Assembly: GCA_902812465.1 (NCBI GenBank) | Contig: CADDZE010000015.1 | Span: 1-64,000 of the forward strand | Source: Acidobacteriota bacterium | GTDB lineage: Bacteria; Acidobacteriota; Terriglobia; UBA7540 | Reading direction: 5' to 3' | DNA length: 64,000 nt | In this document: positions 1 through 64,000 of the stretch, piece by piece | How the letters are laid out: each line of letters begins with the position of its first letter | How positions within the stretch are numbered: position 1 is the first letter of the stretch | Program-made: the position numbers and the translations under genes | The notes under the pieces: generated by a model | Seen by the model: the letters and a program-made list of their open reading frames with translations, nothing else | Database searches by the model: none | What the model was told of the DNA's origin: nothing

Positions 1-29
1 CCCCAGGCGGGCGGCTCGGAAGGGCTGCG

Positions 30-76
30 TTGCCGCTAACCTCAGTCGCCCTACGGGCTCCTTCGGCTAGCGGCAA
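30..76. repeat. Inverted repeat / cruciform near window start
   Basis: TTGCCGCTA at 30-38 is perfectly complementary to TAGCGGCAA at 68-76. The 29-base space between them holds a smaller hairpin, GCCC-TAC-GGGC, at 48-58. No protein reading is convincing here. It could be a terminator for a gene left of the window or a copy of an intergenic palindromic repeat; no second copy was noticed in this window. Confidence 0.55.
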
Positions 77-135
77 AGAAAAACCAAACAGATCATGGGC
101 TATAAAAACCGGACATCTTCCCGTGCTAAGAACAG

Positions 136-153
136 TACCTTTTTAAAAAGGTA
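136..153. promoter_or_regulatory. 18-bp perfect palindrome, operator-like
   Basis: TACCTTTTTAAAAAGGTA at 136-153 is its own reverse complement over all 18 bases. It is AT-rich inside a GC-rich, apparently non-coding stretch (1-462) upstream of the TPR gene at 463. A dimeric regulator site is the simplest reading; a bidirectional terminator core is the alternative. The rest of 154-462 holds nothing I can support. Confidence 0.35.
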
Positions 154-462
154 TGACGAACCTCCTGGAAACCCTGAACTCCTTCGTAAAATTTAACCCG
201 CTAGCGGTTCTGCTGCGCGGCAGCCTCGCGGGGAGAGCAGTGTTATGATTGACGTGTTCCGTGAGTCGCCGCCTGTCCAAGGCGCCCCGTGCGCCCCTGG
301 GCAGACTGTGCTGGGCAGCCAAACCAATAAGGCGGCCGGGAGGGTCAAGGATCGCTTCCCTAGACCCGTGTCTGCCGATTAGGCTGCCCCAAGATCGAAG
401 ATACCGAACGCGAGGGGCACCTCCGCCGCTCGCGAAGGACAGACTTCGAACCACGGAAGAGA

Positions 463-1650
463 ATGCCGGCCTACTTTGACATCATCGGTACGCCAAACCG
501 GCACCTCTGGGCGTTTGCCCTGGGCATCTTGCTGGTGGCGCCGACCGGGCTTGCCCAGCCTCAGGCGCGGCCGGAGGTGATCTTTCGCGAAGCCCAGCAT
601 GCCTTGGCCACGCACGACTACAACCGAGCGGAACGCGGCTTCAAAGAAGTGCTCCAACTTGAGCCACGGTCGGCAGCGGCCTACACCAACCTCGGCGTGG
701 TTTACATGCGCACCGGCAGGCTAGAGGCCGCTGTCGCGGCCTTTGAGTCTGCCAAGAAGCTGGCGCCTGGGGTGGCCGGTATCGACCTCAATTTAGGTCT
801 GGCCTATTACCGCAAGGAAGACTTCCGTGCGGCAATACTTTGCTTCGCCCGCGTGCTTAAAGCGGATCCCGCCAACGTCCAAGCACGCTACCTGAAAGGT
901 ATATGCCACTTCATGCTCGACGACTACTCCTCGACCGTAGCGACTCTCGAGCCTATCGCCGATCAGGAGCAGGACGACCTCGACTATCTGTTCGTCCTGG
1001 GCATCTCTTACGGCAAGCTGAAACGCAAGGAGGAGTCCACCCGAACTTTTGCGCAGTTGGTCCGGCTGGGCGGCGATTCTCCACACTTACACCTGCTTCT
1101 GGGCAAGGCCTATCTGGACCTTTACGAGAACCAGCAGGCACGAGCGGAACTGGAGCGGGCCGCCGCTGCGGCTCCCCGGCTACCTTACGTACACTTCAAC
1201 CTGGGCGTCCTCTATCAGCGTCTGGGAATGCTGGAAAGGGCAGCGGAGGAATTCGATAAAGAGATGGCCATCAATCCGCAACAGCCCTGGAGCTACGAGA
1301 GCCGCGCCATCATCTGGCTCGACCAAGGCGACCCTGCTCGCGCCGTGCCCCTGTTTCGCAAAGCACTCGCCCTGAACCCCAGCCTGCCGCTCTCTTGGGC
1401 GGGACTCGGCAGGGCCTACGCCCGCGAGTCCGAGCCTGAGGAAGCAATCCGCTGCCTGAAACGAGCGGTTCAGTTGCGACCCGACAGCGCTAATTTTCAT
1501 TACCAGCTCGGCCAAGTTTTATTAAAGGCAGGAAGAAAGGCCGAGGCGGAGAGGGAGTTGGCGGAAGCGGCCAAGCTCCGGGCACAGGTGCACGAAGAGC
1601 AGGCAGAACGGCTGTCAGGAAAGCTTCCGCCGCCGTCAGGTCCTCAATAG
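463..1650 (+). CDS. Secreted tetratricopeptide-repeat protein
   Basis: This 395-residue protein starts with a hydrophobic segment at about residues 15-31 ending in Gly-Leu-Ala-Gln, consistent with export. The rest is a run of about ten TPR units, for example AAYTNLGVVYMRTGRLEAA near residue 70 and SWAGLGRAYARESEPEEA near 310. TPR arrays form helical scaffolds for protein-protein contacts; nothing catalytic is visible. A second secreted TPR protein begins 34 bases downstream on the same strand, so the two are likely co-transcribed and may form one periplasmic scaffold. Such exported TPR proteins are very common in Acidobacteriota. The function is unknown and the partner cannot be told from sequence. 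Confidence 0.85.
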   Translation: MPAYFDIIGTPNRHLWAFALGILLVAPTGLAQPQARPEVIFREAQHALATHDYNRAERGFKEVLQLEPRSAAAYTNLGVVYMRTGRLEAAVAAFESAKKLAPGVAGIDLNLGLAYYRKEDFRAAILCFARVLKADPANVQARYLKGICHFMLDDYSSTVATLEPIADQEQDDLDYLFVLGISYGKLKRKEESTRTFAQLVRLGGDSPHLHLLLGKAYLDLYENQQARAELERAAAAAPRLPYVHFNLGVLYQRLGMLERAAEEFDKEMAINPQQPWSYESRAIIWLDQGDPARAVPLFRKALALNPSLPLSWAGLGRAYARESEPEEAIRCLKRAVQLRPDSANFHYQLGQVLLKAGRKAEAERELAEAAKLRAQVHEEQAERLSGKLPPPSGPQ

Positions 1651-1684
1651 TAGTAAGCCGCCCGGCGCTCAGGGATCGTCGCCT

Positions 1685-2692
1685 ATGAGAACCAGCCAAC
1701 GGACCGTTCTCGGTTGCACATTGGGCGCCATGGCGCTCTGCGCTGCTTTGCCAGGCCTCTTGTGGTGCCAGGAGGACGTGCGCTTGGAGGGCCGCGTCCG
1801 CACCGAGACAGGTGCGATCTTGAAGTCCGGCGTCACCGCGCGGCTGGAAAGCGATGAAGGTCAAGTAGTGCGCGAGCAGCCGGTGAACTCCGAAGGCGCT
1901 TTCGAATTTGACGGCCTTCGGAAAGTCACCTATCGCCTGATCGTGACCGCCGAAGGGTTCGAACCCTACCAGGAAATGCTCGAGCTCGGTTACGGGGGGG
2001 CGGTGGTGATCCGCAATATTCTCCTGCGCCGCGCGGCCAGGATTGCGCCGGGCAAAAGTACTCGAGCAGCGCGTTCCGATGACCTCGCCCCGAAGAGCGC
2101 TCGCCGGGAGTATGAACAAGCGGCCAGCAAGCTAGCGGCCAAGAACCTGGAAGAGGCCCGCAAACACCTAAAGAATGCCGTGCAACAGTACCCCTGTTAC
2201 GCACGAGCACAAACCGACCTGGCTGCCGTCCTCGAGGCCAGCCGCGACCAGGCAGGTGCAGAGGCAGCGCTGAAGAAGGCGCGCGAGTGCGATCCCGACT
2301 ACCTCGATTCCTACATCATGCTCGGCCAGCTTCTCAATGGCCAAAAGCGCTACACCGAGAGCGCCCAGGTCTTGGCTGAAGGCGTGCGCCGCTCGCCCAG
2401 TTCCTGGCAATTCTTCTATCAGTTAGGCATTGCCCACTATGGACTCGGGCAGTACGCACGCGCCGAGGCCGACTACCAGAAGGTGTTGCAGCTTAATGCT
2501 TCGCCACCCGCGGAGCTTCACGTCAAGCTCGCAGACGTTTACCTGAAGGAGGGTGCCTACGACCAAGCCTATTCCCAGATGGAAACCTACCTGAGAACCG
2601 AGCCCCATGGCCGCTTCGCGGACAAGGTGAAGGGCATCATGAAGCAGATGAAGGCTTCGGGCGTGGTGCCGGCGGTCGCAACCAGTCACTAA
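1685..2692 (+). CDS. Secreted carboxypeptidase-regulatory-like plus TPR protein
   Basis: This 335-residue protein has a signal peptide (residues 1-29, hydrophobic, ending near CQE). A beta-sandwich resembling the carboxypeptidase regulatory domain follows (about 30-115: LEGRVRTETGAIL, then GAFEFDGLRKVTYRLIV). After a linker come four or five TPR units (about 140-325). The regulatory-like fold usually serves for binding or as a surface spacer. The gene is 34 bases after another secreted TPR gene, so co-expression is likely. It has the same architecture that can be reconstructed from the broken gene running toward it on the other strand (2637-4597), so the two may be old paralogues. No enzymatic role is visible. 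Confidence 0.8.
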   Translation: MRTSQRTVLGCTLGAMALCAALPGLLWCQEDVRLEGRVRTETGAILKSGVTARLESDEGQVVREQPVNSEGAFEFDGLRKVTYRLIVTAEGFEPYQEMLELGYGGAVVIRNILLRRAARIAPGKSTRAARSDDLAPKSARREYEQAASKLAAKNLEEARKHLKNAVQQYPCYARAQTDLAAVLEASRDQAGAEAALKKARECDPDYLDSYIMLGQLLNGQKRYTESAQVLAEGVRRSPSSWQFFYQLGIAHYGLGQYARAEADYQKVLQLNASPPAELHVKLADVYLKEGAYDQAYSQMETYLRTEPHGRFADKVKGIMKQMKASGVVPAVATSH

Positions 2693-4597
2693 TCCCACCG
2701 AGCGGCGAAGCCGGGTGCACGTTCTCGCGGGTCTCGGTGCTAATCAGCCTGAAATCCGAATACCGGTGCAAGTTACGATACGTCTTTCCCCGCCATTCGA
2801 CGGTGAGCGAAACCTGCGTAGGAAGCCACATCTCTAAGGCCGATTGTTTGAACCTCACCGGGCTGTAGGTAATCTCCGCCGTCTGTCGCTCGAGGCGTAT
2901 CTTCGGTTGCGGCTTCAGCAAGTCTGTGCGCAGCCGAGTCATCCTGTAGCTCTCCGCGTCGATCCAAGCCAGACCCTGCAACAGCACTAGGATGGGTCCA
3001 CCATCGGCATTGAACCGCTCCACCATCCGTGCCCGTTCGGGATTCTGTGCAGAAGCGACCACGTGGCACAGGCGCGTGCCGAGACGCTGCTGGCCCAGAT
3101 AGCGGAAGGTGAAGCCAGCTTGATATGCCGGATGAAACAGTAAGCAAGCCGTGGCGAACCCGGTCTCACCATGAGACCGGAACTTAACCCGGTAGGCGCT
3201 TTCCGGTCGCCCCGGAAGTCCGTACGAAACTCTTCGAGGCCCAAGCGTTGCTCTTCCGGGTGGCTGAGGAGAAGGTATTGGAACCTTTCGTCGAGTGAGT
3301 CCTTCACCTTTCCATCTCGCCCTAATCGCTCCTCGTGAATCTTCTCCAGCGAGACCGTGTTTTGGAAGTTGCCGAAGAAGGCTCGCACGTTCTCGCCCGC
3401 CTTCTGCAGGACGGACGCCAGCTCGGCCTGGCTGGAAGCCGGAACGAGCCCCGTCAGCTCGGGAACGTCCTTGAGGAGCGCGGGGAGCGGTTCGCTGACC
3501 ACTGACCTTTCCTCGGCAAACGCTTGCAGGCTCTTTCGCGCCTGAACCTGCGCGTACAGGGCCCGGACGGGCAGCTCAAACGACTTCAGGCTGGCCGAGC
3601 CGACCTACTCCCTCATGAGGGCGTCGGCCCGCAGGGCGTCGCCTTCTTCGAGCATCGCCCGGGCGCGTAACAATAGGGCCTGCTTTGGCGCCCCCGCGTC
3701 CAGCGCTTTCTTCAAGGAATCATCCGCGGCTTCCCAGTTCTCCTGGAAGATTAGGGTCCGGCCGAGCTCTTGCAGGACGCAGGCATTCTTCGGATCCAGG
3801 TCGTTAGCTTGCATCAGGAATCCGGCAGCCTTGGCGTATTGGCCCTTCCAGTTTTCTAACGCGGCGAGAGTCACCAAGGTGTGGCCTTTACGGCCGCGCT
3901 GCCAGCGGCCAATGCCAGCTTCGCCGCCTCTGTGAGCTCGCGCGTGGCGCTGTTCCAGCTGCCCGCATTAAGCAAGGTGAGTCCCAGGAGCATCCGGCAT
4001 TGGATACAGCCGGGACAACGTTTAACGACTTTGGCAAAACCGGGAATAGCGTTGAGGGGATTCTGCTCCTCTAGGAAGTAGTGCGCGGCTCGTTCGAAAT
4101 CCTTACCCGCAGAAGCCTTGGCGGCCTCTTGTGCCCCACCCGCACGGATCCTTAGCGCCATCTGATTGGCGAAACCCCTACGGAGAGCTCCTCGGGCTGC
4201 CCGCCCTCGGGTTGCATGGCAAGGTCGATTTCCCAGGTTTGATCACGCGCCCCGAACTCAGCAAACTCACGCGCGGGATGGTAACCCTCGCGCGTGGCGG
4301 TGAGGGCGACCGACAGGCTGGCGAACGAGCCGGCATCGAGCGTGTACTCGCTTCGGGAAGCACCGTGGAGGTCCGTCGTTAGTTCCCTTACATATCGATT
4401 CCCCGAACCGATGTCGACGCGTTGCGTGAAGGGATTGGCCGTTTAGGTCGGTGACCTTGCCAAAGATGTGCCAAGTACGCTGCTCGATGTTGCGCAGCTG
4501 AGCGGTGGGGGGAAACATGCTGCGCCCAGGCGGACGGCGGACCGAGGAAGGTTAAAAAGAGCCAAAACCACCGTGCCCGAATCATTCGCCCACGCAT
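2637..4597 (-). pseudogene. Decayed regulatory-domain/TPR/LolA-like secreted protein
   Basis: Joining minus-strand frames gives one acidobacterial-type polypeptide. It has a signal peptide (MRGRMIRARWFW..., from 4597), a carboxypeptidase-regulatory-like domain (pieces IFGKVTDLNG and ANPFTQRVDIGSGN), TPR units (about 4161-3610), then a C-terminal domain with FGNFQNTVSLEKIHEERL, MVERFNADGG and NLHRYSDFRL. The reading is broken by a shift at a six-C run near 4512, shifts near 4430 and 3880, a stop after the regulatory domain, a TAG at 3607-3605 and a shift near 3160. The last frame runs 56 bases into the convergent neighbour. So many lesions point to real decay, although one sits in a homopolymer and could be a sequencing error. 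The C-terminal family is recognised from memory only. Confidence 0.75.
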
Positions 4598-5008
4598 TGA
4601 ACTCCCCCCGGTCCGGGCGCTGCACCAGCTGATTCTAGTCTTGGGCCGCTTGAGCTGCAACCGGCAACTTCGAGCTACTCGCGCTACTCGGGCCGGCGGC
4701 TCTGCCCGGCGGCAGCGGCCGGTAACTCAACCGCGCCCAATCTTACACGCCGTTCGGACGCCACCCTCGATTTTTCAACAACATATCCGGTTCGTTTGGT
4801 CAAAAATAGCACCCTGCAGTTTTGCTGAGCCGGCCCGATTGCCCACCCCTACTCAGCCGGCGGCGTCATTGCGCCGCACAACCTTTACAAGAACAACCAG
4901 CGTCCCGCGGCGGACGCCTGCTTACAGCCGACACGTTGTTTACATTGCAGACCGAATAGTGCTTCGGGGCGAGGCGATGGGACGGGTCTTCCCGCAGCAG
5001 GTTTAAGG
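4598..5008. other. Intergenic stretch, no gene supported
   Basis: About 410 bases lie between the 5' end of the decayed TPR gene and the stop of the CRTAC1-like gene. A 121-codon plus-strand reading frame exists but is Arg/Thr/Pro-rich, has no recognisable domain and no clear ribosome-binding site. The stretch should hold the former promoter of the decayed gene and a terminator for its neighbour; neither is distinct enough to place. Confidence 0.4.
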
Positions 5009-6760
5009 TTAACGGCTAGTCTGTCCTTCCTTGACCACGATGAACTGGTCCGCCTCCACGCCGCCGAGGCGGTCAATGTGCCCGCTGGGCCAGCGTACTT
5101 CCAGCTGCTCGACTCTGCGGGCGGTGCCCAGCCCGAAGTGCTGCCGAAAGTCGCTCTGCGAAATATAGCTGGAGCCGCTCAGCACCTCTCGAAGCTGACG
5201 GCGTCCGCCGGCCGTCAGCACGATGCGGGCGCCGATGGCCGAGCGGTTGGAGCGCGTGCCCACCAGCTTCACGTTCAGCCAGTGGTGGCCACTGTGGTTG
5301 TCATTGCGCAGCAGCGACGGCGGCTCGCTCATGTTAAAAATCAGGACGTCAAGGTTGCCGTCGTTGTTGAAGTCACCAAAGGCGCAGCCACGGCTCGAGT
5401 GCGCCTCGAGCACGGCCCTGCCCGAAAGCTCCGTCACTTCTTCAAACGAGCCGTTGCCCAGGTTGCGGTAGACCACGCGCGGCGTCTTGAACTTGTACTC
5501 GGGATGGACTCTTTCTACTTCCGGGTAGACGCTGCCGGTGACGTGAAAAATGTCCAGCCAGCCGTCGTTATCGAGGTCGGCAAAATCCACTCCCCAGCAC
5601 ACATAGCGGGTGTTGACTGCCAGACCGGCGGCGTAGGTCACATCGTCAAAGAATTCTCCCTTCACGTTGCGGTACAGGATGGGGGTGTCATCGCTGAAGT
5701 GAGGCAAGAAGAGGTCCAAGTAGCCGTCGCCGTCGTAGTCGCCCACCCCGACCCCCATGTTGGCCTGTTCCTGGCCGTCGCCGTTCACGGAGCAGCCTGC
5801 TTCCATGCCGATTTCGGTGAAGGTGCCGTCGTGGTTATTGCGGTAAAGCAGATTCGGCGTGGAGTCGCACGCCACAAACAGGTCAGGCCAGCCGTCGTTG
5901 TTGTAGTCCAAAGCGACGGCGGTCAAGCCGTAGCGGCTGCCGCCTTTGAGGATACCCGACTTGGCGCTGACATCGGTGAAGGTGCCATCGCCATTGTTAC
6001 GATAGAGCGTGCAGACGTCCCGCTTAAGCCCGAGAGGGCCACAATTGACCGGCACGTCGCGAAACTTGCAGTAACGGCTTGAGCCGCCGACAGGCGTGGC
6101 CGCCAAATCCAGGTCAATGTAGCGGCTGATAAACAGATCGAGGTATCCATCGCGGTCATAATCGACAAAGGTACATCCGGTGGCAAAACGCGTGCCGGAC
6201 TCGCGGAGTCCCGCTTCCTTGGTCACCTCGCTAAAAGTGCCGTCGCCATTGTTGTGGTAGAGGACGTTAGTTCCATAGTAAGTCAAGAACAAATCGACAT
6301 GACCATCGTTGTCGTAATCGCCCGCACAGACGCCGTAGCACCAGCCGGTCCTCTCGAGGCCGGCCTTAGCCGTCACCTCCGTAAAGGTTCCGTCGCGGTT
6401 GTTGCGGTAGAGGCGATTGGTCGGTGGCTGGCCGGCGGGAAAACCCTCGAGGCGAGTGCCGCTGGGCACGAAAATATCCAGCCAGCCGTCATCGTCGTAA
6501 TCCAGGAAGGCAATGCCGGGTCCGTTCGCTTCCACAATATAGCGCTTGACGTACTCGTCGCCGTAGATGGCGGGAGCCGTCAGCCCGGCCGCCGGGGCAA
6601 TGTCGGTAAAAGTAACCGGCCAGAGCCTCCCGGAAAATCGCGGCCGGGGCGCGGGCCGCACCCCCCGCGATGCCATTCCCTGCCCGTGGAGCGCCGCGCC
6701 AGGGAGGAAAAGGCCGGCCACTCCGGCTGCTCGCAAAAAGCTTCGGCGGGTGAGACGCAT
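5009..6760 (-). CDS. CRTAC1-family FG-GAP/ASPIC-UnbV secreted protein
   Basis: This 583-residue protein begins with a twin-arginine signal (LTRRSFLRAAGVAG). At least seven FG-GAP/VCBS beta-propeller repeats follow, each with a Ca-binding-like loop such as DYDNDGHVDLF, DYDRDGYLDLF, DYNNDGWPDLF, DLDNDGWLDIF and DFNNDGNLDV. The C-terminal part (about 500-575, LVGTRSNRSAIGARIVL to EVRWPSGHID) matches the ASPIC/UnbV domain. Such proteins are exported in Acidobacteriota and Planctomycetes, and their exact role is unknown. The gene starts 5 bases after the stop of a TPR gene, a pairing common in this phylum, so the TPR protein and the propeller are probably partners. The start is fixed by the Tat motif. 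Confidence 0.9.
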   Translation of the reverse strand: MRLTRRSFLRAAGVAGLFLPGAALHGQGMASRGVRPAPRPRFSGRLWPVTFTDIAPAAGLTAPAIYGDEYVKRYIVEANGPGIAFLDYDDDGWLDIFVPSGTRLEGFPAGQPPTNRLYRNNRDGTFTEVTAKAGLERTGWCYGVCAGDYDNDGHVDLFLTYYGTNVLYHNNGDGTFSEVTKEAGLRESGTRFATGCTFVDYDRDGYLDLFISRYIDLDLAATPVGGSSRYCKFRDVPVNCGPLGLKRDVCTLYRNNGDGTFTDVSAKSGILKGGSRYGLTAVALDYNNDGWPDLFVACDSTPNLLYRNNHDGTFTEIGMEAGCSVNGDGQEQANMGVGVGDYDGDGYLDLFLPHFSDDTPILYRNVKGEFFDDVTYAAGLAVNTRYVCWGVDFADLDNDGWLDIFHVTGSVYPEVERVHPEYKFKTPRVVYRNLGNGSFEEVTELSGRAVLEAHSSRGCAFGDFNNDGNLDVLIFNMSEPPSLLRNDNHSGHHWLNVKLVGTRSNRSAIGARIVLTAGGRRQLREVLSGSSYISQSDFRQHFGLGTARRVEQLEVRWPSGHIDRLGGVEADQFIVVKEGQTSR

Positions 6761-6765
6761 GCCGC

Positions 6766-8025
6766 TTACTCCGGAGGGTCGCTACTCTGGGGCTGAACCA
6801 TATTCCCGAGGATTCCTGCGCGGATACTCTGCTGCTTCCTCCGCAGGTTGGTCTGAGCTTCCCGGTAGGCAGCGAGCTCTTTGGCTGCCTCGGCCCCCTG
6901 TCCCAAGCGGCGGTAAGCGAACGAGAGCTGATAGTGGGCATTGGGGTTCTCGGGCGCCACCTCCACGGCCCGCTTGAGCGGCTCAACTGCTTCCGGCGCG
7001 CGCCCCGCCGAGATCAGGGATTTCCCCAGCCCGATCAGCGCTTCGGCAAAGTCTGGGTCGATACTGGCCGCGCGCTGAAAATGCGCGATGGCTTCGTTCC
7101 ACTGGCGGCTTTGGCGCGCCATCTCCCCCAGCTCATATTCAGCTGCGGCGTTGTGCGGATCCACCTTCAGCTCTTCCTCAAACTCCCGGCGCGCTTCGTC
7201 CACCGCGCTGGGATTCTTCGCGGCGGCCAAGAGGAGCTGGCCTAACTGGTAGTGAATGCCGGGCAAATTGGGTTTCAGGGAGAGCACCTTGTGGTACTCG
7301 GAGATGGCCTCATCCAGTTTTCCCTCGAAGGCCAATACCTCGGCATTGAATTGGTGCGCCTGGTAGGAGTCCGGAGCTGTGGCCAGGAGGCGCTGGGATG
7401 CCTGAGTGGACAGCTCGGAGTAGACATGGCTGGCCAGGTACAGTACCTCCGGATCGTCTGGATAGCTGGCGGTGAGGGAACGAATCCAGTCGACCGCCTG
7501 ATCGGGCTGGTTCAGACTCATGGCGCAACGGACCGCCTCCGTGCCGATGCTTCGCTGGAGGGGGGGGTCCGTCGCGTGGGGGTAATCTTCACGAAGGTAA
7601 GGCAAAGCTTCCCGGCAACGGCCACTCTCCGCCAGGCTGAGCGCCAGAACGAAACGCGGGTAGGTCAAGGAAGGCTTTAACTTCAGGGCTTGGCGCGCCT
7701 GTTGAGCGGCGCCGTCCAAGCGCCCCAGGTGGTAGTACGCCAGAGCCAGGTTGGCGTGAACCTCCGCCGTCTCCGGGGTCACCTTCAGCAGCCCTTCGAG
7801 AGCTGCGGCGGCCTTCGCATATTCATTCTGGCTGAGCGCCTGGCGCGCTTCAGCAGCGAGAGCGGCTGCGGCTCCCCGCGAGCCGCCTCCGGCAGGCGGC
7901 ACAGCTTGTGCATAGGCGGGCGGGACTTCGGCCAGCCCCAGCAGGAGGAGCACCAACCACCCCTGGTGCCCCCATTTCAACGAAAGGGCCCGCACGTTCG
8001 CTTTCGCGCCTGCACTTCGCCTCAT
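6766..8025 (-). CDS. Secreted TPR protein paired with CRTAC1-like protein
   Basis: This 419-residue protein has an N-terminal basic stretch and hydrophobic segment (about residues 22-38, WLVLLLLGLAEVPPAYAQA), so it is exported. About nine TPR units follow from residue 50 to 395, for example AEVHANLALAYYHLGRLDGA and AEALIGLGKSLISAGRAPEA. It is the first gene of a two-gene unit with the FG-GAP/UnbV gene 5 bases downstream. In acidobacterial genomes this pair recurs, sometimes near polysaccharide or alcohol metabolism, but its biochemical role is not established. The start at 8025 places the basic N-region before the hydrophobic core; an internal start nearer the hydrophobic core is possible. 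Confidence 0.88.
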   Translation of the reverse strand: MRRSAGAKANVRALSLKWGHQGWLVLLLLGLAEVPPAYAQAVPPAGGGSRGAAAALAAEARQALSQNEYAKAAAALEGLLKVTPETAEVHANLALAYYHLGRLDGAAQQARQALKLKPSLTYPRFVLALSLAESGRCREALPYLREDYPHATDPPLQRSIGTEAVRCAMSLNQPDQAVDWIRSLTASYPDDPEVLYLASHVYSELSTQASQRLLATAPDSYQAHQFNAEVLAFEGKLDEAISEYHKVLSLKPNLPGIHYQLGQLLLAAAKNPSAVDEARREFEEELKVDPHNAAAEYELGEMARQSRQWNEAIAHFQRAASIDPDFAEALIGLGKSLISAGRAPEAVEPLKRAVEVAPENPNAHYQLSFAYRRLGQGAEAAKELAAYREAQTNLRRKQQSIRAGILGNMVQPQSSDPPE

Positions 8026-8094
8026 CAGCCCCTATTGTGCCACATGGTCCGCCGAGGAGGGTCGAGGCGGTGCAAAAGTTTTTCGGCTGGATTA

Positions 8095-8403
8095 TCAACG
8101 AAGCCAGCTCACCCAGTAAGGCAAGGACCACAAAGCGGCGGAGAGGAGCGCGGCCATCCAGAGGACGATTCGGCTCCACCGCGGTCCGAGCCGTTTACCG
8201 TAGGCCAGATAAAATCCCGCCCCCAGCGCGAGTACCGAGACCGGGAAGAGATAAACTCGATAGGCCGTCAACCTGACAGCCAGGCTTCCTCCTGCCAAGC
8301 CGGCGCCGGCAGAAAGCAGCACCAGCACTCATCAAAGATTGGGCAGCAAGGCGGTCGCCACCGCAAGCAAGCTTGCGCCCAGTGATTTGCCTCGATCTCT
8401 CAT
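8095..8403 (-). CDS. MerT-like membrane protein with Sec-Sec (UGA UGA), probable selenoprotein
   Basis: Reading from the ATG at 8403, preceded by a GGAG site (GCGGAGAACGGAATG), gives 23 codons, two consecutive TGA codons (8334-8332 and 8331-8329), then 77 open codons to the stop at 8095. Read through, this is a 102-residue protein with about three membrane segments. The double UGA sits at the end of the first helix (ALLPNL-UU-VLVLLSAGAG), exactly where MerT-type mercuric ion transporters carry their Cys-Cys pair. A hairpin with bacterial SECIS geometry follows 16 bases after the second UGA. The gene lies 25 bases after the MFS gene of the same operon. Inference: a Sec-Sec metal(loid) or chalcogen transporter. 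Alternative: a nonsense-inactivated gene. A conventional gene caller would find only the 77-codon tail. Confidence 0.82.
8292..8312 (-). promoter_or_regulatory. Candidate bacterial SECIS hairpin for the double UGA
   Basis: On the mRNA strand CUGCC (8312-8308) pairs perfectly with GGCAG (8296-8292) around the 11-base loop GGCGCCGGCUU. The stem starts 16 bases and the loop 21 bases after the second UGA. The first two loop bases are G. This agrees with the general bacterial SECIS pattern: short stem, 3-14 base loop with a G in the first two positions, loop about 16-37 bases after UGA. Confidence 0.6.
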
Positions 8404-8428
8404 TCCGTTCTCCGCGCAGTGACTTCTT

Positions 8429-9787
8429 CTACTTCCCAACAGGCATTGGGACTTCCAGGTGCTTCGTTCCCAGCGTCTCGCGCATCCCCAAAGCTACTTG
8501 CAGGCCGGATAAGAGCGTCATGGCTGCCACCACTCGAATCGCGGCCGGCATGCCCAGCGCATCGGCCACGATGCCGGAAATCAGGGCACCAAGGGCATAG
8601 CCCAGGTCGCGCCAGAAGCGGTAAATGCCCATGCACGTGGCGCGCCAGTCCGGGTAAGCGACGTCGCTGATAGCTGCCAGCAGTGTCGGGTAGACCATCG
8701 CCGTGCCGACTCCCTGTAGCAGCGCCGCAAGGATCCAGGCCGGGTAAGCGCGAATCGTAACTGTTAGCCAAATTGCCGCCGCTTGTACGATCATTCCGCT
8801 GGCAATCAGCCACTTTCGTCCCCAACGGTCGCTCACGGGTCCAGTGACTATCTGCAGGAGGCCCCAGGCGGCAGGGTACACGGCCTTGATGATCCCAATC
8901 GCCGCTACACCGAGGCCGAGGCTGGAGAAAAACAGCGGATAGATGCCCCATGACATCCCATCGTTGAGGTTGTTCACCAGGCCCGCCTGGCTGCAGGAGA
9001 ACATATCACGGTCGTTCCACGAAACCAGCGCGAAGACTTGGCGCAGCCCGGGAGGCCTGCCGCTGGTCACGACGCCTCGGGGCAGGTCGGGCATGTGCAA
9101 CCTCGCTTCCAGCGCCGCGTGAGCCCGAGTCTCTTTCGCAAACAAGAGTGAGAGCAGGAGACCGGCGAGGGCTACGCCGATACCCAGGTAGAAAGGCTGC
9201 GGCCGCAGTTGGTAGATAGAGGCCAAGTAACCGGTGATCCAGGCCGTGAATCCGACGGCTGCGTAGCCCGCAAACTCGTTGAGCCCGAGCGCAAGGCCCC
9301 GCTGCCTGGGCCCTACAAGATCCACCTTCATAATCACCGTCATGGACCAGCATAGCGCCTGGTTGACGCCGAGAAGCACGTTGGCAACATCGAACCAAAA
9401 CCAGCGGCGGGCGACGATGATGATGAAGGGAACCGGCAAGCCGAACAGCCATCCCAAGACCAGTACCGGTTTGCGTCCAGCCTTTTCTGAGACACGGCCC
9501 GCAAACAGATTACAGACTGCCTTGGTCACCCCGAAGCTAACAATGAAGGAACTGATCGCCGTCTTGGAAACGAGGCCAAACTCCTTCTCGCCAATCAGCG
9601 GGACCACCGTTCTCTCCAGGCCCACCATCATGCCCACGAAGGCGTTGATCAACACCAGCAGCGAGAACTGGCCGAGGTTCTCCCGCAGCCCTAAGCGGAT
9701 CGGTGGGATGCTCTCCGGCCCGGCGAGCGGGCTGCTTAACCCGTCCTGCTGGGACCCAAGGTTGGCAGCCGAGCCGCGGGCAGACAT
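8429..9787 (-). CDS. MFS transporter in the selenoprotein operon
   Basis: This 452-residue polytopic protein has about twelve hydrophobic segments. An MFS loop motif (GRVSEKAGRKPVLVLGW) follows helix 2 and a second copy (GPVSDRWGRKWLI) sits in the second half. The ATG at 9787 overlaps the TAA of the upstream MBL gene by one base (TAATG), which suggests translational coupling. The frame stays open further upstream but there it only shadows the MBL gene. The substrate is unknown. Genes for MFS carriers next to an MBL hydrolase and an ArsR-rhodanese regulator suggest export or uptake of a sulfur, selenium or metalloid compound; that is inference. The next gene is the MerT-like UGA-UGA gene. Confidence 0.88.
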   Translation of the reverse strand: MSARGSAANLGSQQDGLSSPLAGPESIPPIRLGLRENLGQFSLLVLINAFVGMMVGLERTVVPLIGEKEFGLVSKTAISSFIVSFGVTKAVCNLFAGRVSEKAGRKPVLVLGWLFGLPVPFIIIVARRWFWFDVANVLLGVNQALCWSMTVIMKVDLVGPRQRGLALGLNEFAGYAAVGFTAWITGYLASIYQLRPQPFYLGIGVALAGLLLSLLFAKETRAHAALEARLHMPDLPRGVVTSGRPPGLRQVFALVSWNDRDMFSCSQAGLVNNLNDGMSWGIYPLFFSSLGLGVAAIGIIKAVYPAAWGLLQIVTGPVSDRWGRKWLIASGMIVQAAAIWLTVTIRAYPAWILAALLQGVGTAMVYPTLLAAISDVAYPDWRATCMGIYRFWRDLGYALGALISGIVADALGMPAAIRVVAAMTLLSGLQVALGMRETLGTKHLEVPMPVGK

Positions 9788-10527
9788 TAGCTCTCCGGTG
9801 GTAAGCCCAGATTGGCGGCGCGGATCGCGGCCGCCTGGGCGGGCGGCGCTGGGATGTTCTCCAACATGTAGCGCACAAAGGCGTCCCGGTCCTCGAGCCG
9901 GAAGGCCCAATTGAACCGGCGCTCGAACCCGATGGTTGAAGTTGGCTTCCCACTGAGCGCGCGTCCGCAGACTGAGCCAGCAAAAGCCCCAGGCAGCACC
10001 TCGATGTAATCGGGAAGCGCCTTCAGCTTTTGCACGCTGTCGAAAAGGGCTTGCGCCCCCTCTTCCGCACCGGAGGCGAGTTCCGTCCGTCCCAGGTCGC
10101 CAATCATCAGGGTATGTCCTGTGAGCACGAACCACGGCTCGGGCCCGCGAGTGTTGTCCGTCACCAGCAGGCAGATGTGTTCGGGCGTGTGGCCCGGAGT
10201 ATGCAGAATCCGGGCCTGGACGTTACCGAGGCCCAGAACAGCGCCCTCCTCTACCCCGAGGAAGTCGTAGCGGGCCGGTGCGCTGGCGTGCAGAACATAC
10301 TCGGCATCCGCCAATTGGGCGAGCTTGCGGCCGCCCGAAAGGTGATCGGCATGAACGTGGGTGTCGATGACGTAGCGGATTCGCAGCCCGTTCGCCTCGG
10401 CGGCGCGCAAGTAGAACTGAGGATCATCCAAGGGGTCGCACACGGCGCCCAGCGCCTTTCCGCCTCAGCCAAAGAGATAGGAAACGGCTACGACCGGCGA
10501 TGTGTGGAGAAACTGGCGGAGAATCAT
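9787..10527 (-). CDS. MBL-fold hydrolase (persulfide-dioxygenase-like) with in-frame UGA, probable selenoprotein
   Basis: The ATG at 10527 has a GGAG site six bases upstream and lies 19 bases after the ArsR-rhodanese stop. The frame runs 20 codons, meets TGA at 10467-10465 (codon 21), then stays open to the TAA at 9789-9787, giving 246 residues. The N-terminus reads SYLFG-U-GGKALGAVCDP; as I recall, relatives read FGCGGK, so UGA replaces a conserved Cys. Metal ligands of the metallo-beta-lactamase fold follow: THVHADH (H57, H59, D61, H62), TPGHTPEH (H113) and GDLGRTE (D144). The later region is PGAFAGSVCG, without the usual His after Gly. A candidate SECIS hairpin follows the UGA. Likely role: hydrolase or dioxygenase on persulfide or selenyl-persulfide substrates. 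An annotation beginning at the GTG at 10443 would lose the first strand. Confidence 0.85.
10433..10450 (-). promoter_or_regulatory. Candidate bacterial SECIS hairpin in the MBL gene
   Basis: The mRNA segment GGGCGCCGUGUGCGACCC folds as GGGCGC pairing with GCG-A-CCC (one bulged A) around the loop CGUGU, whose second base is G. The loop starts 21 bases after the UGA at 10467-10465, a canonical distance. An overlapping alternative, GGCGC-UGG-GCGCC, is a mutually exclusive perfect stem slightly closer to the UGA. Confidence 0.55.
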
Positions 10528-10546
10528 ACCCAACTCCGACCGCTGC

Positions 10547-11230
10547 TCATGGCACGCCCGGGCCGGCCTCCACGGGCAGGTGCCGGCTCTTCCACTCCGG
10601 GAATCCTTCCCGCAGGCGGACGGCACGATAACCGCGGGAGGAGAGCACGGCTACCGCCTCGTCGGCAAATACACAATAAGGGCCCCGGCAATACGCCACG
10701 ATCTGCTTGCGGCGGGGAATTTCCTTCAAGCGGGCTTTCAACTCCGCTAGGGGGATGGATCGCGCTCCGGCAATATGGCCGGCCTCGTACTCCTGACGCG
10801 GCCGCACATCCAACACCCATACGGCCTTCTCTCGAATTCGCCGGAGAAGCTCCTCACAGCTGATCGGTTCGAGCCTCTGGCGCGAAGTGAGATAGGCATC
10901 CACCAGGCGCTGGACCTCCGCCAGGTGCTTTTCGCCCAGGCGGCGGAGCACCCGGCACAACGTCAGCACGTCCTCGCTGGCCAAGCCGTAGTACGCGTAA
11001 AGTCCGTTCCGCTTTACGCTGACCACGTTGCATCGCCGCAGCACCTGCAAGTGCTGCGACGCGTTAGCCACCGAAAGTCCCGCTTCGCGCGCCAGGTCCT
11101 CGACAGTGCGAGGCGCTTGAGCCAGCAGCTCCAGAATCTCCAGGCGGTGGCCATTGGCAACGCTCTTGCCAATGCGGGCGAACTGTTCAAACAGCTGGTC
11201 CTTGAACTCACGCTTGTGTGCCCCGTTCAT
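10547..11230 (-). CDS. ArsR-family regulator fused to a rhodanese domain
   Basis: The 227-residue protein has two parts. Residues 8-105 form a winged helix of the ArsR/SmtB type (LEILELLAQAPRTVEDLA, then ANASQHLQVLRRC). Residues 120-220 form a rhodanese domain with DVRPRQEYEAGHI and a catalytic-loop motif CRGPYC (C181, C186). Cys67 and Cys92 in the DNA-binding half could be redox or metal sensing, as in thiol-based ArsR repressors. It is the first gene of the operon and ends 19 bases before the MBL gene. A palindrome and a -35-like TTGACA lie just upstream, so autoregulation is likely. Inference: it senses sulfane sulfur, selenium or a metalloid. Unlike the two downstream proteins, its reactive cysteines are encoded normally. 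Confidence 0.9.
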   Translation of the reverse strand: MNGAHKREFKDQLFEQFARIGKSVANGHRLEILELLAQAPRTVEDLAREAGLSVANASQHLQVLRRCNVVSVKRNGLYAYYGLASEDVLTLCRVLRRLGEKHLAEVQRLVDAYLTSRQRLEPISCEELLRRIREKAVWVLDVRPRQEYEAGHIAGARSIPLAELKARLKEIPRRKQIVAYCRGPYCVFADEAVAVLSSRGYRAVRLREGFPEWKSRHLPVEAGPGVP

Positions 11231-11237
11231 CTCCGAT

Positions 11238-11267
11238 TATTCAATAGAATACTTGAGCATTTGTCAA
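11238..11267 (-). promoter_or_regulatory. Promoter and operator of the ArsR-led operon
   Basis: On the minus strand TTGACA (11267-11262) is a consensus -35. Seventeen bases on is TTGAAT (11244-11239), a weak -10. The palindrome TATTCTATTGAATA (11251-11238), five-base arms with a four-base centre, covers the -10 region and lies a few bases before the ArsR start. This arrangement is typical of autoregulated ArsR repressors. Confidence 0.5.
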
Positions 11268-11516
11268 GGACACCCCTTCGCTCCGCGCCCGAGATGGTGC
11301 CGGCTTCCCGCCCGCCTTCCAGCGGCCAGAGAGACGCCGGTAAGCCAGCGCGAACCGTGGAAGGCCCTTTACAGGTATACTCGCAAGCGTCGTGGCCGGC
11401 GCTGGTCCTTTGTCGGGGGCAGTCGGCCACCACTCCGCCTGAAAGTGCCCGGTTCACCTCCGGGCTCAATCAGGCCGACGTCGGAGGCCCTCCTCGGGCC
11501 AGAAAGGAGCCTTTAG

Positions 11517-13250
11517 GTGCACTCTCGGCTAACTTCGCTGCTCTGGATGCTTCTTGTACTCCCTCTACCCGCTCCTCCAGCCAGATCGGACTCGGCGAAC
11601 CGCCAACCTGGGCTGCGGTTCGAAGTCTCCTTTCCGGCAGAGCTAAGCCCCACCCCGCTGGACGGCCGGCTTCTCCTGGTGATTTCCAAAGACGACCGAG
11701 CCGAGCCGCGCTTCGAGGTCAGTGACAACGCCACCACCACCCAGCAGATCTTCGGCGTGGACGTCAATGCCCTGCCCCCGGGCGTTCCCACCACCATTGA
11801 CCGCGAGGTGCTCGGCTATCCGCTGGCGAGCCTCGCGCAGATTTCCCCAGGCGACTACTACGTGCAGGCGGTGCTCAACATCTATGAGACGTTTCACCGC
11901 GCAGATGGCCACACGCTGAAATTGCCCATGGATCACGGGGAGGGCCAGCAGTGGAACCGCAAGCCCGGGAACCTTTACAGCAAGCCCCAACACCTGCACC
12001 TGGATCCCTCACGGCCGGGAGGTCGGGTTCGCCTCTCGCTTACGGAGAAGATCCCGCCTATTGAGCCGCCCCAAGATACCAAATACGTGAAGCATTTGCG
12101 GGTGCAAAGCCAATTGCTGACGCGATTCTGGGGACGTCCCATCGAGCTGGGCGCGCTCGTCCTGTTGCCCGAGGGATGGCAGGAGCATCCGGATGCCCAC
12201 TATCCCCTGCTGGTCTATCAAGGCCACTTCAGTCACGATTGGGAGGCCGGCGTAGAATTTCGCGAGACGCCACCTACACCCGACCTGAAGGGATATCAGC
12301 TGACGCAAGCCCAGTACGCATATAAGTTTTATCAGGACTGGGTGTCAGGACGGTTGCCGCGCATGATTATCCTCTGCATCCAGCACGCGAATCCCTACTA
12401 CGATGACTCCTACGCGGTCAACTCGGCCAATCTCGGCCCTTACGGCGACGCCATTACCCAGGAGCTAATCCCCGAAGTGGAACGCCGCTTCCGCGCCCTG
12501 GGCCAGCCTTGGGCGCGGGTTCTTTATGGCGGGTCCACCGGGGGATGGGAAGCGCTGGCAGACCAGGTGTTCTACCCTGACTTCTTCAATGGCGCTTGGG
12601 TTTTCTGCCCGGACCCGGTGGATTTTCGAGCCTACCAGCTCATCAACCTCTATGAGTACGCCAACGCCTTCTATCTCAGCGCGCCCTGGGGCCGCATCCC
12701 GATTCCCTTCTCGCGTAAGACGGATGGAACCCCCACTTCCACCTCGGAAAGCGCCACGCGCTACGAGCTGGTGTTGGGGACCAAAGGGCGCTCTGCGGAG
12801 CAGCTCGACATCTGGCAGGCCGTCTTCGGTCCGGTGGGCGACGATGGCTATCCCAAGCCCATCTGGGACTACCGAACGGGCGAGATTCATCATGACGTTG
12901 CCGAATACTGGCGGGAACACTACGACTTGGGTTACATCATGCGGCGCGACTGGAAGACGCTGGGTCCGAAGCTGGTTGGCAAGCTCCATTTCAGCGTGGG
13001 GGAAATGGACACCTATTACTTGAACAATGCCGTTCACCTGCTGGAGGATTTCCTGAATAGCCCCCAGAATCCCTACCGGATCGCCGACTTCGACTACGGG
13101 CCGCGAATGCCCCATTGCTACACCGGCGACCCGAACGTTCCGGTTTCGATCAGCCGCTTGACCATCCACCAGCGACTCATGCCGGCCATGGCCGAGTGGA
13201 TGGAGAAGACCGCCCCCAAGAACGCGGACCTCCAAAGCTGGAAATACTGA
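11517..13250 (+). CDS. Secreted esterase-like alpha/beta hydrolase
   Basis: The 577-residue protein starts at GTG 11517 with AAGGAG ten bases upstream. Residues 1-24 form a signal peptide (LLWMLLVLPLPAPPARS). Residues 30-170 look like a beta-rich N-terminal domain. The C-terminal two thirds resemble putative esterases of the esterase-D/feruloyl-esterase type: a nucleophile elbow GGSTGGW (Ser near 340) and a late His in GPRMPHCY (near 531). Several YxY-rich stretches suggest carbohydrate or aromatic ester binding. It is divergent from the ArsR-led operon, with 286 bases between, and is probably independent of it. The substrate cannot be told. Confidence 0.82.
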   Translation: MHSRLTSLLWMLLVLPLPAPPARSDSANRQPGLRFEVSFPAELSPTPLDGRLLLVISKDDRAEPRFEVSDNATTTQQIFGVDVNALPPGVPTTIDREVLGYPLASLAQISPGDYYVQAVLNIYETFHRADGHTLKLPMDHGEGQQWNRKPGNLYSKPQHLHLDPSRPGGRVRLSLTEKIPPIEPPQDTKYVKHLRVQSQLLTRFWGRPIELGALVLLPEGWQEHPDAHYPLLVYQGHFSHDWEAGVEFRETPPTPDLKGYQLTQAQYAYKFYQDWVSGRLPRMIILCIQHANPYYDDSYAVNSANLGPYGDAITQELIPEVERRFRALGQPWARVLYGGSTGGWEALADQVFYPDFFNGAWVFCPDPVDFRAYQLINLYEYANAFYLSAPWGRIPIPFSRKTDGTPTSTSESATRYELVLGTKGRSAEQLDIWQAVFGPVGDDGYPKPIWDYRTGEIHHDVAEYWREHYDLGYIMRRDWKTLGPKLVGKLHFSVGEMDTYYLNNAVHLLEDFLNSPQNPYRIADFDYGPRMPHCYTGDPNVPVSISRLTIHQRLMPAMAEWMEKTAPKNADLQSWKY

Positions 13251-13567
13251 GGGGCACCGACCGTACCCTGGGCGAGTGAGGGCGGCGCCTGCCAGGCGCG
13301 GAGCCCGCGACGCTAGCCCAGGGCCCTCATCCTAAGGCTTCCCGCCCGGTTCGTCGTGCTGCCCTGGCACTCCGGGTGACCGGGGCTCTGTAGGAGAGCA
13401 GCTGGCCCGTGTCGCCTTCCCAAGACGGCAGCTAGGGCTGCTGACCACGGTCGCCGCGCCAGCTTTGCGGCGAGCGCATAATTCGCTGGACGTTTCGACG
13501 GCGATGTTTCAAGCTGAAAGTCCGCCCTCGCAAAACCGGCGGAACCTCAAATTCGAAGGCGATTCCC
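13251..13567. other. Intergenic stretch with possible terminator hairpin
   Basis: This 317-base stretch has no supported gene. GCGCCTG-C-CAGGCGC at 13285-13299, 35 bases after the esterase stop, can form a GC-rich hairpin, but no T-run follows. It could be a weak terminator. The start of the next gene has an AAGG-like site at 13555-13558. Confidence 0.4.
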
Positions 13568-14395
13568 ATGCCCCTCTGTCAGGCAGTGATTCTGGCAATG
13601 GTTCAGGGCCTAACCGAATTTTTGCCGGTTTCCAGCACCGCGCACCTGGTCCTTTTCCCCTGGTTCGCGCATTGGCATGATCCGGGGCTCACGTTTGATG
13701 TGGCGCTGCACGCTGGCACGCTGATGGCCGTGCTGGTCTACTTCTGGCGCATGTGGATGAGGATGCTGGCTGCCGTCACGGGTCTGAGCGGCAACGATCC
13801 CGGAGCCCGCGAGAATCGGCGGCTGTTCGGGTACCTCGTCCTCGGCACGATTCCCGCCGCGCTGGCAGGATACAAGTTCGAGCGCCTGGCGGAGAACCAG
13901 TTCCGCAGCCCCACCGTCATCGGAATCGCGCTGATGGCCGTTGCCCTACTCATGTGGGTGGCCGAAGCGGTGAGCCGGCGAAACGAAGAGGATTTGAGCC
14001 AGGTCACTTTGGCTGACGCGGTGGCCGTGGGTGTCGCCCAGGCGTTGGCGGTTATCCCAGGCGTCTCGCGTTCCGGGATCACCATGACCGCCGGCCTCTT
14101 CGCCGGCATGGATCGCGAAACCTGCGCTCGCTTCTCTTTCCTGCTTTCCACGCCCATCATCGCTGGAGCAGCACTCAAGAAGGGACTCGAGATCCGGCAC
14201 GAAGGACTTCCCCCTGAAATGCGCCTGCCGTTCGCCGTGGGGATTATCGTCTCCGCGCTAGTTGGCTATGCGGTGATCGGCTGGCTGATCCGGTATCTGG
14301 AACGGCGAACGTTCAAGCTGTTTGTGATTTACCGGCTGGCCCTGGGCATTCTGGTCCTGGTGCTGGGATGGGTTGCCAAGCCGAGTATCCACTGA
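13568..14395 (+). CDS. uppP: Undecaprenyl-diphosphatase UppP (BacA)
   Basis: The 275-residue polytopic membrane protein carries both family signatures: the first active-site region QGLTEFLPVSSTAHL (residues 13-27) and the second, PGVSRSGITMTAG (near 163-175). UppP dephosphorylates undecaprenyl pyrophosphate to recycle the lipid carrier for peptidoglycan and surface polysaccharide synthesis, and overproduction gives bacitracin resistance. The length agrees with the family (about 265-280). It stands alone on the plus strand between an esterase and a convergent transglutaminase-like gene. The exopolysaccharide cluster at 31-47 kb also depends on this carrier, but a link is only general. Confidence 0.95.
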   Translation: MPLCQAVILAMVQGLTEFLPVSSTAHLVLFPWFAHWHDPGLTFDVALHAGTLMAVLVYFWRMWMRMLAAVTGLSGNDPGARENRRLFGYLVLGTIPAALAGYKFERLAENQFRSPTVIGIALMAVALLMWVAEAVSRRNEEDLSQVTLADAVAVGVAQALAVIPGVSRSGITMTAGLFAGMDRETCARFSFLLSTPIIAGAALKKGLEIRHEGLPPEMRLPFAVGIIVSALVGYAVIGWLIRYLERRTFKLFVIYRLALGILVLVLGWVAKPSIH

Positions 14396-14572
14396 CGGCA
14401 ACTCGGTGGTCTGCGGATGATCCAAGCGCGGCGTTCGTCGGCGGGCGCCGGTGCTAGAGCAGGAGCAAGCGATGAGCGACCCGGCGGCACTTCAGCGATA
14501 CGCGAAGTTGGGCAGCTTGCCAGTACTCAAGCCAAGGCCGTCTTCCCGCGCAAAGGTCGGTACCCGCTGGAG

Positions 14573-15628
14573 CTATGGGGCCACTGCACGCTGGGCCGGC
14601 TCCAGCCGGAAGGAGAACTTGCGATCGACAGCCTCGTGGACCTTGCCGTCGACTTCAACGTACGGATAGATGAAGTAATTGAGAGGCGGGCCGTCCTGCT
14701 TCGGCTCGAGCGTCAGATCGCGGCCGATGGTGAATTGGACGCGGTTGGCGTCAACCGTGCCGAAGAAGTAGTCGTGTTTCGCCGGATTTTTCCAGGCTTC
14801 CGAGATATCCACCGGAACCCATCCCAAGCCGTTCAGGTAGAATTCGGCCCAGCAGTGGTATCCGGGGATCTCGCCTTCTCCGTCGGGTGAAGTGGGGGGC
14901 AGAGGCAAGCCGATTTCGAAGCGAGCGGGGATGCCCTCGGCCCTCATCATCGAAATGAAAAGCGAATGGAAGTCCGTACAGTTACCGCGCTTAGCATCAC
15001 AAGCCCATAAGGAATCACCGCGGCCCCATCCCGTGCCTGACTTGTCGTATCGCAGAGTGCGAAAGACATAGTCGTAGAGGGCGTAGGCCTTTTCCACCGT
15101 TCCCTCCTTGCCCCGGGTGTTTTCCTCCGCTAGGTCCTTCATCTTGCCATCGATCGGCACCAGGCGGTCCGGCTGCAAAAACCGGCTGAGGCTCACCCGC
15201 TCGATCCGGGGACGGCGGTCAAAACGAACCAGGTCGGCGTAGCCCCCGCGGGAATATTCCCGGCGTGTCACCTCAAACTCCAGGCGAAACGTAGCCGAAA
15301 AAGCCTCCGGATGGCGCATCTCCGCGTAGAGCATGCGGTTGCCGTACTGCCGCTCCTGAGTCACTCGGACGGGCACCGGACTCCCTACCTTCGTTACTTT
15401 AACCGTCTGGTTGGCGTCAGAGATCGCCAAGGGCATCCAGACACGTACCACGCCATCGCGCGGGGAAAGGTCTTTCACGGTCGCTTCGTAGACCAGGTGA
15501 AACCTGCGCACTTTAGGGTCCGTCATTGACTGGGCGATGGCCGCAGAGTTCGCTCGACCGGCCTCAGCAGCCAGCAGCATTGGAAGCCCGCAAAGGCTCA
15601 GCAGTACAGAGTACCAGCGCTTGATCAT
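14573..15628 (-). CDS. Exported transglutaminase-like cysteine protein
   Basis: The chosen ATG (15628) has a GGAG about 11 bases upstream; a GTG at 15640 is in the same frame. A signal peptide (SVLLSLCGLPMLLAAEAG) leads a beta-rich N-terminal half. A transglutaminase-like core follows with the Cys-His-Asp triad: GNCTDFHSLF (Cys near 216), YHCWAEFY (His near 258) and VPVDISE (Asp near 272). In bacteria such domains usually act as peptidases or amidases rather than cross-linking enzymes. The length, 351 residues, suits the secreted transglutaminase-like group. No operon partner is visible, since both neighbours are on the other strand. Confidence 0.88.
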   Translation of the reverse strand: MIKRWYSVLLSLCGLPMLLAAEAGRANSAAIAQSMTDPKVRRFHLVYEATVKDLSPRDGVVRVWMPLAISDANQTVKVTKVGSPVPVRVTQERQYGNRMLYAEMRHPEAFSATFRLEFEVTRREYSRGGYADLVRFDRRPRIERVSLSRFLQPDRLVPIDGKMKDLAEENTRGKEGTVEKAYALYDYVFRTLRYDKSGTGWGRGDSLWACDAKRGNCTDFHSLFISMMRAEGIPARFEIGLPLPPTSPDGEGEIPGYHCWAEFYLNGLGWVPVDISEAWKNPAKHDYFFGTVDANRVQFTIGRDLTLEPKQDGPPLNYFIYPYVEVDGKVHEAVDRKFSFRLEPAQRAVAP

Positions 15629-15878
15629 GATGGTTGTCACTCCTAAACATCTTTAGATTCCCCTCGATTGCTCGGCGTCGCGGCCCGTCAAGGCACAGTG
15701 TCTCCGACGCTCACGTGCAAGACGACCGATGCGGACGGTCCGTGAGTCGGCCCCCTGCTGGATCCGGCCGGTCAGCTCCCTCTCGCTCTGGAATGGTTTC
15801 GTGAGCAACTTTCCCCACGCCTTTGTGTTCTAATGAGGTGCGGCTGGGAGGTATAACTGTCAGGGCACGGGAGAAACA

Positions 15879-17174
15879 ATGCAAATGCTCCGAAGAGTCA
15901 GCCATCCCATCCGCCTAACCTGTCTGCTATTCCCACTGCTTGGCTTGGCCGCCTGCGGCGGGTCGACCCCCTCCAATCCCCCGGGTTCAGGCAATGGCAA
16001 CGGTGGAAGCGGGGGAACAGGCACCGGTAGCATGGACGTCATTCAGCACATCGTCTTCATCATCCGCGAGAATCGCACTTTCGACAACTACTTTGGCACA
16101 TATCCGGGCGCCGAGGGTACGACCACCGGCACCCTGAGTAACGGTCAGGTCATCAACCTGGCTCACACGCCTGACGTTACGCCTTGCGACCCTTGCCACG
16201 ACTATCACTGCGCCCGCGAGGCAATTGACGGCGGCAAGATGGACAATTTTACTCCCTTGTCGGCTTGCAAGGTCAATGGCGTGCCCATTTCTTACTCCCA
16301 GCTGCTGCAGCAGGACATCCCAAACTACTGGACCTACGCCCAGCAGTTCGTCCTGGCCGACCACATGTTCTCCTCCCTCGAAGGTCCCAGTTTTCCCAAC
16401 CACCTGTATACCGTCGCCGCGCAGTCGGGTGGCGTTATCAATAACCCCTATTCCTTGACGAATGGCCCGCCCGTTTGGGGTTGCGACGCGGACGACACGA
16501 CCCGGGTGGAGGTGATGAATGCACAGGGAAACACACAGCGTGTCTTCCCTTGCTTCGACTTCCAGACCTTGGCGGACAGCCTCCAGAGCGCCAACGTAAG
16601 CTGGAAGTACTATGCACCCGGCTACGGCCAGAGCGGCTACATCTGGTCAAGCCTTGACGCCATCAACCATATCCGGAACACAAGTCTTTGGAACAACGTG
16701 CTCCCGGACACTCAATTCGCCGCCGACGCGCAGAGCGGACAATTGCCCGCCGTCAGCTGGCTGGTGACGAGCTTTATGAAGAGCGAGCATCCGCCGGCCA
16801 GCACCTGCCGGGGTGAGAACTGGACGGTTCAGCAGATCAATGCGGTGATGCAAGGCCCGGATTGGAATTCCACCGCCATTTTCGTCACCTGGGACGACTT
16901 TGGCGGCTTCTACGACCACGTGCCGCCGCCGCAGCTTGACATTTATGGCCTGGGTCCGCGCGTCCCCCTGCTCATCATCTCGCCCTACGCCAAGAGAGGC
17001 TACCTCTCTCACACCCAGTATGAGTTCTCCTCCTTTCTTAAGTTTGTTGAAGAGCGCTTCCATCTGGCGCCCCTCACCGCGCGCGACAGAGCGGCCAACG
17101 ACATGACCGACAGCTTCGACTTCACCCAGCAGCCGCTCCCGCCGCTGGTCCTGCAGACGCGCAACTGTCCCTGA
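15879..17174 (+). CDS. Lipoprotein phosphoesterase (phospholipase C / acid phosphatase family)
   Basis: The 431-residue protein starts with a lipoprotein signal ending in the lipobox LAAC (Cys25 or 26) and a Gly/Ser/Asn linker. The core begins [20 protein letters not shown], the hallmark of the phosphoesterase family that includes non-haemolytic phospholipase C and Acp[28 protein letters not shown] and [13 protein letters not shown] supply the remaining conserved metal and substrate residues. It should act in the cell envelope on phosphate esters. A GGGAGA ribosome site lies just before the ATG, and TATAAC at 15852-15857 is a possible -10. It is a single gene, well conserved in Acidobacteriota. 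Confidence 0.9.
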
Positions 17175-17270
17175 GGAGTTGGTCTCACCGCAGTAACCGC
17201 GTCAAGAGGCCGGCGCGGCGCGAGCGGCCATCGGAAAGGACTGCGGCCCGCGCAAGGCCGCAGTTATACC

Positions 17271-17800
17271 CTACTCTCCAGTCCCTGCAAGATCCACCAC
17301 TTGGGGACTGTTGGTGGCGTTGTGGGTAACAATCAGGGTTGCTGCGCGGGTCCCGCTCTGGCTCGGAGTAAAGGTTACGCTCACCGTGCAGCTGGCTCCC
17401 GCCGCCAAAGAATTCGGGCAGGTGTTCGTCTGCGCGAAATCGCCATAGGTGCTCATGCTGTTGATCGTCAAGGCGGTCATTTGGTTGTCTGGGATCGTGA
17501 CGGTTTTGGGCGGGCTTGTGGTGCCTATCTGCTGCTTCGAGAACGTCAGGGACGTCGGATTGACGCTCACCGGTCCGATACCCGAGCCGGTCAGACTGAC
17601 CACCTGAGGACTGTTGCTGGCGCTGTCGGGTAAACGCTACCGTGATGAGGCCGTGGCTCCCGCGGCCAAGCCTGTCCCGCAGGTATTGGTCTGAGAAAAC
17701 TCGCCGGTCGCCACGATCTTGATGTTCGAGAGGCTGTTGCGGTTGTTCGTCAGCCGTAGCGTTTTGGGGAGCGCTCCGAGTGTTCGCGAACCCGACCGAT
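17271..17800 (-). pseudogene. Remnant of a Hydin/ASPM-SPD-2 repeat protein
   Basis: The open piece at 17603-17271 (110 codons) has an immunoglobulin-like repeat: GIGPVSVNPTSLTFSKQQ, then CTVSVTFTPSQSGTR and VVDLAGTGE. Upstream in the same strand an earlier repeat is readable (SNIKIVATGEFSQTNTCGTG) but is followed by a stop and a shift before SNSPQVVSLTGSG. There is no start, signal peptide or rest of the protein. Such repeats are frequent in secreted acidobacterial surface proteins; only one and a half repeats survive here, at the left edge of the accessory region. Confidence 0.7.
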
Positions 17801-18227
17801 CGCTACTGAGCACTTAGGTCTAGACATGCCGTGCCAAGATGTTCAGTCATTTGAAAGTGAAGCCGAACGAGCCGCTTGGTCCGCGACGACCTCTGGAAGT
17901 GTCGCGCAATGTGGAAGAATGCCCCACTTTCACGCAACACGGACCCTGAACGCCTTTAGTACCTTCGTAAGTAACTCACTTTAAATATATTAAAAAATTA
18001 TTCATATCCCTCTCACCCATATCCATAGTCTCAATCTGCTGAGCTAACCTCGTTTTTGATGGGCAAGTAAGACCGCTGCCAGACCGAGCACCGCAGGTGG
18101 AACTCAACAGGGGCCACAGGCCGCCAAGGAACACCTCCAGCTCCGCTCCACCTTCGCGGGAAGTTAACACCTCACGACGTTGACTGGGAACGTAACGGCT
18201 TGTCGGATGGAAAGGAGAACGGATCCA
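17801..18227. other. Intergenic stretch with AT-rich patch
   Basis: No gene is supported. The segment 17981-18007 is unusually AT-rich (TTTAAATATATTAAAAAATT and following) for this GC-rich genome and lies about 220 bases before the tail-fibre-like gene, so it may contain its promoter. The sequence near 17905-17940, with CCCCACTTTCACGCAAC, has the look of a transposon-end scar, but I cannot confirm this. Confidence 0.35.
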
Positions 18228-20702
18228 ATGCCGAAGCCCAGGAAGAGAAACGCGGCCCGGGCATCCAGGCAAGCGTCGTGGCTCACAACCCTCGTTTTGG
18301 TCGGCAGGTCGCTCCAAGCCGGGCCAGCTGCAAACTCCGTCCCTGACCACCGGCTCGACCAGCCCGCTCCGCCCTTTTGGATCCGTTACGATCGTCGCAA
18401 GGGCACCTTAGAGGTCCGTAACCCCCGGATTGAAACGTCATCTTACGCCGCCAGCGGCGCCGGACCCGCTCCACCGCAAGCGCCGAAACTCGACGAAGCT
18501 CAGCTCGCCAACAAAATGTTTGACCCAGCCAATCGAGCTTTACGGGTCTATGCGGTGGCATCCGGCGGAGGCAGCCAGGCCACCGGCTACAGTCCCCTTT
18601 TTGCTATCTTCAACCTCACATTCGATACTGCCAACAACGCCCTACGCGTGAACTGTATCGCCGGTTGCGGCATGACCTTCGGTACGGACATCAGTGCTAT
18701 CGACCCAACCCATCAGAAAGTAGTCGGTCTGCAAGGCCGGCCGATCTCCAGCACCGCCCCTGCCTCAAGCAACCAGTTTCTGGGCTGGAACAGTACCTCC
18801 TCACAGTGGCAGCCACAGCAGCCTAGCTTTGCCAACCTGAGTGGGACTATTTCGATTCCAAGCCAGCTTTCAATCTTTGGTGCTTCCGGGGCCTCCCATG
18901 CACCCGGTGCTGTACCTGATCCTGGGGCAGCGGCTGGAACGTCTCGTTTCCTTCGCGAGGATGCTACATGGAATCAGGTGAGTTTTGCTGCGCTCGCGGG
19001 GACGGCAAGCGCTTCCCAGCTGCCTAATCCGACTGGGGATGTGACGGGGACTTATGCAGCAACGACAGTAACGGGATTGCACTTTGGCGCTACGAGCATT
19101 CCGATTTCGAGCACAGCCCCTGCCTCTGGCCAGTGCTTGCAGTACGATGGCACGAATATTGTAGGTGGGACTTGTGGTAGCGGTGGAGCACCAGGTGGGA
19201 CTAATGCGGCGGTGCAGTTCAACAACTCCGGCGCGTTTGGTGGTGATGCGACGAACTTCACCTATAACTCAACCAGCCACACCCTGACCGTCACCGGTAC
19301 CGTAGTCGCGAACAGCTTTACAGCGACCGGCAACACAACGGGTTGCATTCAACTAAGTCCGGCTAATTCAGCCAACTACAGCCAGATCTGTGCTGCAACC
19401 AGCCTCGGAAACAATACAACCTGGACTTGGCCTGCCACCGACGGCAGCAACAACCAGGTGCTTACCACCAACGGCACAGGAGTGTTGACCTGGAGCACGC
19501 CTTCTGGCGTGACCTTCGGTACGGACATCAGTGCTATCGACCCAACCCATCAGAAAGTAGTCGGTCTGCAAGGCCGGCCGATCTCCAGCACCGCCCCTGC
19601 CTCAAGCAACCAGTTTCTGGGCTGGAACAGTACCTCCTCACAGTGGCAGCCACAGCAGCCTAGCTTTGCCAACCTGAGTGGGACTATTTCGATTCCAAGC
19701 CAGCTTTCAATCTTTGGTGCTTCCGGGGCCTCCCATGCACCCGGTGCTGTACCTGATCCTGGGGCAGCGGCTGGAACGTCTCGTTTCCTTCGCGAGGATG
19801 CTACATGGAATCAGGTGAGTTTTGCTGCGCTCGCGGGGACGGCAAGCGCTTCCCAGCTGCCTAATCCGACTGGGGATGTGACGGGGACTTATGCAGCAAC
19901 GACAGTAACGGGATTGCACTTTGGCGCTACGAGCATTCCGATTTCGAGCACAGCCCCTGCCTCTGGCCAGTGCTTGCAGTACGATGGCACGAATATTGTA
20001 GGTGGGACTTGTGGTAGCGGTGGAGCACCAGGTGGGACTAATGCGGCGGTGCAGTTCAACAACTCCGGCGCGTTTGGTGGTGATGCGACGAACTTCACCT
20101 ATAACTCAACCAGCCACACCCTGACCGTCACCGGTACCGTAGTCGCGAACAGCTTTACAGCGACCGGCAACACAACGGGTTGCGTCCAGCTCAGCCCATC
20201 CGGCTCGGCGAATTTTGTTCAGCTGTGCTCGCCCACTAGCTTAGGTGGCAATACCACTTGGACCTTACCAGCCAGTGATGGCACGAATGGTCAGGTGCTC
20301 GTCACGTCCGGCAATGGGGTGCTGAGCTTTGGTCAGGTGCAGCAGATTGTGATTTCGAAGAAAGCAACGGCCACATTGAGTGCCAACCAGCTAGTAAAGC
20401 TCGATACAGCCACCGCCGGCAATGTGGTTGTGACGGCCACCACCGATACCACGAATTTCATTGGGTTCACTGCGGGCCCCATCAGCGCCGGGACGGCTGG
20501 CCCGATCATCGTTGCCGGGGAGGCTACTGGCATCCTGGGCACAGGAACCTGCTCAGTAGGACAGTTTGTGATTGTGGATACGACCACAGCAGGGGATGTG
20601 AAGTGCACTAACACGTTTACAGCGGGCACCATCATTGGATTTGCCGAGACCTCCCAGAGCACCGTGGGCGGCACCTTGACGGTACTGATTGACAAGCGAT
20701 GA
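18228..20702 (+). CDS. Repeat-rich tail-fibre/adhesin-like surface protein
   Basis: The ATG at 18228 has AAAGGAG ten bases upstream and gives 824 residues. The N-terminus is basic with a hydrophobic stretch (SWLTTLVLVGRSLQAG), perhaps an export signal. The bulk is Ser/Thr/Ala/Gly/Asn-rich beta-repeat sequence of the kind seen in phage tail fibres and trimeric adhesins (GTNAAVQFNNSGAFGG, TLTVTGTVVANSF). A 279-residue module occurs twice, encoded by perfectly identical DNA. The C-terminal 120 residues (TATLSANQLVKL and on) resemble short capsid-decoration domains. Its stop overlaps the start of a 40-residue membrane ORF, which in turn overlaps a glycosidase-like gene, so the three are translationally coupled. 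Function unknown; surface display or glycan binding is an inference. Confidence 0.75.
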   Translation: MPKPRKRNAARASRQASWLTTLVLVGRSLQAGPAANSVPDHRLDQPAPPFWIRYDRRKGTLEVRNPRIETSSYAASGAGPAPPQAPKLDEAQLANKMFDPANRALRVYAVASGGGSQATGYSPLFAIFNLTFDTANNALRVNCIAGCGMTFGTDISAIDPTHQKVVGLQGRPISSTAPASSNQFLGWNSTSSQWQPQQPSFANLSGTISIPSQLSIFGASGASHAPGAVPDPGAAAGTSRFLREDATWNQVSFAALAGTASASQLPNPTGDVTGTYAATTVTGLHFGATSIPISSTAPASGQCLQYDGTNIVGGTCGSGGAPGGTNAAVQFNNSGAFGGDATNFTYNSTSHTLTVTGTVVANSFTATGNTTGCIQLSPANSANYSQICAATSLGNNTTWTWPATDGSNNQVLTTNGTGVLTWSTPSGVTFGTDISAIDPTHQKVVGLQGRPISSTAPASSNQFLGWNSTSSQWQPQQPSFANLSGTISIPSQLSIFGASGASHAPGAVPDPGAAAGTSRFLREDATWNQVSFAALAGTASASQLPNPTGDVTGTYAATTVTGLHFGATSIPISSTAPASGQCLQYDGTNIVGGTCGSGGAPGGTNAAVQFNNSGAFGGDATNFTYNSTSHTLTVTGTVVANSFTATGNTTGCVQLSPSGSANFVQLCSPTSLGGNTTWTLPASDGTNGQVLVTSGNGVLSFGQVQQIVISKKATATLSANQLVKLDTATAGNVVVTATTDTTNFIGFTAGPISAGTAGPIIVAGEATGILGTGTCSVGQFVIVDTTTAGDVKCTNTFTAGTIIGFAETSQSTVGGTLTVLIDKR
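18673..19346 (+). repeat. Direct repeat copy 1 (674 bp, identical)
   Basis: By direct reading, 18673-19346 matches 19510-20183 without a mismatch, at an offset of 837 bases (279 codons), so the frame is preserved. Divergence starts sharply on both sides: A versus G at 18672/19509 and A versus G at 19347/20184. Each copy has internal sub-repeats around ISSTAPAS. Confidence 0.95.
19510..20183 (+). repeat. Direct repeat copy 2 (674 bp, identical)
   Basis: Second copy of the in-frame module of the tail-fibre-like gene. Identity including silent positions means a recent duplication, ongoing gene conversion, or an assembly artefact. The 163 bases between the copies (19347-19509) encode a segment (ANSANYSQICAATSLGNN) whose diverged counterpart follows copy 2, so the full repeat unit is about 837 bases. 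Confidence 0.95.
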
Positions 20703-20821
20703 AACGGCCGGACTGGAGCTTCGTCGTGGTCTTCTTGACGGCTGTGCTGGCCTTTGCCTTGCCTTTCTTGCTAGCCCATGCCTTGGTGAAATGGCTTGTG
20801 AGGGCAGTGTTAGAGCGATGA
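20699..20821 (+). CDS. Small membrane protein, 40 residues
   Basis: This frame encodes MKRPDW followed by one strongly hydrophobic helix (SFVVVFLTAVLAFALPFLL, residues 7-25) and a basic tail (KWLVRAVLER). Its ATG overlaps the stop of the upstream tail-fibre-like gene (ATGA, 20699-20702) and its TGA overlaps the ATG of the downstream gene (ATGA, 20818-20821). It is therefore coupled to both neighbours and exactly fills the gap between them. The positive-inside pattern is ambiguous, as both ends are basic. It resembles the small holin-like or anchor proteins of phage-derived cassettes, but I do not recognise a family. Confidence 0.6.
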   Translation: MKRPDWSFVVVFLTAVLAFALPFLLAHALVKWLVRAVLER

Positions 20822-23800
20822 AACGTTGGTTAGCCATTCTATTGCTTTCGGAAGCGGCTGCGCTGGCGCAGACGGCACCTACCTATGACTTCTACGGAGG
20901 CCTTGAAGGCGCCGCTTGTCCAACTACGCCTACGCCCTTCAGCCAATTCAGTGGTTCACAGTACTTTCAAACGGCTTCGGCTTTTACTTCGAATAGCTTC
21001 CAGGTCAGTTCGATCACCGAAACCAATGGGCAGAACCTGCAAGTGGGAGAAGAGCTAACCATCAGCTCGGCCACTGGACCCGTCACGCCCATTCAAGTAA
21101 CCGGCGAATCGACGGGGTGCGGTTCCGGGGTCACGACTTGCAAGTATACGCTGGCCCATTCGAGTGTGCTGCCTAATAGCATTAAAGTGTTGGTGGGTGG
21201 TACGGAAGTAGCCAATGTGCAGTACCAGGCCGTCTACGGAGAAGGGGCTAACCTAGGACAGATCACTGGGCATGCCACGCCACAGCTTAACACCTCGCAA
21301 ATGTTCCTCTCACTAGCCTTTGCCACAGTAACCAGCGGGGCAGTGACCGTGAATTACCAGTACGAGCCCGCTGAGGTGGTGCAGATTAGCGCTATCAGTG
21401 GTACTGGTCCCTACACCATTACCACATCAACCCCTCTGAAGAATACGCATGCCAATGGCGACACAATCAGTCTGGGCTACTTCCGCACGGCCAAGATTAG
21501 GGGCAACAAATGGACCATGTGCGATCCCTTAAACCATCCTTTTCTCGTGAAAGGGATTTGGGACATCACCTTTGATGCCAACAACCATTACCACCAGGGA
21601 GCACCCCCAAGCGCCCAATATTCCGTATCGACAACGCTCACGCAGAATGTGTCTTGCGGCACCTTCCCATGCGTCCAGACCGTGGGAGTAGCATCGACGA
21701 CGGGCATCGTAGCCGCGCCGGGTATGGTGCTGGATGTGAATGACCTGTCAACATGGACCAACGCGAATAGTAAGGTGTACGCTCTGGGTGATCAGATTGA
21801 CGATTCGAATGGCAACATTGAGCAAGTGGTGGCCGTGGATTCAGGGTGGTACGGCCAGCCGGGCACCACGCAACCCACTTGGCCAACAACGGTAGGGGCT
21901 ACGGTGCATGATGGGGCGACTGGCAAGGGCCTGACGTGGAAGCTCATCATCCTGGGTACAGGCAACAAAGAAAAGATTACAGTAACCGGGGTGAATCAGC
22001 TAGCAAGCACGATTACGGCTAGCTTTACGAAGTCTCATTCGGCGGGAGAGCTCTTGCAGTGCTGCAACTCGGCGGATGTAGCCAACGGGAAGTACAGCCG
22101 CATTTCAGGGCTGAATGCCGGACTCGAATTGCAGTATCCTAGGTATGCGCAGTGGGGATTCAATGCCGTGCTGCCCTTCAGCACGGTTCCCTACCCCAAC
22201 CGGCAGAATACGGACAGCCTATGGGACTCACCCGACGGCACGAACCCGTTCAAATGGGCCTATTTCTTTCAGACGCAGGATGGGTCTGAATCGCGGGAAA
22301 ACAAGTGGGGTTACGCACCGGATATTTTGCTAGCGGCAGAGAATACGGGCGGGCAAGAGAACGTCCATTTCTCTGACTTCTTCAATGCGCCGGTTGTCAG
22401 AGCATTTGTGGCCGGGAATGCCACTTGGAATGGCAAGCCGGCCGAAAACCCCTGGCTGCTGGGCTACATGCACGACGAGACTGACTACGCGGCCGGGTTT
22501 GGCGAGGCCGAGCACTTCATTACCTGGGCAGCGCCCAATTTTGCTAACATCAACTACGGCTCAACGGTGAAACGCGCATCACCTTACAACAGCTATAACT
22601 CCACGGGAGGATCCAGTTCGCCTTCGCAGGACAATAAGTTCTACACGAAGTTTGCCTTCAGCCAGTGGCTGCAAGGGCGGCTTGATCCGCTGCTGTTCCC
22701 CACGCAAGCTAGCACTTCAACGCCTAACATTGCGTCCATTTCGTGTTCAGGGCCGAACGTAGTGGTGACTTTCCGAAGCTCGTGGCTAGGCTCGCATCTA
22801 GACCCGTTTACGCCCGGGGAGCTCGTAACGGTGTTTGGCACCACCAATTACAATACGCCCGACGGGACACCTGCCACCGTAGTGACGGCCGTTCAGGGAT
22901 CGCACCAGGTGACACTGAGCTATGCTACGAGCCCTTGCCCAGCCGCCATGGAGACGACCGGAGTGATGGCTGGCGGTCCCGGATACCAGGTCATTGGCAC
23001 GCTCAATAAAGCATGGACGGCTAATTCTACCTCTCCTAGCTACACGACGTTTGGATCGAGTGGCACATCTACCAGCGGGGCATCGGTCAATTGCACGGGT
23101 ACCTCATGCAGTGCGACGCTTGGCCCTAATGTTGATCCCGGGTCACTACAGATTGTGGCTTCGAATGGCACACTCAGCTATGTAGTGGCCGGCGATGATG
23201 GCGCCGGTAACATCAAGAGCTTTCCGAGCTTTTCCACCAGCCTGACGGCTGCCGTACCTTCACCCTGCAATGCTCCCTGCAGCCTCACCCTGGCGAGCAC
23301 CAATGGCAACGTGCTGCCCGTCGGGCTGGTGCTTAAGATTGGTTCAGAATACGGGAAGATAACCGGGGAAACGGCACAGATTGGGACGTCCGTAGGGCCG
23401 AATATTTCGACGGTGCAGGTCACCAGCCTCGCCGGCGGGGAGGCTAGTGGCACGGCTGTGACTTCAGCCATCTACCTCACAGCTGGCTCGGTGACTTACT
23501 CCACCGGTGCCATCTCTCTGACACTGAATGCTACCCTGCCAACGGGTTGGACGCTGACAGCCAACTACCACTCAAATGGTTGGGGGAATGGTGGCACCGG
23601 CATCTTGGATGAGACCCATGCGAGCACTGCGGACGGTGGGCCAGCGTGGATGGGCTTCTCCGTCGATTGCATCGATGGGCCAACTACTGCTGGCGCTACA
23701 GCATGTGCCGGCACGCCATCCTATGGCAGTGCAACCTACCAGCGCGATATGGATGGGTTCCATCAGGCCTATGCTGCCTACTACACCCGAAACTACCTGG

Positions 23801-24570
23801 AGGCTATGCGCACCGTAGCGCCCCACGTGGCAGTAGTGGCGGGCTACCGACACATGGGGGGCCGAGCAGCTCCAGCTCGAGCAGGCCAAATTCGCGCTTT
23901 CGGCTCCTTCGTCGATATTGGGCAGGGTGATGTCCAGTACCTGTTCTGCACGAATCGCGCCCCCAATTGCCCAACGCAGACGAAGTTTGGGTCGTCGACG
24001 CAGCTGCCCACGGGGCCACTATTCTCTAGCGACCCTCAGCTCGATGCGTGGAACTTCACCATGTACTACTTCGGCGACAAGCCCTTCTTCGACTACTGGC
24101 AGCAATCAGCAACACCCGACTCTGGATTCAACCGGCAGACGATTGATTGCAACAGCTCGGGCAGCTCAGCGTGGGATTCTCCCACCCAGCTAGACCGCGC
24201 TATGCGCTTGCAGCAGCGGCTGTACTACACAGCCTTCGCGCCATCTGTGAACGGGACAGGGCAAGGAATTGGTGAAGGGTGGTGGTCACCCTACGATACA
24301 GCCCTCCTGAACCAGTTCTGCAACTTCGGCATTGCCAGTGAGAATGACAACTTGTACGACGGCTCCGAAGCCACTCCCAATCCACCCAACCCCCAGGTGG
24401 TAGCCGGCTACACGTTTACCGCTATCCCAGAATGGAGGGCCTGGGGAGACTTGCTCCACCCGGTGCGCAATGGGTTCTGGGCCGCCGAAAATGCCATGAT
24501 CGGTGCGGCCAGTACCAAGACCCAAGGCACCGGGAAGCTTAACCTCGCCGGGCAGGTGCGCGTGCCATAG
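20818..24570 (+). CDS. Large secreted glycosidase-like protein
   Basis: The ATG at 20818, coupled to the small ORF by ATGA, starts a signal peptide (MKRWLAILLLSEAAALAQ) and gives 1250 residues. WTMCDPLNHPFLVKGIWDI near 225-245 and a catalytic-like second half with HAYAAYYTRNYLEAMR-type helices match, in weakened form, the two other paralogues at 26.4 and 31.1 kb (WWYCDPAGNRFFSVAVDVV). These segments recall agarase-like TIM-barrel glycosidases (DPEGHPFFS motif). Between them are beta-rich inserted domains (LVTVFGTTNYNTPDG, TSGASVNCTG). Secretion and glycan binding or cleavage are likely; the exact substrate is not known. Composition is Ser/Thr/Gly/Asn-rich and less GC-rich than flanking genes. 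Confidence 0.7.
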   Translation: MKRWLAILLLSEAAALAQTAPTYDFYGGLEGAACPTTPTPFSQFSGSQYFQTASAFTSNSFQVSSITETNGQNLQVGEELTISSATGPVTPIQVTGESTGCGSGVTTCKYTLAHSSVLPNSIKVLVGGTEVANVQYQAVYGEGANLGQITGHATPQLNTSQMFLSLAFATVTSGAVTVNYQYEPAEVVQISAISGTGPYTITTSTPLKNTHANGDTISLGYFRTAKIRGNKWTMCDPLNHPFLVKGIWDITFDANNHYHQGAPPSAQYSVSTTLTQNVSCGTFPCVQTVGVASTTGIVAAPGMVLDVNDLSTWTNANSKVYALGDQIDDSNGNIEQVVAVDSGWYGQPGTTQPTWPTTVGATVHDGATGKGLTWKLIILGTGNKEKITVTGVNQLASTITASFTKSHSAGELLQCCNSADVANGKYSRISGLNAGLELQYPRYAQWGFNAVLPFSTVPYPNRQNTDSLWDSPDGTNPFKWAYFFQTQDGSESRENKWGYAPDILLAAENTGGQENVHFSDFFNAPVVRAFVAGNATWNGKPAENPWLLGYMHDETDYAAGFGEAEHFITWAAPNFANINYGSTVKRASPYNSYNSTGGSSSPSQDNKFYTKFAFSQWLQGRLDPLLFPTQASTSTPNIASISCSGPNVVVTFRSSWLGSHLDPFTPGELVTVFGTTNYNTPDGTPATVVTAVQGSHQVTLSYATSPCPAAMETTGVMAGGPGYQVIGTLNKAWTANSTSPSYTTFGSSGTSTSGASVNCTGTSCSATLGPNVDPGSLQIVASNGTLSYVVAGDDGAGNIKSFPSFSTSLTAAVPSPCNAPCSLTLASTNGNVLPVGLVLKIGSEYGKITGETAQIGTSVGPNISTVQVTSLAGGEASGTAVTSAIYLTAGSVTYSTGAISLTLNATLPTGWTLTANYHSNGWGNGGTGILDETHASTADGGPAWMGFSVDCIDGPTTAGATACAGTPSYGSATYQRDMDGFHQAYAAYYTRNYLEAMRTVAPHVAVVAGYRHMGGRAAPARAGQIRAFGSFVDIGQGDVQYLFCTNRAPNCPTQTKFGSSTQLPTGPLFSSDPQLDAWNFTMYYFGDKPFFDYWQQSATPDSGFNRQTIDCNSSGSSAWDSPTQLDRAMRLQQRLYYTAFAPSVNGTGQGIGEGWWSPYDTALLNQFCNFGIASENDNLYDGSEATPNPPNPQVVAGYTFTAIPEWRAWGDLLHPVRNGFWAAENAMIGAASTKTQGTGKLNLAGQVRVP

Positions 24571-24751
24571 ACGAAAAAGGATGGGAACAACCATGGTTTC
24601 TCCACCTGACCACCCCACATCCCGCCCGGCAGACTGGGGCGCCAACAACAAATGCTTTTATCCGTCCCCCATAGGCGGGACTTACCCACAGATTCTGCTA
24701 TAGAGCCCAACAAACTCCACCCCGCGAGTTTATCCTAAAGAGGTGAGAGAA

Positions 24752-24964
24752 ATGCGATCACAGTCCTTCATCGACAGCAGTTACCGACCTGGCATGGAAT
24801 GTAATCGACCGGGCAAACCGAAACCAGTGATGCCCGGGCTTGGCTTTGGTGTTGAGGTGCGAAGGAAGGATAACGGGAACCTAGTAGGATACCTGCACGC
24901 GAACTGCAAGGACGCGTGGGTCAGCAAACACGGCGAGGCCAACTATTCATTTCAGCCGTTTTGA
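24752..24964 (+). CDS. Small hypothetical protein, 70 residues
   Basis: ATG 24752 is preceded by AGAGGTGAGAGAA, a good ribosome site; a GTG at 24743 is in frame. The 70-residue product (PVMPGLGFGVEVRRKDNG, then GYLHANCKDAWVSKHG) has no signal peptide or membrane segment and is polar with two Cys. I do not recognise a family; the pattern suggests a small beta-rich cytoplasmic protein. It sits alone between the large glycosidase-like gene and the HEPN-like gene. Confidence 0.5.
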   Translation: MRSQSFIDSSYRPGMECNRPGKPKPVMPGLGFGVEVRRKDNGNLVGYLHANCKDAWVSKHGEANYSFQPF

Positions 24965-25064
24965 GGATCCGACCGCGACGTTCGCGTGGGAAAGGGCTTG
25001 TGCGGACCCTGCCACCAGCGAGTTTGCGAAGGAGGAGCGCAATCACAGTGCAGTTGGGTGCGTT

Positions 25065-25700
25065 ATGCTACAAGGAAAACTCTCGCGTGAAGAAGCTCTT
25101 GAGGAGTACATCGTTTACAGGAAGCGGCTGCGCGAGCTTCTTGACTTAGCGCAGATCGCCAGGGACATTAAAGAGGGCAAGTACCAACCCCGGGACCTGA
25201 GGGGACGCGGGCCTGACAGGTTCTCGCACGCCGTCGGTAACGCGCTCGTGGGACTGTTCGCCAGCCTGATTGACCCTCAAGAGCACGCCCTGAACGTTTT
25301 TGACGTTTGGGTCGTCCTGTTTCCCGAGAAAAAGGACCGGATCACGGAGACCTGGAAGACGGTCGAGCCGCATGTTCAGCTAATCAGGGACTATCGGAAC
25401 GACATTGTCTGTCACGCCAACAAGAATCTTCGAAGGCAAGCGCAAACCTATCTCAATTACCATAAACATTTCCGTCAAATCGTAGAAGCAATGCAAAAGG
25501 TAAGCCATTTGGCGGCGGAGCTTCTGCGTGACGAGCCGAGCGCGCTTCCGAAGCTTCGCTCTGAGATGGAAGCGATCTTAGACCAAGCCCTGGCTCCGCC
25601 CGTGACGGACCTCCATGCGAACCAAAGTCAAGTCATCACGGAGCTGAAGCGATACTTTCTTCCGGAAGAGTGGCAGCGCGATTCCGGCCTGCCGGATTAA
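25065..25700 (+). CDS. HEPN-like helical protein, possible toxin or defence factor
   Basis: The 211-residue product is mostly alpha-helical and charged. The segment LIRDYRNDIVCHANKNLR (about 116-133) contains R-N-x4-H, the arrangement of the catalytic RNase motif in HEPN domains (Rx4-6H). The surrounding long helices and the length fit the AbiU2/HEPN type. It has no signal peptide and stands next to a small unknown ORF in an accessory region, a typical place for defence genes. No antitoxin-like nucleotidyltransferase neighbour is obvious. The ribosome site is weak, and a GTG at 25089 is an alternative start. Function is inference from one motif. Confidence 0.5.
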   Translation: MLQGKLSREEALEEYIVYRKRLRELLDLAQIARDIKEGKYQPRDLRGRGPDRFSHAVGNALVGLFASLIDPQEHALNVFDVWVVLFPEKKDRITETWKTVEPHVQLIRDYRNDIVCHANKNLRRQAQTYLNYHKHFRQIVEAMQKVSHLAAELLRDEPSALPKLRSEMEAILDQALAPPVTDLHANQSQVITELKRYFLPEEWQRDSGLPD

Positions 25701-25848
25701 TGGCTTCAAGCTGCGCCCGGAGCCAATTGACGATTTCTTGCGCGTTGCGCCAGTCGCGCATCTGCTGGCAGTAACGCAGCCGCTCTTCGCGGATATGTTC
25801 CTTTATATCCGTAAAGGCCAGAATCCGTACTTCCTCATGCCGTGGCAA
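25636..25848 (-). CDS. Possible small helical protein
   Basis: A 70-codon minus-strand frame overlaps the 3' end of the HEPN-like gene by 65 bases. It encodes a helical, charged segment (EERLRYCQQMRDWRNAQEIV, then NWLRAQLEA) that vaguely resembles short DUF2934-type proteins ending in a WL-AE motif. There is no clear ribosome site. It may be a genuine short gene convergent with its neighbour or a chance frame. Confidence 0.25.
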   Translation of the reverse strand: MPRHEEVRILAFTDIKEHIREERLRYCQQMRDWRNAQEIVNWLRAQLEAINPAGRNRAATLPEESIASAP

Positions 25849-26410
25849 GCCAGTTAACGGCCAGGTGGTGACCTAAATTAGGTGGCCCAGGAGAGTAAAT
25901 TTTTCCGGCCACTGGCAAATTTTGCTCGAACACCGCTCAGACTCCATCTGCAAGTTCCGAGTTGCCAGCATCATAGCAGCCTTCCGCGCTGGCCCTTGTG
26001 TTGCTAAACTGCTGCGCTCGGGGTCAGTACCAGCATTAGCGCCTGCGTAACACCCGGATGCGGAGTGCTCTTCTCAAATTTCTGATCTGGGTACACGGAC
26101 GGATCTTGGCAGCCTCAGCTCGCACATAAGCTGCCTGCCGCACGGTACTTGCGTCCCGATACTCAACTCGCAAGGCTCGACGCGTTCCACCGTCGAGAAA
26201 GCACTAGACAGAATCGAGAAGTACAAACTGCCAGCCCGACTGGCAAGGAACTCTGACGGGTGGCGCAATAACTTCCCGGTTGCAGCCTAGCCTCAGCGCC
26301 GTGCTAGTCTGCAACACTCGTTATGGCAAGGCGACCACGGGAGGGAGTGATGCCTTCTCGCTAACATTTTGACAAGTCCAAAAACGCTAAAGAGTTGCGA
26401 GGTCCTTTCC
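25849..26410. other. Intergenic stretch with palindrome and possible mobile-element scar
   Basis: No gene is supported in about 560 bases. ACCTAAATTAGGT at 25871-25883 is a palindrome with six-base arms. It is followed by GGCCCAGGAGAGTAAATTTT and then GGCCACTGGCAAATTTT, internally repetitive sequence that reminds me of transposon ends. TTGACA at 26369-26374 is a -35-like hexamer in front of the next gene, with no good -10. Confidence 0.35.
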
Positions 26411-28651
26411 ATGACAAGCAGGCAGGTGCTCCTGGTTCTCATGGCCATGTCTCAGGCCGCTTTCGCGCAATTTCCTCCCAGCGTAAATCTGACCTTGGAC
26501 CAGTATGGTGGCGACCCCAGGTACTCCTGTCCAGGAGGGGCCAGCGGCTACTTTTACACCTACCAGGACCCTGATTCGGGCCACTGGTGGTATTGCGATC
26601 CAGCCGGCAACCGCTTCTTCTCCGTGGCAGTGGATGTAGTCGACGTCTTATCCGGCGGCAAAGAGGAACAGCAAATAACCGAGAAGCTCTATGGAACCGG
26701 CTATCGTCTCTGCGAAGGCGAGCTGCCGCGGCTCCAAGCTTTCGGGTTCAACACCGTGGGCGTTTACTCAGGTCGGTTTTTTCTTCCGGTCGAAACGAAC
26801 GTGGGTGCTGGATGCCCAGTGAAAATGCCCTTCATTTACCTGATAAACCCGAGCCAGCGCTTTAAGCGTAACGGGCTCAACAGGCATTTCAAGGATTTTG
26901 TGTCGACGGTAGGACCCGTCTATACGGGCTACCGGGGCAGCAGTTTCGCAGATGTTTGGGACCCCAACTGGGTTGCTCTCGCTAACTACACTGGTAGCAA
27001 TGGGCCATGGGGTCGATCCAATCCCTTCCCAAGCATGAGCCAATTGGATGCCTCACCATGGCTAATTGGGGTGAGTTTGGATGACAGTGACGAGGTTTGG
27101 GGAACCCGCGGTTCTGGCGTCAATCCTCACCAGCCTGTCACCGCATGGTACGCGGCAGTGACCCCTCCCGTGCAGGTATTCTCTGGTCGGTGGCAGGTCC
27201 TGTACCCAGACGAGGTTATGCACGTGAAGCAAGAGTGGGCGAAATGGCTGCAGGGTCAGACCGGAATTACGCCAGGTGGGAATGCTATTCGCTCCGGTAG
27301 CAGCGTCACGCTGACTTTCTCCGGCCCGCATCCCTTCACTATCCATGATCTGCTCACCCTATCTGGCTGTAGCGATAGCTCATTCAACACGGCGCCCGGC
27401 TATCCTGTCGTGGTGCAAAGCCTGACGGCGCTTTCCGTCACCTATGAGCAGCCGGGGACGGGTAGTTCCGCCGCCGGGTGTACGGCCGCCCAGGGACCTG
27501 GATACACTTTGAGCGCCTTGAACGCGGCGTGGGGGGCGCATTACACCACCTTCGGCTCGTCGGGCAAAGCAGTTCAGGGCGAGTTTATCGCTTTGGGAGA
27601 TGGCTCGCGAACGTCCTTCAACCACACTTTAGCTCACCACAATATCGACCCGTTCTCGGTCGCCATTCGCGTAAAGGGAAGCCTCGTAGGCGGAGACTGC
27701 CCCTGGTTCCAGGGATTCGCAAACCGCCGCTGCCGGGTTGCGGTGAATGTGGGAGCTCTGATGAGCCCCGGCAGTAACCTGAGCGGGACGATTAGTTACG
27801 AGGCCGGCACGATGACCATAAATTTCTACAAGGCCCCGCCGGCAGGAGCCCAGATTAGCGTCGACTATATGTACCAGGGCTGGCCGCACCAGTTTGCTGG
27901 CGGAATGGGGCTCTTAGACGAAGATGGCACGAATCCCTGGTTTCCTAGCGACTGGAAGCTTTCCTCGCTTTATAGCAACTCACCGCCACAGGTTGCCCTG
28001 GATCTCGACAACTTCGAGGATCATCTCTTCCAGGCGTACTATCAGACGCTCTCGAGCGCCGTTCGCGCTCTCTTGCCTCACCACCTGGTGTTTAGCAACG
28101 ACCCCATCGGCCCTTACGACCGGCCCGGCGTACTCCGGCAAGCCGGACGCTTCTGCGACGTGCTGATTGTAGGCGAGGGCAATTCGGAGCAAGACGTCGC
28201 GACTTATGTCTACAACGTAGCCCACAAGCCGGCCCAGCGCTATGAGCTTATTGAAGGATACCAGGACTCGCCCCTGGCACCCTATGGATGCCAGGTGTAC
28301 ACGGGTCAGACGAGCAGTTTTCCCGCCTGGGTATGCCAGCTCACTCAAAGTGACCGGGGCAAGACTTACTACTCCACCCTGCAAAGCTCACTTAACCTGA
28401 AGGGGGGAGATGGCTATGGGTTTGTGACCGGGTGGAGCTGGTGGCAGATGACCGACAATGCCAGCCAGATGCAGAACTTCGGACTCTTAACTTTCCGCGA
28501 TAACGCGTACGACGGCGTTCAGGACCGCATTGCCACCTCAGTGGATAACTTCGGATATTCCCGCGGAGGCGAGCCTGGAAACTACGGAGACTTTATCACC
28601 CAGGCTACGGCAGCCAACATCTTGTGGCTCACGAACCCGCCTCAGCAGTAG
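26411..28651 (+). CDS. Secreted agarase-like glycosidase family protein
   Basis: Start ATG 26411 has GAGG eight bases upstream and heads a signal peptide (QVLLVLMAMSQAAFAQ), giving 746 residues. Residues 30-75 read QYGGDPRYSCPGG then WWYCDPAGNRFFSVAVDVV, recalling the N-terminal barrel strand of agarase-like glycosidases (DPEGHPFFS). Mid-protein is a beta-rich insertion (FTIHDLLTLSGCSDSSFN). GMGLLDEDGTNPWFP, LDLDNFEDHLFQAYYQ and HHLVFSNDPIGPYDRPGV look like later barrel strands with acidic candidates, and the end has GWSWWQMTDNASQMQNFG. It shares this layout with the convergent gene at 28855-31116, so the two are paralogues in tail-to-tail orientation. Carbohydrate hydrolysis is inferred, not shown. 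Confidence 0.72.
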   Translation: MTSRQVLLVLMAMSQAAFAQFPPSVNLTLDQYGGDPRYSCPGGASGYFYTYQDPDSGHWWYCDPAGNRFFSVAVDVVDVLSGGKEEQQITEKLYGTGYRLCEGELPRLQAFGFNTVGVYSGRFFLPVETNVGAGCPVKMPFIYLINPSQRFKRNGLNRHFKDFVSTVGPVYTGYRGSSFADVWDPNWVALANYTGSNGPWGRSNPFPSMSQLDASPWLIGVSLDDSDEVWGTRGSGVNPHQPVTAWYAAVTPPVQVFSGRWQVLYPDEVMHVKQEWAKWLQGQTGITPGGNAIRSGSSVTLTFSGPHPFTIHDLLTLSGCSDSSFNTAPGYPVVVQSLTALSVTYEQPGTGSSAAGCTAAQGPGYTLSALNAAWGAHYTTFGSSGKAVQGEFIALGDGSRTSFNHTLAHHNIDPFSVAIRVKGSLVGGDCPWFQGFANRRCRVAVNVGALMSPGSNLSGTISYEAGTMTINFYKAPPAGAQISVDYMYQGWPHQFAGGMGLLDEDGTNPWFPSDWKLSSLYSNSPPQVALDLDNFEDHLFQAYYQTLSSAVRALLPHHLVFSNDPIGPYDRPGVLRQAGRFCDVLIVGEGNSEQDVATYVYNVAHKPAQRYELIEGYQDSPLAPYGCQVYTGQTSSFPAWVCQLTQSDRGKTYYSTLQSSLNLKGGDGYGFVTGWSWWQMTDNASQMQNFGLLTFRDNAYDGVQDRIATSVDNFGYSRGGEPGNYGDFITQATAANILWLTNPPQQ

Positions 28652-28854
28652 CGCTCTCGCCGCAGCCCGCCTGGGCCGCGGGCCAGCACGGGCGGTTCGG
28701 TTGTGCGGGTGATGCGAATTGCGCCCACGAGAAGCAGCAACCTTCCCTAAAAGCCGGCACGCGCCAAGAGCTTAAGAAAAGGTCACTTGTCAGGCGGTCT
28801 GCCAATCGCCGGCGTCTTGACAAAGAAAGGATCGCCATCAACTCATCGAGTAAT

Positions 28855-31116
28855 CTAGCGGAGGCTCCGGGCGGTTGCGGTTGGCGGGCCGCCCAGCCTC
28901 AGCCAAAGCAGATTCGCCTTCTTAACCCAGCTGATGAAGTCTCCGTAATCGCCCTCCTCGCCTCCACGCTGAAAACCGTAGCGATCCTTCGACCACGCTC
29001 GCCGGGCTTCGACCCCGTCGTAAGCATTGTCACGCAAGGTGAAGAGGCCAAAGTTCTGCATTTGGCCGGCATTGTCGGTCATCTGCCACCAGCTCCACCC
29101 GACGAAATAGCCGTAACCGTCAGACCCCGTCAGGCCGATGGTTGTCTCCATTTGCTGGAGGTATCGCTTTCCTCGCGCTTCTTGAGTTGGCTGGCAAACC
29201 CACGAAGGAAAACTGCCATGGCCGTTTTGATAGATACTGCAAGGTCGCGAAGCAAGCGGCGAATCAGGCAAAGCCTCAATCAGCTCATAGCGTTGCAGCG
29301 GCTTGTGTCCCACGTCATAAATATTGCGGGTGATTTCACTCTCGTCCGGTACTTCTCCGACCAATAAAACGTCGCAGTACTGCGAGGCCTGCCGAATGAC
29401 TCCGGGGCGATCGTGAGGTCCGATCCAGTCGTTGCTAAACACCAGGTGGCGTGGCAAAACGGAACGCACAGCTGCCGCTAGAGTCTGGTAGTACTTCTGG
29501 AAGAGATGATCCTCGAAGTTGTCGATATCCAGCGCCACGCGCGGAACGGGCGTGCCGTAAAGTGCAGGAAGCGTTTGCTCCGCGGGGAACCATGGGTTCG
29601 TACCGTCCTCGTCTAGCAAGCCCCTCCCTCCTGTTAGAACGTGCGGCCAGCCACCGTAAAGGTAGTTCACCGTGATCTGCGCGCCTTTAGGAGGTGCTTT
29701 ATCCAAGTTGACCCTCAATTCGCCGCTTCGATAGTCTACGTCACCTTCTGCCACACCGAGCGCCGCTGAGCTTTCGATGGTGCCCATGTTTACCTGGGTC
29801 GGTCGCTTGCAGAAAGGCTTCTCAAACCAAGGACAGTCGCCCGCGACACTGTTGCCGCCGACCACCACCTCCAACGTGAAAGGGTCGATCACAGGGTGAG
29901 CTAGCCGCGCCACAAATCTTGTCGTCGTTCCATCGCCGGTGCCAATGACTTCTCCGTGGATTGCTCGTGCTGCTGACCCAAACGTTGTGTAGTTCGCACT
30001 CCAGGCTTGATTCAACGCCTGTAAGGTGTAGCCTGGTCCCTGGGCGGCTGTGCAGGCAGTGGCCGTTTTTCCGCTTCCAGGCTGGGTATAGGTGACTGAC
30101 TGCGGCGTCAGACTCGTGACGATCACCGGTTGCCCTGCAACCGTATCAAAAGAGGGATCACTGCATCCCGAAATGGTCAAGAGATCGTGAACGGTGAAAG
30201 GATGGCCCTGAGCGAACGTAAGCGTTACTGTGGAAGCAGAGCGGCTTGCCACACCTCCCGAGGTCACGCCCGCCTTTCCCTGCAACCAAGCGCTCCACTC
30301 CTGTTTTGCGTGCATGACCGGATCACTATATAGGCGCTTCCAGCGCCCCGAATATATCTGGAAGGGAGTAGTGACGCTCACATACCATGACGTAACGGGC
30401 TGCTGAGTAACTGGACCTGTGCCGCGGGTGCCCCAAACCTGGTCCGTGTCGTCGATACTTACCCCGAGGAGCCAGGGCGAGCCATTTAGACTACTAGGGT
30501 CGCCAAAGGGGTTCGCTTGCCCCCAGGGTCCGCCTGGGCCCCTCCAGTTCACGAGTGCTGCCCAGTTCGGATCCCATACGTCGGGAAAGGTGCCACGCCA
30601 CCCTTTGTAAGAGGGGCCAACCGTACTGACAACATCTTTGAAGTACCGGCCAAGACCGTTCTGTCCAAAATGCTTTTCCGGAGTCAGCAGGTAGATGAAA
30701 GGCATCCGGACCCGACAACCCGGCCCGGCTTTCGTTGCGACAGGAAGAAAAGCCCAGCCCGCGTAGACACCGATGGTGTTGAAGCCGTAGTCGCGAAGTC
30801 GGTTGAGTACATAGGAGCAACCGTTCTGAGCCCGCCCATACAGGTTCGCAAATCTGTTCAAATAATCCTTCCCACCACCAAGGGAGTCAACAACGTCGAC
30901 GGCCAATGAGAAGAATCGATGTCCCTCCGGGTCGCAGTACCACCAACGACGGCTGAAGTCGTCCCGATAAACATAGAAATAGCCGGTCCGACCCTTGGAG
31001 CAGGAATACCGACTATCCCCCCCATAGACATCGAGGTAACTTTCAGTGCCTTCGGGCAGCTGCGCCAAGGCAGGACTAACAGCACAAAGCAGGAATAGAG
31101 GGATGATGATCCTCAC
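28855..31116 (-). CDS. Secreted agarase-like glycosidase family protein, paralogue
   Basis: GTG 31116, preceded by GGGAGAGAAAGG, begins a signal peptide (RIIIPLFLLCAVSPALAQ); the product has 753 residues. All landmarks of the 26411 gene recur in order: VYGGDSRYSCSKG, WWYCDPEGHRFFSLAVDVVD, FTVHDLLTISGCSDPSFD, GRGLLDEDGTNPWFP, LDIDNFEDHLFQKYYQ, HLVFSNDWIGPHDRPGV and GWSWWQMTDNAGQMQNFG. The pair is probably an inverted duplication that has diverged. It lies 118 bases downstream of the sulfotransferase that ends the exopolysaccharide cluster, on the same strand, so it may belong to that cluster and act on the surface glycan or a related one. Confidence 0.75.
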   Translation of the reverse strand: MRIIIPLFLLCAVSPALAQLPEGTESYLDVYGGDSRYSCSKGRTGYFYVYRDDFSRRWWYCDPEGHRFFSLAVDVVDSLGGGKDYLNRFANLYGRAQNGCSYVLNRLRDYGFNTIGVYAGWAFLPVATKAGPGCRVRMPFIYLLTPEKHFGQNGLGRYFKDVVSTVGPSYKGWRGTFPDVWDPNWAALVNWRGPGGPWGQANPFGDPSSLNGSPWLLGVSIDDTDQVWGTRGTGPVTQQPVTSWYVSVTTPFQIYSGRWKRLYSDPVMHAKQEWSAWLQGKAGVTSGGVASRSASTVTLTFAQGHPFTVHDLLTISGCSDPSFDTVAGQPVIVTSLTPQSVTYTQPGSGKTATACTAAQGPGYTLQALNQAWSANYTTFGSAARAIHGEVIGTGDGTTTRFVARLAHPVIDPFTLEVVVGGNSVAGDCPWFEKPFCKRPTQVNMGTIESSAALGVAEGDVDYRSGELRVNLDKAPPKGAQITVNYLYGGWPHVLTGGRGLLDEDGTNPWFPAEQTLPALYGTPVPRVALDIDNFEDHLFQKYYQTLAAAVRSVLPRHLVFSNDWIGPHDRPGVIRQASQYCDVLLVGEVPDESEITRNIYDVGHKPLQRYELIEALPDSPLASRPCSIYQNGHGSFPSWVCQPTQEARGKRYLQQMETTIGLTGSDGYGYFVGWSWWQMTDNAGQMQNFGLFTLRDNAYDGVEARRAWSKDRYGFQRGGEEGDYGDFISWVKKANLLWLRLGGPPTATARSLR

Positions 31117-31234
31117 GCCTTTCTCTCCCGGCAAGCTACCATGCCAGGCTTGCCTGAGCAACGTGGCTTCAGCAGCCTGGGGCAACGTCGCGGGATGAAT
31201 CCCGCAGCCAGGAAGGAGCAAAAACGGAGGCGGC

Positions 31235-32278
31235 TCATTCCTGCCATCCCGGTTCTCTCCTCAGGCGGCATCGCATCCATATTCGTCCCCGCGCCATCCA
31301 TTTCGATGTCACGAACGAGGCACGCCGCAAGCCGTTTCTTAAGTGCATGCCGGCCTCAGCTTGCACGTGTGCCAAAGGGTAGCCCGCCGCGGTCAGTTCC
31401 CTGCCCGCGACTTGCTGAAACAGCAAGAGTTGCTCTGCCGTTAGCTCTCGCTGCCACTTCCCAACGTTGCTGCGGTCTAGCGATTCCTTGAGCTTGGAGT
31501 GCCACCTTTCCTCCCACGACGGAACCTGCAAATCGGCAGATCGTGAAAACTCGAGCATGTCAGGAAGATACTCTTCCCCCAGGAACTGGCAGACGCTCCG
31601 CAAAACCGATTCCGGGTGGCGTAGAAGGTCTTCGTATCGAACTTCCAGGTAGGCTTGGGGAGACAACGCTTTTCTGCCTCGCCACGCGGCCCGAACCGAG
31701 TTGCGCCAGGCGTAAGCCGCCTGTGTCCAGGTCTGAGGACCAAAGCCGGCACGCAGCAGCGAGAGGGCTGCGTCTCGCCCATCACGCAGAAGGTGAATAA
31801 ATCGCGCGCCCGGATAGAGTGCGTCCAGTTCCTTCATATAGGCCCGGTACCGCGGGGTCTTGTCGCCCCATCGCACTTTTCCCTGACGCCGCGTGTATTC
31901 GCCGAACAGGGCATCGGCGATGGCGCGAGTTGTCAGTGGTTGCAGCGCCTCCAGTGTCCCACGAATGAAACCAGGCTCCAGCCCGAAATCGGCAAGCCGA
32001 CGATGCGCGATCAGCCACTGAATCACCTGTTCCCGAACCGATTCCAATCCTCCTGACTGCCTCTCCGCCTTGATCAGCTCGACCAGGAAATGTGACTCCG
32101 GAGGGATCGCCAGCCGGGGATGGGCAGCCAGCATCAGGCGCAGCAAAGTTGTGCCCGACCGGGCGGCACCCACAATGAAGAATGGCACGTTATCGCGATT
32201 TATTTCCTGAACCGGCACGCGCGTGCTACCCCTTGACGCCGGCAGGCTGTTCGGGTCTCTTTCCATTGCCTTCGCCAT
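31235..32278 (-). CDS. Sulfotransferase family protein
   Basis: The 347-residue protein has the 5'-phosphosulfate-binding loop of PAPS sulfotransferases near residue 32 (FFIVGAARSGTTLLRLMLA). The 3'-phosphate site region, RFIHLLRDGRDAALSLLRAG, is near 155. RYEDLLRHPESVLRSVCQFL near 220 is also typical. It should transfer sulfate from PAPS to a hydroxyl or amine on a carbohydrate or peptide. It is the last gene of the minus-strand glycan cluster, 76 bases after the flippase. A second, differently built sulfotransferase is at 35.1 kb. No PAPS-synthesis genes are in the window. The C-terminal 35 residues are Arg/Trp-rich and poorly conserved-looking. Confidence 0.88.
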   Translation of the reverse strand: MAKAMERDPNSLPASRGSTRVPVQEINRDNVPFFIVGAARSGTTLLRLMLAAHPRLAIPPESHFLVELIKAERQSGGLESVREQVIQWLIAHRRLADFGLEPGFIRGTLEALQPLTTRAIADALFGEYTRRQGKVRWGDKTPRYRAYMKELDALYPGARFIHLLRDGRDAALSLLRAGFGPQTWTQAAYAWRNSVRAAWRGRKALSPQAYLEVRYEDLLRHPESVLRSVCQFLGEEYLPDMLEFSRSADLQVPSWEERWHSKLKESLDRSNVGKWQRELTAEQLLLFQQVAGRELTAAGYPLAHVQAEAGMHLRNGLRRASFVTSKWMARGRIWMRCRLRREPGWQE

Positions 32279-32354
32279 CGTCTCGTTCTTGCACGGGCAA
32301 GCCGGAGACCGCGGGCGACTGCTTCCGGGCCTTATTCATCGGGCCGGCGAGGAG

Positions 32355-33908
32355 TCAGGCGCGCGGCAGGCCTCCTTCCAACCTCAACATCGCCGAGCGG
32401 GCGAGGCCTTGACTAAATCGGGCTGCGCGCCGCACCGCTTCGAACGCCAGCCTGCGGTCGGATTCGTGAATACCCACAAGCACGACTAGCAGCCCGAAGA
32501 GTGCAGACTGCCAAGCTGCCCGCCAGAGAAAGCTGACCAGTGTCCCTTGGGATGGGATGCCACCCCACCTCCAGGCGAGCACAAGAAAGAGCGAGGACGC
32601 CAGCACTGGCCGAGCCAGGGCCTTTTCAAAGTACTTGCGGAGCGGCTGACGCAAAACGCGCATTGTATACCACGGCTGGAGCGTGAGCTTGACAAGCAGC
32701 AGGGGAACCGCCGTTCCCATGGCGACCCCGACGATGCCGTAGCGACGCGCCCAGACGACGCTGAGCACCAGGTTAAGCAAACCCTCTGCGAACGTCCAAA
32801 GACCGTAGGGACGGTGACGTCCAAGTCCTGTCAGCAACTGTAAGGTCGAGTATTGGGCGAGCGACACGAGCGCGCCCACTGTCAGCCAAACCAGTACGGA
32901 ATAACTGGAAACATATTGTCCTCCCACCCAGAGGCGGAGGATCAAACGCCCGTCGAGGAGCAAGAGCGAGCTACCGAACAGTGTGACGATAGCCGTCAGG
33001 CGCGTCATGCGAAAGTACAAGCCCGCGACAAGATCCAGGCGGCCGCTGCCTTCCAGCTTGCTGACGCGTGGCAGTAGAGGACCGCTCATTGTGATGATGA
33101 TGGGACGAAAATAACCGATCAAGCGAGCAGCCACGTTGTAAGGGGTGATCAGAGCCGCCCCCAGCACCCGGCCGATAACAATCGAATCGGTGCTGTCACG
33201 CAAGAGCTGGCCTGCATTGTTGAGCATGGTCCAAAAGCTGAAGGTGAGCAGTTGCCTCGCAAGCCGCCGACTCACCAGGTGCCACGACAAACGGACCTCC
33301 GGATCGGCCTTGCGGATGAGCCACCAGCCAAGCGGAATAGACGCCAGCTGCGAGGCTAAGATGGCAGTGCCTACGGCGAGAACGCCATACCCAAGCAGCA
33401 ACACCACCACAATGAGCAGGGCCCGCAACACCTGCCGAGCCACCTGCACGGCGTTGGCGAAATCAAAACGCTCCAGGCCGTTCAGGTAGGCGCTCAGCAG
33501 AAACGCCGGCAAACCAAATCCCAGGTTGAGACCTAAAAGCACGATCAGCCACCGGAAACGAGAGCCCTCGCGCCCGGTCACGTGGAAGAAGACCGGAAGA
33601 AAAGGAGACAGGGTCAGCGATAGGAATATGATCAGGCTGCCCACCAGACCGGTGAGCACCAAGGCTGTACTCAATGTGGCACTTTGCGCCCGGCGATCGC
33701 CGGCTCCCCGATGCAGTCCCGTGAAACGCTGCAAGGTACCCCGGATCCCCAATTCCAGCAGCCCAGAATAAAAGACGACGGAAAAGGTCAGGACGTAGAC
33801 CCCATAGTCCAGATCGCCCAGTCGATGGACCATGAAAGGCGTAAGAAGGAAGGAAATCAAGCCGAGAATGAGGTCGCCAAACCAGTTAGAAAGGATACCG
33901 CGCAACAT
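32355..33908 (-). CDS. Wzx-type oligosaccharide flippase
   Basis: The 517-residue polytopic protein, about 14 helices, begins MLRGILSNWFGDLILGLISF and shows the layout of polysaccharide-biosynthesis export proteins of the MATE/MOP superfamily (VHRLGDLDYGVYVLTFSV, then TDSIVIGRVLGAALITPYN). It should flip undecaprenyl-linked repeat units across the inner membrane. With the O-antigen-ligase-type gene at 36 kb it forms a Wzx/Wzy pair, marking the cluster as Wzy-dependent. The next gene upstream, a glycosyltransferase, ends 58 bases before it. Confidence 0.9.
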   Translation of the reverse strand: MLRGILSNWFGDLILGLISFLLTPFMVHRLGDLDYGVYVLTFSVVFYSGLLELGIRGTLQRFTGLHRGAGDRRAQSATLSTALVLTGLVGSLIIFLSLTLSPFLPVFFHVTGREGSRFRWLIVLLGLNLGFGLPAFLLSAYLNGLERFDFANAVQVARQVLRALLIVVVLLLGYGVLAVGTAILASQLASIPLGWWLIRKADPEVRLSWHLVSRRLARQLLTFSFWTMLNNAGQLLRDSTDSIVIGRVLGAALITPYNVAARLIGYFRPIIITMSGPLLPRVSKLEGSGRLDLVAGLYFRMTRLTAIVTLFGSSLLLLDGRLILRLWVGGQYVSSYSVLVWLTVGALVSLAQYSTLQLLTGLGRHRPYGLWTFAEGLLNLVLSVVWARRYGIVGVAMGTAVPLLLVKLTLQPWYTMRVLRQPLRKYFEKALARPVLASSLFLVLAWRWGGIPSQGTLVSFLWRAAWQSALFGLLVVLVGIHESDRRLAFEAVRRAARFSQGLARSAMLRLEGGLPRA

Positions 33909-33966
33909 AACGATGACGTCCGTTCAACGCGCCGCCCACCGAACCCCGAAGGAGTTATGCTGGAAG

Positions 33967-35004
33967 CTAATTCACCCGCGGCACAGCCGATTCCCCGGCA
34001 CGAGCTGTCTTCATTCGCAACGCGACGCATGCCTCAGTCACGCTCAGCACCTCGTCAAAGAACCTTGCCGGAGAAAAAGCCCGTGCCGCTACCTTGGCTT
34101 CCGCGCCCATCGCTCGCGCCAGCGCTCGGTCCTCCATTAAGGTTTGAATCGCCCGCCGCAAGGCGAGGGGATCACCGGGCTTGAGCACCATTCCCGTCTT
34201 TCCGTGTTGGATATACTCCTCGGCCCCTGCGTCGTCGGTGACCACGACGGGCTTACCCATCGCCATCGCATTGAGATAAGTCTGCTGGCCCCCCGAATGA
34301 AGCAGGCCACCACGCAACGGCACCACGACGACGCCGGCACCCGCCATGAGCGCCAGGAATTGGTCGTGGGACACAGTTACAATCTCGACGGTGGCAGGAA
34401 GGGTGAGGTTACGAAAGTAGTGCCTGAAGAACGCGGCAATTACTACCCGGTACGGCAAAGGTCGAACCGCCTCAATAAATCCCGCATAATCGCGCGTGTA
34501 ATCGCCGCCGGCGAAAATGTAGTCACCCTCCTTGACGGTGTACTCTGCGCCATACAGCGTGGGATAGTACGGGATGCAAACAAATTTCTCCTTCGGCAGG
34601 TTGAAGGCGGCGGCGTACAGCCCGAGCTGGCGTTGAGAATAGACCACGGTTCGGCTTGCCGCCAGCACCAGCTGGCGAAAAAACACCCGCGCCAGCCAAC
34701 GCTTAATCCTGGATTGGGGCAGATTTCGACACGCGTAAAGAAATACATGAGGCACCGGGGTTCGCCGCAGGACTCTCTGCAACAAGGCGAAGCATTGTGA
34801 CTCTCGTTCAAAACCCGTTACGACCGCATCATAAAATCGGCTCTTCCGGAAGAGTTTCCAACCCCAGCGCATCGCGTCCCCAACCGAAGCGGGTACACGC
34901 CTGCCGAAAGTCCGCTCTACTTGCTCTTCCCACCCGGGCAGCAATTCAGTACAATGACCCCACGCTGGGTATTCCGGCTTGATCGTGGTGGTAAGCACTC
35001 GCAT
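33967..35004 (-). CDS. Glycosyltransferase, GT4-like
   Basis: The 345-residue protein has a GT-B type second domain: SHDQFLALMAGAGVVVVPL, GGQQTYLNAMAMGKPVVVTD and EYIQHGKTGMVLKPGDP. These are the donor-binding loop and E-x7-E-like region of GT4 enzymes (here EEYIQHGKTG). The N-terminal domain is less typical and lacks the usual G-G-x-E motif. It probably adds one sugar to the lipid-linked repeat unit. Its neighbours are the flippase downstream and a sulfotransferase 87 bases upstream. Confidence 0.82.
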   Translation of the reverse strand: MRVLTTTIKPEYPAWGHCTELLPGWEEQVERTFGRRVPASVGDAMRWGWKLFRKSRFYDAVVTGFERESQCFALLQRVLRRTPVPHVFLYACRNLPQSRIKRWLARVFFRQLVLAASRTVVYSQRQLGLYAAAFNLPKEKFVCIPYYPTLYGAEYTVKEGDYIFAGGDYTRDYAGFIEAVRPLPYRVVIAAFFRHYFRNLTLPATVEIVTVSHDQFLALMAGAGVVVVPLRGGLLHSGGQQTYLNAMAMGKPVVVTDDAGAEEYIQHGKTGMVLKPGDPLALRRAIQTLMEDRALARAMGAEAKVAARAFSPARFFDEVLSVTEACVALRMKTARAGESAVPRVN

Positions 35005-35091
35005 CAGTGTAGGAAACTCCAGACCACTTGGATCGCTGACCAGTCAAGGCTTCCTCGTCAAAAAAAGCTTTCGAGAGCGTGCTGGCGGATT

Positions 35092-35991
35092 TCAGACCGG
35101 GTCCCGGGCGAACTCTGACAGGACCTCGCAGACTTCCGGGTTCAGCAGCGGCGACCCTGACTCCAGATGGTTCGTGACCAGTTCATAGCCGAGGGCCTTC
35201 ATAATCGGCCACCAGGCCGCCTCGATCTGACGAACGCACGCTTCTGGCAGCGAGGACCGCCAACCCCCAGCCTTGGCCTCGCCCACGAACGGCACGTCAC
35301 GGCGCGTATATTTGGTCAGCGCCCATTCCGATGATTCGACGCGCTCCAGCGATCGCATTCGCGCGGCGGAACTGAGCTCGATGGCACGGTTTACTTCTTC
35401 CGCAGTGGGTTCAAGCCCAAGGAATTTCGCGATCCTCAAAAGCTGCTCCTGGAGCCTCGCATGCAGATCCTCGTATCGCACCAACAGGAATGTGTCCCGC
35501 CCCCCTCGCGTGGCCAGCCAGCTCAAGACGTGGTCGCCCCAGCTTGTGTGACGGGTGGCGAGATCGTGCTCACCCCGAATCCAGCCGGGAACGTAATCGT
35601 TGATGGAAATGCTCTCACTCAGCCCCCACTTTAGCCCAGAACGGTACTTCGACAGAACCACATCCCTGGGGTCCCGGACAATATAAATTACCTTTGGATA
35701 ACGGGCGTCGAAACACTCATGACTTTTGATGATCCGCGGCCGCGGCGTCTTAAGCAAGACGCGATCACTGCAAAGATAGATGTCGGGTATCCGGCGCTCT
35801 ATCTCCAGAAACGTCATAGGCTCCTTACTCATGAGGTTGCCAATCAGAAAACGCGTCCAGGTGTTGCCTGACTTGAGGTAGGAGGTCAAAAAAGTATCAT
35901 CCGGCAAAACCGTCAGTCCGCGTCGGGCAGGCTTGCACTGGAAGACTGCGTTCCTAACGTCGCGCAGGTAGCGCTTTACCGGGTGTTCCAT
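35092..35991 (-). CDS. Sulfotransferase, domain-1 type
   Basis: The ATG at 35991, preceded by GGAGGAGACGAGAAG, gives 299 residues. FLTSYLKSGNTWTRFLIGNL is the phosphosulfate-binding loop of the sulfotransferase-1 family, and VIYIVRDPRDVVLSKYR is the 3'-phosphate-binding segment. RIIKSHE supplies the catalytic His region. The start lies inside the end of the O-antigen-ligase-like gene (38-base overlap, different frame), so the two are coupled. With the gene at 31.2 kb the cluster has two distinct PAPS-dependent sulfotransferases, which suggests a sulfated surface glycan. An upstream in-frame start at 36039 is possible but has no better ribosome site. Confidence 0.9.
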   Translation of the reverse strand: MEHPVKRYLRDVRNAVFQCKPARRGLTVLPDDTFLTSYLKSGNTWTRFLIGNLMSKEPMTFLEIERRIPDIYLCSDRVLLKTPRPRIIKSHECFDARYPKVIYIVRDPRDVVLSKYRSGLKWGLSESISINDYVPGWIRGEHDLATRHTSWGDHVLSWLATRGGRDTFLLVRYEDLHARLQEQLLRIAKFLGLEPTAEEVNRAIELSSAARMRSLERVESSEWALTKYTRRDVPFVGEAKAGGWRSSLPEACVRQIEAAWWPIMKALGYELVTNHLESGSPLLNPEVCEVLSEFARDPV

Positions 35992-37282
35992 CTTCTCGTC
36001 TCCTCCATGTATCTCGCTGAGCCTTTGCACCAGGCCCAACCCCTGTCAAGTCCTGCCGGGCCGCAACCCACCCTCTGTTCGAACGCCTCCGCAACCGCTC
36101 TACCAGGCTCGCGTCCTCCTGTGCCGGCTGCACCAGCGTATGCATCGCCATGGAAAGAAAGATCATTAACCAATATAGTTTCTGGTACTCGCCCGAGACA
36201 AAACACTGTGCGATCGAAGCGCCAATTAATCCCGCCTCCACACCCTCCGCGCCCATAGTCAGAATGGGCTCGGATGCCCTCTGCCGCACGTATCCGAGCG
36301 TGCGAAGGCTGAAATAAATGATCAGCAGATACAGAATTAGCATCGGGACGCCCATTTCGCCCCCCACTTCGATATAGGCGTTGTGGGCAATAAAGGCGTG
36401 GCGCAAATTGCTGTAGGCCAAAACACGGAACCGGAAATTACCAAGCCCCACTCCGACAAGGGGGTGGTGGGCAATCATCCGCAGTCCCCCTTTCAAAAGC
36501 TCGATGTGGTTTTGAGTGGATGACTGGGTGGAGACTGAAGGGTGAATGAAGCGCTTCAGCGGAGAGGAGGGTGCTAGCAACAACGGCGGGATCAACAAAG
36601 CAGCCATCAAGGCGAAATTCTTGGCACGGTTTCGCGAATGCCACAGGATCCAGGTGATCTCCCCAATCAGGCCCAAGAACGCACCGCGGCTTTCTCCCCC
36701 AACCAGCCCCAAGATGATGATCCCCATGCATCCTAGACAGTAAGCCTTCTGCCAGAAGGGTCGCTTGGGCTCTCGGAACAATTCGACGGCGATGGGCAAA
36801 GCAATGAGAACGGAGACGCCAAAGTAATTTGGATCGCCCACCACCCACCCGGGTCGGTATCCCGCCGCAAATCCATTCTTCTGCCACTCGCGGATCACGT
36901 AGATGGACCCGAAGGCCACCCCTCCCACCGCAACCAGCAGCGTGACGCGCAGCCGCGGCAGCGAATCGACTACCGAGACAATGATGATGAAGAGGAAGAA
37001 CATGCAGAGATACGTCAAGAAGGGATTAGACTCCAGACTGAACTTCGAGCCGATCAGCCAGAAGGAAAGGAAAGTAATAGGAATGTAGACAACGAAGACG
37101 CGCGCCTGAGGAGTCGCCAAAAATGATGGCGACGTACGCCGGACCGCCAAGTAGGTCAGTGCATACGCAACGCACAGAAGGCCAAGATACTTGATCAGGG
37201 TCGCCTCGCCCACAACCTTTTCAAACAAGGGATGGCGTTCCAAAGGCATAATTGAAATCAGCAGGTAAACCAGCACCATCAA
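35954..37282 (-). CDS. O-antigen ligase / Wzy-type polymerase
   Basis: The 442-residue protein has ten to twelve hydrophobic helices. The Wzy_C/WaaL signature region lies in a large loop near residues 285-315 (HHPLVGVGLGNFRFRV and HNAYIEVGGEMGVPML). Such proteins polymerise or ligate undecaprenyl-linked oligosaccharides on the periplasmic side. The start ATG overlaps the stop of the upstream methyltransferase remnant by four bases, and its own 3' end overlaps the sulfotransferase start. It is the likely polymerase of this cluster. Confidence 0.88.
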   Translation of the reverse strand: MMVLVYLLISIMPLERHPLFEKVVGEATLIKYLGLLCVAYALTYLAVRRTSPSFLATPQARVFVVYIPITFLSFWLIGSKFSLESNPFLTYLCMFFLFIIIVSVVDSLPRLRVTLLVAVGGVAFGSIYVIREWQKNGFAAGYRPGWVVGDPNYFGVSVLIALPIAVELFREPKRPFWQKAYCLGCMGIIILGLVGGESRGAFLGLIGEITWILWHSRNRAKNFALMAALLIPPLLLAPSSPLKRFIHPSVSTQSSTQNHIELLKGGLRMIAHHPLVGVGLGNFRFRVLAYSNLRHAFIAHNAYIEVGGEMGVPMLILYLLIIYFSLRTLGYVRQRASEPILTMGAEGVEAGLIGASIAQCFVSGEYQKLYWLMIFLSMAMHTLVQPAQEDASLVERLRRRSNRGWVAARQDLTGVGPGAKAQRDTWRRREDGTPGKALPARR

Positions 37283-37880
37283 TGCCGCCTTTCACGGGGC
37301 GCAATTTCCGCTTGCACGGCCACGCCCTCTCCTGAGGCGGCGCAGCATTGCACCACTTCGCCCTCCCGCAAATTCTTGGCGGCGGCCTCCCTCCGAGTTG
37401 CGATCTCAACGTCGTCTCTACGCAGGACTAAGCGACCATACTTCACACCCAAGCCCTCGAGAGGCCGGCTGCGGAAACGGCTCGCCAGCCTCATCTTCTG
37501 AAGGGTGCGAAGGTCGTCCGCCGTGGGTTCGTCACTGTACTCGCTAACCACCTGGAAGCCCGCTTCAGTGGCCATCCGCAGGTAATCGCCGCGCCGAAGC
37601 CGGTTGTTGAAGTTCAAGGGACTCACAATGAACCTCCATGTGAAGCCCGAAAATCTAAGAAAATTATAGGTCGATAGCTTTGCGTCACAGTAAGCAAAAT
37701 AATCAGTCAGGTCTATCCGGCAGCTCACCACACCGCCGGGTGATGCAGCCGAGCGCACTCGCGGAAGATCGCCGGTATGTCTTCCGCCGGAATGTGCTCA
37801 AGCGTCGCTGTACGGAAGACAAAGTCGAAGTGAGAGGCCGGCAGGCCTGTCTGTCTGGCGTCTCTTGGCAATCCGCGCAT
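37279..37880 (-). pseudogene. Truncated, frameshifted methyltransferase
   Basis: Two minus-strand frames together read ASHFDFVFRTATLEHIPAED, IFRECARLHHP, then GGVVSCRIDLTDYFAYCD and NRLRRGDYLRMATEAGF. This is the C-terminal half of a class I SAM-dependent methyltransferase. The SAM-binding N-terminal half is missing, and an in-frame TAG lies upstream of the first piece. The shift is near 37745 in CATCACCCGGCGG. The last four bases overlap the next gene, so it was once part of the operon. The open 3' part (37758-37279, 159 codons) may still be translated. Confidence 0.7.
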
Positions 37881-37912
37881 CCTCAGCTCTTGGTTCTATG
37901 GGCCCGCCTAGA

Positions 37913-38890
37913 TCAGAGTTGCGGCCTCTCGCGGTGGCGCGCCAAACGCGCGATGAGGCCGGGGCGACCTCGCTCCAGTTTCGCCCAATACCGAAGGGTT
38001 TCGCGGCTTGCCGGCGTCCGGACGGCCCGCAGAGGCCCCAGTCCGCAGAAGCCGTCCCAAAGCCCTGAAAAGAAGGCACCAAAGCACCCCAGTCTGACCG
38101 TAAAGTAAAACATCATCGCGAGTTTCTCGGCCAGAAAGCGGAGCCCAGCAGCGAAAGGGTAATCCTTGTAAGCCATCCACACGTAGTTCCGTGTGAAGTA
38201 GTAATACTGTCGTTGAACACTGCGACTGGCCTCGGCCACCTGATGCCAGACACGGACGCGCGGCGAGTAAAGGATGCGGAATCCGTGATTCAGCACCCGG
38301 ATTTCCATGTCGTGCCCTTCAGCGCCGTAAAAGAACGGCTCGTGGTAAAGGCCGACAACGTCAAACACCTGACGTCGGAATGCAGACGATCCCTCCCCAA
38401 AGTGGTGCGTTTCGAACTCGCAATCACTAAACCTCCTCCAATCTCTCGGGTGGCACCAGTCGCGCAGGCGAAGCTCACCCGTCTTCGCGTCACAAACTTG
38501 GAAGGCGACGACATGAACTTCGGGACGTGCCTGAAACAACGCTACCAACTTGGTAAGTTCAGCAGATGACATAAAGCCGACATCATCGTCGAGGATGGCT
38601 AGAATTTCTCCCTGGCTGGCTCGTATCCCCGCGTTGCGTGCGGCGCAGGCTCCCTGATTGTATGGGAGTTGGATCAGCACCACGCTTGCGCAGCGCGCCT
38701 CAATCCTCTCGCGCACATCATCCTCGGAGTGGTTGTCCACCACGATCACCTCGCGGCGAGCATAGTCCTGCTGAAGCACAGAATCGAGACACCGGTCGAA
38801 CACTTCGCCGCGGCGGTAGTAAGGAATGATCACACTGACAAGCGGAGGTGTTGAGTTCGAGCCCCCATTTTTAAGAGCGCTACTGCCCAT
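37913..38890 (-). CDS. Family 2 glycosyltransferase
   Basis: The 325-residue protein has the GT-A fold of family 2: LVSVIIPYYRRGEVFDRCLD at the N-terminus, VIVVDNHSEDD, and the metal-binding ILDDDVGF near residue 100. The acceptor region includes GAEGHDMEIRVLNHGFRI, and helix-rich segments follow. It should transfer a sugar to a lipid-linked intermediate on the cytoplasmic face. Its start overlaps the end of the upstream GT4 gene by 11 bases, so the two are coupled. Confidence 0.9.
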   Translation of the reverse strand: MGSSALKNGGSNSTPPLVSVIIPYYRRGEVFDRCLDSVLQQDYARREVIVVDNHSEDDVRERIEARCASVVLIQLPYNQGACAARNAGIRASQGEILAILDDDVGFMSSAELTKLVALFQARPEVHVVAFQVCDAKTGELRLRDWCHPRDWRRFSDCEFETHHFGEGSSAFRRQVFDVVGLYHEPFFYGAEGHDMEIRVLNHGFRILYSPRVRVWHQVAEASRSVQRQYYYFTRNYVWMAYKDYPFAAGLRFLAEKLAMMFYFTVRLGCFGAFFSGLWDGFCGLGPLRAVRTPASRETLRYWAKLERGRPGLIARLARHRERPQL

Positions 38891-40067
38891 GAGCTCCAGA
38901 TATTTCCGCGTGCTCCCTGGCAGCGAGGCGACGCTTCAAGACTTGCCGATCGCCCCAAAGCCGGTGATACAAGGCTGCGGTTCTTTCAGCCTGCTGCTCT
39001 TCGCTGAAACGGCCCAGTACCCATTCGCGGCCGGCACGCGCCAAACGGCCGCCGAGATCACGGTCTGAAAGCAGCCGGACAATGGCCTCGGCCAGCGCGA
39101 CCGGGTCGCCAGCGGGAACGGTCAGCCCCGTTCGCCCGTCGACGACTACTTCAGGTGTTCCGTCAACCGCCGTGGCTACCAGAGGTCGTCCCGCAGCCAG
39201 GCATTCGACGGCCACGAGGGGTAGTCCTTCAAAGTAGGAAGGCAAGACGGTCACGTCCGCTAGCGCCAGCCAATCCTCCACGTTAGGCTGGTAACCAACA
39301 AAACGTACCGCCTCTCCAAGGCCCAGGGACTGGACCTGCTGCTCAAGTTCGGCGCGCAAGGCGCCGTCACCCACGCAGATCAGCCGCGCGTTGGCAAAGC
39401 GCTGCCTGATCCTGGTCATCGCCTCCATGAGCACCGCGTGGCCCTTCTGAGGCTCCAAGCGGGCGACAACCACCAGGACAGGATCCTCTTCATCAAAGCC
39501 GAGCTTCCGCTTCAGTCCGGGCACAGGCGGCCGCGAAGGATCAAATCGCTGCAGCCTCACGCCGTTCTCGATAACACTTACTTTCTCGCGCGGCAGGCCT
39601 TTCTCCTCGACCAAGTATCGGGCATTCGCTTGCGAGACAGCCACGTAATGGTCGACAAAGTGGCTGACCAGGCGGTCAACCCGAAAGCTACCTTTGATCC
39701 AGCCTTTACGCCAACTCTCGCGGACGTGGGTGGTTTCGATCACAATCGGTACGCCCGCCATGCGAGCTAGGGGCGCCGCAACCCGGGTCGACTGGAACTG
39801 GTGGCAGTGCAGAATGTTGATCTTCCACCGCCGAAGCAGGGAGGTGAACCGCCATGCCGCGCCCAGGTTCCACGGCCCACGAAGGTCGACGGAAACGCGC
39901 TCCACATCGCTCGGCACATCCGAGCCGTACTGCCGGTCCAGCAGCGCTGGGCATACCAGGTAAAGCCGAAAGCCCTGGCGGTCCAAAAGTCGCAAGAGCG
40001 ACAGAAGGTGTTCTTCGGCTCCGCTTCGGACCACCGCATTCGTAAAGTGCAGAACCTGGATGGGCAT
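38880..40067 (-). CDS. Family 4 glycosyltransferase
   Basis: The 395-residue protein starts PIQVLHFTNAVVRSGAEEHL, the typical N-terminal GT4 strand and Gly-rich loop. It continues with ILHCHQFQSTRVAAPLA, VSVIENGVRLQRFDPS, VVARLEPQKGHAVLMEAM and the donor-site signature YFEGLPLVAVECLAAGRPLV. All elements of a retaining GT-B enzyme are present. It probably builds the repeat unit together with the GT2 gene it overlaps. The length is normal for the family. Confidence 0.93.
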   Translation of the reverse strand: MPIQVLHFTNAVVRSGAEEHLLSLLRLLDRQGFRLYLVCPALLDRQYGSDVPSDVERVSVDLRGPWNLGAAWRFTSLLRRWKINILHCHQFQSTRVAAPLARMAGVPIVIETTHVRESWRKGWIKGSFRVDRLVSHFVDHYVAVSQANARYLVEEKGLPREKVSVIENGVRLQRFDPSRPPVPGLKRKLGFDEEDPVLVVVARLEPQKGHAVLMEAMTRIRQRFANARLICVGDGALRAELEQQVQSLGLGEAVRFVGYQPNVEDWLALADVTVLPSYFEGLPLVAVECLAAGRPLVATAVDGTPEVVVDGRTGLTVPAGDPVALAEAIVRLLSDRDLGGRLARAGREWVLGRFSEEQQAERTAALYHRLWGDRQVLKRRLAAREHAEISGAHGQ

Positions 40068-40102
40068 TGATTCCCTCGTCGGCTACCCCGTGCTCCGCCA
40101 GA

Positions 40103-40948
40103 TCACACTCCGGAAGACAGCGCGCGCCGTACCCCACGGCCCGCGCGCCGGACCCACCCATACTTCTTGGCCAACCTGACCGGTGTGTAGGCCAGCCAAC
40201 GGAGGGCTCTCCCGCCGTACACCACAGGATTCCTCTCGAGCAACTGCTGGAACTCACGCTGGGTGGTCTCGCGATAAACGCATATCCTGCCAAGAACAGG
40301 AGCCTGAGGGTGAGCTGGTAAGCTTCGTGTGCCGCAAACTGCCCTGTAGCCGACCTTCCAAGCCATTTGGACAACGGCATCGCTGAGTAAACCGTGTGGC
40401 GCAGCGAAGAACTCCACCCTTTGCCCCAGGTGGTCCTCCAGTGTTTGTTTGGAAACCTTCAACTGCCATTCCATCTCTGAGAGACCGAGCAATCGGAAGT
40501 CCATGTGATTGTGGCCGTGGGACTGAAAGGACATACCTCCACGCTGCATCTCTAATATCTCGGGCCACCCAAGAAAGCCGGATGTTCCAATAGTCGAGGA
40601 ATTGACAAAGAACACCGCCTTCATACCTGCCTCGACCAGAGCCGGAAAAGCTACCTCATAGTCCGACCGGTTTCCATCGTCGAAGGTGAGCACGACCAGA
40701 CCTTCCGGTTCGCCCGGTGAAGCAACAAAATCCTGAAGGTGAACGGTGCGGTATCCTCCATCTCGAATCTGAGCTAACTGCAAGCGAAAGTGGTCTTGCA
40801 GTACCCAGAAACCAGCGCCCTTGGCCGGCACAGGGTCCGATGCCCGCTTGGAGAGCCCGTGGTACATGAAGATGGGTGTGCCGCTCAATCTCAAGCGGCG
40901 GAACCATGGGCGATTCGGCTTCGAGTTTGGGGCACTTGGCTGGGTCAT
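40103..40948 (-). CDS. Polysaccharide deacetylase (CE4/NodB)
   Basis: The 281-residue protein carries the NodB motifs: VVLTFDDGNRSDYEVAFPAL (TFDDG near 88-92), MSFQSHGHNHMDF (metal-binding His pair near 141-145) and VEFFAAPHGLLSD in place of the usual RxPYG loop. It removes acetyl groups from N- or O-acetylated sugars. No signal peptide is seen, so it may act on cytoplasmic intermediates or be exported in another way. It lies between the DUF362 gene and a GT4 gene in the glycan cluster. Confidence 0.9.
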   Translation of the reverse strand: MTQPSAPNSKPNRPWFRRLRLSGTPIFMYHGLSKRASDPVPAKGAGFWVLQDHFRLQLAQIRDGGYRTVHLQDFVASPGEPEGLVVLTFDDGNRSDYEVAFPALVEAGMKAVFFVNSSTIGTSGFLGWPEILEMQRGGMSFQSHGHNHMDFRLLGLSEMEWQLKVSKQTLEDHLGQRVEFFAAPHGLLSDAVVQMAWKVGYRAVCGTRSLPAHPQAPVLGRICVYRETTQREFQQLLERNPVVYGGRALRWLAYTPVRLAKKYGWVRRAGRGVRRALSSGV

Positions 40949-40980
40949 ACTTTAGAGATGAAGTCCCGATTTCTCATTCG

Positions 40981-42126
40981 TCAGGCTAACCTCATGCGGC
41001 GAAGAAATCGCACCAAGTCGCGGGCCACGACATAGATCCGGTCATTTTCCATAATGTTTCGAATGAACCAGGGATGAGGCGTAAGGCGGAACATCAGCCG
41101 GTTTGCCCAATCCTTGGGTGGGGGAACAAACTGGGTGGAATGTTTCTGCCAGTCCCCGTCCACATCGATCTCCTCAGCTCGCATCCGACCCAGGCCCTGC
41201 TCGTGTGCAATGACCACGTGCCGGGCTCGTTGAGGGTCTAAACCGACCAGCCGCATGGCCGTGGCATCCAGCGCCACAGGATCAGGGCTGGCCATCACAA
41301 GGTCGAGGCGGCGAGCTGCTCCATTGACAGGCCCACGTCCCTCCATAGTCAGGACTCCGTCCATTAAAGCGAGCTTCGGCCTCAGGATCCTTTGCAGGAA
41401 GGCAAGCAACTGGTTGATGTAACGGTGCCGCGCCAGACGGTCCCTGTAACCGGGCACACAACCCCATTGGTTCTTCAACGCACCCGTGAAATAGGTGAGG
41501 GCGTGCGTTTTGAGCACGGGGAGAGTGATGAACACGTCCGCTTCCATCAGCAGCTTGGGCATTGGCAACTGGCCACCCAATTCACAGGGTACCTTGATCG
41601 TTTCACTTTCCGAGAAATTGATGAGGCGCACTCCGAGGCGGCCGGCCATATCGACGTATCCAGAGTTTCGGAAGGCGTCCCATGCACTCTGCCGGAAGAG
41701 GTTAGCCTCGCCAATGTACAGGCGCAGACTCCGCTCAAGCAAAACCTCACAAACCGCTTCCGTCACCTCAACCGCGGTGTTGACCGTGGCCACTTTCTCA
41801 GGGACAGCGCTGCACAGGTTCGGCTTGAGTACAACCAAGGAGTCGCGAGGAATCAGGTCCCGCCAGCCGCACGCCTCCATGCAATCGCGGACCGCCTCGC
41901 GAACTCCGCCCCGTACCAGCACGCTCCGAAGAGCTACCCTCGTTCGGGATTCAGCCGCCAAGGAAGAAACTCCCTTTCGAGATACTCTCGCTGCAACACC
42001 CCTGGAGCCTGCCACCGTGCTCTCCATGGGGAGCAGATGAACCTTTCTGCCACACGCCGCGCGCAGTGTGGCATCCCGAATCAGGCCCGAGTCCTTTCCA
42101 ACAGCCCATGATAGTTCAGGGCACAC
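40981..42126 (-). CDS. DUF362-domain protein
   Basis: The 381-residue protein has the DUF362 core: DSLVVLKPNLCSAVPEK, VTEAVCEVLLERS, ITLPVLKTHALTYFTGALKN and PKLALMDGVLTMEG. This family often occurs near polysaccharide and radical-SAM clusters; its biochemical role is not settled. There are few Cys and no 4Fe-4S ferredoxin motif, so this is the short form. The start is uncertain: ATG 42126 overlaps the upstream gene by 46 bases, and an internal ATG at 42027 would remove a poorly conserved N-terminus. Confidence 0.8.
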   Translation of the reverse strand: MCPELSWAVGKDSGLIRDATLRAACGRKVHLLPMESTVAGSRGVAARVSRKGVSSLAAESRTRVALRSVLVRGGVREAVRDCMEACGWRDLIPRDSLVVLKPNLCSAVPEKVATVNTAVEVTEAVCEVLLERSLRLYIGEANLFRQSAWDAFRNSGYVDMAGRLGVRLINFSESETIKVPCELGGQLPMPKLLMEADVFITLPVLKTHALTYFTGALKNQWGCVPGYRDRLARHRYINQLLAFLQRILRPKLALMDGVLTMEGRGPVNGAARRLDLVMASPDPVALDATAMRLVGLDPQRARHVVIAHEQGLGRMRAEEIDVDGDWQKHSTQFVPPPKDWANRLMFRLTPHPWFIRNIMENDRIYVVARDLVRFLRRMRLA

Positions 42127-43325
42127 TGGCGTGCGAGCCCAACCCAGGTCCTTTCACCTTTGTGCTCAACCGCCCACCGTACAGGCAATCGATCACTAAG
42201 CCTGCTCCAATCGGCGGGAGCGGCGGAGGAGTCATCCATGAGCCCGGGCAGGCAGAAAAAAAGTTCGCTTGCGACTTCGTAGACCAAATAACGAGGCGAT
42301 GCCCGCCGCCACAGCCGAAGCCATGAGAGCCAGTTCCTCACTCCCTTGGCCCGCCCACACTCACGGAGTACCACGAGCCATCCACGAAGCCTTTGGCGGC
42401 TCTTTTGAAGCCTCATCCAGGACTCCAGTAGCTCCGCGTCCGTTAGATCGCCCTGGGCACCCGTCATGCGGGCTAGCTCCCAGCGCCAGAGTTGATGCGC
42501 GAGCCCAACAATTGGCTCGAGCAGCGTTCGTCCTGTCTCCTGATATCCCGTCTGCGCAAGGCCAAGCTTCAATCCAGTACAATGGTCAACCAGCCGCGAG
42601 AACTCCCTGAGTGGAAATGGAAACTCGGCTGGCTTGCCGGTGCCTGACGTCAGAGTGCGCAGAGCCTCAGCACGCTTCCCATAGCTTGGCTGGTAAGCGC
42701 CCGCAAAGACGAGGAACGATGTGGCCATGTCCAAGCAGAGTTTCGTCACACAGTAGCCCAACTTCTCCCAGGCCGGCCCCCCTTGCGATGGGACGTCCGC
42801 CGCAGCTTCCAAACACTCGATCATCCGGTTGCAAAGCAGTCGCCAGGCGTCCTCTTCCGGTATATCGGATATTGCGAACGGAGGGATGAGGCTCAGGATG
42901 GCAGGGTCTCCCCAGGCGACCTGGCCGCAAGCACGCAGTTCGTAGGCAAAAATGGCAGGCTGGAGCTTTTTAAGGTAGGTGCTGGGAACCGGCGTCAACT
43001 CAATTGGGCAAACGATGTGGCGCACGCGAAGCGAATCTTCAATCGCCGCCACCCTACGTGAGATAAGTGCGGGAGCCGGCAACGCCACCCTGTTTTCAAA
43101 AACCATAAGGAATTCCGCGTCGCCATAGCTCTTCCAATCCGTCTCGCTCATCGCCCAGGTGGCTTCGTCTCGGGCCAGGCTGCCCGTGAGGATTAGGGCG
43201 CGCAACCCCTTTCTTTCCAGATCCCGGCAGATACGGGCTGCCTGAGCACACACTTCCTCGCGAAACTCAGCGCTCGGCCGCCAGCAGCGTTCTGCGGCAC
43301 CGGGCCCTTCCTCCACGGATATCAA
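42081..43325 (-). CDS. Nucleotidyltransferase-fold protein
   Basis: The 414-residue protein has an N-terminal region resembling the nucleotidyltransferase fold: ALILTGSLARDEATW (residues 38-52) carries the GS motif and DAEFLMVF the acidic pair. The rest is helical with Trp/Leu-rich segments and no further motif I can name. It may be an inactive or specialised nucleotidyltransferase acting on a sugar or protein. The start appears to be TTG 43325 with GGAG just upstream. It overlaps the DUF362 gene and stands 122 bases after the GNAT-like gene. Function unknown. Confidence 0.6.
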   Translation of the reverse strand: MISVEEGPGAAERCWRPSAEFREEVCAQAARICRDLERKGLRALILTGSLARDEATWAMSETDWKSYGDAEFLMVFENRVALPAPALISRRVAAIEDSLRVRHIVCPIELTPVPSTYLKKLQPAIFAYELRACGQVAWGDPAILSLIPPFAISDIPEEDAWRLLCNRMIECLEAAADVPSQGGPAWEKLGYCVTKLCLDMATSFLVFAGAYQPSYGKRAEALRTLTSGTGKPAEFPFPLREFSRLVDHCTGLKLGLAQTGYQETGRTLLEPIVGLAHQLWRWELARMTGAQGDLTDAELLESWMRLQKSRQRLRGWLVVLRECGRAKGVRNWLSWLRLWRRASPRYLVYEVASELFFCLPGLMDDSSAAPADWSRLSDRLPVRWAVEHKGERTWVGLARQCALNYHGLLERTRA

Positions 43326-43447
43326 CGGCTCCGTCCTTTCCCCGCGGCTTCCGTGCTACCTTTGAGTCTCAACGACAGATTTCCCACGCCGCGGTGTGCC
43401 CGATTGTTACCCAGGCACGCCACAGATTTTCCAGCTCGCGGGCCTTA

Positions 43448-44665
43448 TCAGTCTGCCCTCCCCTTGCCGACTCTTCGCGCCAACCTACGCGCAGAAGGCC
43501 CTAGTCCCAAGCGATCCGCAAGCGCCTTGGCCTGGATCGAGCCGGCGCAACACGCGCGATCCAGAAAGCGCGCGACCGCCGGGTAGAAGCGGCGACGAAA
43601 AAGAAAGATGCTTTCTTCAAGATAGCTTTCGGTGGCCAAGCGCGCCTTGTATTCCGCGTACGTGGCAAAATCATAGACCTCGGGAGGATCCTCATTGAAG
43701 AGATCTTCGAGTGCCAGGAGTTGCAGTACGGTGCCGACACTGTGCTCAGCCCAAGCCTGATCGAATCCAATGACGGCGTGATAGAACCTTCGACGATGCT
43801 GAATTCCCACGATGTAGGCGCAGCCGACGCCATTACACCTGAGAAGGTATGAACGCAGCCATCCTCGCTCTGCGGCAAATTTCAAACGTCCCTTCCACAC
43901 CGCGGTGTCTAATGCCGCCAGGCCCCAGCCGAGAACTTGAAACTGCCAGCTTTGGCGCGAAATGTGTGCGGCGCAATCGACGAATGCGTCGACTTCCTCG
44001 GGCTTTCGGATCCGCACTAGTTCAACCTGAAATTGCTCACGCAGCTTCCTAATTTCGCGTAACCGGTTCTTCCGGGCCTTGGCAGAGAAGCTCTTCAAGT
44101 AATCGTCAAACGTTCCCGCAAACCGCACCAGCGGGTGGGGTAATGGACCGCGGCGGCAGTGCCTCAGAAAATGGCGCTGAACTAGCGGGCTGGTTCCAAG
44201 GTAATTCCACAGAAACGAGTCTACCTTGACATATTCCATGAAAACCGCGTCAAAGTTCAGACCGGCCTGCGCCAGCCTCGCCATCAGCGCATCGTGAGCC
44301 CCTTCATCGGGCGGTATACTAAACGAGTAACCCAGCAAGCGCAGCCTCCTCAGCGGAAGCCTCACAAGTGGAATGCCGCCGAAGGACAGCTGCATCCCTC
44401 TGTTATGGAGCTCAAAGGGGACGGCACCTACAAGCTCACCGCTTCTCTCCAAGAGAAATACCTGGATGGTCGACTCGCGGCCGCGGAACTGCACAAACAG
44501 CCATTCAGGATCACAGTGCAAAAGGTCGTTTTCGTAACGGACGTTACACCTCTTCCACTCGGCTAGAATGTGGTCAGGAACCGAGTCCAGCGACAGCTGC
44601 CTGACTGTATACGGACCGGTTTGCAGAACCCCAAGCTGCACTGCCTTCACCTCTTGCGTGTTCAT
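43448..44665 (-). CDS. FemAB/BioF2-like acyltransferase of the GNAT fold
   Basis: The 405-residue protein has FSAKARKNRLREIRKLREQF near 195-215 and a C-terminal GNAT-like half (SYLLRCNGVGCAYIVGIQH, VGTVLQLLALEDLF, YDFATYAEYKARLATES). This is the layout of the BioF2-like acetyltransferases found in exopolysaccharide clusters, where they are thought to acylate sugars or polymers. Its ATG overlaps the TGA of the upstream phosphodiesterase (ATGA, 44662-44665), so the two are coupled. Confidence 0.82.
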   Translation of the reverse strand: MNTQEVKAVQLGVLQTGPYTVRQLSLDSVPDHILAEWKRCNVRYENDLLHCDPEWLFVQFRGRESTIQVFLLERSGELVGAVPFELHNRGMQLSFGGIPLVRLPLRRLRLLGYSFSIPPDEGAHDALMARLAQAGLNFDAVFMEYVKVDSFLWNYLGTSPLVQRHFLRHCRRGPLPHPLVRFAGTFDDYLKSFSAKARKNRLREIRKLREQFQVELVRIRKPEEVDAFVDCAAHISRQSWQFQVLGWGLAALDTAVWKGRLKFAAERGWLRSYLLRCNGVGCAYIVGIQHRRRFYHAVIGFDQAWAEHSVGTVLQLLALEDLFNEDPPEVYDFATYAEYKARLATESYLEESIFLFRRRFYPAVARFLDRACCAGSIQAKALADRLGLGPSARRLARRVGKGRAD

Positions 44666-45930
44666 TCGGTGTCATCTGCTTTTACCGGCTCGCGTGGCTT
44701 AGGGACACGGTTCGAATGGAGCTTACACGCTACCCTCATGCACTGATAGACGTCGGCAAGGGTTCGAACGGGAACAGCCGCCGGCCGGTTGCTGAGAAAA
44801 ACGGCGTCTGAGTACGGGTCATCCGGATGATAACCGTGCATTCCGGTTGGCATCCAGCGTGGCCCGTTGAAGTTGCTCTTCGATACGATCCAGCCAGGAT
44901 GCAGCAAAAAGATCGCCTCGCCGTACCGACCGTCAGAGAAAAAGATACCGAGCTGTTGCTGTTCCTCCGTCGATAGCCAGCGCCCACACTCCAGGCTTCC
45001 CAAGTGTTCGATGACCTGGGTGCGACATAGGTCGCTGAAAAACCAGAAGCGACCCATGGTGGAATCGTACACGGCCAGGTAATCTCCTGGCATCTTAAAG
45101 CCCAGCCGATCCACCTCTGCCGCGAGATCAAAGTGATGCTCAACGGGAGTCATGCCGTGATCAGAGAAGACAGCCACCACCGCGTCGGGATCACGTTGCC
45201 AGGCTGTTTGAAACAGCTCCCGCAACTGGTCGGCGTACCACGCCAAGCGCTCTTCGGCCGGGCGGGGATTGGCCCACTGGTTATGCAGCAGCATGTCCAT
45301 TTCACTGAGATAAACGAAGAAAAAACTTGCAGCTCCCCGCCTGACGTCCTCCCGGGCACGCTGCAAGATTTCCTTGTCGGTCCACTCGTGGTAAGAATAG
45401 GTCCGGTAGGGGATACCCTCAGCGCTAAGCTGGTCGAAGATCGAAGGCGCCCCGGAGATTCCGTATTGTTCGTAAATATTCCGCTTTTCCACCCAGTTGA
45501 AATAGGGGAGTAGGCGTGGACTCACGCAGCAGTCAAAGTTCCGACCCAAGCCCAGCAGGCGGCGCCCCATTTCCTTCATCAGCTTACGCGTAACTCGTTG
45601 ATTCATAATGCTTTCTGGGAGAAAGCCGAAGCGCCTTAACCAGCGAAACGGCGATCCCTTCGGATCATAGTAGTAAAGGTTCCAATGGCCGTGCTCTGCT
45701 GGCGGAAGGCCGGTGAGAATGGTTGGGATAGCGCCGGAGCTGAATCCCAAAACGGTTTTGATAGGCCTGCGATAAGGCAAAAGATCCGAGAGGAACTCCT
45801 GCCCTTCGAGAAACTTCCAGCCCAAGGCGTCGATTAAAGTGAAGATAGACAAGGAGGAAACACGTGGTCCTTCCCCCTCGGACAGGCTCTCATCCCTTTT
45901 GTTCATAGGCCGCGAGTACCGAACTGACAA
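44662..45930 (-). CDS. Alkaline-phosphatase-superfamily phosphodiesterase
   Basis: The 422-residue protein has the core of type I phosphodiesterase/nucleotide pyrophosphatase: LIDALGWKFLEG at the first metal site, a nucleophile region GFSSGAIPTILTGLPPAEHG (Thr/Ser), VAVFSDHGMTPVEHHFDL for the Asp/His metal ligands, and a late GMHGYHPDDP. There is no signal peptide. In a glycan cluster it may cleave phosphodiester or sulfate ester bonds on an intermediate, or phosphoglycerol-type groups; that is inference. It is followed without a gap by the GNAT-like gene and preceded by a GT2 gene 21 bases away. Confidence 0.85.
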   Translation of the reverse strand: MSVRYSRPMNKRDESLSEGEGPRVSSLSIFTLIDALGWKFLEGQEFLSDLLPYRRPIKTVLGFSSGAIPTILTGLPPAEHGHWNLYYYDPKGSPFRWLRRFGFLPESIMNQRVTRKLMKEMGRRLLGLGRNFDCCVSPRLLPYFNWVEKRNIYEQYGISGAPSIFDQLSAEGIPYRTYSYHEWTDKEILQRAREDVRRGAASFFFVYLSEMDMLLHNQWANPRPAEERLAWYADQLRELFQTAWQRDPDAVVAVFSDHGMTPVEHHFDLAAEVDRLGFKMPGDYLAVYDSTMGRFWFFSDLCRTQVIEHLGSLECGRWLSTEEQQQLGIFFSDGRYGEAIFLLHPGWIVSKSNFNGPRWMPTGMHGYHPDDPYSDAVFLSNRPAAVPVRTLADVYQCMRVACKLHSNRVPKPREPVKADDTE

Positions 45931-45951
45931 AACCTCAGTATAGCATGAGGA

Positions 45952-47124
45952 TTAGCCGACCCTATCCGAATCCGCTCTAAATCCGCCTCGTGACAGCGTT
46001 GCTATCTCCCAAACGTCGAACCGCCGTCCGACACATGCGTCGATCACCCCGGCCAGGCCCGCCAGGCTTACTAAACCAACATAGAAGGGAACAGCCAAGA
46101 GACGGCCGGCGCGGCGCCCAGCGCGGGCCAGGGCGTAGCCAGCAAGAGCCAGTCCCCAGAAGGCAAGCTGCGCCGCCAAAGCGGCAGCATAGAATGGCCG
46201 CGACGCGAGGCATGCGCTGGAGATGAAGAGAAGCAAAAGAGGCACTGCTGTTAACCAGCGCAGAAACTTGCGCGAGATGAACTGCCAAAGGCGCAGCCCT
46301 TTCAGGCACCCTCGAAATCTCCACATGGCCAATGCACCCTGAGCTACGATCCGCCGCTGGCGAGCGAACTCCTCCCCAGGTTTCAGCGCTGGATACTCAA
46401 CCGATTGGGTCTCCGGTTCATACCGAATCCAGTATCCGGCCCGCCCAATGCGCACTGGCAATTCCAGGTCGTTGGCCACGTCCGGCTGAAGGGGCTGAAA
46501 CAAGGAGCGGCGGATAGCGAAAACCGAACCCACGCAGACCAACACTGACCCGATCTGACCTTCGAGATATTTGATCAGTGACTCGTATCCCCAGTAAACT
46601 TTGGTACCCCTACCAACTGCCGAACCTTGCGCCCGATCCTTGTAGCGCATCTCTCCCGTAACGCAGCCGACGCGCTCGTCAGCGAAGTGTCTCACCATTC
46701 GCCGCAGACCCGATGCTTCGATGTGCGAATTGGCGTCGGTAAAGAAGAACACCTCCCCTCGAGCCATCTGTGCTAGCCGGTTTAAGGCTTGGCTCTTGCC
46801 CCCACGGGGTTCGATGCGCACGAAGCAGAAGCGCGGATCTTTAATTTCGCGCAGAATTTCGTCCGTCCGGTCTTCAGAGGCGTCCGAGGCCACCAACACC
46901 TGCAATTTATCGACTGGATAGTCCCAAGCCAGCGTCTCAGTCACCTTCCAGCCGATGTCCCGTTCCTCATTGCGTGCGGCGATCAGCACGGAAACAGAAG
47001 GCAGATAATCGTCGCGGATTTTCGGATGAACGGGCCGCGTTAGGGCAAGCAAAATTAGAATCAGGGGATAGCCGGCATACACATAAGCGAGCCAAGCCAC
47101 TCCTATCCAGAACAAGATGCTCAC
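45952..47124 (-). CDS. Membrane family 2 glycosyltransferase (cellulose-synthase-like)
   Basis: The 390-residue protein has one N-terminal helix, a GT2 catalytic domain (PSVSVLIAARNEERDI, VLVASDASEDRTDEI, EVFFFTDANSH, then EFARQRRIVAQGA as the QxxRW-like loop) and three or four C-terminal helices. This is the processive-type or dolichol-phosphate-sugar-like GT2 with membrane anchors. It is the first gene of the cluster in transcription order and may start the repeat unit or elongate a chain. Confidence 0.9.
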   Translation of the reverse strand: MSILFWIGVAWLAYVYAGYPLILILLALTRPVHPKIRDDYLPSVSVLIAARNEERDIGWKVTETLAWDYPVDKLQVLVASDASEDRTDEILREIKDPRFCFVRIEPRGGKSQALNRLAQMARGEVFFFTDANSHIEASGLRRMVRHFADERVGCVTGEMRYKDRAQGSAVGRGTKVYWGYESLIKYLEGQIGSVLVCVGSVFAIRRSLFQPLQPDVANDLELPVRIGRAGYWIRYEPETQSVEYPALKPGEEFARQRRIVAQGALAMWRFRGCLKGLRLWQFISRKFLRWLTAVPLLLLFISSACLASRPFYAAALAAQLAFWGLALAGYALARAGRRAGRLLAVPFYVGLVSLAGLAGVIDACVGRRFDVWEIATLSRGGFRADSDRVG

Positions 47125-47165
47125 TGCCTATCCTCGGATATTATGATGATTCTGCGAGTTGTTAC

Positions 47166-47707
47166 TCATCCTTTCGCTGTTTGCCCCTCACCCCGATGCT
47201 CCGGATGGGTGCAGCCCGGGAAAACTGCCAAGTAGGTATTTCCCTGGTACTGCAAGTCCGGGTGAAGGCCGATCGGCGAGGTGTAGTACTCGTTGATGGT
47301 CATCTGCTTAAGGGTAACAAAAAATGCTGGAGCTCGGTTTGGGGCTGATCTTCGTGTTCGGCCGCCCGCGCCAGCGCCTCCGCGAGCGAGGTGCGCGCCG
47401 CCGCCTCCCGCATCCGCGCCAACCCTTGGCGCCACTGCTCTTGGATTGCCGCGTCGCTCGCGGCCACCATGCGGTCAGCAAATAGGCTGACCCTCGCCGC
47501 GTGGGCGCCCGGTGAGTGATCGTCCGCTGGAATAATCAACTCCATGAGCGCATCGAGCAGCTTCTCCTCTTCCGGTGTGAAAAATTCCAGGCAGTGGCCA
47601 TCTTGCCCAGGGGCAGAATTTACAATTTGGCCCCAGGAGCGCCTGCCCGCTGGCGCTAGGGCGCCCAGGCTTACGATCTTGAGCGCCGTTCGTCTTTCCA
47701 TCGTCAC
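47166..47707 (-). pseudogene. Gluconate 2-dehydrogenase subunit 3 family, frameshifted
   Basis: From ATG 47701 (or the in-frame start at 47707) the protein opens with a Tat-like signal (MERRTALKIVSLGALAP). It continues LEFFTPEEEKLLDALMELI and IPADDHSPGA, the signature of the small subunit of membrane gluconate 2-dehydrogenase-type complexes. The frame ends early near 47300, while a second frame supplies the missing C-terminus: TINEYYTSPIGLHPDLQYQG then PGCTHPEH. One shift near 47330, in a run of A/T, reconciles them. It is 133 bases downstream of the flavoprotein gene with which it should form a complex. It may be a real mutation or an indel error. Confidence 0.8.
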
Positions 47708-47840
47708 TCTTTCCCAAAATAATTAGCAACTACTGCAGAAATGGGAGCGAGCCTACAACTGCAGCGGCCTGCAGCCGCCCCTTCGGGAAAAGCACCGTTG
47801 CGGTGACCGCCAGCACGCCGGGTAACCCTGTAGCCTTCCT

Positions 47841-49438
47841 TCAAAGCTCCCCCAGCTTGCGCTGTCGCTTGATGTAATCGGCCATGATCGTCAGCGTGGG
47901 ATTCTTCTCGCTGGAAGTCGTGAAGGCGCTGCCGTCGGTGACAAACAAGTTCTTCACGTCGTGGGCCTGGCAAAAACTGTTGAGCACGGAAGTCTTGGGG
48001 TTCCGGCCCATGCGCACGGTCCCCACCTCATGGCTGGCAAAGCCGCTCGGCGCACGGCCAAAGTTGGGGAACACTGTACCGCGGAGATGGGAGGCAATCT
48101 CCAGCAGGCTGCGGTTGGCACTGCGCCAGAGGGCATAGTCATTGTCCGAAAAGCGAAAGTGGAAGACCGGTACCGGGATGCCGTAGGCGTCATGCTGGTT
48201 TGGATCAACCGTCACATAGTTTCGTTCCGAGGCCGTCACCTTGCCGAAGCATCCGAGAAAGAGATAACCGGGCTGCATCTGACGGATGTGCGCCTTGAAG
48301 CCGGCTCCATAGCCGCGCAGCCGGTAGGCCTGGTGTGGAAACATGTAGCTGGCAAAATTCACCTGAATGCCCCAGCCGCCGGCATAATCCGGCTTGCCGA
48401 ACAGGTGGTTGTAGCGCGGAATATAGATGTGGTCCGTGCCCCCATCCTGGTTGGAGGGCTTCATCCCTTCGAGTTCGTCGAGATAGATGGATACGCTGTC
48501 CGCCAGGTGGCCATGAAGGTAGCGCCCGACGGTACCGCTCGAATTGGCCAGGCCGTTGGGATGCTGAGCTGAGCGCGAATTGAGCAGCAGCCGCGCGGGC
48601 TCGACCGTGGCGCAGCAGACCACCACGATTCGCGCCTTCACTTCTTCCTCCTGCCGGGTCTCGGTGTCGATGAAAGAAACGCCCGGGCCCGCCCTTCGCG
48701 GTCTACCAGGATTTCTCGCGCCAGGGCCTTCTGGCGCCAAGTAAAGTTACCAGTGGCGAAAGCCTTCGGCAGCATGCAGCCGGGCGTGGTGAAAATGGAG
48801 CCCACGTCGCAGCCCTCCATGCAATGGCCGCAATAGTGGCAGGGCGAGCGATTATCGTAGGGCTGGGTGAGCACCGCCTTGCGAACGCTGATCAACGGAA
48901 TGCCCATCTTCCTGGTGGCGTGGCTCAGGACGTGCTCGCTGCAACGCCACGGCAACGGCGGAAGGTAGTGCTTCCCCGCCGGCAGGATTTCCAGGTGGAT
49001 CGTCGTTCCCCGAAACGCCGATGATCGGTTCGATACGGTCATAGTAGGGCTCGAGCTCCTCATAGGTCAGCGGCCAGTCCTCCTCGACTCCGTGCAAGGA
49101 CCATTCCCGGAAGTCTTGGGGAGCGTAGCGCAGGGTCACAGCGTTCCAGTGCAACGTGCGGCCGCCAAGGCAGCGGTAGCGGTCAACCGTCACGTCGTCG
49201 CAGCCGCTATAGCGAATGGAGGAGGCCACGTCACCCTGCAGAAAGGGCGTCTGCTTCTCATTGCGGAGCCCGCGGTAGGGCAGTTCATAGGGCCACTTGT
49301 GGGACAGGAACTGGCCAGGAGGCACCTCCCAGCCAGCTCGAGCATGATGACTTTCGCCCCGCCTTCAGCCAGCTCCTTAGCCATTACGCCCCCGGCGGCG
49401 CCCGAACCGATAATGCAGACGTCAAATGGCGGATTCAT
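47841..49438 (-). pseudogene. GMC oxidoreductase (gluconate-dehydrogenase-type flavoprotein), frameshifted
   Basis: Four minus-strand frames together make one GMC oxidoreductase: the FAD-binding N-terminus FDVCIIGSGAAGGVMAKELA, then GCDDVTVDRYRCLGGRTLHW, then CHYCGHCMEGCDVGSIF, then the C-terminal half with VGTVRMGRNPKTSVLN and LFVTDGSAFTTSSEKNPTLT. Shifts are near 49330, 49000 and 48680. Each missing segment is present in another frame with good conservation, so either the gene was inactivated recently or the assembly has indel errors. It should have oxidised a sugar or polyol with electrons passing to the small subunit and cytochromes. Confidence 0.8.
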
Positions 49439-49471
49439 GGGTCACCAGCCTGGGGCGGGTCAAAGGCCCCG

Positions 49472-49532
49472 ATTCTTCCAAAAAGTGTACGTTGCTCATT
49501 CCAAAAGACATTCCGGCTTTGTTTGATGAAAA
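49472..49532. repeat. Imperfect 61-bp direct repeat, copy A
   Basis: This copy aligns without gaps to 49622-49682, exactly 150 bases away, with 44 of 61 bases identical by hand count. The shared core is CGGCTTTGTT. Read on the minus strand both copies give a related peptide pattern, N-K-A-x-M then H-F-L-x-E, so the pair may be remnants of a short coding repeat. Confidence 0.5.
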
Positions 49533-49621
49533 GAGCTGAACTGCGTCCGCAAAAAGCCCGCTTAACCGTTCCTGGGTTTAGCGGGCGCCTGTTTGCTCGT
49601 GCTGACGCACCGACGCCCGCA

Positions 49622-49682
49622 ATTCTCCCAGAAAATGTAACTGCCTGATTCTAAGCAACATTACGGCTTTGTTCGCTAGAAA
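49622..49682. repeat. Imperfect 61-bp direct repeat, copy B
   Basis: Second member of the repeat pair. On the minus strand it reads FLANKAVMLLRIRQLHFLGE, within a 63-codon open frame (49769-49578) that has no recognisable family. The sequence between the copies is unrelated. Confidence 0.5.
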
Positions 49683-50192
49683 TACAGGTACTTCCGGGTA
49701 CCTCCGAGCCGCAAGTCGGTAGGTTGCCGGGCTCACCGAGTGGCGCAAAATTTTGGTGTTCCAAGACAAGAGCTACCTCTTTTACAAACCTCATAAAACA
49801 AAGAGACTCTGTGCGCCGCCTCCGTCGCTTTGGCTGCAGCTCCCCAGCTGGGCAGAGGTTGAAGACGAAGGCGTCGTCTCGCCGTGGGGTTCCGTTCCTT
49901 ACCCGCGGCCACCCCGCTTTGATCTGCAATGCTCCAAGGGGATGGCGGCACTGTCCACTCGGGGCGGGAACCGGTTCGGGTCATTAACTTATTTGATACG
50001 TCTCTGGGGGCCTTGTCAAGGCATAGGATGCGGGGCGGCATCCAAGCCCGAAGACCTCTGCCAAACCGTGCGGACCGCACTTTTGGCGTCAGCTTTTATC
50101 TTCCGTAAGGCAAGAGCTGGCACGTCGGCCGTCCGCCGGTCGCGTGTGGTATGGTAATGGTGGTCCTTCCGGATCGCGGACATGGACCATCG

Positions 50193-51377
50193 ATGCGCCT
50201 TCTACGCCCTTCCGCGCCGCAAGAGCCCTGCCAGCGCTCGGGCCTCCGCATCTTCCCCGCTCTGGCAGGTTCACTAGCGGGGCTTGCCATCATCGCGGCC
50301 GGCTCCCCATCACCACAGTCCGCACAGGCTCTGCTGGATCAGGCGCGGCAGCTGGAAAGCCGTCGTGATTATCAAGGAGCAGAGAAACTGTACCGCCAAG
50401 CGCTCGCGGCGTCTCCGAACCAGCCGGAGATTCTGAAGCGTTTGGGAATCCTCTACCAAACCGAATTGAAGTTCCCGGAGTCCATCGCTGTATTCGAGAG
50501 AGCCTTGCAAGCGTCTCCCGGCTACCCCGAAGTAAACTTCTACCTGGGCCTATCCTACTATGGGCTGAACCGCTACGAGAAATCTCTGGAGTATTTCAAT
50601 CGGGAGCTAACGCTCCATCCAGATTATCGTCGTGCACATTTCTATGTGGCGCAAGCTTTGCTGGCGCTGGGGCGCAAGGCCGAGGCCATTCAGCACTTCA
50701 GGGTTTTGGTCCAGGCGGACCCGAACGACGCCAAAGCTTGGTACGAGTTAGCACGCCTCTACCGCTCGCTCGCCGTGGATGCGTTCAATCATGTGGCCAG
50801 CATCGATCCCGACTCGGCTCTGATCCATGCCTTGAGAGCAGAATCGAGCGAGGACGACCTCAACTACCAGGAAGCCCTCCGGGAATGGGGTGAGGTCCTG
50901 AAGCGAGAGCCTGAATTTCCCGGGGTGCACGCCGCGCTGGGGAGAATCTACTTCAATCAGCACCAATTCGCGGAAGCCGAGAGGAATCTGCGCCTGGCCC
51001 TCGAAGAGTTTCCCAACGATCCCATGGCTAATTACGAATTGGGGGATATCCTTCTGCAGGCTCGAAAATTGAGCGAGGCCCTTTCGCTGCTTCGCACCGC
51101 CGCAGCCACCAGTCCTGACTTCATGCCTGCGCACTTAGACCTGGGGAAATGCTATCTGGAACTGGGCAAGCTGGACGAGGCGCGGCAGGCGCTATTAAAG
51201 GCGGCGGAAGTTGATCCCAACTCAAAGGAACCCCATTACCTCCTGGCGCGGCTTTATGCCCAACTGCACGATGAGAAGAACCAGCAGCAGGAACTGGCGA
51301 TGTTTCAAAGGCTGGCGAAGGCGGACGAAGAGAAGAATCTGAAGAAGGCGCAAAGGGCCCTGCCGAAACACCAATAG
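50193..51377 (+). CDS. Secreted TPR protein
   Basis: From ATG 50193 the product has 394 residues; an in-frame GTG/ATG further upstream (50151) would add 14 residues. A basic N-region and a hydrophobic stretch (FPALAGSLAGLAIIAAGSP) suggest export. About ten TPR units follow (RLGILYQTELKFPESIAVFE, FYLGLSYYGLNRYEKSLEYF, LDLGKCYLELGKLDEARQAL). A basic, Lys/Glu-rich tail ends the protein. It faces the receptor gene at 51.6 kb tail to tail and may be a periplasmic scaffold. No catalytic motif. Confidence 0.85.
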   Translation: MRLLRPSAPQEPCQRSGLRIFPALAGSLAGLAIIAAGSPSPQSAQALLDQARQLESRRDYQGAEKLYRQALAASPNQPEILKRLGILYQTELKFPESIAVFERALQASPGYPEVNFYLGLSYYGLNRYEKSLEYFNRELTLHPDYRRAHFYVAQALLALGRKAEAIQHFRVLVQADPNDAKAWYELARLYRSLAVDAFNHVASIDPDSALIHALRAESSEDDLNYQEALREWGEVLKREPEFPGVHAALGRIYFNQHQFAEAERNLRLALEEFPNDPMANYELGDILLQARKLSEALSLLRTAAATSPDFMPAHLDLGKCYLELGKLDEARQALLKAAEVDPNSKEPHYLLARLYAQLHDEKNQQQELAMFQRLAKADEEKNLKKAQRALPKHQ

Positions 51378-51598
51378 CCTGACGAGGCCTTTCCCAAACT
51401 TTCCCCTTGACAGCCGGGGGGTTGCAGTAGCATGGGCGCCTCGCTCCCTATCCTCAGGAAGCCTGGAAAAACTTCCTGGTTGCACACGACATCGGCGAAT
51501 ACTTTACCCGTGAGGTTGTGCCGGATTAGGTTTGCCTAAGGTAGAAACACTGCCGAAACCCCGACACTCCCACCCTTGCACCGCGCGAAAGTTAACCT

Positions 51599-54500
51599 TC
51601 AGTAGTAGAGCTTCAAACCAAACTGGATATTACGCGCCCCCTGCGAGCTCGTAATCTGCCCGAACCCGGCACCGATAAACGTCGAGGGGGCATTCAGGAT
51701 CGGAGTATTCGTGAAGTTGATAAACTCTGCCCGAAATTCGAGCCGCTTGGACTCGGAAATCGGGAAATTCTTCTCTGCGGTAAGGTCCAAGGTATCCAAG
51801 CCGGGTCCGCGCAGGGTTGCCACGCCGCAGGTCCCGAAGGTGCCGAGCGCTTGCGGTCCATAGGAGGAGGGATCCACCCACTGGATTCCCCCCGTCGCAA
51901 CGGGCGTCTTGGGGAACTTGGGCGGCGCCAGGCAATTGGCGCGCGAGGTCCGCTCGCCGGTACCGGAATTGTCGCCGGCAAAGACCGTGCTGGGGAAGCC
52001 GCCGCGCAACTGATAGATGCCGCTCAACTGCCAGTGGCCCAGGATACCGTTCACCACTGGGCTCCAATTTTTGCCCACCTTCTTGCCTCGTCCAAAGGGC
52101 AACTCGTAGACGGCGTAGCTGGAGAGCAGGTGGGTGACATCGCTAATGCAGGGCGCCCACTCGGCCTTTCCGTCGTACAGATTTTGCCAGTAAGCGGCGG
52201 TCGGCACAACCTGCCCGCCCCACGACCCGTAATAACCGATGGAGTTGGTCATACACTTGGAGTACGTGTAGGCGACCTGGTATTGTAGCCCGTGGCTGAA
52301 TCGCCGCAGCAGCGTAGCTTGCAGGGCGTGGTATGTCATATTGGCGTTGGATTCGGTACCGGAGATCTGACTGATGTTCGCCAGCGCTGGATTGCCGGAA
52401 AGGAAGGGACTGGGGCAAGTCAACACTCCGATGCCACTGAAATCGACTGCCTGGGCAGCGGTGCAACCGGCCTCACCCACCAAACGCCGCTGGAAGTAAG
52501 GCATAGGATTCATGAGGTGGGTGGCACGCTGGCCCACATAGCCGATATTGGCCACCGTTTGCCCGCCGACCTCATGCTGGATTGAGAAGTTCCACTGCTG
52601 GGACAGCGACGGCTTGACGTTCGCGTCCCAGAGGCGGATGACAGCATTGGCAAACGGGTCCGACGGCAGGGTGAGGATGGTGAACCCCTGGTCGGTGGTG
52701 GACTTGGGAAGGGTGAAGGCGTCGTACAGCGTGTTGTGCTCCTCGGCGAACGGTGGGTTGAGCGGCAGGCGGAGATTGGTGCCGGTTCCTTCCAAGTAGG
52801 AGGAAACGGTATAGGCGCCGCGCAGCACCGTCGACCGGCCCAAGGCCGCCGGCGTCCAGGCAAACCCGAGGCGCGGCTGGAAATCGAAGCCAGCGTTGTA
52901 GCTGTTGTACAAGGCGCGGCAATTGCTCCAGGGGCAGCCCGACTGGCCAGCAAAATACTCGATTCCACTGATGGCCCCGAAGTTTGCCTGCCGGTTATGC
53001 ACTTCGACCCACGGGGTGTGGGTCTCGTAGCGCAGGCCGAGGTTAAGAGTCAGCCGGTCGGTAGCCCGCCAGTCGTCCTGTGTAAAGGCAGCGAACACGT
53101 TGGCACGCTGGCCCCAGGTCCCTGTATCCACACCGCGCTGCACCGCCTCAGGAAGCCCCAGCCAAAAATCCGCTTCGGGGAAGCCACTGGCAGCGCTGGC
53201 GGAGGCCGTATCGGCCGGCCCGGCGGTGAACTTACCGCTAAAGTTGATAATTCCCGTCCGCCCGTAGTTGCCAGCATAGAAGGTATTAATCCGCTGCCGC
53301 AAGTACTGGAATCCACTGTGAAAGACGTGCCGGTTGTGGGTAACGATCAGGGTGTCGCCGAACTCAATCACCGTATCGGCAAAGAGTTGCTGGGTTCCGA
53401 TATTGGCGTTACCGATCGAGTTCACGTAGGTAAAACCCTGGATCGAAGGCAGGCCGGGCCCGCGGTCATTGGCGCCGGCAATACCCAACTCCGTGCCCAC
53501 GTTGCCCAAGCCGTTGTCAGCGCCGCCGTTGTTCAGCTTGACGTAGTTGAAACCGACGCGCGCCTCATTCACGATGCTCGTGCTGAGGTTACGGGTCCAG
53601 TTCAGCGCCAAGTTGCGGGTGGGCGTATGCTGGAAGCTGTTGAAGAACAGCGGAAACGAGTTGAAGCCCGGAATCTCCTGCCGGCCCCAGGAAAAGCGCC
53701 CAAAGAGGTGATCTTTCTGGGATGCATTGGCGTCAATCTTGATGTCAAACTGATCGGCGAGCGTCTCACTCCGTGTGGTATTAAGCTGGTTATCGGTCAG
53801 GCTGTTGTTAATGGGGGCGGGATAAAAGCTGGACGAGAAAAGCTTCTGGGCTACCGGATCAATGGTCAGTCCGGCCGCCGCCAGATTGTTAAACGGAACT
53901 AGCGCCCGGTTGCCGTTGGCGTCGACCTTGAAAGGGTTATAGAGCTGGATGCCGTTGGTGCATACGCCCTTGGCGTCAAAACTCTTGCAAACCTGCGAAA
54001 AGTCGCCAGCGCGCTCCTGATTCGTGAACACCGTAATGAACCCGGTGGAGGCCGGGAAATCAAAGCGCTCACCCTGGTAGTCCCCAAAGAAGAACAGCTT
54101 GTCCTTCTTGATGGGCCCACCGACCGTTCCGCCAAACATGTTCCAACGCATCTTGGTTTTGGTTTCCTGGCTGGGCAGCTTGGTGGGGCTGATGTTGTCC
54201 GACCACTGGGCCGCATTGAGAACGTCATTGCGGAAGAACTCGAAACCGTCCCCATGCAGCTGATTTGTTCCCGACTTGATGGTGACATTGATGATCCCGC
54301 CTTGGAAATTCCCGAACTCGGCGGGAGCGTTGTTGGTGATCATATTGAATTCTTGAATGGCGTCGACACTCGGCGTATAGCCAACCAGGTTATCTGACAC
54401 CTGGTTGTTGTCCATGCCGTCGAGAAGGAAGTTGTCCGACTGCTCGCGGTTGCCGTTCACGTAGGGGCGAGCACCGTTCCCGACTGGCTGGCCGTTGGTG

Positions 54501-55042
54501 AAGCCAGAGGGATTAGGATTGGTGACCCCCGGAGCGAGCAGCGTTAGCTCGACGTAGTTCCGCGTGGCCAGCGGCAGGTCCTCATTGATCTTGTTGCTGA
54601 TGACCGTTCCCACTTGCATGGTGTCCGTCTGGAGCAGAGGAGCGGCCCCGGTGACCTCCACCGTTTGGGTGACCTGGCCGAGCTGGAGCTGGAAGTCGAG
54701 CCGGGCCTTTTGGTCCAGCTCGAGCATCACCGCTTTGCGAACCATGACTTGGAAGCCGCTCGCCTCGACGGTTACGTCGTAGGTGCTCACCGGCAGCCGT
54801 GGCAGGTCGTAGACACCCGCAGCGTTGGTCTGGGTGGGCCACTCGACGCCTCGCAGAGTGTCCTTGGCTGTCACCTTCGCGTTAGGTATAGGAGCGCCCG
54901 AGGGATCCGTCACCAAACCCGTAATGCCCGCTGTTACCTCCTGCGCGAAGGGGGCCCGCGGGGCTGTTAAGAGGGCGGCCATCGCCGCCAGAGAAAGAGT
55001 CCGATAAGCTCCTGTCAGAACCTTAAAGTGCCGGCTGTTCAT
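51599..55042 (-). CDS. Oar-type TonB-dependent receptor with carboxypeptidase-regulatory domain
   Basis: Start ATG 55042 (or 55048) behind a GGGGG site gives 1147 residues, normal for this acidobacterial group. After the signal peptide (TLSLAAMAALLTAPRAPFAQ) comes a carboxypeptidase-regulatory-like domain (ITGLVTDPSGAPIPNAKVTA). A plug follows (VEVTGAAPLLQTDTMQVGTV, then YVNGNREQSDNFLLDGMDNN), and a long beta-barrel ends in FGLKLYY with a terminal aromatic. It should import a large or scarce ligand, often a glycan or peptide, across the outer membrane with TonB energy. It is divergent from a ROK regulator, and the intergenic palindrome suggests control by that regulator. Confidence 0.92.
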   Translation of the reverse strand: MNSRHFKVLTGAYRTLSLAAMAALLTAPRAPFAQEVTAGITGLVTDPSGAPIPNAKVTAKDTLRGVEWPTQTNAAGVYDLPRLPVSTYDVTVEASGFQVMVRKAVMLELDQKARLDFQLQLGQVTQTVEVTGAAPLLQTDTMQVGTVISNKINEDLPLATRNYVELTLLAPGVTNPNPSGFTNGQPVGNGARPYVNGNREQSDNFLLDGMDNNQVSDNLVGYTPSVDAIQEFNMITNNAPAEFGNFQGGIINVTIKSGTNQLHGDGFEFFRNDVLNAAQWSDNISPTKLPSQETKTKMRWNMFGGTVGGPIKKDKLFFFGDYQGERFDFPASTGFITVFTNQERAGDFSQVCKSFDAKGVCTNGIQLYNPFKVDANGNRALVPFNNLAAAGLTIDPVAQKLFSSSFYPAPINNSLTDNQLNTTRSETLADQFDIKIDANASQKDHLFGRFSWGRQEIPGFNSFPLFFNSFQHTPTRNLALNWTRNLSTSIVNEARVGFNYVKLNNGGADNGLGNVGTELGIAGANDRGPGLPSIQGFTYVNSIGNANIGTQQLFADTVIEFGDTLIVTHNRHVFHSGFQYLRQRINTFYAGNYGRTGIINFSGKFTAGPADTASASAASGFPEADFWLGLPEAVQRGVDTGTWGQRANVFAAFTQDDWRATDRLTLNLGLRYETHTPWVEVHNRQANFGAISGIEYFAGQSGCPWSNCRALYNSYNAGFDFQPRLGFAWTPAALGRSTVLRGAYTVSSYLEGTGTNLRLPLNPPFAEEHNTLYDAFTLPKSTTDQGFTILTLPSDPFANAVIRLWDANVKPSLSQQWNFSIQHEVGGQTVANIGYVGQRATHLMNPMPYFQRRLVGEAGCTAAQAVDFSGIGVLTCPSPFLSGNPALANISQISGTESNANMTYHALQATLLRRFSHGLQYQVAYTYSKCMTNSIGYYGSWGGQVVPTAAYWQNLYDGKAEWAPCISDVTHLLSSYAVYELPFGRGKKVGKNWSPVVNGILGHWQLSGIYQLRGGFPSTVFAGDNSGTGERTSRANCLAPPKFPKTPVATGGIQWVDPSSYGPQALGTFGTCGVATLRGPGLDTLDLTAEKNFPISESKRLEFRAEFINFTNTPILNAPSTFIGAGFGQITSSQGARNIQFGLKLYY

Positions 55043-55252
55043 AGGCATCCCCCGATGGACAAGGAGTCTCGGCCACGCACCGTTCAGCCACGGTCTGCTG
55101 AAACACCACCGTGCGCCCCGAACCTCGTTCGGCTTAGCCGAGCCGCGTCCGGTCTGCCCGACGGCGAACCAGCTCCTTGGCTCCCGCAGTTGGGCGCCAG
55201 TGTGCGAACCGTCCACCCGACAGCCGCTAGCTCTATCAGAGCTGCGGAGGAA

Positions 55253-55278
55253 TGTCAAGAACTTTCTTGTGTTATAGT
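55253..55278. promoter_or_regulatory. Candidate ROK operator and divergent promoter elements
   Basis: CAAGAA-CT-TTCTTG at 55256-55269 is a palindrome with perfect six-base arms between the divergent receptor and ROK genes. On the minus strand it overlaps TTGACA (55258-55253), a consensus -35 for the receptor, with TAGAGC 17 bases on as a weak -10. On the plus strand TATAGT at 55273-55278 is a good -10 toward the ROK gene. The rest of 55043-55443 has no further feature. Confidence 0.45.
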
Positions 55279-55443
55279 CAGGAAGTTGGCAAAACAGCGC
55301 CCAGGCTCGCTGCAGTTTGATTATGTTTGTAATCAAAAGGGCTTATGCGACACAACACTGGCAGCGGCTTTTTGTGCTAGGACTTTGCTGCGCAAGTCCG
55401 ACGCTGCGGAGGGTTCCAGTCGGCAAGGGTGTTGGAGGTCATC

Positions 55444-56757
55444 ATGTCACAGATGTCGAAGCACGTTACGTCCAAGACCGAGCACGACCGCCGGGTGATC
55501 GAAACGGTGGTCCGGCGCTTCGGTCCGCTCTCGCGGGTGGAAATCCACGAGCTCACTCACCTGCAGCAGAGCGTGATCTCCAGGCTGGTGCGCGAGCTCC
55601 TGGACGAGGGAATCTTAGTGGAGGCGGGAAGGGCCAACAATTCGATGGGACGGAAACAGGTCCTGCTGCGCCTGAACGAAGAGGCTGGATTCATCTTAGG
55701 AATCGGCTTTAACGCTGAGCAGGTGATTGCTTCCACGATGAACTTGCGCCCAGCGGCCAAATCCATTATTCGTGAGGTAACCAGACTCGGCCACGGGCGC
55801 GAGGGTCTAATCGATCAGCTCTTGGATTGCGCCAAAAGGGCGATCCGCCAGGCGGGCGTGGACGTGGGATCGCTACTGGGAATAGGCCTGGCGGGCAGCG
55901 GACTTGTCGATAGCCGCGAAGGTATCTTCGTGATGTCGTCCACACTGGACTGCCTAAACGGCGCGCCCTTAAAGAAGATCTTCGAGCAGGAATTCGGCGT
56001 GCCGACGCTGGTTGAAAACATCACCCGGGCCAAGACAGTGGCAGAACGGGTGCTCGGAGCCGGCGAAATGCAGGACGACATGATTTACCTCGAATACGGC
56101 ACCGGCATCGGAGCTGGTATCTTCACCGATGGCAAGCTGCTTTATGGGTCCGGCTACGCTGCAGGGGAACTGGGCCACATCCAGGTGGAGGACGGGCCAG
56201 CGTGCAAGTGCGGCAGCTTCGGCTGCCTCGAGGCGGTCGCCGGCGGCTGGGCGATCGAAGCGAAGATTCGCAACGCGATTGCGGAGGGCTGTTACACGGA
56301 AGCTCTGAACTTGGGCGGCGGCGACGTGAACCAGATTACCGAATGGACAGTGTTGGAGGCTGCCCAGCGTGGGGACAAGACGTGCGTGTTTCTGGTCGAG
56401 CAGTTGGGAAATTATCTGGGACTCGGCCTAGCCAACTTGGTGAACCTGTTCAATCCTGCCCGGCTGGTGCTCGATCAGCGATTGAGCCTGGCCGGCGAAG
56501 GCTTGCTGCAGCAGATTACGCGGGTAATTCGCCGGCAGGCGCTGGCACATTCTACGAAGCAACTGGTGGTTCGCTTGGGAAAGCTCGGCAGCGAAGCCAG
56601 CGCCCTGGGGGTCGCCTTGATGCTGCTGGACAAGCGCTTTGAGATTCCGGCGCTCAAACCGCCGCGCTTCATGATCGAGTCCGTCCAGGCCCCGCCACGC
56701 CGAGCTTTGGCGGAGCCGGCGGAGCGTCCGGGTAGCCCTTCCCCTTTGCCACGATGA
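55444..56757 (+). CDS. ROK-family transcriptional regulator / sugar kinase
   Basis: ATG 55444 has GGAGG five bases upstream; the product has 437 residues. The N-terminal 75 residues are a winged helix (RVEIHELTHLQQSVISRLVR). The ROK domain follows with LLGIGLAGSGLVDSREG, YGTGIGAGIFTDGKLLYGSG and the zinc-binding GHIQVEDGPACKCGSFGCLE. ROK regulators repress sugar genes until a sugar or sugar phosphate binds. Its TGA overlaps the ATG of the isomerase gene (ATGA). The receptor divergent from it is the likely target. Confidence 0.92.
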   Translation: MSQMSKHVTSKTEHDRRVIETVVRRFGPLSRVEIHELTHLQQSVISRLVRELLDEGILVEAGRANNSMGRKQVLLRLNEEAGFILGIGFNAEQVIASTMNLRPAAKSIIREVTRLGHGREGLIDQLLDCAKRAIRQAGVDVGSLLGIGLAGSGLVDSREGIFVMSSTLDCLNGAPLKKIFEQEFGVPTLVENITRAKTVAERVLGAGEMQDDMIYLEYGTGIGAGIFTDGKLLYGSGYAAGELGHIQVEDGPACKCGSFGCLEAVAGGWAIEAKIRNAIAEGCYTEALNLGGGDVNQITEWTVLEAAQRGDKTCVFLVEQLGNYLGLGLANLVNLFNPARLVLDQRLSLAGEGLLQQITRVIRRQALAHSTKQLVVRLGKLGSEASALGVALMLLDKRFEIPALKPPRFMIESVQAPPRRALAEPAERPGSPSPLPR

Positions 56758-57758
56758 ATCGCCGGAACTATCCAAGACGCGCGGGACGCAAAGCTGGCGA
56801 CCCTTATCGGATAGACGCGCACTCGCGCGCTGGCCGCGGGTCGAGCACCTCGATCGCGCCGCCAGGCGACCCAGCCTCACCGGCAAGGCGAACTTTTCTG
56901 GCTTCATCGCTGGCCGCCGGTCGATGGCCCGCTTCACAGGCAGAGCGCGACAAGGGTCCAAGATGGCACCCTGCAACTACGATGGAGGCGCCTTTCGAGC
57001 GCGAGTGTGATGCGTATGCCGCCGCGGGGTTCCGGAGAATCGAGCTCTGGTTCCCGAAACTAAGGCGGCTGGGACTCAAACCGGCCGCGATCGAAGGGGT
57101 ATTACACGCCCACCAGCTGCAAGCCGTATCGGGCTGCGCTCTTGAAGGTTGCTTGTGGCGCGGCCAGGGCGAGCTGGACACTCACCTCCCCGAATTTGAG
57201 CGGAATTTCGAGATGGCCCAAGCCCTCGGCGTTCCCCGCTTCGTTGTCTTCTCGTCAGTGGCGGGGCCGGTCAGCCGGGAGGACTACCAGGTCGCCGCCG
57301 ACCGCTTTGTGCGGATCGCGGAGCTAGCCGCTCGATACCCGGTCCGGATCGCCTTCGAGTTCATTGCTGGCTCGGCACTCTACGGATGATTGCTAACCTT
57401 GCTTTCCCTGCTCCGCTCCGCCCGGCAGCCCAACGCAGGAGTCTGCCTTGACGCCTTTCATCTCTTCGCGGGCATCAGCAAGTCTGAAGACCTGGCGCAA
57501 CTCAAGTCCGGAGAAATCGAGCACGTTCATTTTCACGACGTACCGAGAGGCATCCCGCGCGAGATCCTCCGCGATCCGGACCGCATCCCGCCTGGCGAGG
57601 GTGCGATCCCGCTTGAGCGAATCACAGGGGGGCTCCACCGCATCGGCTACGACGGCAATCTGAGTGTTGAGTTATTCGGCCCAGAATACCAAAGAGGCGA
57701 TCCCGAAGCCGTGGCCCGTCGCTGCTTCCAAGCGCTGAGCAGGTACTGTGGGGGCTGA
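56754..57758 (+). pseudogene. Sugar phosphate isomerase/epimerase (TIM barrel) interrupted by UGA
   Basis: The frame begins at an ATG overlapping the ROK stop (56754-56757). Its first 80 residues include a Tat-like RRTFLASSLAAG; recognisable barrel sequence follows: ECDAYAAAGFRRIELWFPKL, LEGCLWRGQGELDTHLPEFE, FVVFSSVAGPVS and IAFEFIAGSALYG. A TGA at 57387-57389 interrupts it, and the same frame continues LLTLLSLLRSARQPNAGVCL, FHFHDVP-like HVHFHDVPRGIP and LSVELFGPEYQRG to 57758. Only one nonsense codon separates the two halves. A mutation, a sequence error or a Sec codon are possible; no convincing SECIS hairpin follows. Coupling to the ROK gene suggests a role in sugar use. Confidence 0.75.
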
Positions 57759-57866
57759 GAGGCGTCTCTGGATGCCATCCCTTTTACAGGGTGGCAACGC
57801 CGCCCGTGAGCAGCGGACGCTGGGCGCCTTCCGCGCAAGTGGCCGGAGGCGAGCAGGATGCTTCCT

Positions 57867-59090
57867 CTATCCCTCCGTCGCACGCTGCCGACCAACGTCC
57901 CGGCCGGGCACGACGTCGATTTGCAGCGCCGGATCCGCAGCCGGCACGTAAGTCACTGGCAGCCCCAGCTCGCGCCTTACGATGTTGGCACCCTGGGCAA
58001 TCGCACTCGCCTTATAAAACGCAATCTCGCGGTTGCATCCCTGGCGCCCAAAGCCGCAGTCGCTCGAGACGATCAGGCGCTCGGGAGGAATGTATCGCAG
58101 CGCCTTGCGAATTTCGGCGGCCACCTCCTCCGGCCGGTCCGCCTGCAGGGTGCGGTGGCTGACCACACCGATGCAAACCTTCTTCTTAAGGTCGTGCTGG
58201 AAGGGCTCAAAGAGCTCGAGATCTTTTTGGTTGCGATCCTTCATCTCGAGTGTCCAGACGTCGCCCCGGCATCGCTCGAGATAAATCTCGATCGAGTTGG
58301 CGTAGCTGGTGTCCTCCATGACGCGTTGCATATTCGGATTACCCCAGCAGGTGTGGATCCACAGCTCGACGTCGTCGAGGCCTTCGACCTCACGGTTGAA
58401 GGCGTCAATGAGGAACTTGACCTCCTCGTGATCTTTGCCGTAAGTATTGGCCATGAAGTGAAGGGTGGGCTCCTCAGTCTGGATGACGCGGCAGCCGGCA
58501 TCACGGAGGGCTCGCAGTTCCTTGTTCATCGCCTCGGCCATATCCCAGATCACTTCCCGCTTGTCTCGGTAGCGGGGTGTATGGATGTCCAGGAAGAGGG
58601 CCATAACCTGGGAACAGCAAGTGCCGAACTTGACGGGCTTGCGCGTCCTCGCCTGGGCAAGGCGCCAGAGCTTGGGATAGTCGAGCGGGCGGTTCTCGAT
58701 CTTGCCCACCACATGCGGCCAGCGCCAGCCCGTGTAGATTTCGTTCAGCAGGGTGCCCGGCGGATAGCGCAGCCAGGGGGCGGTGGTCTCCTCCGGCTGC
58801 AAGTAATCTCCCTCGAGACCGGCCCAGCGCTGCAGCGGGTAGTGGTGCCAGGCGCGGCCCGCCAAGTCCTCGTCCACATGGAAGTCGCCATGGGTGAGGA
58901 TGTCCAGCCCGGCCCGCTCCTGGTCGCTGATGACCACCGAGAGGGCGTCCTGAAACTTCTCGCGAAAGCGCACGTCCAGCATGCAGGTATCGAGCGGCCG
59001 GCCCCACATGCTGACGTCAAACCAGCGCGGCCGGGGAAACGATCCAGTGACGGTACTGGGAAGGATCAGGTCGGCAGTGGCCGTAAACAT
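57867..59090 (-). CDS. Cobalamin-independent methionine-synthase-like (MetE C-terminal/UROD fold) enzyme
   Basis: The 407-residue protein matches the core of the short MetE-like group: STVTGSFPRP at the N-terminus, DILTHGDFHVDED, IQTEEPTLHFMANTYG, VELWIHTCWGNPN and RLIVSSDCGFGRQG. The His, Cys and Glu motifs (HTCWGN, DCGFG) are the zinc ligands for thiol alkylation in MetE. These short proteins lack the N-terminal half of true MetE and may transfer methyl groups to or from other thiols. It is a single gene, and no riboswitch was recognised in its leader. Confidence 0.9.
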   Translation of the reverse strand: MFTATADLILPSTVTGSFPRPRWFDVSMWGRPLDTCMLDVRFREKFQDALSVVISDQERAGLDILTHGDFHVDEDLAGRAWHHYPLQRWAGLEGDYLQPEETTAPWLRYPPGTLLNEIYTGWRWPHVVGKIENRPLDYPKLWRLAQARTRKPVKFGTCCSQVMALFLDIHTPRYRDKREVIWDMAEAMNKELRALRDAGCRVIQTEEPTLHFMANTYGKDHEEVKFLIDAFNREVEGLDDVELWIHTCWGNPNMQRVMEDTSYANSIEIYLERCRGDVWTLEMKDRNQKDLELFEPFQHDLKKKVCIGVVSHRTLQADRPEEVAAEIRKALRYIPPERLIVSSDCGFGRQGCNREIAFYKASAIAQGANIVRRELGLPVTYVPAADPALQIDVVPGRDVGRQRATEG

Positions 59091-59226
59091 GGTGCGCCTC
59101 CGTCCGGGAATTCTACTTCACGCTCGAAGGGTTTGCGACTTTGAGCGGGCTGGACCGGTTGAGACCTCCAGAGAGCGCCCTCACCGGAAGCTCCGGAGAA
59201 GGTCGCCAAACCGAATTACGAGCAGG

Positions 59227-60876
59227 CTAGCGCGGCAGAGTAAACGCGTAAAGCGTGTCTTCGACGGCCATCACCACGTACTGTCGGCCGTCAAGCTCGT
59301 AGGTCATCGGCCCGTTTTCCATATGGCCGCCAGCGTTCAGATGCCATAGGGTCTTGCTAGTCGAAGGGTCCAGTGCCAGCAGATTACCCTGGTTGTCGGA
59401 GGTAAACAGCAGGTGGCCCGCGGTGGTGAGAATACCAGCCGTGCTCTCGCCTTCGCCAATCTCGTGGTTCCACACCACCTTCCCCGTGCGGTAATCGAGA
59501 GCGCGGAGAGTGGAATTCGACCACAGGTCGCGGTCGCGACCGGCCCAACCTTCTGGCTTTCCGGTCTCAGTTAGGTAGAAGATACTGAAACAGCGCCGCG
59601 CACTCACGTAAAAGAGGCCCGTTTGTGGGTCGAAACTGGGCGCCAGCCAATTAGTGGCACCATCGGAGGAAGGCTCCACTAGTGCGCCATCCGGCCGGGG
59701 TGCCAGCTCAGGCCTGGCAATAGGGCGGCCTCGCGAATCGATGCCCGAGGCCCAGTTCACGTCGATAAACGGTGCTGTTACCAGGTGCTCGCCGGTCGCC
59801 CTGTCTAGTACAAAGAAAAAGCCGTTGCGGCTGGCCTGGGCCAGCAACCTGCGGGGCTTTCCTTTGAATTCGGCGTCGAAAAGGACAGGAGTTTCAACGG
59901 CGTCCCAATCGTGCACGTCGTGCGGCGAGGGCTGGAAGGCCCAGACCAGCTTCCCGCTATCAGGGTTCAGGGCAACGATCGAGCACGTGAAGAGGTTATC
60001 ACCCGGGCGGGCCCTACCCGCCAGGACAGGATTGGGGTTCCCAGTACCCCAGTAAAGAAGATTGAGATCAGGATCGTAGGTGCCTGTCATCCATGTCATC
60101 CCGCCGCCATGGCGGATAGCGTCGGAATCCTTGGGCCAAGTTTCTGAGCCTGGCTCGCCCGGTTGCGGCTCCGTGTACCATCGCCATTGCAGACTGCCAG
60201 TCTCCGGATCAATCGAGTCGAGAAAGCCTGGAATGTCCGTGACGTCGCCAGAAACGCCGACGATCACGTGGTTACGTATGACCAGCGGCGCCATGGTAGA
60301 AAAGTAGCCGAGCTTGGGATCGGCAAGCTGGATGGTCCACCGCACAGTGCCGTCACGCGCGTTAAGGCTAACCAGCTGGGCATCCGGAGTGGTGAAGTAA
60401 AGCCAGTCGCCGTACATACCAAGCCCGCGATGGCCGATATGGTCGCCCCGCGAGGGCCGGTGGTAATGCCAGATGGGGTGGCCAAAGCGTGCATCGATGG
60501 CCCAGACGTTGTCGGGAGTGGTGAAGTATAGGATCCCGTTCACCTCCAGCGGAGTGGACTTGATGGGTTGCGAGTGAGCACGGTAAATCCACGCCAGCGT
60601 CAGAGTCCCGACGTTGGAGGCATTGATCTGGTCGAGGGGGCTGAAGCGGCGCCCGGAATAGTCACCGTTATAAGTCGGCCAGGTATCAGCGGAGAAGTGA
60701 AGCAGCGCTTGTGGCGAAAGGCCTTGCGTCGCCAAGCGTGAAGCCGGCAAGCACAGGAGCAGCGGCACAGCCAACAGCCGAATCACCTTGTCACCTTGAA
60801 GGAGCCGCGTCCGGCAGGAGCTGAGCCTGGCCGTGACAGCGGGCGTCAGCTCCGTACAGTTGAGCTTGAGCGTCAC
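59227..60876 (-). CDS. PQQ-dependent dehydrogenase (quinoprotein beta-propeller)
   Basis: The 549-residue protein is an eight-bladed-propeller quinoprotein: TWPTYNGDYSGRRFSPLDQI at the start, WGTGNPNPV, FQPSPHDVHDWDAVETPVLF with the catalytic Asp region, and tryptophan-docking blades such as TGKVVWNHEIGEGESTAG. The adjacent Cys-Cys typical of methanol and ethanol dehydrogenases is not present where expected. The N-terminal 30 residues precede a signal-peptide-like stretch (VIRLLAVPLLLCLPASRLA), so translation may start nearer 60783. It overlaps the cytochrome gene by GTGA, so the pair forms an alcohol or sugar oxidation unit passing electrons to cytochrome c. Confidence 0.9.
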   Translation of the reverse strand: MTLKLNCTELTPAVTARLSSCRTRLLQGDKVIRLLAVPLLLCLPASRLATQGLSPQALLHFSADTWPTYNGDYSGRRFSPLDQINASNVGTLTLAWIYRAHSQPIKSTPLEVNGILYFTTPDNVWAIDARFGHPIWHYHRPSRGDHIGHRGLGMYGDWLYFTTPDAQLVSLNARDGTVRWTIQLADPKLGYFSTMAPLVIRNHVIVGVSGDVTDIPGFLDSIDPETGSLQWRWYTEPQPGEPGSETWPKDSDAIRHGGGMTWMTGTYDPDLNLLYWGTGNPNPVLAGRARPGDNLFTCSIVALNPDSGKLVWAFQPSPHDVHDWDAVETPVLFDAEFKGKPRRLLAQASRNGFFFVLDRATGEHLVTAPFIDVNWASGIDSRGRPIARPELAPRPDGALVEPSSDGATNWLAPSFDPQTGLFYVSARRCFSIFYLTETGKPEGWAGRDRDLWSNSTLRALDYRTGKVVWNHEIGEGESTAGILTTAGHLLFTSDNQGNLLALDPSTSKTLWHLNAGGHMENGPMTYELDGRQYVVMAVEDTLYAFTLPR

Positions 60877-61685
60877 TTCAGCGTCTCCAGATAGGCGAAG
60901 AGGTCGTGGAAGTCAGAAGGGGTGATCCGATCCAGCAGCTCGCGGTGTGCTGCTAACGGATTCCGTACTTCCACCTGCGCCCGATCGCGCGAGAACGACC
61001 GATACCAACCTGAGGCGTCGCGCAGGGCCACCACGAACTCATCCAGGTGTTCGAGGTTTCCCTGCACCTTCTCGCCCGAAGGAAGGGTCACGGTAACGGC
61101 CGAAGCGCTTCCCTCGGGATACAGCATTCGCGCCTCAAGATCAAGCGGTGCGTACTTACGAGCGATTCCCTTCAGATCACCAGTCACCGAATGGCAAGCC
61201 GTGCACCCGCCGGCGCCCTCGAAGTAACGGCGGCCGGCGGCGGCATTGCCGGTCAGCAGCCGTTCCAGCGGGTACGCCCTGGGAAGCTGGGCAGAACGGA
61301 TCGCTTGCTGCAGCCTATCGTGAAGGAAGGCAGCGATGGCCTTTATCTGATCGTCGCTCAGAGCTAAGGGAGGCATGCCCCGGTCCGGACGTCCGTTGCG
61401 AATCACGGGACCAATGAGATTCCCATCCACATCATGAGCGACGAGCGGCGAGCGGACTAGGTCCGGCCCGCGGGCTCCGGTGGCATCGGGCCCATGACAG
61501 AACCCGCAACTTTGTCTGAATAGTTGAGTCCCGTGCTCGCTCTCAGCCGCAGGCGGCAGGTCTGTCTGCGCCGCCCGGGTTCCGGGATTCCGCGCCAGCG
61601 TGGCGCAGGTCACTCCCAAGACGGCCACGCACAACGCCAGCCGTTTCCCCCCTTCTGCCTTCCGTCGAAGCCGTTTCACCGACAT
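60873..61685 (-). CDS. Di-haem cytochrome c, partner of the PQQ dehydrogenase
   Basis: ATG 61685 with GGGAG ten bases upstream gives 270 residues and a signal peptide (RLALCVAVLGVTCATLARN). Two haem motifs, CGFCH and CTACH, lie near residues 74 and 161. The first domain ends in MPPLALSDDQIKAIAAFLH, with Met as probable axial ligand. A C-terminal segment (TVTLPSGEKVQGNLEHLDEF) is common in acidobacterial cytochromes placed before PQQ genes. It should accept electrons from the quinoprotein encoded by the overlapping next gene. A longer frame from 61844 is open but starts poorly. Confidence 0.9.
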   Translation of the reverse strand: MSVKRLRRKAEGGKRLALCVAVLGVTCATLARNPGTRAAQTDLPPAAESEHGTQLFRQSCGFCHGPDATGARGPDLVRSPLVAHDVDGNLIGPVIRNGRPDRGMPPLALSDDQIKAIAAFLHDRLQQAIRSAQLPRAYPLERLLTGNAAAGRRYFEGAGGCTACHSVTGDLKGIARKYAPLDLEARMLYPEGSASAVTVTLPSGEKVQGNLEHLDEFVVALRDASGWYRSFSRDRAQVEVRNPLAAHRELLDRITPSDFHDLFAYLETLK

Positions 61686-61849
61686 AATCACTCCCGCTGG
61701 GCCGGGCCACCTCGTAGAAATCCAGATTCTATCGCGAAAAGACCAGTAGGCGGCAGCGGCAAAACAAACGACGGGTAACCAGGGGAGCTTCAGCAGCATG
61801 TACAGTGTCATAGGCAACGCCGATGATCCTTCGGCTCCGGCCACTCGTT

Positions 61850-62347
61850 CTAAAGGAGGGGGCAGCAGCGATCGGGCTCATGACTGGCTCGCGCTCTTCC
61901 CTCGCCAGAACGACAGGCCGAGACGATGACCTCGAATGCTGGCTCAAGGCGGCTAAACTCTTCCTCCACACTGGTCAGCGTCGCCACACCTACCAAGCGG
62001 CCCCGCCGCGCATAGATCTGGCGCTGAACAAAACGCTGGCCGGAATCAGCCTGGTAGCGGAGGACCACTTCCATGGCCTCCTCTGCCCCGGTGATATTGA
62101 TGGGGCGCGGGTCGCCCAGCTCCGCTCGGAGAACTAGTTGGGACACTAAATTAAGCTGCAATTGGATATAGTCCTTGAGACTCGAGCCTGCCTCCAGCTC
62201 TTCCTCGGTCACTACCGCCTCACTGGGGAAGGAAGCCTTTCCGCGGTAGCGCAAACCATATTCTTCGACGACACACCAGCCTTCGGGAATGGCAGCGAAA
62301 GACCAGTGTCCGATTACAAGGGCAGGCCCTGCCCCCATTACACTCAT
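61850..62347 (-). CDS. DcrB/DUF1795-like protein
   Basis: The product from ATG 62347 (166 residues) has the DcrB-like fold: GHWSFAAIPEGWCVVEEYGL, SEAVVTEEELEAGSSLKDYI, then VQRQIYARRGRLVGVATLTS and FSRLEPAFEVIV. Members are small alpha/beta proteins associated with the envelope or with type VI-like clusters; the function is not firm. The gene follows the FHA gene by 55 bases on the same strand, a pairing that suggests a common complex. A start at 62338 is an alternative. Its C-terminus is Cys- and Arg-rich. Confidence 0.7.
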   Translation of the reverse strand: MSVMGAGPALVIGHWSFAAIPEGWCVVEEYGLRYRGKASFPSEAVVTEEELEAGSSLKDYIQLQLNLVSQLVLRAELGDPRPINITGAEEAMEVVLRYQADSGQRFVQRQIYARRGRLVGVATLTSVEEEFSRLEPAFEVIVSACRSGEGRARASHEPDRCCPLL

Positions 62348-62402
62348 CGGTAATACCCGGGGGTGGCGTGGGGACTGCCATCCCCAGCGGTTCCGGCTGG
62401 AC

Positions 62403-62737
62403 TTACACGGGCTTGGCGGGGGATTCCTCGAGGGGTGGTGGCGCCGTGACGTGCACCACAAAGGCCTTCTTACCGGCGCGGATCTCATCGCCGTCCCGCA
62501 CTGCGGCTTCAGAACCCGGGCCCCGTTTAGAAAGGTGCCATTCGCACTGTTACGATCAACTACCCGGCAGGCCGAACCATCGCACTCCAAAGCAAAATGC
62601 ACGCCGGAGAGAAAAGGGTCATGCGGAATGGCAAAGTCGGAACGCCGCGTCCGCCCAAACGTCACCGTCTGACCATCCTGTAGAGAGACTTTCTTCCCTG
62701 CAAGAGGGCCAGCCTTAACTTCGACGCTCACCTGCAC
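62403..62737 (-). pseudogene. FHA-domain protein with one frameshift
   Basis: The N-terminal frame from 62737 reads QTVTFGRTRRSDFAIPHDPF, SGVHFALECDG and DRNSANGTFLNGARV, an intact FHA phosphothreonine-binding signature (GR, SxxH-like, NG). The frame is then lost. One base away it continues SEAAVRDGDEIRAGKKAF then VVHVTAPPPLEESPAKPV to a stop at 62403. One missing base near 62513 restores a protein of about 112 residues. It is either a point mutation or an assembly indel. FHA domains bind phosphothreonine and often regulate secretion or kinase signalling. Confidence 0.75.
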
Positions 62738-63028
62738 GGAATTGACTGCTCCTCATTTTATTGAATTCGCGGGTGACGGCCGGGTGACCAACTACACTCA
62801 TCGCCGACCACTGCGGTCAGGGCTCGAGCGGAGGCGCATCGCGGCACACACTGCCCCGGGGCCCTCACCGCGAAGCAGCCTAATGCGGCCGCGTAAGATT
62901 TCTGGCACATGACGAGCCGCCCGGCCGGCTGCTGGCTCGCCGGTTCGCTTACATGTTACAGTAAGCAGCGTCAGTTTGGTGCGGCCTCCCCGGCACGAAG
63001 GGCCGCAGCCCGAGATGCGGAGGCTTTG

Positions 63029-63795
63029 ATGGCGGAGGAACGGTACAGCAAGGAGAAACTGATAGTTCTGCGCCGGCTCACCCGCGCGATCGCCGAGCTT
63101 CTGCGCGACCAGATCAGGGACTACCTCTCCGTGCTGGCACCCTTGCTTCGCCCCGCGGTTGTGCTTGGCGGTTACGTCCAGGGCTCGAGCAAGGCTCCTT
63201 CAGTCGCCGCCGAGAAAGCTTTCCAGGAACTGCAGAGCCTCTATGCGGCGGTTGCTCGAGCCAAGCCTTACGGTCTGGTGCCAGAACTGAAGCCGCCTCT
63301 TCAGATCGCGACCACCAATCTCGACCTCACTCCAGTCGAGCATACCTACAAGGCTAAGGCGATCGCGTTTCCAAGAACCTAACCGTTACCTCGCCGCTGC
63401 GCTGGGTGGTGAGCTATTCGGATTTTTCTCCACAAAGGCTCCGACAGCTCCTCGCCGATCCGAATCGGTCCGACGCCGAGACGGCTCGTTTCGTCCTCCA
63501 TTACTGCTTGTTCCACCTCGTGGTCGCCCGGCAAAGCGCCATCAGCCAGATGCTGGACGCGCTTCGCTTCGACCTGTACAGCACGCGCATCCCAGAATTC
63601 GGCGAGTTACCCGTCACTTGTATCGCATCCGATGTCCCCTCGACACTGCCGCCCGACGAGGCCATAATCGAGAGCACCGAAATCTCAGGCCGGGATGTGT
63701 TCGAGGAAATCGTTGATGTTGATGCTGTCGCCAGCCTCCGTGACCCCTTCAAGGACAAGCTGCTAGAGCTAATCAGCAGCCACGGTGCGGCCTAG
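63029..63795 (+). pseudogene. Unknown conserved-looking protein, one frameshift
   Basis: ATG 63029 follows GGAGG at 63018-63023. The first frame (MAEERYSKEKLIVLRRLTRA to TPVEHTYKAKA) ends at 63382. One base away the sequence continues KNLTVTSPLRWVVSYSDFSP, FVLHYCLFHLVVARQ and PDEAIIESTEISGRDVFEEI to 63795. The junction is in GCGATCGCGTTTCC near 63365. The repaired protein would have about 255 residues, helical at the N-terminus and mixed later. I do not know its name. Divergent placement from the FHA/DcrB-like pair suggests a shared system. Confidence 0.6.
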
Positions 63796-64000
63796 ACTGA
63801 GTGTCGCCGCGAAGCCGTTTCTCCAACTACACCATGCGGGAAGCACTGCGGACCCCAAGGTCGGAGCCGCCCCTGCCGTGCAGGCCGCTCGCGACGCCGT
63901 TCGCGCCCCGCTTTCCTGTTCTTTTACCCTGAAACCCTTACGATGGCGCCGCGGAGGGCCATACCGGGTAACGGAAGCTATGTTTCCTTAAGGCGCACCA
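63796..64000. other. Window end, no gene supported
   Basis: About 200 bases remain. A 68-codon plus-strand frame (63785-63991) overlaps the previous gene and looks non-coding. No start of a following gene with a ribosome site is visible. Confidence 0.3.

Follow-up and report, generated by a model that had tools for sequence, protein, structure and literature searches.

The window analysed here, a stretch of 64,000 nucleotides from an Acidobacteriota genome, carries on its minus strand a run of four genes that overlap or are separated by gaps of at most about 25 bases. The first (10547..11230, minus strand) encodes an ArsR-family HTH domain fused to a rhodanese domain with the motif CRGPYC (PF01022, PF00581), and is the probable regulator of the operon. 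It is followed by the gene of an MBL-fold, persulfide-dioxygenase-like hydrolase (9787..10527, minus strand; PF00753), in which one UGA lies in frame, and by an MFS transporter gene (8429..9787, minus strand; PF07690, E=1.2e-41) whose ATG overlaps the stop codon of the MBL gene. The last gene (8095..8403, minus strand) has two consecutive in-frame UGA codons and is assigned to a MerT-like membrane protein by its frame and translation, six orthologues and a match to the NCBIfam model merT_RC607. All three UGAs that we read as selenocysteine (Sec, U) in this operon are at Cys positions. Beside the operon, the segment 463-8025 of the window holds several TPR-rich genes, with a repeat protein of FG-GAP/ASPIC appearance at 5009-6760.

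The Sec-Sec gene begins at the ATG at 8403, with GGAG upstream, and ends with TGA TAA, the stop codon occupying 8097-8095. Its tandem UGA UGA (8329..8334, minus strand; the single codons at 8334-8332 and 8331-8329) corresponds to codons 24-25, in the context CCC AAT CTT TGA TGA GTG CTG, and is the only interruption of a hydrophobic frame of 102 residues. The ribosome site, the upstream start and the 77 open, hydrophobic codons past the pair, pointed out in the first-pass annotation of this DNA, were confirmed on the minus strand. Translated with read-through, the product is MRDRGKSLGASLLAVATALLPNLUUVLVLLSAGAGLAGGSLAVRLTAYRVYLFPVSVLALGAGFYLAYGKRLGPRWSRIVLWMAALLSAALWSLPYWVSWLR, and does not contain a single Cys. 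An AlphaFold model of low confidence (pLDDT 58) has three long helices and a short one.

A read-through search in 200 related genomes disclosed five more copies of the gene, with 62-69% identity, and a seventh member (41% identity), also with two internal TGAs, came from 396 genomes searched across the phylum. Over all searches, comprising 1644 genome visits, the family has seven carrier genomes, the window's own included; the named records among them are Acidobacteria metagenome-assembled genomes. Each of the seven members has exactly two internal TGAs, adjacent and in the same codons. While all 14 internal stop codons are TGA, the terminal ones vary among TGA, TAA and TAG. Forms of this subfamily with a single TGA, or with TAA or TAG at the site, were not found in searches of the class (399 genomes), of 149 genomes related to the seventh and of 89 genomes from another carrier's family; a plasmid collection yielded no relative.

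Pairwise differences among the six close members downstream of the TGAs are distributed over codon positions 1/2/3 as 297/116/548 in the TGA frame, with pS of 0.61, pN of 0.19 and a median dN/dS of 0.18. This pattern, together with the low dN/dS, indicates that the gene is translated past the TGAs and selected in their frame; the part downstream is under purifying selection. Because seven independent genomes keep both UGAs, these codons almost certainly encode two adjacent selenocysteines. Random decay or sequencing error, to which a short gene with two early stops and an automatic ORF call of only the 77-aa remainder 3' of the stops might be ascribed, is refuted by the orthologues to the point of being hardly conceivable, since the same double TGA is shared by seven separate genomes, synonymous sites are close to saturation, dN/dS is about 0.18, and no further internal stop or frameshift occurs in any member. 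The initial doubt that decay could account for the double stop is thus borne out, and the other stops and frameshifts named there as evidence to the contrary are absent.

Comparison with homologues that lack a stop at the site places the UGA pair in register with a pair of cysteines. In the alignment of the seven Sec-Sec proteins with 21 Cys homologues from the same phylum and from other phyla, the two columns hold UU in the former and CC in the latter, with no instance of UC, CU or any other residue, and they are the only invariant columns. The Cys homologues were gathered with CC-bearing queries, which introduces some sample bias into these counts, while the full-length match is independent of it. 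In a blind test of the register, the UU was masked as XX and a profile was built from the Cys homologues alone. This profile matched all seven Sec-Sec proteins (E 4e-14 to 3e-12), and the alignments listed set XX exactly under CC. The proposal that the UGAs coincide with the vicinal Cys pair of MerT-type proteins, which entailed that only CC, UC, CU or UU should be met at this site, is therefore upheld.

In MerT, Hg(II) transport depends on the helix 1 pair Cys24 and Cys25, and the metal is next received by Cys76 and Cys82 at the cytoplasmic face (PMC5715351). The Sec-Sec pair fills the position of the helix 1 vicinal pair, while the loop that joins helices 2 and 3 and carries the second Cys pair in MerT is deleted from the Sec-Sec proteins. 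The window protein matches merT_RC607 with E=4.5e-8, but its score of 33.4 bits is below the curated cut-off, which is 130. MerT was not matched in a Pfam search of the protein, a PDB sequence search returned no MerT relative, and NF045683 did not match the UU family at E 0.01. In addition, no adjoining mer operon (merR, merP, merA) was present in the window or in close relatives. With the second Cys pair gone, the score below the cut-off and no mer operon, the protein is best described as MerT-like and not as a canonical MerT.

The register also bears on the possibility that the gene makes two peptides, a leader of 23 aa that stops at TGA TGA, followed by another protein started by re-initiation. 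In the window, GTG follows the second TGA, and TGATG holds an out-of-frame ATG. This arrangement is not conserved, because only three of the seven members have GTG as the codon after the TGAs, the rest having GTT, GTC or GTA. Furthermore, the +1 and +2 frames run into stops at varying places or are unselected, and the homologues are one continuous protein with helix 1 spanning the site. Re-initiation is on these grounds largely refuted, and we hold it to be extremely unlikely.

Directly past the UGAs lies the 48-nt minimum of consensus folding energy of the Sec-Sec gene (-19.9 kcal/mol), compared to about -6 at best elsewhere in the gene, that is upstream of the UGAs or from 60 nt on. Two hairpins were recognized in this region. 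Hairpin 1 (8284..8320, minus strand), a putative SECIS, has its apical loop about 24-27 nt past the first UGA and 21-24 nt past the second. Five of its pairs have changes on both sides, a number not reached in any of 500 shuffles, and controls slid along the sequence performed worse; its z is -4.6 against column shuffles that preserve codon position. Hairpin 2 (8265..8279, minus strand), of the type CUGUCA-GG-UGACGG, has a z of -4.7 (0/300 shuffles) and an apical GG, and it includes an Arg codon, AGG, that does not vary among the six close members. Published limits for the bacterial SECIS are 16-37 nt to the apical loop, a G in the first two loop positions and a stem of at most -7.5 kcal/mol (PMC13188914). 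A SECIS search downstream of the UGAs, as had been suggested, gave hairpins formable within these limits for each UGA in 7/7 sequences, a count drawn from seven related sequences only. Rfam SECIS families did not match the hairpins, so the SECIS is a prediction only. That each of the two UGAs is served by a hairpin of its own is speculation.

The window's genome contains all of selA (576 bits), selB (370 bits), selC and selD; the tRNA-Sec has the anticodon TCA and scores 73 bits. Its selD (G000:C42:3121-4047, locus L039) has an in-frame UGA of its own at the usual site (AAGUAAK), with a strong hairpin 3' of it. All six genomes with a close Sec-Sec copy, the window's own included, have selA, compared to 146 of 200 relatives; because most relatives have the gene, this co-occurrence is a weak test and does not split carriers from non-carriers. 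A full protein would also result if UGA were generally reassigned, or leakily read by another tRNA such as that for Trp, without any selenium. We reject this reading and rate it as very improbable, as both sites are occupied by Cys in the homologues and not by Trp, UGA still terminates genes here (the Sec-Sec gene included), the Sec system is complete and accompanied by a Sec-containing SelD, and the three UGAs of the operon are all at Cys positions.

The UGA of the MBL gene (10465..10467, minus strand; codon 21, in the motif SYLFGUGG) falls, in an alignment with the MBL-rhodanese-type proteins 3tp9 and 3r2u, on their Cys (SYLVGC/SYLIGC), and is likewise read as Sec. Compared with known structures, the protein is most similar to 3tp9 (E=1e-46) and 3r2u (E=1e-44), and also resembles 4ysb and the ETHE1 structure 4chl. 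The HxHxDH motif is present as THVHADH. By its MBL fold, this motif and similarity to structures of persulfide dioxygenases (PDOs), the predicted protein is PDO-like. Homologues were detected at the search threshold in 55 of 200 relatives; a TGA occurs in only four, all of them Sec-Sec carriers in which the MBL gene adjoins the Sec-Sec gene. Other Acidobacteriota homologues examined have mostly Ser at this position. Past this UGA, the 15 bases that encode AVCDP, GCCGTGTGCGACCCC, are identical in the four loci, which hints at constraint at the RNA level; a hairpin common to the compared loci was not established for this UGA. No MBL-fold selenoprotein appears in a table that lists 119 families and subfamilies of selenoproteins in prokaryotes (PMC13188914). 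The MBL gene is a probable second new selenoprotein, in an apparently unlisted family.

In close relatives, an ArsR-rhodanese gene is also upstream of the Sec-Sec gene, and in relatives genes for DsrE, cytochrome c and sulfide:quinone-reductase-like proteins come after it. Genes of the last kind lie at L043:5518-6759, L044 about 6372-7609 and L045 about 7600-8839, and one such protein matches NF049943 with E=1e-63. The copy in L043 is close to the NCBIfam model SQR_III_seleno, and no UGA was seen in it. MerR-like and MerP/CopZ-like genes are present within a few kilobases of the divergent seventh member, and MerA above the cut-off was found in none of the seven carrier genomes.

These neighbours suggest sulfane-sulfur chemistry and leave mercury open as the substrate of the Sec-Sec protein; the immediate surroundings of the gene do not support mercury. 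Sulfane sulfur is a serious rival. The protein would then be made, not as a mercury protein, but for sulfane-sulfur or sulfide homeostasis, as a persulfide sulfur relay over the membrane working with a rhodanese-type sensor, a persulfide dioxygenase and a transporter. The ArsR-rhodanese regulator and the neighbour resembling MBL-rhodanese PDOs fit such a role, as do the DsrE and sulfide:quinone-reductase-like genes of relatives and the missing MerA. In Streptomyces, a regulator, a PDO, a rhodanese and a transporter form a comparable circuit (PMC7533328). On the other hand, the protein has the fold family and the CC/UU site of Hg(II) transport, and the MerR-like and MerP/CopZ-like genes near the seventh member also speak against sulfur. 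Overall, sulfur has in its favour the rhodanese-type regulator and the PDO-like Sec protein, and a metal has the protein family with its CC/UU site. We regard sulfane sulfur or persulfide as a tenable though tentative assignment, and give Hg(II) or another soft metal an even chance of being the substrate.

Several known systems share parts of this organization. The Sec-Sec protein and MerT (PF02411; NF033560, NF033556) are alike in length, helix pattern, the vicinal chalcogen pair of helix 1, the R.Y and GFYxxY motifs and the LW...PY of helix 3. Differences are UU in place of CC, the deleted cytoplasmic second Cys pair with no other Cys left, the absence of adjoining merP or merA and scores under the curated cut-offs. 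MerT-type selenoproteins were mentioned in the first-pass annotation, and rightly so: MerT with a single Sec is already known (PMC9312934, PMC2398784, PMC13188914), and the MerT/CopZ fusion-like proteins of NCBIfam NF045683 are also of this kind. The listed Sec-containing MerT forms (ABB16073.1; C/SxxU, PMC13188914) have one Sec per MerT in the 2026 table, whereas the UU family has an adjacent pair, and it differs from NF045683 in having no CopZ domain. A pair of consecutive Sec residues was described as the first of its kind in algal PDI_e, with the motif GUGUU (PMC7539508), but this is a eukaryotic PDI with other SECIS machinery. No adjacent Sec-Sec motif is included among the 119 prokaryotic families and subfamilies of the 2026 table (PMC13188914), and an earlier mention elsewhere is possible.

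Similarities also extend to the rest of the operon. A PDO-like MBL protein, a rhodanese, a regulator and a transporter are grouped likewise in the MBL-rhodanese PDOs (3tp9, 3r2u) and in the CsoR-PDO-rhodanese-transporter circuit of Streptomyces, but here Sec is present in the PDO-like protein, the ArsR regulator carries the rhodanese as a fused domain and the membrane component is MerT-like. Several selenoproteins per operon are also found in the Tso and SAO operons (cited in PMC13188914), whose listed selenoproteins, in contrast, include none that is MerT-like or of the MBL fold. The operon regulator has some similarity to TsoR, and its rhodanese domain to the one in TsoB, with scores below the cut-offs.

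As judged from the nucleotide and protein comparisons, the small gene very probably encodes a Cys-free, MerT-like selenoprotein with a Sec-Sec pair, in an operon with two selenoproteins. SelB and Sec-tRNA would decode both adjacent UGAs as Sec through hairpin 1, acting as SECIS for the two of them and perhaps aided by hairpin 2; this step is well supported. Sec-Sec incorporation into a MerT-like protein, regardless of its substrate, is in our estimate highly likely. The pair would lie in helix 1, as in MerT, forming a vicinal diselenol in an inner-membrane protein, a topology that we infer together with the direction of transport. For Hg(II) and soft electrophiles in general, a diselenol should be a stronger ligand than a dithiol. 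Since the Sec pair takes the place of the Cys pair that carries Hg(II) in MerT, it would most likely bind a soft electrophile and hand it across the membrane. The protein is probably co-expressed with the Sec-containing PDO-like enzyme, the MFS transporter and the ArsR-rhodanese regulator. The whole scheme, in which SelB decodes adjacent UGAs with one shared SECIS or tandem hairpins to give a Cys-free transporter with a Sec-Sec diselenol inside one of its membrane helices and, with the Sec-PDO-like enzyme, a dedicated selenium-based module for soft metals or sulfane sulfur in Acidobacteriota, appears to us reasonably probable.

Both the Sec-Sec and the MBL gene are cut short by ordinary ORF calling, and such genes therefore stay hidden. 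If the proposed reading is true, the Sec-Sec protein would represent a natural vicinal diselenol within a membrane helix, and Acidobacteriota would possess a two-selenoprotein operon. It would also raise a question of translation, namely how SelB serves consecutive UGAs when the SECIS is three bases nearer to the second, and the Sec-Sec gene offers a compact, testable reporter for this decoding.
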